The translations under genes and the position numbers were made by a program. The notes beneath the pieces were generated by a model, which searched no databases, was not told where the DNA came from, and saw only the letters and a list, made by a program, of their open reading frames with translations. From the IMG/VR virus record IMGVR_UViG_3300032144_000195, positions 1 to 24,808 of that record: a stretch of DNA of 24,808 nt, one strand, 5' to 3'. The first letter of the stretch is position 1. The number at the start of each line of letters is the position of its first letter. Below are positions 1 to 24,808 of this stretch, one piece after another. The DNA is from a virus.

Positions 1-192
1 GCCGCGACGGGTGGCGCGGCGGCCACACAAGAGCTCAGAAACGATCTGCAACTTGAGCGCAGCAGGCACACGCGACTAATTGCCAGCAAGGTTTTAGGCA
101 ATAATAATGGGCATTTGCTACTCGGAGATGCTACACCCATGGGGAAAAACCATGGGGTGAGTAATGGGGATCATGATGAACGGGACCGGTGA
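1..192 (+). CDS. 3' end of an upstream phage gene (partial)
   Basis: The first reading frame is open from base 1 to a TGA at 190-192, giving at least 63 residues of the C-terminus of a protein that begins outside the window. The visible part is charged, with a segment like QELRNDLQLERSRHTR followed by a Gly/Asn-rich tail containing LLLGD. Similar short tails (basic segment, then a G-rich turn, then LLG) occur at the ends of small virion-associated proteins of podoviruses, but this likeness is from memory and weak. The end overlaps the next gene by 29 bases, as expected for compact phage genes. Function unknown. Confidence 0.5.
   Translation, partial: AATGGAAATQELRNDLQLERSRHTRLIASKVLGNNNGHLLLGDATPMGKNHGVSNGDHDERDR
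136..156 (+). promoter_or_regulatory. Stem-loop over the ribosome-binding site of the next gene
   Basis: CCCATGG (136-142) pairs perfectly with CCATGGG (150-156) around a GGAAAAA loop. The right arm runs into the GGGGTGAG that serves as Shine-Dalgarno for the ATG at 164. Folding would partly hide that site. This is a structural observation; regulation is inferred. Confidence 0.35.
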
Positions 193-502
193 GCATGTGG
201 ACCAGGGCGCGCCTATCGTCACCATCAACCAAATCAATTTGACGGGCAAGCAGATCGTGAGTATCGGCAGCATGCTGATCGGCGCGATCATGACGGCTTA
301 CACTGCCGGCTGGCTATTCCTGCCAGCCAAACAAAAGGAATTCGAGGCGCTTAACGATGTCGTCAAGGTGATGCAAGTGCAACTGACCGAGAGCCGCGAA
401 GCGATCAACCGGCTGACCGTGGCGGTTGAGACGATGGGTGGAGCGCTGAGGGACATGAAAAATATTGCCGCTGTGCCGCTGCCGCGCGCGAAAAACCGTT
501 GA
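164..502 (+). CDS. Small membrane protein with coiled coil, possible lysis protein
   Basis: A 112-residue protein. A hydrophobic stretch at about residues 31-53 (core SMLIGAIMTAYTAGWLFLP) is followed by a predicted coiled coil (about 57-98) with heptad-like spacing in EALNDVVKVMQVQLTESREA. One membrane segment followed by a coiled coil is the architecture of inner-membrane spanins (Rz type) and of some single-span holins, which act at the inner membrane during lysis. No endolysin is visible in the window, so the lysis role rests on architecture alone. The ATG at 164 follows GGGGTGAG; in-frame ATGs at 173 and 176 are alternatives. A rightward terminator follows at 563-595, so this is the last gene of its transcript. 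Confidence 0.6.
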   Translation: MGIMMNGTGEHVDQGAPIVTINQINLTGKQIVSIGSMLIGAIMTAYTAGWLFLPAKQKEFEALNDVVKVMQVQLTESREAINRLTVAVETMGGALRDMKNIAAVPLPRAKNR

Positions 503-562
503 CGCGGCGGCAGTGTGGACGCATTGTGTGGGGGTACCCCTCTTTACCTAGTGCCCATACCG

Positions 563-595
563 AAACACTCGGCGCTTCCCTCCGCCGAGTGTTTT
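563..595 (+). terminator. Rho-independent terminator of the rightward late transcript
   Basis: CACTCGGCG (566-574) and CGCCGAGTG (583-591) form a 9-bp GC-rich stem with an 8-base loop, followed by TTTT. Flanking AAA and TTT extend the stem to 12 bp (563-574 with 583-594). It follows the gene ending at 502. Confidence 0.85.
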
Positions 596-612
596 GCTGT
601 GCGCCGGGCAAT

Positions 613-644
613 AAAAAGCCCCGAGCGGGGTGAGCGCTCGGGGC
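613..644 (-). terminator. Rho-independent terminator of the outer-membrane protein gene
   Basis: On the minus strand, GCCCCGAGCG and CGCTCGGGGC (618-627 with 635-644) form a 10-bp stem with a 7-base loop, followed by TTTTT (613-617). It lies 28 bases past the stop codon of the leftward gene at 672-1343 and faces the terminator at 563-595, so the two transcripts are insulated from each other. Confidence 0.88.
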
Positions 645-671
645 CGTTACTCAGACGCAACGCACGCAACA

Positions 672-1343
672 CTAAAACAGTTGGTCGGTGCCGCCAAGAT
701 AATAGGTGGCTTTCAGCTTGACGCGCAGCGCGTCGGACTTTTCGAGCACGCGCTCAAGCCCGGCCACATCGATGTCATCGAACATCAGATAATCGGCGCG
801 CAGCTCAAGCGCGGTGTTGCTGGTGACCAGGGTGCTGATGCCGAGACCCACGACCCATGCGCCCACATCGGCATCATGCTCGCGATCGAGGTCGAGAACC
901 CATGACTGCCATTCATAGCCAGCATGCAGGCTCACCATCGTTTGCTTGCCGATGACCACGCCGGCCTGCGCCGTGAGTTGCAGATAGTCATCCATCCGCA
1001 GGATATCACCGAGCGGCCCGGCTTCCACAGCGGCGTTGGTCCACGCAAACTCGGCGGCGGGGCCGATGCAGACGCGGCCGGCGCACCAGTTGAATCCGGC
1101 ATGCGCGCCGAGTAGCGCGCCGTCAGCGCTTAGGCCGCTGAAATCCTGACCGCCGCTGGTGATTGTGATGTCTGTAAACTGTGCGCCAGTGGTAACGCCA
1201 CCGTAAATGCCGGCGAACGGGTTTCCCGAGGTCGCGGCGGCGATCGGTGCAAAGATGCTGCCACTATCCTTGGTGGATTTGAGATCGGCGGCCTGTGTGG
1301 CCGTGGCCATTAGGCCGATGAGCAGTGCGAGAATAATGCGCAT
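672..1343 (-). CDS. Outer-membrane beta-barrel protein (Omp25/Omp31-like)
   Basis: A 223-residue protein with a clear Sec signal peptide (MRIILALLIGLMATATQA, cleavage expected before ADL). The rest alternates short amphipathic segments with Gly/Asn turns and has typical barrel features: GIYGGVTTGAQF near the first strand, HAGYEW mid-protein, LELRADYLMF and a C-terminal LKATYYLGG. The pattern and length fit the small 8-stranded porin-like proteins common in Alphaproteobacteria. The start has a strong Shine-Dalgarno (GAGGGG, 7 bases upstream). It is a single-gene unit on the opposite strand to the lysis gene, with its own terminator, so it looks like a moron: cargo expressed independently of the lytic programme. 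A role in receptor masking or surface change is inference. Confidence 0.75.
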   Translation of the reverse strand: MRIILALLIGLMATATQAADLKSTKDSGSIFAPIAAATSGNPFAGIYGGVTTGAQFTDITITSGGQDFSGLSADGALLGAHAGFNWCAGRVCIGPAAEFAWTNAAVEAGPLGDILRMDDYLQLTAQAGVVIGKQTMVSLHAGYEWQSWVLDLDREHDADVGAWVVGLGISTLVTSNTALELRADYLMFDDIDVAGLERVLEKSDALRVKLKATYYLGGTDQLF

Positions 1344-1572
1344 TTGTTCCCCTCTGGTTGATAGATGCCGTCTCTCCGAGCTGTCACGGCTGCGTCTAGG
1401 TGGTAAGGATTCCCGCCGTTCTCATACCCTATAATGATGCCCACCCTGCCACGGTGCGGTACTTGTCGATTCACGACACCGAGAGCACGAACGCATCCGC
1501 TTTATGGGCTAAACACGTTGCCGACCCGCTCTTATCCTGTCGATATATGCTGATTTGCCCCGCCTATGGTAG
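1344..1572. other. Intergenic region, probable promoter region of the outer-membrane protein gene
   Basis: No reading frame with a credible ribosome-binding site is visible on either strand in these 229 bases. The leftward promoter of the gene at 672-1343 must lie here. A CATTATAGGGTATG stretch (minus strand, about 1423-1436) could include a -10 element, but I find no matching -35. Confidence 0.35.
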
Positions 1573-1671
1573 CTAATTTATCACATCGAGCAGATTTATA
1601 ACTACTCTGTATGCAACGTACCCATAGACCACCATAAATAGTGCGAATAATGCGAGAGCCCACCACATCAT
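1573..1671 (-). CDS. 32-residue membrane peptide
   Basis: A very small gene whose ATG overlaps the stop codon of the upstream gene (ATGA at 1668-1671), which indicates translational coupling. The product starts MMWWALALFALFMVVYGYV, a single strongly hydrophobic helix, followed by a short polar tail ending LLDVIN and a TAG stop at 1573-1575. It follows another membrane protein, so the two may act together at the inner membrane. Function unknown. Confidence 0.55.
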   Translation of the reverse strand: MMWWALALFALFMVVYGYVAYRVVINLLDVIN

Positions 1672-1931
1672 GCGGCCTGCAATTCATAATTGGCGAGTGC
1701 CGCGCCCATAATTGTTGAGAAATATTCCGCTGGCGATGGTGGCGGCGTTCGATATGCCGGGCTGAATGGCGTTTCGCGCCGCAGAATGTGGACGATTTCA
1801 GCGAGCGCGGCGCGGCAGCGCTCGGCCTCATGGCGTGCTCGCTGGCTCTCGCGAATCGCGAGATATGCGAGGCCGCCGATGGTGACATTGATAAACAGGC
1901 TTACCCCTGTCAGGAAAATTACGAAAACCAT
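1668..1931 (-). CDS. Small membrane protein (87 residues)
   Basis: The N-terminal hydrophobic segment (about residues 2-26, VFVIFLTGVSLFINVTIGGL) is followed by a basic/acidic amphipathic helix (RESQRARHEAERCRAALAEI) and a Pro-rich tail. The start has GGAGGG about 8 bases upstream. The gene is divergent from the RHH regulator gene at 1986. Its likely promoter (TTGACT at 1983-1978, TACCAT 17 bases on) is covered by the 1964-1981 semi-palindrome, so it is probably under the same regulator. No family recognised. Confidence 0.6.
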   Translation of the reverse strand: MVFVIFLTGVSLFINVTIGGLAYLAIRESQRARHEAERCRAALAEIVHILRRETPFSPAYRTPPPSPAEYFSTIMGAALANYELQAA

Positions 1932-1983
1932 TGAATATCCCTCCGTTTCGGATATATGGTATAACTACTTCAGGAGGTAGTCA
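1931..1983. promoter_or_regulatory. Divergent promoter region of the RHH regulator locus
   Basis: Leftward: TTGACT (1983-1978, minus strand), a 17-base spacer, then TACCAT. Rightward: TTGAAT (1931-1936), an 18-base spacer, then TATGGT (1955-1960). Both are sigma70-like with mismatches. The 18-bp operator candidate sits between the leftward -35 and -10, and just downstream of the rightward -10. Promoter calls are by eye. Confidence 0.45.
1964..1981 (+). promoter_or_regulatory. Operator candidate 1 of the RHH regulator
   Basis: ACTACTTCAGGAGGTAGT is a near-palindrome with half-sites ACTACtT and AGGTAGT. It matches 15 of 18 positions of a second site at 4744-4761 (minus strand). It contains the AGGAGG Shine-Dalgarno of the RHH gene (ATG 1986), so a bound protein could block both transcription and ribosome loading. 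Autoregulation is inferred. Confidence 0.6.
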
Positions 1984-1985
1984 AG

Positions 1986-2168
1986 ATGCCAAGGAAGACC
2001 GGGCCATTAAAAGGTGGTCAACAAATCACTGTTTTTCTGACAACGGAGCAATGCAAAATTCTCAAAAAAATGGCGGATGCTCAGGAATTTCCAAGCACAG
2101 TGACACATGTGGCACGCAAGCTGCTGCAAGACGCGATAAATGGCCATGTGCGCAACAATCCAGCGTGA
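1986..2168 (+). CDS. Ribbon-helix-helix (CopG/Arc-type) DNA-binding regulator
   Basis: A 60-residue protein with the RHH layout: a basic N-terminus (MPRKTGPLKGG), a short beta strand QITVFLT (about residues 13-19), helix A TEQCKILKKMADAQ (20-33) and helix B STVTHVARKLLQDAI (37-51). RHH proteins bind short palindromic operators as dimers of dimers through the paired strands. The start has a perfect AGGAGG 8 bases upstream, inside an 18-bp semi-palindrome that recurs at the promoter of the leftward micro-gene operon (4744-4761). It is therefore a good candidate for repressor of its own gene, the divergent membrane genes and that operon. Target assignment is inference from repeat position. Confidence 0.75.
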   Translation: MPRKTGPLKGGQQITVFLTTEQCKILKKMADAQEFPSTVTHVARKLLQDAINGHVRNNPA

Positions 2169-2187
2169 CCGATCGACCGGGCGGGTG

Positions 2188-2556
2188 ATGCGTGCCGTGC
2201 GGCTGATGAACGGGTGGGGGCAGGTGGGAATTATAATCTACCGTGACCGGGCACGGTGTCGGGCATATCTTAATGCCGGTCCAAGGATATTCATGGCGCT
2301 GCCACACATGCCAGTGTGGGCGCACCTCTATAAAAGGTGGGATGTGGAAAAACCGTGTGTGGTTAAACAATACAGCGATCTGATGATCTGCGAAACTTGC
2401 GATATCACATGGGATGCTGGCGACCCCGAGCCGCCGCGGTGCCCGCACGATATCGAAGAACGTGCGGGCCCGGTGGTTGCGTTTATGGCGTGGATGCTTG
2501 CCGCTGTGGCTGGTGTGGCGTGCTGGTGGGGATTGCTGCGGCTGTTTGGCGTGTGA
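2188..2556 (+). CDS. Zinc-ribbon-like protein with C-terminal membrane helix
   Basis: A 122-residue protein if started at ATG 2188 (GGCGGGTG just upstream). A start 48 bases earlier would overlap the RHH gene and is less likely. The middle holds a CETC...RCPHD zinc-ribbon-like pattern (about residues 78-97) next to an acidic/Pro segment. The C-terminus is one hydrophobic helix (about 105-121, FMAWMLAAVAGVACWWGL). It follows the RHH gene by 19 bases and is probably cotranscribed. Its last 74 bases overlap the leftward gene at 2483-2722 on the opposite strand. Function unknown. Confidence 0.5.
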   Translation: MRAVRLMNGWGQVGIIIYRDRARCRAYLNAGPRIFMALPHMPVWAHLYKRWDVEKPCVVKQYSDLMICETCDITWDAGDPEPPRCPHDIEERAGPVVAFMAWMLAAVAGVACWWGLLRLFGV

Positions 2557-2722
2557 GCTCAAGCAACTGCCCGGAGGTGAACGCGCGTGCCACGTGCTCA
2601 TCGAGGATGAAGCGGCGCACGGCCTCACGCTCACGGTCAAGCTCACGGCGGGTGATGCCCCGACGGATGCGTGCGGCCTTGAGGATGTCGCATCGGCGCG
2701 GGGTGTCGGGGGTGCGCATCAT
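2483..2722 (-). CDS. Small basic protein, last gene of the micro-gene operon
   Basis: A 79-residue, Arg-rich protein with a helical segment around RRELDREREAVRRFIL and no recognised domain. The ATG overlaps the stop of the upstream gene (2719-2722), which favours expression by coupling. The 3' end overlaps the convergent rightward gene by 74 bases, unusual for this genome, so either this gene or that one may be shorter than drawn. Confidence 0.4.
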   Translation of the reverse strand: MMRTPDTPRRCDILKAARIRRGITRRELDREREAVRRFILDEHVARAFTSGQLLELTRQTAAAIPTSTPHQPQRQASTP

Positions 2723-3003
2723 TCCACCGCCTCGCGCGCGCCGGACCAGGGCTCACTTGGTCCGGTCGGCACCTCGGCCGGGTGAAACTGCATGCAGCAG
2801 TCGGTATCAGCCACCTGCGGCCGAGCGTTGAGCATAAGCGGTTGCGGCCCGCCGCGCTGGATGCCCGCAATCCCGGCGGTGGGTTGGATCATGCCGGCAC
2901 AGATCGGCACCGGCGGCAAAAGGCAACAAAGCCCCTTGCCCGGCCCGGCGGCCGGCATCTCGCGGTATGCGGCGCATCGGCCGCAGCTTGGTGTATCAGT
3001 CAT
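2719..3003 (-). CDS. Cysteine-rich small protein
   Basis: A 94-residue protein with Cys pairs in CGRCAAY near the N-terminus, CCLLPPVPIC at about 26-35 and DCCMQFHP near residue 70. The spacing suggests a small metal-binding fold like the Cys-rich early proteins seen in many phages. The start overlaps the end of the upstream gene by 8 bases (2996-3003). It belongs to the leftward run of tiny coupled genes. Function unknown. Confidence 0.55.
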   Translation of the reverse strand: MTDTPSCGRCAAYREMPAAGPGKGLCCLLPPVPICAGMIQPTAGIAGIQRGGPQPLMLNARPQVADTDCCMQFHPAEVPTGPSEPWSGAREAVE

Positions 3004-3181
3004 CAGCTTTAAAATATTCCTCCGTTAGTTTCTCGATGTATTCGACCACATCGGCGGCGGCCCCTGCATAATGCGCCGCAATTTTGGGGCATTCGGCGGC
3101 AACAGCCGTCAGGGCTGCGGCGTTTTCATCGGCCAAGATGTCGAGCTGCCGTTCGATTTCGTACTCAAGGAAGTCTTTCAT
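2996..3181 (-). CDS. Small acidic alpha-helical protein
   Basis: A 61-residue protein, mostly helical and acidic (MKDFLEYEIERQLDILADEN at the start, IEKLTEEYFKADD at the end). It has a clear Shine-Dalgarno, GAGGGG 7 bases before the ATG, the form used repeatedly by leftward genes here. Small acidic proteins in early phage operons are often host-takeover or anti-defence factors; that is context only, with no family match. Confidence 0.6.
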   Translation of the reverse strand: MKDFLEYEIERQLDILADENAAALTAVAAECPKIAAHYAGAAADVVEYIEKLTEEYFKADD

Positions 3182-3202
3182 TTGATACCCCTCGCATTGT
3201 AA

Positions 3203-3301
3203 CTATACGCACCTCGGCATGCGGTCGTGCGCAACGATAATCTCGGGCGGCACGTAAACCGGTGGTAGTGGGCGCAACCAGCGCCAGAATGCTTTAATCA
3301 T
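3203..3301 (-). CDS. 32-residue peptide
   Basis: A very short gene starting MIKAFWRWLRPLPPVYVPPE and ending PRCV. Its ATG overlaps the stop of the upstream membrane protein (ATGA at 3298-3301), and GAGGA lies 5 bases upstream. The Trp/Arg-rich N-terminus followed by a Pro-rich segment suggests a membrane-surface peptide. Coupling and a good ribosome-binding site are the only support. Confidence 0.4.
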   Translation of the reverse strand: MIKAFWRWLRPLPPVYVPPEIIVAHDRMPRCV

Positions 3302-3471
3302 GGTATCCTCACGTCATAGGCGGTGAATAGGATAGTCAGCAGCAGGATTATAAGCACGATCGCCAGCCACCGGCAGCGATCGATGCTTTCTCGGCGTGCC
3401 TTGCGCCCCTTCCATGCCGCAATATCACGCTCAAGCTGGCGGATGACCGGCGCACCTGGTGTTTCGCTCAT
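3298..3471 (-). CDS. 57-residue single-span membrane protein
   Basis: The N-terminal half is polar and basic (MSETPGAPVIRQLERDIAAW, then KGRKARRES). A hydrophobic helix follows at about residues 35-51 (WLAIVLIILLLTILFTAY), with a short tail. Both ends are coupled: ATGA overlap with the upstream zinc-finger gene (3468-3471) and with the next gene (3298-3301). Topology is probably cytoplasmic N-terminus. Function unknown. Confidence 0.65.
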   Translation of the reverse strand: MSETPGAPVIRQLERDIAAWKGRKARRESIDRCRWLAIVLIILLLTILFTAYDVRIP

Positions 3472-3632
3472 TTCGGCGGCCTCCCGCGGCGTTTATTAAG
3501 CTCGCTACCACATGTTCGGCTGCAAGTGCGTTGCGCGCCATTGGCTGGATTGAAGAACGCGCCGCACACCGGGCATTTTTGCATGCGTTCTTCGATCGGC
3601 CCGGTTTTGGGTTGTCCTGGTTTACCGGGCAT
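3468..3632 (-). CDS. 54-residue zinc-finger protein
   Basis: The frame starting ATG 3632 encodes MPGKPGQPKTGPIEERMQ, then a treble-clef-like finger CPVCGAFF...RTCSRTC (C20, C23, C37, C41), and a basic tail ending KRRGRPPK. C-x2-C-x13-C-x3-C with a basic tail is typical of small phage DNA-binding zinc proteins. A longer reading frame over the same bases (3431-3685) gives a less protein-like product and breaks the ATGA coupling to the next gene, so I chose this one. A finger of similar spacing occurs at the N-terminus of the homing endonuclease at 11177. Confidence 0.65.
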   Translation of the reverse strand: MPGKPGQPKTGPIEERMQKCPVCGAFFNPANGAQRTCSRTCGSELNKRRGRPPK

Positions 3633-3644
3633 AGCAGCGGCATT

Positions 3645-3905
3645 TCACAGCCATCTGGTTGGCCTGAAAAGCTTGACGCACCCACGCGTCAATGTGCGGG
3701 TCATATCGATGCTTATCATGATGGGGACGCCCGACGCCGTTGCGTTTGCGGATGACGCGCAGTTCTTCACCGGTATAGGGGCGGCGCGTCGAGGGGTGGC
3801 CGCTCGGATACTGCGTACATCGGTGGCGCGGTATGCCCCATGCCGGTTGCGGATGTGCCAGGGGCCGTTTGGATTACGGCGCGATAGCAGGAGTATTTGG
3901 ATCAT
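3645..3905 (-). CDS. Unknown small protein; possible frameshifted gene
   Basis: The ATG at 3905 overlaps the stop of the upstream gene (ATGA at 3902-3905), so translation probably starts here: MIQILLLSRRNPNGPWHIRN and on, 86 residues. The first half looks like ordinary protein; the second half does not. The frame one base back (open 3625-3873, ending at a TAA at 3622-3624) has no start codon but reads well there (PYTGEELRVIRKRNGVGRPH, then WVRQAFQANQM). The natural product may cross frames by a -1 shift, or one base may be wrong or mutated. No convincing slippery heptamer is visible. Confidence 0.35.
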   Translation of the reverse strand: MIQILLLSRRNPNGPWHIRNRHGAYRATDVRSIRAATPRRAAPIPVKNCASSANATASGVPIMISIDMTRTLTRGCVKLFRPTRWL

Positions 3906-4033
3906 GACCGCCTCATGCGCTCGCGGGTGATGAACAACGGGATGATACCGAGAAAAAACCACCCGGTGTAGGTGTCACGATAAAGGCAAATTCCGACCGT
4001 GCGCCACTTTTCCCAAGTCTTGCGATATATCAC
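3902..4033 (-). CDS. 43-residue protein with hydrophobic segment (GTG start)
   Basis: It starts at GTG 4033, overlapping the stop of the upstream gene (GTGA at 4030-4033), with GAGGTGG just upstream. The product (V/M)IYRKTWEKWRTVGICLYRD is followed by a hydrophobic stretch TGWFFLGIIPLFIT and a basic end. The same frame is open further upstream, but there the other frame encodes a better protein (4030-4182), so the short form is preferred. Confidence 0.5.
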   Translation of the reverse strand: MIYRKTWEKWRTVGICLYRDTYTGWFFLGIIPLFITRERMRRS

Positions 4034-4182
4034 GACCACCTCACCACATATCCAAAGCCGCGCGGGCCCAACAGCGTCCACCGGATGCAGAACCGTTCGG
4101 CTGCATCTTCGCATGAGAAGCGCGGCCACGGCAGCGGCCGGCGTTTGCCGGTCCGCTGGTCAATCTCCCAAATCGTCAGCAT
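4030..4182 (-). CDS. 50-residue basic protein
   Basis: It starts MLTIWEIDQRTGKRRPLPWP and ends GFGYVVRWS. The pattern (short strands, WEID, RPLPWPRF, aromatic end) suggests a small beta-rich fold; no family recognised. The ATG at 4182 overlaps the stop of the upstream gene by 7 bases (4176-4182), and its own stop overlaps the next start. The frame was chosen because its product and coupling both look natural. Confidence 0.55.
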   Translation of the reverse strand: MLTIWEIDQRTGKRRPLPWPRFSCEDAAERFCIRWTLLGPRGFGYVVRWS

Positions 4183-4400
4183 GTTATAAATCCGTTACGA
4201 ACAGCAGCTGACCATTCATCGACAGCATCGATGCGGCAATCATAGCGGCTCGACTCATCGACGGGGCCGCCGCGCCTTTCCGTCCTGTCGTCAACATCAA
4301 GCAGATACTGACTCATGATGGCCTGCGCGGCATGATACCGCCCATCGTCCATCGCATCGAATTCAATTGCGATACCGCACTGCGTGGTGAAAATTGGCAT
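4176..4400 (-). CDS. 74-residue protein of unknown function
   Basis: The product starts MPIFTTQCGIAIEFDAMDDG and ends AAVRNGFITC, with mixed charge and no membrane segment. The start has GAGGGG with good spacing. Second gene of the micro-gene operon, 33 bases after the first. No recognised domain. Confidence 0.6.
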   Translation of the reverse strand: MPIFTTQCGIAIEFDAMDDGRYHAAQAIMSQYLLDVDDRTERRGGPVDESSRYDCRIDAVDEWSAAVRNGFITC

Positions 4401-4433
4401 GTCGATGTCCCCTCAATGAGAGTGATACGGCGC

Positions 4434-4700
4434 TTAGCGCGCCGCAATTTCCAAGCGCCATTCGCGCGCCTTGGCGATGTATTGCCGCGCGAACCGAACG
4501 CTATCCTCGCGGGTGTAATATCCCGGCATCGTGCCGCCACGAGAGCAACGGACGCCCGTAATATGATCGTGCGCCGCGTCGAGTGACGTGAAGATCGGCC
4601 GGCGTCGGGCGCTGGTGCTGCGCGGTCCCGCATTGCAGCGGATCATGCTGAGGTCGATGATGTCATTGTGGCTGTAGCCGTGGCGCTGGTGAGCTCTCAT
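4434..4700 (-). CDS. 88-residue basic protein, first gene of the micro-gene operon
   Basis: The ATG at 4700 has GAGGGG about 8 bases upstream; the frame is open further upstream through the promoter but lacks a ribosome-binding site there. The product starts MRAHQRHGYSHNDIIDLSMI, is His/Arg-rich, and has a C-terminal helix (DSVRFARQYIAKAREWRLEI). It is transcribed from the promoter at 4728-4756, which a candidate RHH operator overlaps, so it is probably the first gene switched by that circuit. Confidence 0.6.
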   Translation of the reverse strand: MRAHQRHGYSHNDIIDLSMIRCNAGPRSTSARRRPIFTSLDAAHDHITGVRCSRGGTMPGYYTREDSVRFARQYIAKAREWRLEIAAR

Positions 4701-4727
4701 GTCCGTATCCCCTCGGTTGATGATTGA

Positions 4728-4756
4728 TATATAGCGATGGGAAACTACCTTGTAAA
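4728..4756 (-). promoter_or_regulatory. Sigma70-type promoter of the micro-gene operon
   Basis: On the minus strand, TTTACA (-35, 4756-4751) is followed by exactly 17 bases and TATATA (-10, 4733-4728), 28 bases before the ATG at 4700. Both boxes are 5 of 6 or 4 of 6 to consensus. This is the best promoter I can see in the window. The -35 box lies inside the 4744-4761 operator candidate. Confidence 0.7.
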
Positions 4757-4761
4757 GTAGT
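4744..4761 (-). promoter_or_regulatory. Operator candidate 2 of the RHH regulator
   Basis: Minus-strand ACTACTTTACAAGGTAGT matches 15 of 18 bases of the site at 1964-1981; all differences lie in the central spacer. It covers the -35 of the micro-gene promoter and begins just past the polymerase stop codon. The flanking arms AAACTAC/GTAGTTT could also form a weak hairpin, but the T-tract is short for a terminator. Confidence 0.6.
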
Positions 4762-4764
4762 TTT

Positions 4765-6750
4765 TTAAAATAATAATCGCTCGGCCTCATTGACGTACCA
4801 TCGATGATCAATGCCGCTTAAATCGCCATCCCATTGCATTTTGAGCCGTATCGGCCATGCATGCATCACCTTGTTGTGCTCATCGAACATGGCTTTGATA
4901 GTGAACCGCGCATCGCACATCGAGCACCGATAATCTTTGCGGCTGCCGAGGCATTGAGCGCGCCCCTCGGCATGGATGCCGATACGGCGCATTTCGGTTT
5001 TGCCGGCCAGCGGTGGCATGATCTTCACCAGCGGCTCGCCATCGGTGGCGATGTAGTATCGCACCAGCTTGCCGAGACGTGCGCCAGTGTGGCCGAGCTC
5101 AAGATGTGCGCCACCCTTCACGCGCTCGCGCAGCAGGAAGTCGTATGGTCGGTCGTGATGTTCGATAAAATCCGCCGGATCGTGATCATGCACAAATGCC
5201 GCCTCGGCCACCTTGGCCACCACCAATGCGCTGAAATCACGATTCCACGCTTTTTGGCCGCCGATGCTGCCGCTTAGCATTTCGTGGTCATATGCGCCCT
5301 TGCGCTTCATTTTGCCGCCGGTCGTGCGCGCCAGATAATTGTTCACGTCGCGCATCCACAGTGTTTCGAGCTCGGCAAATTCGAGGTCGAGCTGGGTGAA
5401 CCGTTGCCACCAGGTGCAGACCTCATCGAATAACTCGCGCTGGTGTCGTGGCAGATCGACGGTGAGGCCGTCCGTGTTGAGTTGCAGCAGCCGCAGGCCG
5501 GGTACGCGCAACATGGCCTCGGCCAACAGGCATTGCAGCAACTGACCGTTTACAGTGATCGCCATCATCACCTTAGGGTCGAGCAGCACGCTATGTTTGT
5601 CTTTGGTTTTACCGAAAGCGCCGTTGTTGCTCAGCTTGAGGGTGCCGGCCTTCACAACATCGCCGGCTGCCTTGGCTGTCGCTCGGTCGTCGCGGATGCT
5701 GCGGTATACGTCCACAAACACCGGGCCGATGTGCTCGGGGTATAAATTATTGACAATGGCGATGGATGGATAATATCCGGTTACGTCGATATCGATGATG
5801 ATGCGTTCGGTAGTCGATCGGGCAATCACGCGATCGAGCGCGCCATGGATACCGCCGGCCCCAATGTGGATATCGACACCCTCAAGCGGCACCACGAATT
5901 TATAGGCATCCTTGGTTTCGTGCCCCTGAATGCGTGTGGCCGCCAGCTTGTCCCGTAACTCGCGCAATTCGGGCCGCTCGAACTTGATGTAGGGGAAGAT
6001 GATTTCCCCGAGGTCGATGTGGCTGCGCCATGTCTGCGGCTTGCGGCCCTGCGCATCCTTGCGGGTGATGCCGGGCCGCGCGGCCTCAAGGCGTTGGATG
6101 AAATATTTCTCGCCAATTTTCACATCGTTCCAACACAGGCATTCGGGGCCGAACTGGTCGATAAGCCCTTCACGGAACACGATGGCGTCGGCGCATGCGT
6201 GAACGAATCGCTTGGTGGCGTCCACATCGTTGATGTTGTAATCGATGAGTATTGGGATTTCATCGACTGTGAGATTGCGCCCGTATTCAAACGGCATCTC
6301 AGCAACATTCGGGCACTCAAGGTTGAATTCGAGGTCTTTGAGGCTGGTCTGTTTGGCGTGATTGTCGAAATGGTTGAGCATCATGAGGTCGCATTGCTGC
6401 ACATGCTGGTCACGTGGCCATATGTGGTTTTGCCATCCCTTCCCCCATTCGGTGGCCAATAGTTCCTGTGATCGTGCATAAAGCGCGGTTGTGATCTGTG
6501 CCGCTGTGATGTCGGGATATGAGCGCGTCATCTCGACGAGATAATGCAGCAACGGGTAATCGTATGAGAGCGAGTTGAATCCGTACATGCGGCCGATGCT
6601 GCCATTCGTTAGATCATAAATCAAATGTTGGGCATCATTGCGTCGCTCGCTGATCTCATAAACCCATACGCGCGTGTCGGCGGGACCGACCGGCATCATT
6701 GTGCAGGTGAAAACGTTGGGGAAGCACTCGGTATCAAATACGACTTGCAT
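4765..6750 (-). CDS. Family B DNA polymerase with proofreading exonuclease
   Basis: A 661-residue replicative polymerase. Exonuclease motifs: Exo I DTE (D6, E8), Exo II FNSLSYD (58-64), Exo III YNIND (171-175). Polymerase motifs: A, DVTGYYPS (322-329); B, KLSNNGAFG (372-380); C, LNTDG (424-428), where the first Asp of the usual DTD is Asn. A classical C2H2-like finger (C609, C612, H625, H630) lies near the C-terminus, unusual for this family. The length is short for family B, like other compact phage forms. The ATG at 6750 overlaps the previous stop (TGATG). It is the last gene of the replication operon, which also carries the exonuclease and ssDNA-binding protein. Confidence 0.9.
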   Translation of the reverse strand: MQVVFDTECFPNVFTCTMMPVGPADTRVWVYEISERRNDAQHLIYDLTNGSIGRMYGFNSLSYDYPLLHYLVEMTRSYPDITAAQITTALYARSQELLATEWGKGWQNHIWPRDQHVQQCDLMMLNHFDNHAKQTSLKDLEFNLECPNVAEMPFEYGRNLTVDEIPILIDYNINDVDATKRFVHACADAIVFREGLIDQFGPECLCWNDVKIGEKYFIQRLEAARPGITRKDAQGRKPQTWRSHIDLGEIIFPYIKFERPELRELRDKLAATRIQGHETKDAYKFVVPLEGVDIHIGAGGIHGALDRVIARSTTERIIIDIDVTGYYPSIAIVNNLYPEHIGPVFVDVYRSIRDDRATAKAAGDVVKAGTLKLSNNGAFGKTKDKHSVLLDPKVMMAITVNGQLLQCLLAEAMLRVPGLRLLQLNTDGLTVDLPRHQRELFDEVCTWWQRFTQLDLEFAELETLWMRDVNNYLARTTGGKMKRKGAYDHEMLSGSIGGQKAWNRDFSALVVAKVAEAAFVHDHDPADFIEHHDRPYDFLLRERVKGGAHLELGHTGARLGKLVRYYIATDGEPLVKIMPPLAGKTEMRRIGIHAEGRAQCLGSRKDYRCSMCDARFTIKAMFDEHNKVMHAWPIRLKMQWDGDLSGIDHRWYVNEAERLLF

Positions 6751-6992
6751 CACTGCACACTCGGGGGCTCATCGCTCATGCTGTAAGCCTGTGTTAGCGC
6801 CCGTTGCGCGATATTGTTGACGATGTGGACGGGATCGATGCCGGGCACCGCTGCCGCGAATGAGCCCATGCTCAGTGCATAGGCCATGCAAATCACATCG
6901 ACAGTTGTGCCCGGCGGAACGCTCCGCATTATGACCATCGCGATCCGTTGCGCTTCCATGAAATCAAGTTGCGCCTGTTTATCGTTGGTCAT
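6750..6992 (-). CDS. 80-residue protein of unknown function
   Basis: It starts MTNDKQAQLDFMEAQRIAMV at ATG 6992, with GAGGG 3-4 bases upstream; longer forms lack a ribosome-binding site. It is mostly helical, with a hydrophobic middle (TVDVICMAYALSMGSFAAAV). It overlaps the polymerase start by one base. Similar small helical proteins sit between ssDNA-binding and polymerase genes in other phages, but no role can be assigned. Confidence 0.6.
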   Translation of the reverse strand: MTNDKQAQLDFMEAQRIAMVIMRSVPPGTTVDVICMAYALSMGSFAAAVPGIDPVHIVNNIAQRALTQAYSMSDEPPSVQ

Positions 6993-7061
6993 ATCCCTCA
7001 CTCCTCTATATCTACCGGCGGGACACCACGCCCCGCCGGCAATCACTTCCGCGCTGCAATA

Positions 7062-8171
7062 TTACCCCACGCGCGGCGGGCCACCCGCTGGCGCGGGAGT
7101 GTGGCCGCCACCCACGAACCCATAATTGGGCACGACACCCGGCGGCGGGTTGCCCGGCCCATAGGGGTTAGAAGGGGATGCAGTCACCTGCGGCCCACCA
7201 ACTCCCACCGAGGGGGCACCTTGGGTGTGCTGTGCGGGTGCCGGGGCAACCGGGGCGGCGGCAGGCGCGTTTGGGATCACATCCTGCTCATACGCCCATG
7301 ATGCCGGGTTGAACCGATAGCCGGGATGGTGGGGCACGCCATGCCGCGCGGCCACAGTCTCGGCGGGTTCGATCGGTGCGGCGGGCGGCGGCGGGGGTGC
7401 GGGGATGTGCTGACCGGGGGCCGGCCCGGCCATGCCGGGTACCTGTGGCGCGGCAGCGGGGGCGTGGTGTAACTGAGGGGGCGCACTTACACCACCGGCT
7501 GCCTGCGGCGGCGCGGCAGCCGGTCGTGGTCCTGTGCCGAACATATCCTGTGCGCTTCGTCCGCCGGCCACGATGCGCTCGCCGGTCTCCATCCACAGCA
7601 GGCCGGCCGGTTGCACGAACATGCCCGCGGTGCCGCCGAGCTCGCCGTTGATCGATGTGACCAGCGACACCTCGACGTAATCGCCAAGCCCGATGGTGGC
7701 CGGGTCGATGGTGAGATAGGTGCCGGGCCCATGCGCGCCGGCGGCAAAGCACGGCACCGGGCCGAGCGCGACGTTACGGCGTGTCTTGAAGATATAGCAG
7801 CCCGCGCATCCCTCGCGCGCCGCCCATTTTGGGTCGAGGTCGGCATCTGTCACGCCCCACGCAAACGCGGTCGCGCCGAACCCGAGGCCGATCTGTTGCA
7901 TCACGGCCTGACTGCCAGCGACGGCGCTGTATGAAGTCCATGCGTGGCCAAACAGCGCGTTGATGGCGTCGGCAATGCCGGGCGTGGACTTGGGCACCGC
8001 ATAGGCGCTGAACCAGTGGTGACGGCGTTCCTCAAGCGGTTGTTGCCGGTTGTCCTTGGTTTGCAGCTTGGTGATGCTGCCGCGCACAAGCCGGGCGCGG
8101 ATGCCCTTCATGGGAAGATCGATTTCCGCATAGCGCGTGCGTGCGGGGCGTGTGGCAGTCGGTGCGTTCAT
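7062..8171 (-). CDS. Candidate phage ssDNA-binding protein (DUF2815-like) with Pro/Ala-rich tail
   Basis: A 369-residue protein. The first ~210 residues resemble the DUF2815 family of phage ssDNA-binding proteins: YAEIDLPMKG, a central GCAGCYIFKTRR, and an OB-like end IGLGDYVEVSLVTSI with TGERIVAGG. The remaining ~155 residues are low-complexity Pro/Ala/Gly ending in GGPPRVG, with no acidic tip of the kind that recruits partners in bacterial SSB. It sits between the exonuclease and the polymerase; DUF2800, DUF2815 and polymerase genes commonly occur together in phages, which supports the call. GAGGTATTGCT precedes the ATG. The family call is by pattern and context, not a search. Confidence 0.65.
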   Translation of the reverse strand: MNAPTATRPARTRYAEIDLPMKGIRARLVRGSITKLQTKDNRQQPLEERRHHWFSAYAVPKSTPGIADAINALFGHAWTSYSAVAGSQAVMQQIGLGFGATAFAWGVTDADLDPKWAAREGCAGCYIFKTRRNVALGPVPCFAAGAHGPGTYLTIDPATIGLGDYVEVSLVTSINGELGGTAGMFVQPAGLLWMETGERIVAGGRSAQDMFGTGPRPAAAPPQAAGGVSAPPQLHHAPAAAPQVPGMAGPAPGQHIPAPPPPPAAPIEPAETVAARHGVPHHPGYRFNPASWAYEQDVIPNAPAAAPVAPAPAQHTQGAPSVGVGGPQVTASPSNPYGPGNPPPGVVPNYGFVGGGHTPAPAGGPPRVG

Positions 8172-8257
8172 AGCAATACCTCGATGGGGAGGCCAGCCGC
8201 ACGCACCAGCGCAACGGCTACGGCCCCGATGATGATGCCGATAAGGATATGCGTCAT
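8168..8257 (-). CDS. 29-residue membrane peptide between exonuclease and ssDNA-binding protein
   Basis: The product starts MTHILIGIIIGAVAVALVRA, one transmembrane helix, and ends PIEVLL. Both ends are coupled by ATGA overlaps: with the exonuclease stop (8254-8257) and with the ssDNA-binding protein start (8168-8171). It could anchor something at the membrane, or serve to carry ribosomes from one gene to the next. Too short for most gene finders. Confidence 0.5.
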   Translation of the reverse strand: MTHILIGIIIGAVAVALVRAAGLPIEVLL

Positions 8258-9354
8258 GCCTTGAACATCCTCTTAGCGATGGCTTCCATATTCTTGGTGA
8301 GTTTCCGGCCGATGAATGGCCGCTGCGATAGCATGTTTACGATGTCGGGCTGCACCCCCTGTCTCTCTAACTCGGCCGGTGTCATGAGTACCTGCTTATA
8401 AGGATGCACCCCGGTGGCGCGCTCGACCACTTCGGGGGGCACGGTAAAGCGGCGGTTGCCCTTGGTGGGGGTGACGCCCCATCCGCCGGGAATGAATTGG
8501 CCGCGGTCGATCCGCGCGACAGCCTCGGATTGCAGGGCCGATCGGCGCGCGCTCACCAGGGCGTCAGCAAGGTCGAGAAAGTCGAGATCGGCCGCGAGTT
8601 GCTCGGGCGTGTGGTTGACCATGCGGGCGCTGCGCACCGTCTCATATTGCGCGGCCACACTCGCGCCGAGCGCGTGGCAGCTCGCGGCGGCCGGGCAGTC
8701 GCGGCATTGCGGGCCGGGGTTGCCCGGCTTGCCGTATTGCGGCAGACAATCGGTCGCGCGCTCATAGAGCCACCCCCACCATCGCATGATGTCGGCGGCC
8801 TCGATGCGCCAGACGCGCGCGGGTCCATCGGGGTGTGTGGGTCGCGGCTGGTAGATGTGGAGCTCGACGGCTGTGGGGGGTGTGGCCATCTCGGCTACCA
8901 CAGCCATGCCGTAGCACAGCATGGTGTAATTTTGATCGGCCTCTACCGGTCGCCAGCCGTCTTTGTAATCGAAGATGCGCACCACCCCGCCGCTGCTCGC
9001 GGTAACAGTGTCGAGCCGCCCGCGCACGATGCCGTTGAACAGATCAACGGGGCGCTCCGTCGCCGTGGGCTCACCGAACCCGCGGACATATGCGATATAC
9101 CCATCGACGCGGTGCGCCATATCCTCGTCGACAACCCACCCGTTGTTGTGGGTGTGGCCGATCATCTCGCGGGCATGATCCACCCGGCCGGTGAAAACGT
9201 TCTCGGCCACCCAATGCGCGCAGGTGCCTTCCCGCCGGCTGTCGCTGTCGGCATGGTGCTCGGTGAGCGGCGTGCCGTAGTAATGGCCGGTCGCCATGAC
9301 ATTGCCAGCAAGCGGGCAGCGAACCCACAGATGCGCATCGGATGGCTTAAGCAT
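8254..9354 (-). CDS. Cas4/RecB-like PD-(D/E)XK exonuclease (DUF2800 type)
   Basis: A 366-residue nuclease. Near the N-terminus is SRREGTCAHWVAEN (the helix/His region of RecB-like nucleases). The core has GRLDTV (catalytic Asp) and DYKDG (D-x-K), followed by DQNYTMLCYGMA, the QxxxY-like motif with an Asn/Tyr variation. A Cys cluster CRDCPAAASC (about residues 217-226) may help bind an Fe-S cluster as in Cas4/AddB-type nucleases. In phages such proteins pair with an ssDNA-binding protein for end resection and recombination, and the DUF2815-like gene is two genes downstream. The ATG overlaps the stop of the upstream gene by 8 bases. Confidence 0.82.
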   Translation of the reverse strand: MLKPSDAHLWVRCPLAGNVMATGHYYGTPLTEHHADSDSRREGTCAHWVAENVFTGRVDHAREMIGHTHNNGWVVDEDMAHRVDGYIAYVRGFGEPTATERPVDLFNGIVRGRLDTVTASSGGVVRIFDYKDGWRPVEADQNYTMLCYGMAVVAEMATPPTAVELHIYQPRPTHPDGPARVWRIEAADIMRWWGWLYERATDCLPQYGKPGNPGPQCRDCPAAASCHALGASVAAQYETVRSARMVNHTPEQLAADLDFLDLADALVSARRSALQSEAVARIDRGQFIPGGWGVTPTKGNRRFTVPPEVVERATGVHPYKQVLMTPAELERQGVQPDIVNMLSQRPFIGRKLTKNMEAIAKRMFKA

Positions 9355-9628
9355 GACCGTGGAATATCCTTACATCCTTGAGTTGTTCACGGAAACGCGG
9401 TGCGTCAAACTCAATCAAATCATATGCAGCACGGGTTAATTCTTGAATAATTGGGAGATATTTTTCCCCATCTGCCACGGCAGTTTCGTATTCATCTTCC
9501 GTATATAAAGGCTCATCGGCCGTGTCGATTAAATCTTCTACTGAGGGTTTTAGATATTCCCAAACGACTTCGCGAATATCTTGTTCGTCTAACTCGCCAC
9601 TCTTCAAGCGGCGCTGAATTTCCTGCAT
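9347..9628 (-). CDS. 93-residue acidic protein
   Basis: It starts MQEIQRRLKSGELDEQDIRE. Strongly acidic, helical, no recognised domain. The codons are AT-richer than in the flanking genes, a possible sign of separate origin. The Shine-Dalgarno-like GAGGGGG is about 17 bases before the ATG, too far; an in-frame ACG 15 bases upstream of the ATG has ideal spacing, so the true start is uncertain. The 3' end overlaps the exonuclease start by 8 bases. Confidence 0.6.
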   Translation of the reverse strand: MQEIQRRLKSGELDEQDIREVVWEYLKPSVEDLIDTADEPLYTEDEYETAVADGEKYLPIIQELTRAAYDLIEFDAPRFREQLKDVRIFHGHA

Positions 9629-9667
9629 CAGCGCCGCGTTCGTTTCCCCCTCGATGCCGGGGCTAAG

Positions 9668-10414
9668 TCAGGCCGCTACCGGCTGATATTGCAGCAGCAC
9701 ATCCCACACGGCCTTGCGCGCGACCGGGTTGCCCTTGAACACGTCCGACAGCACAGGGTGGCCGCCATAGGTCGTCTTGATCCATGTTTCCAGATCGACC
9801 GTTACCGCCTGTTGGGCACAAAGCTGCGTCCACAGCTTTGCAAAGTCTTCATAGCTCGGGGTGCCCGCGGGGGGAGGCGGCGGGGGCGGGGGTGCGGGCG
9901 GATACGACAGCGGGTTGTTCGGATCGACAGCAGGGGCCGATGCTCCACCACTTGCCGGTGCGGTAACAGTGGTTGCGGGTGCGCCAGCGGGCCGGGCCGG
10001 TGGCGGCGGGGGCGTAGGGTTCACGTTGCTGCCGCTAAGATAATGCGCCTCATACGCCTTGACGGCATCTTTGTCGCTGCCGCGGCGGCGACGCCATGAA
10101 CCATCGGGATTGCTGCCGGGCGCGGTGGCGGTGCCACTGTGGAAGCGCTCATCCCACGGTACGCCGCGGGCATCCACACGCGCCGTCAAATTGCCGGTGC
10201 TCGGGGCACCACCAAGCGCAGAGACAGGATCGGGACCAGTTGAAGGCGCGGCAGCGGGGGCAATAACGGGTGCCGGCGGCGGCGTAGGGTGCGAGCGGTC
10301 GACTTCGACGGCGGTGCGCTCGATATCGGCATGACGGGCGCGCATCGTTTCATAGATATCCAACAGCTTGCGTGCCTCATCGGCTGTCAGATCGTTGAAC
10401 CCCAGTTTGATCAT
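9668..10414 (-). CDS. Pro-rich phage protein with conserved central motif
   Basis: A 248-residue protein with three ordered parts separated by Pro/Ala linkers: an N-terminal helix (KLGFNDLTADEARKLLDIYE), a central module RGVPWDERFHSG...SWRRRRGSD (about 80-112) and a C-terminal helical domain (YEDFAKLWTQLCAQ and on). The central module recurs in phage proteins encoded near recombination genes; I recall this from memory and know no function. ATG 10414 has GAGAGG about 8 bases upstream; the longer TTG form overlaps the promoter region. First gene of the leftward replication operon. Confidence 0.7.
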   Translation of the reverse strand: MIKLGFNDLTADEARKLLDIYETMRARHADIERTAVEVDRSHPTPPPAPVIAPAAAPSTGPDPVSALGGAPSTGNLTARVDARGVPWDERFHSGTATAPGSNPDGSWRRRRGSDKDAVKAYEAHYLSGSNVNPTPPPPPARPAGAPATTVTAPASGGASAPAVDPNNPLSYPPAPPPPPPPPAGTPSYEDFAKLWTQLCAQQAVTVDLETWIKTTYGGHPVLSDVFKGNPVARKAVWDVLLQYQPVAA

Positions 10415-10429
10415 TTTATCTTGCCTCTC

Positions 10430-10464
10430 TGTCGTTATGTCAGTATGTGTCAATTAATGTCAAA
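10430..10464 (+). repeat. 10-bp-phased TGTCA repeats in the divergent promoter region
   Basis: TGTCA occurs at 10438, 10448 and 10458, exactly one helical turn apart, with a partial TGTC at 10430. On the minus strand the outermost repeat forms TTGACA (10464-10459), a perfect -35 box, with CATAAC 18 bases on, probably the promoter of the leftward replication operon. Phased sites on one face of the helix suggest a bound regulator; the protein is unknown. Confidence 0.5.
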
Positions 10465-10509
10465 AACGGGGATAGCACCGATGGGCACACGATGCAACGA
10501 TAATTTCAT

Positions 10510-10521
10510 CCCCTTGAGGGG
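10510..10521 (+). promoter_or_regulatory. Helicase ribosome-binding site in a small hairpin
   Basis: CCCCTTGAGGGG is a perfect palindromic stem (4 bp) with a TTGA loop. The GAGGGG at 10516-10521 is the Shine-Dalgarno, 6 bases before the ATG at 10528. Partial masking is possible, but the stem is short. Confidence 0.4.
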
Positions 10522-10527
10522 CATTGC

Positions 10528-12963
10528 ATGACACTACGACCATATCAACAAAAATTATCGGATGATATATGCGAGGCTAGGGAGCGCGGCGGTCGATCCA
10601 TTCTTGCAACGATGGCCACCGGGGGCGGTAAAAGTGTGATGACTGCTCATCGTGCTCGTTTATGCCGTGGTGCGTCGGTGATCATGGCTCATCGTCAGGA
10701 ACTGGTTTATCAGCTCAGCATGGCGTTGGCACGCGATGAGATAGATCATCGTATCATGGCCCCGGATGCGGTTGTAAAATTTATAATTGAAAAACAGATA
10801 GCGGAATTCAACCGCAATTATGTTTATGAGCGTGCGCAACATACGGTGGCATCGGTCGATACGCTGCTCGCGCGGGCCGATAAATTGGATAATTGGCCAC
10901 GACAAGTTGAGCTCGTGCAGATCGATGAATGTTTTCCGAATGGAACATTGATTCGTACTCCTGATGGTGACGCACCGATTGAAAAACTTATGATCGGAGA
11001 TGTTGTAATCAGTGGCTCGTTTGTTCCACGTCGTGTGACAGCGATCATGCGTAACCCAATGCCTGATAAAATGGTGAATATTCGCTGGACGCATCATTCA
11101 TTAAATTGTACTACGCATCATCCCATCTGGACAAAGAACGGATGGGTTAATGCAGTAGATTTAAGGGAAGGTGATTATGTCCTGTGTCATTTGCGGGAAC
11201 CCAACACAAGGGGTTCGAAAGACATGCTCTCAAGCATGTCGCAACAAAGTATCATCGCAAACGATGAGTCGAACCAATCTAAAGTATTGCTCGGAACGAA
11301 TGAAAACAAACAATCCGATGATGAAAGAAACATCACGGGAAAAAATGCGAGCAACACACAAGCGTATAGGTCATCAACCAAAGGTGAAAGGCGGAAACGG
11401 TCGCGAGCCGACCAAACCAGAGATGACGTTAAAATTCCTGTTTGGAATGAAACTGAATCATACGGTCACAACTGGCGTCCGCAAGGGATCGATTTACCCG
11501 TACCATTACAAACTGGACCTGGCGCTTCCGGAATTAAAACTGGCGTTGGAAGCGGACGGTTCAAGTCATTCGACACTGAAACGAAAGGAACAAGACCGAC
11601 GCAAGGACGAATTTCTGAATGGGTTAGGGTGGACCGTGTTGAGGTTTACCAATCAACAAATTATGAACGATCTGCACACGGTATTTCAGACGGTTTCGTC
11701 TACAATATCGAGGTTGAAACAGATCACACCTACATAGCTTCCGGGATAGTTGTTCACAATTGTCATCACGTGCTTGGTGGCGACCACATCAACAAGTGGG
11801 GCCGGGCATTCAATATCTTCCCCCAAGCGTTACGGATCGGGTGGACCGGCACCGGCATGAGGCCGGACCGCAAGCCGCTGCGATCGGCATTTGACAGTTT
11901 GGTGGTGGGTCCGACAACCGCCGATCTGCTCGCGCTCGGCGCTTTGTGCCCCTATCGTGTCTATGGGCCGCCGTCGTCCATCGATGTGGCCGGGCTCGCG
12001 GTCGGCGGCTCGGGGGATTACAGCGGGGCCGAGCTGCGCAAGCGCGCCCACAAGTCCACCGTCACCGGCGATATGGTGCAGCATTATCTCAAGCTGACAC
12101 CGGGGGCGGTCGGCATCGCGTTCCTGGTGGATGTCGAGCAGGCCAAGGAAACCGCCGAGCGATTCAACGCCGCGGGTGTGCCGGCCGCGTGGATGTCGAG
12201 CCGTGAGACGGATGACCGTACCCGCGTCCGCACCATGGAAGCCCTGCGCAACGGCGCGATCAAGCTGATTTGCAACGTCGATCTGCTCGGTGAGGGTGTG
12301 GACGTGCCCCGCGTCGAGGTGGTGCTCGACGGCCGCCCCACCATGTCGCTGGTGCGGTATCTTCAAGTTTTCGGCCGGCTGTTGCGCACCTACCCCGGCA
12401 AGCGGGAGGGTGTGTTTATCGATCTGGTCGGCAACGTTGTGCGCCACGGGCTGCCCGATACCCCGCGCACCTGGTCACTCGACGTGCCCGAGAAGCGTAA
12501 GCGCACCGAGAATGACGAGACCGCGCTCAAGGCGTGCCCGCAGTGCTTCCAGGTGTTTGAGCGGTTCCGCGCGTGCTGTCCGCATTGCGGTTTCAAGCCC
12601 ACCCCGGCCGGCCGCTCACGGCCCGAGGAAGTAGATGGCGACCTCACCGAGTTCTCCGAGGAACTGCTGGCGCGATTGCGCGGGCAGGCCGCTGAGATCA
12701 TGGGACCATGCCCGCCCGGTGTTGCGCCGTATGTGGTGCAGAACTGGAACGCGCGGGCCGTGACACAGCAGCAGTTACGCGACGCGATGGCGACATGGCA
12801 GGGTGTGCAGGAAACGCAGCACGGCCACGATATGGCGACGGGCTACCGGCTGTTTTATCACCGGTTCGGCATCGATGCGGCCACAGCACAGACACTCGGG
12901 CGGAAACAGGCGGCGGATTTATACGAGAGGGTATGGGAGAATATAAACCATGAAACCAGGTGA
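10528..12963 (+). CDS. SF2 DExH helicase, interrupted by an intein
   Basis: An 811-residue precursor; removing the 277-residue intein leaves a 534-residue helicase. Motif I is TGGGKS (31-36). Motif II is cut by the intein: IDE ends at residue 134 and CHH starts at 412, so splicing restores IDECHHV. Motif III-like GWTGTG follows, then motif VI QVFGRLLR (613-620). A C-terminal Cys cluster (CPQCFQVF...CCPHCG, about 670-690) probably binds zinc. The order resembles phage UvsW/T5 D10-type and SNF2-like helicases used in recombination, repair or origin melting. It starts the rightward operon with the VRR-NUC nuclease and primase. N-extein codons are AT-richer than the C-extein. Confidence 0.88.
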   Translation: MTLRPYQQKLSDDICEARERGGRSILATMATGGGKSVMTAHRARLCRGASVIMAHRQELVYQLSMALARDEIDHRIMAPDAVVKFIIEKQIAEFNRNYVYERAQHTVASVDTLLARADKLDNWPRQVELVQIDECFPNGTLIRTPDGDAPIEKLMIGDVVISGSFVPRRVTAIMRNPMPDKMVNIRWTHHSLNCTTHHPIWTKNGWVNAVDLREGDYVLCHLREPNTRGSKDMLSSMSQQSIIANDESNQSKVLLGTNENKQSDDERNITGKNASNTQAYRSSTKGERRKRSRADQTRDDVKIPVWNETESYGHNWRPQGIDLPVPLQTGPGASGIKTGVGSGRFKSFDTETKGTRPTQGRISEWVRVDRVEVYQSTNYERSAHGISDGFVYNIEVETDHTYIASGIVVHNCHHVLGGDHINKWGRAFNIFPQALRIGWTGTGMRPDRKPLRSAFDSLVVGPTTADLLALGALCPYRVYGPPSSIDVAGLAVGGSGDYSGAELRKRAHKSTVTGDMVQHYLKLTPGAVGIAFLVDVEQAKETAERFNAAGVPAAWMSSRETDDRTRVRTMEALRNGAIKLICNVDLLGEGVDVPRVEVVLDGRPTMSLVRYLQVFGRLLRTYPGKREGVFIDLVGNVVRHGLPDTPRTWSLDVPEKRKRTENDETALKACPQCFQVFERFRACCPHCGFKPTPAGRSRPEEVDGDLTEFSEELLARLRGQAAEIMGPCPPGVAPYVVQNWNARAVTQQQLRDAMATWQGVQETQHGHDMATGYRLFYHRFGIDAATAQTLGRKQAADLYERVWENINHETR
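11162..11176 (+). promoter_or_regulatory. Internal ribosome-binding site of the nested endonuclease
   Basis: TAAGGGAAGGTGATT lies immediately before ATG 11177. AGGTGAT matches the 3' end complement of 16S rRNA in register, placing AGG 5 bases from the ATG, the ideal spacing. The same bases encode the conserved REGDY of the intein N-terminal splicing domain, so they serve two purposes. Confidence 0.7.
11177..11737 (+). CDS. Vsr/DUF559-like homing endonuclease nested out of frame in the intein
   Basis: A 186-residue protein in the +1 frame relative to the helicase/intein. N-terminus: zinc finger CVICGNPTQGVRKTCSQAC (C3, C6, C17, C21). Then RMKTNNPM and KVKGGNGREP, segments typical of the DNA-binding part of phage/intron homing nucleases. 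C-terminus: Vsr-like fold, YKLDLALPELKLALEADGSS, followed by H, DRRKDEFL, and GWTVLRFTNQQ. This fits the EDxHD/DUF559 endonucleases known from fractured genes with split inteins and from group I introns. ATG 11177 is preferred over a GTG 6 bases upstream because of the Shine-Dalgarno. It would cut intein-free helicase alleles and drive spread of the intein. No in-frame nuclease exists in the intein. Confidence 0.85.
   Translation: MSCVICGNPTQGVRKTCSQACRNKVSSQTMSRTNLKYCSERMKTNNPMMKETSREKMRATHKRIGHQPKVKGGNGREPTKPEMTLKFLFGMKLNHTVTTGVRKGSIYPYHYKLDLALPELKLALEADGSSHSTLKRKEQDRRKDEFLNGLGWTVLRFTNQQIMNDLHTVFQTVSSTISRLKQITPT
11221..11240 (+). repeat. Perfect hairpin inside the nested endonuclease
   Basis: GACATGCT (11221-11228) and AGCATGTC (11233-11240) form an 8-bp perfect stem with a CTCA loop, 44 bases past the endonuclease ATG, within the codons of its zinc-finger Cys residues. 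It may be chance or may affect translation of either frame. Confidence 0.35.
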
Positions 12964-13156
12964 CCGTGTGCGGCTGAGCCGCGCCACCAATAATACCGTG
13001 GGGCGTGCCGAGCGGTTTTTTACGCGGATGGGGACCGTGCAGGCCGTTAAGCGGCGTGTGGGGCGCGGTGCGGTGCGGGTGCTATGGGACGGCTGCAAGC
13101 ACCCTGAGTTTTTGCATGTGCGACTGTTGGAGGTGAGTGATGAAAACCGAAACTGA
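12950..13156 (+). CDS. KOW/SH3-like small basic protein
   Basis: A 68-residue protein. The beginning MKPGDRVRLSRATNNTVGRA and later MGTVQAVKRRVGRGAVRVLWDG read as a small beta-barrel of KOW/SH3 type, a fold that often binds nucleic acid. It overlaps the helicase end by 14 bases, and the end of the gene overlaps the nuclease start by 17 bases. The family is inferred from the GDRV...GTV...RVLWDG pattern. Confidence 0.7.
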   Translation: MKPGDRVRLSRATNNTVGRAERFFTRMGTVQAVKRRVGRGAVRVLWDGCKHPEFLHVRLLEVSDENRN

Positions 13157-13520
13157 TGTGCAAAACCTCACACGCCTTGCGGTGCAGGCGGCCGGCGGGG
13201 TGGCGTGGCGCAACAATCGCGGGGCGCTGCCGGATGAGCGCGGTATCCCCGTGCGCTTTGGGCTGGCCAATGATAGCAGCCAGCTGGACCGCACATTTAA
13301 AACTGGCGATCTGGTGGGAATGACGCCGGGCGGCCTATTCCTCATGCTGGAGTGCAAGGCACCCGGCTGGAAATGGCGCGGCACCGACCGTGAGGTGGCG
13401 CAGTGGAACGCTATCAAATATGTGCGGGAGCGCGGGGGCCGGGCGGGGTTTGTGACGCATCCTGATGAGGCTGTGGCCGTGATGTTGGGTACGTCGGGGG
13501 GAGCGTATAGCGGTGGGTAA
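13140..13520 (+). CDS. VRR-NUC nuclease
   Basis: A 126-residue protein with the VRR-NUC layout: an N-terminal helix (ETDVQNLTRLAVQAAGG), WRNNRGAL, then GDLVGMTPGG (catalytic Asp) and FLMLECKAPG (E-x-K), followed by AQWNAIKYVRERGGRAGFV. VRR-NUC proteins are PD-(D/E)XK nucleases that cut branched or junction DNA, and in phages they stand next to SNF2/DExH helicases as here. The ATG at 13140 has GGAGGTGA upstream. It probably acts with the helicase on replication or packaging intermediates. Confidence 0.85.
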   Translation: MKTETDVQNLTRLAVQAAGGVAWRNNRGALPDERGIPVRFGLANDSSQLDRTFKTGDLVGMTPGGLFLMLECKAPGWKWRGTDREVAQWNAIKYVRERGGRAGFVTHPDEAVAVMLGTSGGAYSGG

Positions 13521-13779
13521 GCGGCTGGATACCAATATGCGGCGAACGGTGCTGCTGCGGGGGGCCATGCGTGTTGCGATGGATGAGGGATTCGCGGCCC
13601 TGACGCATGCGCGGGTGGCTGCTGTGTGCGGGTGCAGCTCTCGGACCGTTTACCGGTGGTCGAGGTCGCGCAAGGTGTTGTGGGAGAAAGTGGCAGGATA
13701 CGCCAGAGTTACGGGGTGCCCAGGCGTTACGCAGGAATATGAAAATTTGATGGGCGAACGCGCGCCCGCTGATGCATGA
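13513..13779 (+). CDS. TetR-type HTH protein lacking a ligand domain
   Basis: An 88-residue protein. Residues about 10-56 match a TetR N-terminal DNA-binding domain: MRRTVLLRGAMRVAMDEGFA, ALTHARVAAVCGCS (helices 2-3), then RTVYRWSRSRKVLW, the recognition-helix region. The ~120-residue ligand-binding half of TetR is absent. The GTG at 13513 overlaps the nuclease stop; ATG 13537 is an alternative. It could be a phage regulator or a small DNA-binding replication accessory. Confidence 0.65.
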   Translation: MGKRLDTNMRRTVLLRGAMRVAMDEGFAALTHARVAAVCGCSSRTVYRWSRSRKVLWEKVAGYARVTGCPGVTQEYENLMGERAPADA

Positions 13780-13874
13780 TGGTGGTTCCTCCACCGCGCA
13801 TAACGCAAATCTGCCGTACACGGTTCCAAAAAATTATGCGTCCCCGGCCGGGTCAGGGCCGAGGGTATGCATAA

Positions 13875-16154
13875 GTGACAAAGAAGTGGGAATTTATGAG
13901 CAACCGGCCTGCTATGCCCGCAGGGCTGCCCGCATGCAAACAATACATCAATTTCAAACTAGTTCCAAGAGCTCGCGGCGGAACCGATAAATTCCCCCTT
14001 GATCAGGCCGGCAATGTTATCGATGCGCACGACCCAAATATGTGGGTTGATGCGGCCACAGCGTGGGCGTCACCGTGGAACAGGCACGGTATCGGGTTTG
14101 TTGGCACACCCGGATGGATTCTTATCGACCTCGACAAGGCGCTGCGTGACGGCGTGTGGTCGCCATTGGTGGCCGAGCTGCGCACGAAACTATGGGGTGC
14201 ATATGCCGATGTGAGCCCGAGCGGCACCGGTTACCATCTGATCATGCGCGGCACGCTGCCGGATGGGCACAAGTGCAAAATGGAATGGGGCGAAATCTAC
14301 AGCCTCGGTCGGTTCCTCACGATCACCGGCAATCATGCATCAGGGGACGCTAATTGGGACGCCAGCGACCACACTGAGTGGCTGGTCGAGCGGCTCGGCT
14401 TGCGCGGTGAGCCGCTGCCCGCGCTGCCCGATGAGGGTCGCAGCGAGCTATGGCGCGGCCCCGAGGATGATGATGCGCTGCTGGCCATCATGCTGCGCCA
14501 GGGGGCGCATACGCCGGACCAAATGTTTGCCGGGCATGCCACCGCGCGGCAGGTGTGGGAGATGGACGCGGAGGCGCTGGCGCGATCGTGGCCGGCGGAT
14601 AACCGGTCGGATGGCCTGGCGTTCGATCACAGCAGCGTGGACATGGCTGTGATGTCGCATCTGTCGTGGCTTACCGGCCGTGACATCGAGCGCATGCAGC
14701 GGCTGTTCGAGCGCTGGCCTGGCTATCGGGCGTGGAAATATCAGCGATCGCGCGGCTATCACATGTGCCGGATACTCGCTCGCGGCACGACCAACAAACA
14801 TGTGCTGGGTGAACGCACCACGGCGCTGGTGGGGCGTGAGGCTGCGCAAGACGGTGATGTGGTGGCCGAACCCGGCATGTTTCTCGCGTATATGCCGAAC
14901 CGTACGTTTTTCCATCGCCCGACGCGCAAGTTTTGGCCGGTCGGCAGTGTGGATGATTTGATTGGTTCGATCGCGTTACCGGATGGCAAAACGATGAAGG
15001 CGAGTAAATGGCTTGCGCGCAATCACCGGATTGACCAGCTTGCATGGTGGCCGGGCGCGGGTGAGATTATTGAGGGATGGTCACTCGTTGAAGGTGGCTG
15101 GACCGAATCACGCAATAACCGTGTTCTCAACACCTATTTGCCACCCGTGCCACCGCAGCCTCGGCCCGGCGTTACCTCCGACCCATGGATAAATCATCTA
15201 CGCATAATATATCCGCAGCATGTCGAGGTCATTCTTGATTGGATGGCATTCGTTGCCCAAAATCCCACGGTTAAAATAAACTGGTGTTTGGTGTGGGGTG
15301 GTTCACAAGGCATCGGCAAAGATAGTATGTTTGCGCCGCTTAATTGGGCGGTCGGTGAATGGAACTGGCGGTCGGTTTCACCCGAGCAAATCATGGGTGA
15401 GGTTTATAACGATTACCTTGAATGTCGTGTTCTTATCATTGATGAAGCCAAGGACATCGGTGGAGAAAACCGTTATCAATTTTATGACAAAACCAAAACG
15501 ATAATTACAGCGCCACCAAACTTCCACAATATCAGATCGATGTATGCGGATCGGCGCAAATCCCCCAATCTTAACGCAACGATCATTACCACAAATTATA
15601 GAACGGGCGGCTTATATCTTCCGGCTGATGATCGACGGCATTATGTGATGTTTAGCGATCTCACGCGAGCAGCGTTTAGTGAAGCGTATTGGTCCGCATA
15701 TTGGGAATGGATGAATAACGGCGGTGCGGATGCATGTGCCGCGTTTTTATTGGCGCGTGATGTGAGCCGTTTCAACCCCAAGGCACCACCCACACAGACA
15801 CCGGAATTTTGGGATATGGTTGAGGGTGGTCAACCGTCTGAACAAACAGACCTTAGCGATTTGGTCAGAGGGTTAGACGGATTTATTTTATCGTCATTGG
15901 CTGGCCGGGCAATGATGGGTGCCGGTGATCGCTCATTATACGATTGGTTGTCTGATAAAAAGAACGGCACCAAGATCATGCGAGCTCTCAATGATGCCGG
16001 TTATATTTTAGTAAAGAATCCTAATGAACAGCGAGATGGTCGATGGAAAATAAACGGTAAGTTTGAAAAGATATATGTTCGTCAAAATTATACCCTTGAT
16101 GACCGTATGAAGGTGGTTGATACCATAAAAAGTGGTAGGTTACCCCCTAAATAG
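13875..16154 (+). CDS. Primase-polymerase/D5-type helicase fusion
   Basis: A 759-residue protein. The N-terminal half is an archaeo-eukaryotic primase/PrimPol domain: WILIDLDKAL (catalytic D85 and D87), SPSGTGYH (114-121), then EIYSLGRFLTITGNH. The C-terminal half is a superfamily 3/DUF5906-like helicase: GGSQGIGKDS (Walker A, about 475-484), RVLIIDEAKD (Walker B, about 518-527) and TTNY as a possible sensor. It primes and unwinds DNA at the fork for the family B polymerase. Starts: GTG 13875 (GAGGG upstream) or ATG 13896 (MSNRPAMPAG); either is possible. GC content falls sharply in the helicase half. The origin-like repeat region follows directly. Confidence 0.87.
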   Translation: MTKKWEFMSNRPAMPAGLPACKQYINFKLVPRARGGTDKFPLDQAGNVIDAHDPNMWVDAATAWASPWNRHGIGFVGTPGWILIDLDKALRDGVWSPLVAELRTKLWGAYADVSPSGTGYHLIMRGTLPDGHKCKMEWGEIYSLGRFLTITGNHASGDANWDASDHTEWLVERLGLRGEPLPALPDEGRSELWRGPEDDDALLAIMLRQGAHTPDQMFAGHATARQVWEMDAEALARSWPADNRSDGLAFDHSSVDMAVMSHLSWLTGRDIERMQRLFERWPGYRAWKYQRSRGYHMCRILARGTTNKHVLGERTTALVGREAAQDGDVVAEPGMFLAYMPNRTFFHRPTRKFWPVGSVDDLIGSIALPDGKTMKASKWLARNHRIDQLAWWPGAGEIIEGWSLVEGGWTESRNNRVLNTYLPPVPPQPRPGVTSDPWINHLRIIYPQHVEVILDWMAFVAQNPTVKINWCLVWGGSQGIGKDSMFAPLNWAVGEWNWRSVSPEQIMGEVYNDYLECRVLIIDEAKDIGGENRYQFYDKTKTIITAPPNFHNIRSMYADRRKSPNLNATIITTNYRTGGLYLPADDRRHYVMFSDLTRAAFSEAYWSAYWEWMNNGGADACAAFLLARDVSRFNPKAPPTQTPEFWDMVEGGQPSEQTDLSDLVRGLDGFILSSLAGRAMMGAGDRSLYDWLSDKKNGTKIMRALNDAGYILVKNPNEQRDGRWKINGKFEKIYVRQNYTLDDRMKVVDTIKSGRLPPK

Positions 16155-16375
16155 TGGTAGGATAAATATACCTACCACCACCCCAAAAACCCTTGTATTT
16201 CCTTACTTTTTATACTCTTTTGGTGGTAGGGTGGTAGGGTGGTAGGGGGTAGGTGTTATGAGAGAAATTATTATAATATAAGGGGATGCTTATATTATAA
16301 ATATATAAATTATAAAGGCGGGATGCGCGCGCGTGGTAACATGCCAGATACCTACCACCCTACCACCCTACCACC
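16132..16375. repeat. Candidate replication origin: GTGGTAGG iterons and AT-rich core
   Basis: The octamer GTGGTAGG occurs five times on the plus strand (16132, 16154, and tandemly at 16223, 16231, 16239) and four times inverted as CCTACCAC (16171, and tandemly at 16351, 16359, 16367). The tandem blocks 16222-16246 and 16351-16375 are a perfect 25-bp inverted repeat. Between them lies an AT-rich stretch (about 16255-16318) like a DNA-unwinding element. The region follows the primase-helicase gene and precedes packaging genes. No U-tract follows the stems, so it is not a simple terminator. Origin function is inferred. Confidence 0.65.
16255..16318. other. AT-rich core between inverted iteron blocks
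   Basis: About 64 bases dominated by A and T (TTATTATAATATAAG, then TATATTATAAATATATAAAT), by far the most AT-rich segment of the window. It has no reading frame. Position between the iteron arms suggests easy melting, as in DNA-unwinding elements, or promoter activity. Confidence 0.55.
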
Positions 16376-16405
16376 GGCAGCAGTGTGGACGAAAGAAAGG
16401 ACGGA

Positions 16406-16681
16406 ATGATGAATGATTATGAATTTGGAGAGATAGAGAAAGGTGTTGTTGCGTTAGCCAACGAACTTGAAAAATATAGCTATGTTAGATTTTCATGGAA
16501 TATATCGACATATAAGGAATTGAAATGGGTGCAACATCATCCCGTTCAATACGGGATTGAGTGTGCAATCAAACGCATTGGCATAATGCTAAAGAAAAAA
16601 GAGCGCGATAAAATTTTACGAAGCGTTGATATAAAGCCTGAGACCGCTATCCGTATCGCTCGGCTATGGAGATCGCGATAA
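16406..16681 (+). CDS. 91-residue helical protein of unknown function
   Basis: It starts MMNDYEFGEIEKGVVALANE at ATG 16406, with AAGGACGGA just upstream; a GTG 21 bases earlier lacks one. It is AT-rich compared with downstream genes, helical and basic in its second half (ECAIKRIGIMLKKKERDKIL). First gene after the candidate origin. The stop overlaps the next ATG (TAATG). Confidence 0.6.
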   Translation: MMNDYEFGEIEKGVVALANELEKYSYVRFSWNISTYKELKWVQHHPVQYGIECAIKRIGIMLKKKERDKILRSVDIKPETAIRIARLWRSR

Positions 16682-17214
16682 TGCCCCGCAAACCTAAAGC
16701 CACTGTGGACGCATCAAAAGATGACGCTTTAGCCGACAAAGGCCCAAAGCCCAAACGCAACGCTAAGGGCCAATTAATGGAGCGTCCCCCATGGTCGCCT
16801 ATGCGTCCTGGTGTGAGCGGCAATCCATCTGGCCGCCCGCGCTCAACGATTGAGATGAAGCAACAGGCCGCCGCGGCTACCGATAGCGCCATCAAGCTGC
16901 AACGGATGGTTACCGAGTTGCAGCTAAAATTGGCCGAGGCTCATATGGAACGCGCGAGTGATCCGCGCCTCACGCCCGACCAGCGGCTTGAGGCGATCAC
17001 GGCGGCCATGAAGTCGATCGACAGCACGGGGCTGGCGGCGGCGCAGGGGCTGCTCGACCGGGGGCACGGCAAGCCACAGCAACGTGTGGAAGTGGACAGC
17101 GCCGGCGCGCTTGGGGACATGGATGACGATGAGCTCGCGGTATTTATCGGTACAGTGGGCCCTCAGGTCGTCGGATTAATTCAGGCCCGGCGCAAAAAAC
17201 TTATTGACGGCTGA
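16681..17214 (+). CDS. DUF5681-like protein, candidate small terminase subunit
   Basis: A 177-residue protein. The basic N-terminus contains MRPGVSGNPSGRPRS (about residues 41-55), the DUF5681 signature, often found near terminase genes. A long helix (TDSAIKLQRMVTELQLKLAE) and helical repeats follow, ending with an acidic patch DMDDDELAVF and KKLIDG. The ATG at 16681 with GGAGA upstream is preferred over a start 15 bases earlier. Small terminases recognise the packaging site; position upstream of the large terminase fits, but five small genes intervene. Confidence 0.6.
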   Translation: MPRKPKATVDASKDDALADKGPKPKRNAKGQLMERPPWSPMRPGVSGNPSGRPRSTIEMKQQAAAATDSAIKLQRMVTELQLKLAEAHMERASDPRLTPDQRLEAITAAMKSIDSTGLAAAQGLLDRGHGKPQQRVEVDSAGALGDMDDDELAVFIGTVGPQVVGLIQARRKKLIDG

Positions 17215-17280
17215 TGAGGTTTGCATCATATTGATGACACAGAGACGGCAGGGGCCGCTCAGTTGATGGGAGATACCACG

Positions 17281-17526
17281 ATGCTTAAGAACAGCGAAAT
17301 GAAGGTCAAGCGTTATATCAGCCTGCCGGCCATTGATCGCAAGGTTTCACTTGGTGCTTATGTTGCCTATGTGAAGCTGGCGAAAGCCAATCCAGAACGT
17401 GAGTTTAAACACGGATTGAATTGTTGGTGGCAATGCCTAGGCCGTGAAGTTATCGAACAATTTCGTGAAGGTATGAACGAACGTATTAACGCGGGTATAC
17501 CTGCAATCAATCGCGGTGTGACATGA
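17281..17526 (+). CDS. Conserved small phage protein of the packaging region
   Basis: An 81-residue protein from ATG 17281 (GGGAGA upstream); longer forms are open but lack a ribosome-binding site. The segments KVKRYISLPAIDRKVSLGAY, EFKHGLNCWWQCLGREV and FREGMNERINAGIP resemble a small protein I recall as common near phage terminases, with no known function. The stop overlaps the next ATG (ATGA). Confidence 0.65.
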   Translation: MLKNSEMKVKRYISLPAIDRKVSLGAYVAYVKLAKANPEREFKHGLNCWWQCLGREVIEQFREGMNERINAGIPAINRGVT

Positions 17527-17741
17527 CCACCACCAACCGTGAGAAACTCCACACCATCGGCGCGGCCCTGCATGGGCCGCGCTGGATGCGCGCCACCGCC
17601 CGCGATCTTGGGGTGGATTATCGCAATGTGGCACGGTGGGCGGCTGGTGAGTACGAGATGCCCGAGGGTGTGATGGCCGATCTGATTGATATCGCCAAGC
17701 AGCGTGTGGCCGTGATTAATGCAGCATTGACGCATGATTAA
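17523..17741 (+). CDS. Helix-turn-helix DNA-binding protein
   Basis: A 72-residue protein. GPRWMRATARDLGVDYRNVA (about 18-37) followed by RWAAGEYEMPEGVMADLIDI is an HTH pattern, with GV as the turn and RNVARWAAG as recognition helix. It may regulate late genes or recognise the packaging site as an alternative small terminase. Overlaps both neighbours by 4 and 8 bases. Confidence 0.65.
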   Translation: MTTTNREKLHTIGAALHGPRWMRATARDLGVDYRNVARWAAGEYEMPEGVMADLIDIAKQRVAVINAALTHD

Positions 17742-18015
17742 ACGGCGCGGCCCCGAGCCCACCGTGGTCGGGGCCAAAACTGACATTGGGAACATGGTGA
17801 GGGATATGGGACGCATTGACAGCGCTTGGGTCGGAATGACCCCGCGCGAAAGTGTGGAAGCGGCCATCGATTACAGCCACAAGAAAGCGTCATATCATCA
17901 GCGGAAGGCTGATGAAGAATTGGCCGAGGTTACGCGGCTGCATGAGGTGCTTGCAAAACTAAAGGAATGCGAGAAGCATGACGACGATAAAATTTCCGGG
18001 ATTGACGAGGCTTGA
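17734..18015 (+). CDS. 93-residue coiled-coil protein
   Basis: The N-terminus is polar (IKRRGPEPTVVGAKTDIGN); the C-terminal half is a coiled coil (YHQRKADEELAEVTRLHEVL) ending with DDDKISGIDEA. Overlaps the next gene by 38 bases, an unusually long overlap here. No family recognised. Confidence 0.6.
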   Translation: MIKRRGPEPTVVGAKTDIGNMVRDMGRIDSAWVGMTPRESVEAAIDYSHKKASYHQRKADEELAEVTRLHEVLAKLKECEKHDDDKISGIDEA

Positions 18016-18781
18016 TTTGCCCTGCGATCGCATCTTGAACGGTGCGCTTGAGGCAGACCTTGAGAGTGTGCTGGCCATCGGGTTTCGTAAGAATGGTGAG
18101 TTTTATTTCGCTAGCTCCCTTGCCGATGGGGGAAATGTGGCGTGGTTGCTCACTCGCGCCCTGCATAACCTGCATCAGCAGGCCGATGCTCTTGAGGGTG
18201 CCGAGCGGTCCACACATTCCGAGGGGTCGGGGGATGTGGTGCCCATGCCGCTGGCGGCCCCTCAGCCGTGTGTCATCACCATCCACAAGCCCCGTGCGCC
18301 CGAGAAGCTGCCCGGCGGCGGCAACAAGTGGGCCGATGCATGCTCGGGCCGCCTGGTGCTCGGCACGGGCTGCGGTGCGTGCCTGCGCTGCAATCGCGAG
18401 TGGTTTGCGGTGCTGCGGCAGCACGGTAATCAGGACGCATGGTCACCCGCCGCTCAATCCGTTGTGCAGGATATCACCCTCAGCCCCGATCAGGTGCAAG
18501 CGGCCCTTGAGCGCGCGCCCGAGACCGTGAGTGCCAAAGCCGTCGATAACCTGCTGGCTGACGCGGATGAGGGGCGCAACAACGCGCTCGATCGCCTCAC
18601 CAACTGGGTGGATGATTGGAACCGCGCATCGGCGGTGGGTGACCAGCACGCCGTGCGCATGCTTGATATCACCCTGCGCAACATGGTGTTCCCCGAGGGT
18701 GTCGAGTTAGTGGATGAGTTCATCATTGATAGCGATAGCCCACGCAAGCGAATCATCCATGCGCAGAAACCGCAGGCGTGA
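17978..18781 (+). CDS. Two-domain protein of unknown function
   Basis: A 267-residue protein. The N-terminal ~70 residues (LPCDRILNGALEADLESVLA, then GEFYFASSLADGGNVAWLL) resemble a small stand-alone protein I recall from many phages. The middle carries a Cys cluster CSGRLVLGTGCGACLRCNREW in outline (C-x9-C-x2-C-x2-C), a likely zinc site. The C-terminal third is helical and acidic (DNLLADADEGRNNALDRLTN). The fusion with the Cys-rich part looks unusual. Function unknown. Confidence 0.6.
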   Translation: MTTIKFPGLTRLDLPCDRILNGALEADLESVLAIGFRKNGEFYFASSLADGGNVAWLLTRALHNLHQQADALEGAERSTHSEGSGDVVPMPLAAPQPCVITIHKPRAPEKLPGGGNKWADACSGRLVLGTGCGACLRCNREWFAVLRQHGNQDAWSPAAQSVVQDITLSPDQVQAALERAPETVSAKAVDNLLADADEGRNNALDRLTNWVDDWNRASAVGDQHAVRMLDITLRNMVFPEGVELVDEFIIDSDSPRKRIIHAQKPQA

Positions 18782-19190
18782 GCGACCACACGATTGGCAG
18801 TGGCACGAGGAACGGCTGGCCCAACCATGGGCCAGCTTTGCTGTGTTCAACGAGTCGGGTGAGGTGACGGGCACGCTGAGTGAACGGCGCTGGCGCGCGG
18901 GGCTTGAGGGCAAGCGGCAGCAGATGGCGGCCCATGACGCGCAGCCAAAGCGGGTGCGCGACCTTGTGGCCGAGCATGACGTGAAGCGTGGCCTTGATCT
19001 CTATCGGGCCGAACTGCTGACGGCCCCCAAGTGCCGCCATGGCCGCTATGCCGCGAGCTGCGCGCAATGCGTTTGGGATAATCGGCCGGCGGTCACGGGG
19101 CGCGACGGGGCCGCGCTGACACGGCAGGGGTCAGGTGGCGCGGAAGGGGTGTTGGAGCGTGCTCGGCAGCGACGGGATGATGCTGGATAA
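18759..19190 (+). CDS. 143-residue basic protein with Cys pair cluster
   Basis: It starts MRRNRRRERPHDWQWHEERL at ATG 18759, overlapping the previous gene by 23 bases. The middle is helical; CRHGRYAASCAQC (about residues 104-116) suggests a metal site, and the tail is Arg-rich. It immediately precedes the large terminase. It could be a nuclease or terminase accessory, without direct evidence. Confidence 0.55.
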   Translation: MRRNRRRERPHDWQWHEERLAQPWASFAVFNESGEVTGTLSERRWRAGLEGKRQQMAAHDAQPKRVRDLVAEHDVKRGLDLYRAELLTAPKCRHGRYAASCAQCVWDNRPAVTGRDGAALTRQGSGGAEGVLERARQRRDDAG

Positions 19191-20907
19191 CGAACGGCTT
19201 GCCGAGCTCATCGAGAATGTGGGGCTTGAGCGCACCTATGCGCGGGCCCTGCGGCAGGTGCAGTTGCGCGAGGAACGGCAGCGCCAGTGCGGCAGCCTCA
19301 AGGCGTTCGTGCGTTACTTCTGGCACCTGGTCGAGCCTGGCCGCACGTTGGCTGAGGGGTGGGCGCTCGATGCCATGTGCCTGCATCTTGAGGCGGTCGA
19401 TGCAGGCCGCCTCACCCGGCTGCTCATCACCGTGCCGCCGGGCAGCATGAAAAGCCTGCTGTGCTCGGTGTTCTTTCCGTTGTGGCAGTGGGGGCCGCGC
19501 GACAAGCCGAACCGCCGCTTCCTAAACTTCGCCTATGCTGCGCACCTGACCGAGCGTGACAACGGGCGTATGCTGCAAATCCTGCGTTCGCCGGAATGGC
19601 GCGAGCTGTGGGGGCCGCGACGCGAGAAGATCGACGGCAAGCTGCATGACCGTGGTTTTAGCCTGGTGCGCGACGGGCAGTCGATGATTTCTACCGATCG
19701 AACCGGGTGGAAGTTCGCCACATCGGTGGGTGGCGTCGGCACCGGTGAGCGCGCCGATGGTGTGATTCTCGACGATCCGCATAGCGTCAAGGATGACAAG
19801 TCCGAAGTGGTGCGGCCGGAAACGGTGAGATGGATGAAAGAGGCGATGATGAATCGTCTCAACGATCTGGATAAATCTTTCATCATCACCATCATGCAGC
19901 GGACGCATGAAGCCGATTGCGCGGGCACCATCCTCGATGAGGATATGGGATACTGCCATCTCAACATCCCCGCGGCCTATGAGGCGGACCAGCATTGCAC
20001 GACCTACGATATCCATGGTGAGCAACTGTGGACGGACCCGCGCACCCGTGAGGGCGAAAACTATTGGGAAGCGCGATTGCCGCCCAAGGAGTTCGCCAGG
20101 CTGCAAAAGCCGCAGAATGCGCATATGTGGGTATCCCAGTATCAGCAGCGGCCCGAGCCGCGTGGCGGCGCGATCATCAAGCGCGATTACTGGCAACCTT
20201 ATGCCGTGCCCACCAGCGGGCCGCGAAAGGGGAGATGGCCCGAGTTTGAGTATGTCGTGGCCAGTATCGACGGAGCTTTCACCGAGAAACAGGAGAATGA
20301 TCCGCAAGGTTTCTCGATCTGGGGCGTGTGGCAGAACCCCGAGGGCAGCATGTGCGCCATGTTACTCAATGCATGGCGCAAGCACCTCACGCTTGGGGGC
20401 ACCAAGCGCGTGCGCGGCAAGGCCAAGGCCGAGAGCTGGGCGAACTACAAGGCCGAGACGGAACAGCATTGGGGCGTCGTGCAGTGGCTGCGCTATGAGT
20501 GTTCGCGGTTCAAGGCCAACTGCTTGCTCATCGAGAACAAGGCCAACGGCCACGACATCTATAATGAACTGCTCAAACATGCGCAGTTCGATCAATGGGC
20601 CATGGTGCTCATTGATCCCAAAAATCTCGACAAGCTGGCGCGCGTCAACCGGGTGCAGCCGCTATTTGCCGAGGGGCTTGTGTATGCCATCGTTGAGAAG
20701 GACTATGCAAAGCTGGCCATCGATGAGGCCGCCATATTTCCCAATGGCAAATATGATGATTGCACCGACAGCTTAACCCAAGCATTGTGGTATCTTCGGA
20801 AAAATGGTTATCTTGAGCACATCAACGATGTGATGATGCGTGAAGAGCGCGCTCGCGAGCGCGCTGGCAAGAAACCCAAGGGGCGCAAGGTGCTCTATGC
20901 CGTATGA
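19177..20907 (+). CDS. terL: Large terminase subunit
   Basis: A 576-residue packaging motor. Walker A-like VPPGSMKS (86-93), Walker B DGVILDDPHS (about 194-203) and coupling region IITIMQRTHEADCAG. The C-terminal RNase H-like nuclease has ASIDGAF (about 362-368), LLIENKANG (about 449-457) and YDDCTDSL (about 527-534), giving the three acidic metal ligands. It pumps DNA into the prohead through the portal encoded next and cuts the concatemer. ATG 19177 or 19180 is preferred over an upstream GTG because the conserved region starts at about residue 8; it overlaps the preceding gene by 14 bases. Confidence 0.92.
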   Translation: MMLDNERLAELIENVGLERTYARALRQVQLREERQRQCGSLKAFVRYFWHLVEPGRTLAEGWALDAMCLHLEAVDAGRLTRLLITVPPGSMKSLLCSVFFPLWQWGPRDKPNRRFLNFAYAAHLTERDNGRMLQILRSPEWRELWGPRREKIDGKLHDRGFSLVRDGQSMISTDRTGWKFATSVGGVGTGERADGVILDDPHSVKDDKSEVVRPETVRWMKEAMMNRLNDLDKSFIITIMQRTHEADCAGTILDEDMGYCHLNIPAAYEADQHCTTYDIHGEQLWTDPRTREGENYWEARLPPKEFARLQKPQNAHMWVSQYQQRPEPRGGAIIKRDYWQPYAVPTSGPRKGRWPEFEYVVASIDGAFTEKQENDPQGFSIWGVWQNPEGSMCAMLLNAWRKHLTLGGTKRVRGKAKAESWANYKAETEQHWGVVQWLRYECSRFKANCLLIENKANGHDIYNELLKHAQFDQWAMVLIDPKNLDKLARVNRVQPLFAEGLVYAIVEKDYAKLAIDEAAIFPNGKYDDCTDSLTQALWYLRKNGYLEHINDVMMREERARERAGKKPKGRKVLYAV

Positions 20908-20915
20908 GGTAACGC

Positions 20916-23234
20916 ATGCGACCTGAGGAACAGTGGCCGGGTCGTGAGGGTGACGACGCCCCGCGCCATGGGATTGCCGCGCTCACCGCGCGCGGGCCGC
21001 AACTGGCTACCGATGGTGGTAAGCGGGTGCTGCCCGGCCTGCCATCCCCTCAGCAGCCGATCGATGCCACATGGGAGGAAATCCCGCTGGCGGACGGCAG
21101 CGTTGTTATCCGCATGGGTGGGGCTGATCTGCTGACCGCCGACCCCGAGGATGACGACCAGGCCGGCACTTATGACGCGGACTTTTACGCCAATCTTGCC
21201 GAGCGCATGGAAGATACGGACCTCGCCATTGTGGCCGAGGAACTGCTTGAGGGCATCGAGGCCGATATCCAATCGCGCGCCACATGGATTGCCGGCTATG
21301 AGCGCGGGATGTCCATCCTCGGCATCGAGCTCAAGCAACCCAAGGCCGAGGCGACCGGCGAGGGTGTCAGTGTGGTCGATCACCCGCTATTGCTTGAAGC
21401 CACCATCCTCTATCAGTCCAACGCATCAGCCGAGTTACTGCCGGCTGCCGGGCCGGTGAAGATCGACAACGGCGGCCAGTCCACCGCGATCACCGATGAG
21501 GATGCCCAACAGCTCGAAAAGGATATGAACCAGTATCTTACGGTTCATCGTCCTGAATATGTGCCCGATACCGAGAGGATGATATATCAGCAAGGTTTTG
21601 GCGGCATGGGCATCAAGAAGGTGTTCCATTGTCCGCTGCGCCGCGCCCCCGTGAGCGATGCCATCGCGCCTGGTGATTTCATCGTCAGCAATACGGCCAC
21701 ATCGATTGAGAACTGTGGCCGCAAGACGCACCGCATCAAGATGCGCCCGGCTGTCATGGCGCGCATGCAGTATGTCGGTGCGTATCGGGATGTCGATTTG
21801 CAAACCCCGGTCGAGGATATCACCGGCATTGAGCGCAAGACGGCGCAGGTTCATGGCATCAAACCATCAACTGATCGGCAGCAGGATGTCGATTACACGC
21901 TGTATGAGTGCTGTTGCGAGGTCGATATGCCCGGCGACCGGCACATGGAGCGCGGAAAGCCGACCGGACTGCCGCGCCCGTATATCGTGACGGTCGAGAA
22001 GGACACGCGGCAAATCCTGGAAATCCGTCGCAACTGGGTGGATGGCGACGATCTGTTCACCGAGCGGCGGCGGTTCGTGGTTTACCCGTTCGTGCCCATG
22101 TTTGGCTTTTACGCCTCCGGCCTGCTGCAAATCCTCGGCAACACCACCAGCGCGCTTACCGCCGGATGGCGCATCATGCTCGACAAGGGCATGTTCTCCA
22201 ACTTTCCCGGCGGTATGTACGCGGTCAATGGCGACCGCCAGATGGACAACAATTTCCGGGCCGCTCCTGGTGAGTTCGTCAAGGTGGACATCAGCGGCTT
22301 TGACGATATCCGCAAAGTCGTCGCTCCCTATCCCTATACCGAGCCGGGGGCGTCCACACAGGCATTTTTCGAGAAAGTCGAGACGACCGGGCAGCGCGTC
22401 GGCGGCGCGGCGTCCATCCCTGTGGCCGAGGGTCGCGCCGACGCGCCCGTTGGCACCGTGCTTGCGGCGCTTGAACAGACATACAAGATGCTCAGCGCCG
22501 TGCATCGCCGCAGCCACCAGGCGCAGGCGGTCGAGTTCCAAATCCTGCTTGAACTCATCCGCGAGAAACCGGAAGATTTCGTTAAGTATTTCGAGCGCGA
22601 TGGGTTTTGGACCGTTAGCCGGTTGATGCGCGCCATCGATAACTGGTCACTCATCCCGCGCGCCGATCCCAACACGCCCACGCAGATGCACCGGCTCATC
22701 AAGATGATGGCCGTCAAGCAGTTGCAGCAGCTTGCGCCCGATCAATACGACGGGCGCAAGGTCGATGAGCTCATCCTGCGCACCATCGGCATTGACGATC
22801 CGCAAGAACTCATGGTGCCACCGGCCGCCCCTGGCGCACTACCGCCCGACCCAACCCTTGCTGTGGCCGGCATCGTGGCGCAGACCGAGGCGCTCAAGGC
22901 GCAGAGTAAAGAGCGCATCGAGCTCGGCAAAGGGCAGCTTAAGATGCTCGAATTGCAGGGCAAGCAGCAGACCGAGGCCGAGCGGTTGCAGGTGGAGCGC
23001 GATAAGATCGACGCGCAGCGTACCATTGCGCGCGAGAAGGAAACGGCTGCCACCGAGCGCGAGGTGTTCAAGGTCGGCATGCAGATGGAAGGGCAGCAGC
23101 TCGATCAGCAGCACCAGGCCGAGGCGGCCGAGCGCGACCGCGAGCACCAGACATCCGAGGGTGAGGCAAGCCGCAAGCAGGCCGTGCAGTTGGCCAAGAT
23201 GAAGCCAAAACCATCACCGGGCGGTAAGAAATGA
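20916..23234 (+). CDS. Portal protein (P22-like)
   Basis: A 772-residue portal. The large size, the central region (GDFIVSNTATSIENCGRKTH, then WRIMLDKGMFSNFPGG) and the order after the large terminase fit the P22-type portals of podoviruses. The C-terminal ~130 residues are a long Gln/Glu/Arg-rich coiled coil (KQQTEAERLQVERDKIDAQR and on), comparable to the helical barrel of P22 gp1, which extends into the head. It forms the dodecameric DNA gate. The ATG at 20916 has GAGG 6 bases upstream. Confidence 0.85.
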   Translation: MRPEEQWPGREGDDAPRHGIAALTARGPQLATDGGKRVLPGLPSPQQPIDATWEEIPLADGSVVIRMGGADLLTADPEDDDQAGTYDADFYANLAERMEDTDLAIVAEELLEGIEADIQSRATWIAGYERGMSILGIELKQPKAEATGEGVSVVDHPLLLEATILYQSNASAELLPAAGPVKIDNGGQSTAITDEDAQQLEKDMNQYLTVHRPEYVPDTERMIYQQGFGGMGIKKVFHCPLRRAPVSDAIAPGDFIVSNTATSIENCGRKTHRIKMRPAVMARMQYVGAYRDVDLQTPVEDITGIERKTAQVHGIKPSTDRQQDVDYTLYECCCEVDMPGDRHMERGKPTGLPRPYIVTVEKDTRQILEIRRNWVDGDDLFTERRRFVVYPFVPMFGFYASGLLQILGNTTSALTAGWRIMLDKGMFSNFPGGMYAVNGDRQMDNNFRAAPGEFVKVDISGFDDIRKVVAPYPYTEPGASTQAFFEKVETTGQRVGGAASIPVAEGRADAPVGTVLAALEQTYKMLSAVHRRSHQAQAVEFQILLELIREKPEDFVKYFERDGFWTVSRLMRAIDNWSLIPRADPNTPTQMHRLIKMMAVKQLQQLAPDQYDGRKVDELILRTIGIDDPQELMVPPAAPGALPPDPTLAVAGIVAQTEALKAQSKERIELGKGQLKMLELQGKQQTEAERLQVERDKIDAQRTIAREKETAATEREVFKVGMQMEGQQLDQQHQAEAAERDREHQTSEGEASRKQAVQLAKMKPKPSPGGKK

Positions 23235-23443
23235 GCTACGCTGCATGTGTAGATATGGCGTGGGATTTGCGGATGGCCCGGTTTGAGATCGCTCGACGAG
23301 GTGGTGACGATCCACGCGCTTATGCCGAGCAGCGTTATGCTGAATTGAAGGCGGCCCCATGGCGATCGAACATGCAAGATTGGCGGGGCCGCGTCGAAGC
23401 GTTCAAATTGATTGCGAAGGGACAGGTCGATGCCAAGCTATAG
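23231..23443 (+). CDS. 70-residue protein, coupled to portal
   Basis: It starts MSYAACVDMAWDLRMARFEI; helical, basic, with W-rich RSNMQDWRGRVEAF. Overlaps the portal stop by 4 bases (ATGA at 23231-23234) and the next gene by 14 bases. No family recognised; probably head-assembly associated by context. Confidence 0.6.
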   Translation: MSYAACVDMAWDLRMARFEIARRGGDDPRAYAEQRYAELKAAPWRSNMQDWRGRVEAFKLIAKGQVDAKL

Positions 23444-23786
23444 CGATATCCGCAAATCCACCGCGCGCGGGAAATATGCCAGCGGCGGGCGTGTGGCCGA
23501 TGCGAGTGGCCGCCCCGCCAAGACCGTGGTAAACATCGTGGTGCCCGGTGGCGGAATGCCTCAAGCGGCCCCGGCGGGACCGATGGCGGCCCCTGCGACT
23601 TCGCCTTCCGGGGGTGCCCCGGTCCCGCCACAGGCTGCGGCCATGGCGCTCAACCAGATGCAGGGTAAGCCGGGCATGCCAGGTGCATTCAAGCGCGGCG
23701 GCCGGGTGAAATGCGCGGACGGTGGGGCCGCCAGCGGCGAGGGGCGGCTTGAGAATGCTCGCAAGCAAAAGCGGGCGGATAAATGA
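23430..23786 (+). CDS. Gly/Ala/Pro-rich small virion-associated protein
   Basis: A 118-residue protein from ATG 23430. It is low-complexity, with basic Gly motifs at both ends (KYASGGRV; FKRGGRVKCADGG) and SGEGRLENARK near the C-terminus. Proteins ending with GGR...SGEGRLE are, from memory, common next to podovirus portals, with unclear function. GGGACAGG lies upstream of the ATG. Overlaps the next gene by 4 bases. Confidence 0.6.
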   Translation: MPSYSDIRKSTARGKYASGGRVADASGRPAKTVVNIVVPGGGMPQAAPAGPMAAPATSPSGGAPVPPQAAAMALNQMQGKPGMPGAFKRGGRVKCADGGAASGEGRLENARKQKRADK

Positions 23787-24055
23787 GCCAGTATCGTAAA
23801 AAGCCGGTGGTTATCGTTGCCCATCGTATCGGTGATGATGGATGGCCGGCTGAAATCTGGGAAGGCATAAATCGTAATGAGATCGTATTGCATCTAGAAC
23901 GTAACGATGCGGGCGTAATCATCGGTCATGTCGATGTCATGACGCTAGAAGGTGTCATGCGTGGTGATGTCGGAGATTGGGTTATTCAGGGAATCAAGGG
24001 TGAATTTTATCCTTGTAAGAATGATATTTTTCAGGCGACTTATGAGCCAGCGTAA
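23783..24055 (+). CDS. Conserved phage protein of unknown function (90 residues)
   Basis: The pattern MSQYRKKPVVIVAHRI at the start, MTLEGVMRGDVGDWVIQG in the middle and GEFYPCKNDIFQATYE at the end matches a widespread small phage protein I know only as hypothetical. It is probably a compact beta-rich fold. Coupled to both neighbours (ATGA at 23783; TAATG at 24055). Confidence 0.7.
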   Translation: MSQYRKKPVVIVAHRIGDDGWPAEIWEGINRNEIVLHLERNDAGVIIGHVDVMTLEGVMRGDVGDWVIQGIKGEFYPCKNDIFQATYEPA

Positions 24056-24249
24056 TGCACATCACGGCGTCGGGTGAGAAATTCCAGGTAATCATTGAGA
24101 AATGGCTCGATGAGATAATCGAGAAGCGCACCCGTGAGATAGTTGCGGGTGTGCCCGTCGATGCGTATAAAGAGCGGTGCGCGGAATTGCGCGCTTATGG
24201 CACAGTGCGGCAGGAATTGCCGAAACTGCTTAGGAAGGCGAAAGAATGA
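24055..24249 (+). CDS. 64-residue helical protein
   Basis: It starts MHITASGEKFQVIIEKWLDE. Highly charged helices with REIVAGVPVDAYKERCAELR and a basic end RKAKE. Overlaps the co-chaperonin start by 4 bases (ATGA). Function unknown; may be made together with the co-chaperonin. Confidence 0.6.
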   Translation: MHITASGEKFQVIIEKWLDEIIEKRTREIVAGVPVDAYKERCAELRAYGTVRQELPKLLRKAKE

Positions 24250-24749
24250 GAATCGATGTCACCCGCTACGCGGAAGACAAGGAATGCGCGACGCCTGAGG
24301 GGCTGAAAGCCCGGTTGTTGCGCGAGCTCGCGCCGATTATCGAGGGTATCGAGTTGCAGCGCAATCGCTGCCTGGTCGCGACCTATATCCGTCCCAACAT
24401 TACGCGCGGCGGCATCATCATCACCGACAAGGCAAGCGAGGAAGACCGCTGGCAGGGCAAGGTGGGCTTGCTGCTCAAGGTCGGCCCCACCGCGTTCGAC
24501 TATGAGGAACTGCACGAACGCGCGGATGCGCTTCTTGAAGAGCCTGACGGTCCTTTGACTGTCGATATTGCCCACCAGCAAGCCGCCACCGAGCTCGGCC
24601 TGCCCCGCGTAGGCGATTGGGTGGCCTATCGCACCAGTGAGACCCATGAGGTTGGCATCGAGGTTGCGCCGGGCATCTGCGCGAGCTGCCGGCAAATCTA
24701 TGACGAGAGCATCGTCATGGTTGTAAACGATCCGTCGAAAATCTGGTAA
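24246..24749 (+). CDS. GroES-like co-chaperonin
   Basis: A 167-residue protein. Residues from about 30 follow the GroES fold: PIIEGIELQRNRCLVATYIR, then NITRGGIIITDKASEED (the mobile-loop region with GGII), GKVGLLLKVGPTAFD, and later VGDWVAYRT and DESIVMVVNDP. An insertion before VGDW makes it longer than bacterial GroES (about 97). Phage examples such as T4 gp31 cap host GroEL to fold large capsid proteins. Its place just before the expected scaffold/capsid genes supports that role. Confidence 0.8.
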   Translation: MRIDVTRYAEDKECATPEGLKARLLRELAPIIEGIELQRNRCLVATYIRPNITRGGIIITDKASEEDRWQGKVGLLLKVGPTAFDYEELHERADALLEEPDGPLTVDIAHQQAATELGLPRVGDWVAYRTSETHEVGIEVAPGICASCRQIYDESIVMVVNDPSKIW

Positions 24750-24762
24750 TTCGGGGTAACAC

Positions 24763-24808
24763 ATGCCGCCTAGGGGTCGTCGTGGTGGTGCGGCTGAGCT
24801 GCTGGCCA
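24763..24808 (+). CDS. Start of the next head-region gene (partial)
   Basis: ATG 24763, with GGGGTAA 5 bases upstream, opens MPPRGRRGGAAELLA and runs off the window. From the gene order, a scaffold, capsid or virion-associated protein is expected; the visible part does not tell. Confidence 0.5.
   Translation, partial: MPPRGRRGGAAELLA

Follow-up and report, generated by a model that had tools for sequence, protein, structure and literature searches.

Split inteins in fractured phage genes reportedly carry Vsr-like nucleases between their halves. A different arrangement is the ShiLan domain, an out-of-frame HNH nuclease insertion in a phage gene, in which the authors find no splicing domain and for which homing is inferred from a patchy distribution (PMC11855218). 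ShiLan is the closest published case to the locus described here and the only described relative that we found. No description of an intein with an overlapping-frame endonuclease was found in the open-access literature; most subscription papers and preprints were outside our search, and a prior description is possible.

The DNA analyzed here is the virus record IMGVR_UViG_3300032144_000195 from IMG/VR, whose 24,808 nucleotides, taken as a whole stretch, are called the window. We consider it very likely that this DNA carries a mobile intein with a homing endonuclease gene nested in the +1 frame of its own coding DNA; the two frames, their predicted folds, their conservation, the avoidance of stops and the precise empty sites are computational results, and splicing, internal initiation, cleavage and homing are inferred. 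The features are as follows.

10528..12963, + strand: DNA helicase gene (DExH, RadD/SSL2-like; ResIII, Helicase_C, phrog_16), with the intein in frame.
10528-10929 and 11761-12960, + strand: helicase exteins, flanking the intein.
10930..11760, + strand: intein of 277 residues, C1...HN/C+1, helicase codons 135-411 (Hint_2, Intein_splicing, TIGR01443).
10930..11199, + strand: N-terminal Hint half (splicing blocks A and B); AlphaFold2 residues 1-90, pLDDT 92-98; family HMM 10930-11199.
11168..11175, + strand: Shine-Dalgarno-like AAGGTGAT, directly 5' of the nuclease ATG, in the EGDYV codons; -11.8 kcal/mol.
11177..11737, + strand: putative homing endonuclease ORF of 186 aa with an ATG start, in the +1 frame; treble clef and DUF559/EDxHD.
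11200..11613, + strand: intein-frame linker, predicted disordered; AlphaFold2 residues 91-228, mean pLDDT ~50.
11614..11760, + strand: C-terminal Hint half (blocks F and G); AlphaFold2 residues 229-277 folded, most blocks at pLDDT 90-97.

A first-pass annotation of the window had read the helicase frame as open across a complete intein, and this was confirmed. The frame is stop-free across 811 codons (10528-12963), and profile searches matched both the helicase domains (ResIII, E=1e-12; Helicase_C, 1e-9; phrog_16 DNA helicase, 1.5e-69) and the intein (Hint_2, E=4e-8; Intein_splicing, 9e-8; TIGR01443 C-terminal block, 7e-7). The insertion point lies in Walker B (motif II) of the helicase, exactly at QIDE/CHH, between DE and CHH. 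Intein-less helicase homologues read continuously through this site, and a helicase spanning at least 80% of the joined exteins was found in 430 phage records. The first residue of the intein is Cys and the last two are His-Asn, with Cys at +1; residues C1, H64 (block B TxxH) and N277 are invariant across 67 relatives. The AlphaFold2 model consists of two Hint halves (pLDDT ~97) and a linker (~50) without secondary structure, and Foldseek matched it to gp41-1, Mtu RecA and other inteins with E-values down to 6e-7, the solved structures that resemble the predicted fold being mini-inteins. No Rfam match was found at E<=1 in 10400-13000, which gives no sign of a group I or group II intron. The region 10930-11760 has the sequence marks of an intein, a predicted Hint fold and an in-frame insertion at a conserved site; its splicing activity is inferred. 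Elsewhere in the window, 13875-16154 encodes a primase/polymerase-like protein with DUF5906 and an NrS-1 polymerase HBD-like domain.

The +1 ORF spans 11165-11737 and offers a GTG at 11171 as an alternative start to the ATG at 11177. Its product had been described as a Vsr/DUF559-like nuclease, and a profile search agrees (DUF559, E=2e-13). A Cys4 treble-clef-like N-terminus of zinc-finger type precedes the DUF559 nuclease domain. The AlphaFold2 model is confident (pLDDT 92.6), and by structure comparison it resembles PDB 3hrl (Z 13.1), I-Bth0305I (Z 11.6) and Vsr (Z 9.8). Residues Asp114, Glu125, Asp127, His131 and Asp140 are invariant in 73/73 sequences. The predicted product meets the criteria of the EDxHD/DUF559 fold and of its conserved acidic and His residues; cleavage is inferred.

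The two genes share their DNA unevenly. The start of the nuclease falls on the codons of EGDYV, the closing motif of the N-intein, and its end within the C-intein block, so that 11614-11737 is genuinely double-coding: it specifies the C-terminus of the nuclease and also ~40 residues belonging to the folded C-intein half. The helicase frame between the Hint halves had been described as a polar linker lacking nuclease motifs. It is correct that no nuclease is encoded in this frame, but the ~138 residues of the linker are nuclease codons read out of frame and hold no independent protein information.

In the mechanism that we propose, ribosomes from the helicase start would read through to give a helicase-N-Hint-disordered linker-C-Hint-helicase precursor, whose two Hint halves would pair and splice in cis, restoring the Walker B DE-CHH. 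Other ribosomes would initiate internally at the ATG at 11177, at the end of the N-intein, and yield a free EDxHD nuclease with its zinc-finger-type N-terminus. It would cleave helicase genes that lack the intein at a putative target close to the Walker B codons, and repair would copy the intein in. Selection would then act on the nuclease protein, on both Hint halves and against stops in the filler frame.

A tblastn search of the nuclease against phage records returned 40 records, all with the match within the helicase gene or within a same-position gene listed under other names. The helicase-intein frame is open and the nuclease lies in +1 in CP-T1, MR14, phi673, several Vibrio phages and the IMG/VR contigs L001-L006. 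The nested ORF is unannotated in every named phage record examined, so gene callers have missed a homing endonuclease family. A profile scan of IMG/VR reported 304 relatives, 80 of which were fetched, and a scan of bacterial assemblies with profile A2 added 8 loci from several phyla; no matches came from a scan of bacterial assembly contigs with a single protein as query. The resulting nuclease-based set has 113 loci: in 107 the nuclease is nested in +1 within an open host frame, 2 are truncated by a contig edge and 4 (3 distinct) are free-standing. These locus counts include near-duplicates; at 80% amino-acid identity, the 107 nested loci collapse into 71 clusters. Sets gathered through the nuclease favor intact nucleases. 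A scan with the N-intein only, blind to the nuclease and unbiased in that respect, gave 80 loci, 54 with the nuclease in +1 and 0 with it in another frame. Many contigs are shared by the two sets, which together hold 105 distinct nested nuclease DNAs.

The insertion is at DE/C in nearly all relatives, and roughly a hundred further sequences, most of them viral, preserve the +1 layout. Homologues whose nuclease is read in frame would have refuted the first-pass annotation; there is no such copy among the nested relatives, which number 107 loci in the nuclease-based set and 54 in the N-intein set. Neither was a split version of host gene or intein seen, the host frame being open through the N- and C-blocks in all nested loci. 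The earlier suggestion of an intermediate between fused and split inteins is not borne out: with nuclease identities as low as about 35%, a spread over several bacterial phyla and no split version, the layout is a stable lineage of long standing, from which mini-inteins lacking the nuclease and free-standing nucleases derive. In five contigs (L052, L088, L047, L053 and L087), the intein-nuclease unit sits at Asp-Glu motifs of hosts that look unlike the RadD-type helicase. The nested nuclease at L085:3402-4013, possibly a decaying copy, is interrupted by a stop in its N-terminal region, and no start was found upstream of this.

Alleles with and without the intein were compared in related phages. 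The helicases of Vibrio phages CP-T1 and vB_VchM-138 are 96.4% identical, and that of CP-T1 is longer by exactly 1059 nt, which is the intein; phages 1.194 and 234P10 form a second intein/empty pair with an exact length difference. The empty allele reads DE/AHH (vB_VchM-138) and the invaded one DE/CHH (CP-T1; L198 vs L007), and this difference at the +1 Cys suggests, on sequence grounds, co-conversion with the intein. Vibrio phages K389, K459, PS65A.1 and 13VV501A (L200-L203) carry at the same Walker B site a mini-intein of 143-150 residues without nuclease, so that related Vibrio phages present an allelic series of empty, mini and full forms. Mini-inteins without nuclease were likewise found at this site on contigs L139, L150 and L162. 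On two contigs (L044:3355-5626 and L096:3468-5533), a free-standing relative of the nuclease lies directly upstream of an intein-less helicase with an uninterrupted Walker B.

It remains conceivable, though we judge it unlikely, that the nested nuclease serves a non-homing role, for instance in attacking competing phages or in regulating the helicase. No one function is assigned to the DUF559 family, which leaves room for this, and so do the free-standing copies of L044 and L096, which also fit intronless homing or competitor exclusion. Such a role is opposed by the precise insertion into alleles otherwise 96% identical, by the mini-inteins without nuclease at the same site and by the resemblance of the fold to the homing enzyme I-Bth0305I. 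We retain the reading of a hidden nuclease that probably spreads the intein.

How the nuclease would be translated was approached through its start region. In the window, the Shine-Dalgarno match at the nuclease ATG is strong, and over the family the Shine-Dalgarno energy is -6.4 versus -4.9 kcal/mol for controls (p=4e-4), which is only a modest excess. A nuclease-frame ATG lies between +238 and +280 from the intein start in 53/71 clusters, compared with 7/71 for the third frame; the remaining 18/71 have none in this start window. A programmed +1 ribosomal frameshift, making an N-extein-N-intein-nuclease fusion without any internal start, could also explain why the nuclease is always exactly in +1, and in about a quarter of the relatives the nuclease frame is indeed open well into the N-intein. 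We nevertheless find it improbable: in 52/71 clusters, the nuclease frame is open only after a stop at or beyond +200, near the start codon, which leaves little room to shift, and the clustering of ATGs near the nuclease start and the Shine-Dalgarno match in the window both speak against it. The signals favor internal initiation over programmed frameshifting but do not prove it, and translation of the nuclease is inferred.

The openness of the intein frame was evaluated by permuting synonymous codons within each nuclease. A host-frame stop arises only where a nuclease codon with T as its last base is followed by one that starts with AA, AG or GA. For the window alone, the intein frame stayed stop-free in 181 of 1,000,000 permutations (6.1 stops expected; P=1.8e-4), close to the chance of about 1e-4 put forward by the first-pass annotation. 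All 71 clusters have 0 intein-frame stops compared with 7.7 expected each, and T-ending codons in dangerous contexts, expected 764 times, were observed in 0/2753 cases. Control codons from the C-exteins of the same genes were unbiased (24.5% vs 23.9%). Another 23 distinct cases, contributed by the N-intein scan, are equally free of stops (6.7 expected each), so that 94/94 distinct or clustered cases are stop-free where about 7 stops are expected each. The equivalent frame of free-standing relatives contains 29, 9 and 17 stops. Chance openness of the intein frame was ruled out by the permutations together with these stops. In the tree, the free-standing copies are dispersed among nested ones and beside different neighbors (one pairing at 99/94, two weaker), a position that fits escape from the intein followed by loss of the constraint.

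The same data bear on the possibility that the nuclease is real but that the open intein frame merely follows from codon composition, with a gene that is in fact split or RNA-spliced. A linker that drifts and lacks a conserved fold would be in keeping with this. Set against the stop-free record of the tested cases, the 9-29 stops of free-standing relatives, the invariant Hint residues C1, H64 and N277, the absence of an Rfam intron match and the lack of split versions, it becomes very hard to uphold. That a single recent indel or sequencing error displaced a formerly fused in-frame nuclease has no support outside this one locus, hardly deserves any credence and is already refuted, as the same frame relation recurs in 105 distinct nuclease DNAs, including separately sequenced Vibrio, Pseudomonas and Corynebacterium phages, without an in-frame copy among homologues.

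Substitutions were then counted in each frame. In 17 close pairs, mean identity is 78.6% for the nuclease and 59.6% for the linker from the same DNA, and the Hint halves average 75% and 86%. Substitutions are concentrated at third positions of nuclease codons, which are first positions of intein codons (e.g., 2/0/27). In relatives, the rate of change at nuclease third positions falls from 0.348 to 0.157 over the C-Hint overlap (Wilcoxon p=8e-5), as expected if both frames matter there. These data show a constrained nuclease and a drifting linker, with both frames constrained where the nuclease overlaps the C-intein. When the distances of nuclease, intein and extein were compared in a Mantel-type analysis (0.42, 0.43 and 0.34), the parts did not separate, and the result was not used as evidence. 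The central inference of the first-pass annotation, an unsplit intein hosting a separate, dual-coded homing endonuclease, is supported by the profile, homologue and constraint analyses alike, with translation inferred.

Nucleases of another family are hidden in other inteins. The inteins of terminase large subunits at L193:2033-3172, L194:1988-2980, L195:2213-3127 and L196:2459-3133 contain a hidden, unannotated HNH nuclease. All four come from isolated phages, and the nuclease lies in +1 in the first two (Gordonia phage Clown and Synechococcus phage S-EIVl) and in +2 in the last two (Tetrasphaera phage TJE1 and Acinetobacter phage Highwayman). Inteins on three IMG/VR contigs also have an HNH-type ORF in an alternate frame (L148:3589-4455 and L183:3772-4584 in +1, L158:3755-4450 in +2), with origins apparently independent of the DUF559 family; Pfam gives only weak support for HNH in L183 (E=0.057), though the motif is visible. 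Stop avoidance is individually significant in 5/7 HNH cases (P 0.026 or less) and not in two +2 cases (TJE1, P 0.23; L158, P 0.48). Contig L172 carries an in-frame LAGLIDADG intein without a DUF559-type nuclease. The +2 ORFs of L172 and L186, which overlie in-frame LAGLIDADG-type inteins, look composition-driven and were left out of the count of hidden nucleases.

We think it likely that overlapping-frame homing endonucleases are a general, unrecognized architecture of phage inteins with several origins. On this interpretation, an EDxHD/DUF559 lineage occupies Walker B of helicases and related P-loop NTPases, without exception in +1, and HNH lineages are in +1 or +2, in terminase inteins (Clown, S-EIVl, TJE1 and Highwayman) and on L148, L183 and L158. 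If so, inteins annotated with a featureless middle may encode a separate nuclease, and the translation of hidden nucleases such as that of ShiLan becomes testable. Overlapping genes under joint, unequal selection would be a third way to join a splicing element and a homing nuclease, beside fusion and splitting. The locus would also provide a clear example from nature of overlapping genes, one frame encoding a functional protein and the other being selected, over most of its length, only to stay open, with the free-standing relatives, whose frame is not kept open, as a built-in control.

Compared with known systems, this locus resembles conventional LAGLIDADG or HNH inteins in having an endonuclease between the N and C halves of the Hint domain and an insertion in a conserved active-site motif. 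In those inteins, however, the nuclease is read in the Hint frame and belongs to the protein that is spliced out, whereas here it would be a separate protein from an overlapping frame, its translation being inferred. With split inteins (Dassa et al. 2009) it has in common an intein associated with an EDxHD-type nuclease that is independently translated (by inference here), but neither the host gene nor the intein is split here, and the nuclease is located within the intein, in an overlapping frame. The predicted nuclease has the fold and the invariant acidic and His residues of Vsr and of EDxHD enzymes such as I-Bth0305I (PMC3943268; PDB 3r3p). While I-Bth0305I belongs to a mobile group I intron, the nuclease of this locus lies over an intein frame and no intron was detected. 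ShiLan (PMC11855218) likewise is a stop-free, in-frame insertion in a phage gene that hides an endonuclease in another frame; its HNH nuclease is in the third frame and the authors find no intein or intron splicing domain there, whereas the present locus combines a complete Hint domain with an EDxHD nuclease in +1 and has about 100 relatives.

Follow-up and report, generated by a model that had tools for sequence, protein, structure and literature searches.

The locus analysed here raises the question of what is done by a dense array of short repeats at the end of a viral primase gene, and by which protein the repeats are read. The window was the whole of IMG/VR virus record IMGVR_UViG_3300032144_000195 (24,808 bases), which is classed as linear and is possibly a fragment. 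The published layout used for comparison was that of the origins of phage-inducible chromosomal islands (PICIs), in which two opposed sets of iterons surround an AT-rich region that follows the gene for the initiator directly; gene and origin together maintain a plasmid, and the organisation is said in that paper to be shared by no other known replicon (PMC6092414). Feature coordinates are collected in Table 1.

Table 1. Features of the replication module and repeat array (positions are those of the window)
Feature	Position	Strand	Basis or remark
Endonuclease-like gene (phrog_93), same module as the primase gene	13137-13520	+	Gene order as in related phages
Small HTH/TetR_N-like gene, same module; rival binder of the iterons	13513-13779	+	Domain match
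NrS-1-type primase-polymerase/helicase gene (759 aa), proposed initiator	13875-16154	+	
Winged-helix-like C-terminal domain (residues 677-736), proposed iteron reader	15903-16082	+	Predicted helices, then strands
GTGGTAGG copies	16132+, 16154+, 16171-, 16223+, 16231+, 16239+, 16351-, 16359-, 16367-		5 direct, 4 inverted
Three single GTGGTAGG copies (16132+, 16154+, 16171-)	16132-16178	.	Exact match
Left arm: three tandem iterons, 8-nt spacing (16223, 16231, 16239)	16222-16246	+	
AT-rich core, proposed unwinding element	16256-16315	.	85% AT
Right arm: three tandem inverted iterons (16351, 16359, 16367)	16351-16375	-	Perfect inverted repeat of left arm

Exact matching located nine copies of GTGGTAGG in the 24.8-kb record, all nine inside a 243-base array (16132-16374), which agrees with the number and orientations given in a preliminary description of this DNA. 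A tenth copy, GGGGTAGG at 16246+, follows the left arm and differs from GTGGTAGG at one position. The 25-bp perfect inverted repeat with a 104-base spacer reported in that description was recovered as well, the two 25-nt arms being 100% complementary. The real maximum was nine copies of an 8-mer per 244 nt, against no more than three non-overlapping copies in 100 first-order shuffles of the window, so that the clustering is far beyond chance. The widest start-to-start gap between iterons is 112 nt. The spacer had been called extremely AT-rich, and this holds for its core, which is the most AT-rich 60-mer of the window (best elsewhere, 77%), but not for the whole spacer (64% AT, versus 41% for the window) or for positions 16316-16350 (just 37%). 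The first copy falls within the 3' end of the primase reading frame, the second starts at the last base of the stop codon, and the last lies at +220 from it. The array thus stands immediately 3' of the initiator gene and comprises two opposed iteron sets around an AT-rich region, as PICI origins do. When the window was scanned in tiles with a strict two-sided test (two opposed groups, each with two or more copies of the same 7-mer, separated by 50-160 nt), positives were obtained solely in tiles over 16.2 kb. Every GTGGTAGG iteron opens with GTGG; at 11 per 264 nt, however, the array is not exceptionally dense in GTGG/GTGA, for which the window has a mean of 5.8 and a maximum of 14. Cumulative GC skew, which had been suggested as a check, was computed and has no turn at 16.2 kb, a result that says little on a possible fragment and neither supports nor refutes an origin.

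The genes of the record include a DNA polymerase (phrog_1252), an exonuclease (phrog_69), a helicase, the endonuclease-like protein, the primase, a Gp2.5-like single-stranded DNA-binding protein, a portal protein and the large terminase subunit. PICI satellites are defined as being without phage structural genes, and given the portal, terminase and replication genes the record is therefore a phage and not a satellite. The phage helicase gene (10528-12963, +) contains an intein-like interruption with Hint_2 and Intein_splicing matches at residues 135-411. Nested within that stretch in another frame is an ORF of 188 aa (11171-11737, +) with a DUF559 nuclease-like domain (E 2e-13), perhaps an out-of-frame homing endonuclease encoded within the intein.

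The neighbouring gene had been named as a primase or initiator in the preliminary description, and this identification was borne out and refined, the array lying directly 3' of a gene of the NrS-1 type. Its product matches NrS-1 primase chains (E ~1e-15) and also phage primase families; DUF5906, the SF3-type helicase half, was matched above its cut-off, and the HBD family just below (E 4.7e-06, 26.8 bits, cut-off 27.9). An AlphaFold model built from 58 sequences had a mean pLDDT of 77.9 and a pTM of 0.44. The N-terminal half of this model matches NrS-1 crystal structure 7rr3 (E 3.3e-14) and the C-terminal half the fold of the NrS-1 CTR, 6k9c (E 7.5e-13), followed in the ranking by MPXV E5 and ASFV PrimPol; the PriRep1-dsDNA structure was a further fold match, at rank 42. 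With PrimPol, HBD and DUF5906 parts all found, the predicted protein matches an NrS-1-type PrimPol-helicase. The Pfam families specific to the head and tail of the NrS-1 protein are present in NrS-1 and absent from the record's primase at E 0.001, so the latter is a relative of the kind and not a close one. A single-protein scan for close relatives of the primase gave no match, nor did a search of phages and plasmids with 127 aa near its C-terminus. For residues 677-736, pLDDT in the full model was 54-69 over the first helices and 82-88 from residue 701. The domain was also modelled on its own; Foldseek returned no significant match for it, and VIA-align gave low Z scores, the best (5.1) being an extended winged helix. 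A winged-helix fold is, on this modelling, probable.

Relatives from the record's own primase branch were gathered with a seven-sequence search, which returned 80 viral loci, 79 of them with a stop codon. In 13 of the 79, some 7-mer has five or more copies between -150 and +600 relative to the stop, and seven loci were viewed (L378, L365, L431, L418, L441, L384 and L390), among which L378 (CATAGGG) and L431 (ATGCACGG) have short iterons. At L441:5320-5450, a 21-base unit in six tandem copies runs across the stop codon of an NrS-1-type primase gene. The strict test was positive in one of 77 long-enough viral contigs (L378) and in 1 of 1540 shuffles. L365, the nearest relative detected and 35% identical over its best segment, has no array 3' of its primase gene, and none was found in six named relatives picked from the search matches, Milano, BUCT_49532, Scuro, B2, PEi21 and RHph_Y60 (0/6). 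Since the array is absent from most of the branch, including L365 and these six phages, it is no fixed companion of this primase branch; absence of the repeats from close relatives, which had been named in advance as evidence against an origin, was thus seen in part.

The same relatives bear on a regulatory reading, in which the array is an operator for a small HTH protein, such as that encoded at 13513-13779, controlling replication or late genes, and is not an origin. Such a gene does lie in the same module of the record, and small HTH proteins had been named, beside the primase-helicase, as candidate binders of the octamer. Milano, BUCT_49532, Scuro and B2 carry an HTH or TetR-like gene just before the related primase gene and have no array, which disfavours the operator; nor would an operator need the strongest AT-rich stretch of the record between opposed arms. 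This reading is regarded as very improbable, and the iterons are likely, on sequence comparison, to be bound by the C-terminal domain of the primase-helicase itself and not by the small HTH protein.

A comparable array was found in phage NrS-1 itself. In its record AB746912.1, all 11 genomic copies of GTTACACTT lie within 17062-17377, in both orientations and directly 3' of the polymerase gene (14895-17051), and the array includes an inverted repeat of 14 nt with 104 nt between its arms. A deposited gene, NRS1_29 (17055-17456; NrS-1 is L532 in the present set), covers the array and is probably no real gene. The recognition sequence of the NrS-1 enzyme is given as TTTGGTTA (PMC8718748), and two copies of the 8-nt recognition sequence, one per strand, were proposed as the origin (PMC7102993), against which one exact TTTGGTTA was found here in AB746912.1, at 17198 on the minus strand within the array. 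The enzyme starts primers just upstream of GTGG on the strand that bears it, GTGG being the stronger start motif (PMC8718748). The main texts of both papers contain no word starting with 'repeat' (PMC7102993, PMC8718748).

A piece of the NrS-1 primase matched 423 phage records, from which 60 were taken at even steps; 14 of these 60 were hand-picked for variety. The 14, together with NrS-1 and the six named relatives listed above, gave 21 phages, in which five or more copies of a 7-mer were required between -100 and +600 relative to the stop, a count reached by at most 2 of 200 shuffles. Seven were positive (PS6, Halfdan, nyashin_LB6, JNU_P9, phi105, CP-T1 and NrS-1), although CP-T1 is not considered to have the layout because four of its five copies lie at least 420 bases away; phiEG37K (3/200 shuffles) and B025 (7/200) just failed, with opposed repeats visible by eye. 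The strict test was positive in 4/21 (PS6, nyashin_LB6, phi105 and NrS-1) and in 0/420 shuffles. The two-sided layout is common to several isolated phages, including phi105. Pfam family Pox_D5 was matched near the C-terminus in four of eight array-bearing proteins scanned (B025, JNU_P9, phiEG37K and, just under the cut-off, phi105) and in 0/10 proteins without the layout, L365 included, in a scan that left out Scuro, B2, PEi21 and RHph_Y60.

Scans were also run from the motif itself. Three copies of TGGTAGG were found at no fewer than 119 loci (81 of the matches listed were in ORFs) and three copies of the reversed control, GGATGGT, at no fewer than 120 (89 of the matches listed in ORFs). Outside ORFs and with an inverted copy within 400 bp, the matches listed comprised 7 for TGGTAGG versus 6 for the control, and the motif itself is therefore unenriched. 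Primase-helicase genes adjoin the TGGTAGG arrays of L007, L008 and L188, and L005 has polymerase/primase-like genes on one side; no Pfam match was obtained for two ORFs of L191 or for one of L144, and L237 was left out. Control arrays lie beside a primase-helicase in 5/5 loci scanned (L245, L248, L259, L294 and L342, with L334 left out), and GGTAGG is thus one of many words; its candidacy as a universal origin word was rejected on this ground. The GGATGGT arrays with opposed copies at L259:2280-2470, L245:8917-8952 and L248:3684-3710 each stand 3' of a primase-helicase that belongs to a third helicase type, Toprim plus AAA_25, and that at L294:9360-9520 adjoins an AT-rich run 3' of a D5_N/DUF5906 helicase.

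In one of four contigs found with GGTGGTAGGGTGGTAGG, L007, a VapE/PriCT-2 protein adjoins the array. Its relatives comprised 6 genome and 80 viral loci (86), from which three were removed for missing or cut ends and two for protein length, leaving a set of 81 that was not deduplicated. A search of 15 long records detected Terminase_6N in eight (seven above cut-off), so at least those resemble phages. An array was scored where five or more copies of a 7-mer fell between -100 and +600 relative to the stop and at most 1 of 100 shuffles reached the same. Arrays were present 3' of the VapE gene at 48/81 loci, compared with 0/81 inside the gene, 2/78 at +600 to +1300 and 12/73 in the 700 bases 5' of it; eight of the ten 5'-side positives listed (12 in all) belong to one group, L519-L527, with a ACCCTTGC repeat. 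Loci of this group have no 3' array and carry 7-8 copies of a ACCCTTGC-like repeat in those 700 bases, and their origin may have moved to the 5' side. The strict two-sided layout was found at 25/81 loci, in 0/1620 shuffles and in 0/81 gene interiors. Among the 48 array-bearing loci, the first iteron copy falls in the interval from -79 to +93 around the stop in 47, the widest start-to-start gap is 92-120 nt in 39, and that gap is more AT-rich than the locus in 47. The word itself varies (CTATTAA, CTACTAC, GGTAGTA, GGTTGTA, GGTTACA, TGTAACA, GTGGTAA, GGTGGTA and AAAGGGT).

Covariation between word and protein was computed on 46 of the 48 loci, L450 and L493 being excluded because their repeats are placed unlike the others; 28 of the 46 are less than 95% identical. 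Similarity of iteron profiles followed identity in VapE residues 631-727 with the rest of the protein allowed for (partial r 0.26, reached in 1 of 2000 permutations), and the four other segments gave 404, 265, 175 and 61 of 500 permutations. At redundancy cuts of 95, 85, 75 and 65% (n = 28, 21, 18 and 15), the C-terminal segment gave 1, 4, 27 and 59 of 1000 permutations, residues 661-705, a post hoc choice, gave 0, 0, 5 and 4, and the middle segment 301-630 gave 36, 118, 383 and 475, the first of these values being a weak signal. For the VapE family, this pattern supports the C-terminal domain as the part that reads the iteron. Because no homology between the C-terminal domain of the VapE family and that of the record was detected with hhalign, it is by inference that C-terminal reading is carried over to the record. 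Tracking of the VapE-family repeat with the helicase C-terminus also speaks against a packaging site of the pac or cos kind, whose repeats would bind the small terminase subunit. The large terminase gene does lie ~3 kb downstream in the record, and terminase genes stand close behind the arrays of NrS-1 and PS6, but no terminase is annotated within ~2 kb 3' of the primase gene in the array-bearing phages phi105, B025, JNU_P9, Halfdan and phiEG37K, and a packaging function is held to be very improbable.

Two readings in which DNA structure matters more than the word were weighed against the same relatives. The strand bearing the array folds much better than shuffles (z -7.66), and pRN1 requires a stem-loop of ~100 nt 3' of its PrimPol gene (PMC4234260); by analogy, the PrimPol-helicase of the record would need the hairpin formed by the 25-bp inverted repeat and not the octamer. 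The stem of the record is, however, built of iterons, further copies lie outside it, and the longest exact inverted repeat is just 8-20 nt in 28 VapE and eight named array-bearing relatives, which makes such an origin improbable. The other reading takes the G-rich strand as the working part, and G-quadruplex-like folding had been offered as an addition in the preliminary description. The left arm does have runs of 2-5 G, yet relatives with the same layout use words without G-runs in the same place (CTATTAA, CTACTAC, AGTAACA and GTTACACTT); folding of this kind is unneeded, the addition is not supported by the sequences, and the element is extremely improbable as the functional unit.

The earlier proposal that the array is the origin of the phage draws good support from comparison, both with relatives and with published origins that are laid out alike, with the reservation that the closest relative found has no array. 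It is considered probable from these comparisons that the origin is of the PICI build and is bound, melted, loaded with helicase rings and primed by the NrS-1-type primase-helicase. The winged-helix-like domain at the C-terminus of the primase-helicase would bind the octamers, and the two opposed iteron sets would load helicase rings at the arms. The rings would melt the AT-rich core and then travel apart, and the PrimPol and HBD domains would make the initial primers. For this phage, all of these steps, from binding through loading and melting to priming, are proposed by analogy. If primers start just upstream of GTGG, synthesis would proceed leftward from the left arm and rightward from the right arm, which would be the geometry of two divergent leading strands.

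An extension of this scheme, in which the helicase lands on the iteron and the primer is then templated by that word too, is tentative and rather unlikely. The in vitro start site published for NrS-1 lies within its array, and all iterons of the window start with GTGG. One polypeptide would read the word twice: the C-terminal domain would read the octamer as duplex and open the core, and the HBD would then read the single-stranded template. DNA would be started outward from both arms, whose opposition would set divergent leading-strand primers and make the origin self-sufficient.

Under the preferred reading of the array as a replication origin, PICI-style origins appear, on sequence comparison, to extend to phages with NrS-1-type and VapE primase-helicases, contrary to the uniqueness stated for them (PMC6092414). 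A design described as unique to phage satellites would thereby extend to phages whose primase-helicases are of two or more kinds. For NrS-1, the source of the model enzyme in work on primer-free DNA synthesis, the array offers an origin of which no description was found in two papers on that enzyme (PMC7102993, PMC8718748). Among the open-licence papers listed in literature searches, none described iteron arrays in NrS-1 or VapE phages by title or abstract, and those listed for the letters of the octamer showed nothing relevant at that level. The arrays may supply naturally occurring pairs of DNA word and protein domain from which to learn how the specificity of origins changes, together with a simple means of finding origins in unstudied phages.

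Among known systems, phage P4, with its alpha protein and ori/crr, combines primase, helicase and origin-binding functions in one protein that uses short iterons, as is proposed for the record, and differs in primase type, iteron and placement. NrS-1 shares with the record the protein family, the fold in both halves and an iteron array directly 3' of the gene; it differs in its iteron, GTTACACTT, and in that the published origin proposal is based on the 8-nt priming site and not on the array (PMC7102993, PMC8718748). In pRN1, an essential inverted-repeat element likewise lies just 3' of the gene for the PrimPol-helicase ORF904, but no iterons are reported and it is the stem-loop that counts (PMC4234260). 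In SCCmec, the isolated C-terminal domain of the helicase Cch2 binds its own repeats just downstream of its gene and CCPol-MP begins primers at them, which resembles the scheme proposed here, whereas primase-polymerase and helicase are separate proteins and only three short iterons are present (PMC7581432). The closest correspondence in layout is with the rep-ori of PICI and SaPI, where opposed iteron sets and an AT-rich region stand immediately 3' of the initiator gene, the C-terminal domain of SaPI Rep acts on the origin directly downstream of its own gene, the iterons vary by element, and the helicase is self-loading with a C-terminal DNA reader, which is counted as a likeness (PMC6092414, PMC7581432). 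These elements are satellites without structural genes, whereas the record is a phage with terminase, portal and its own DNA polymerase, in which an NrS-1-type PrimPol is fused to the helicase.
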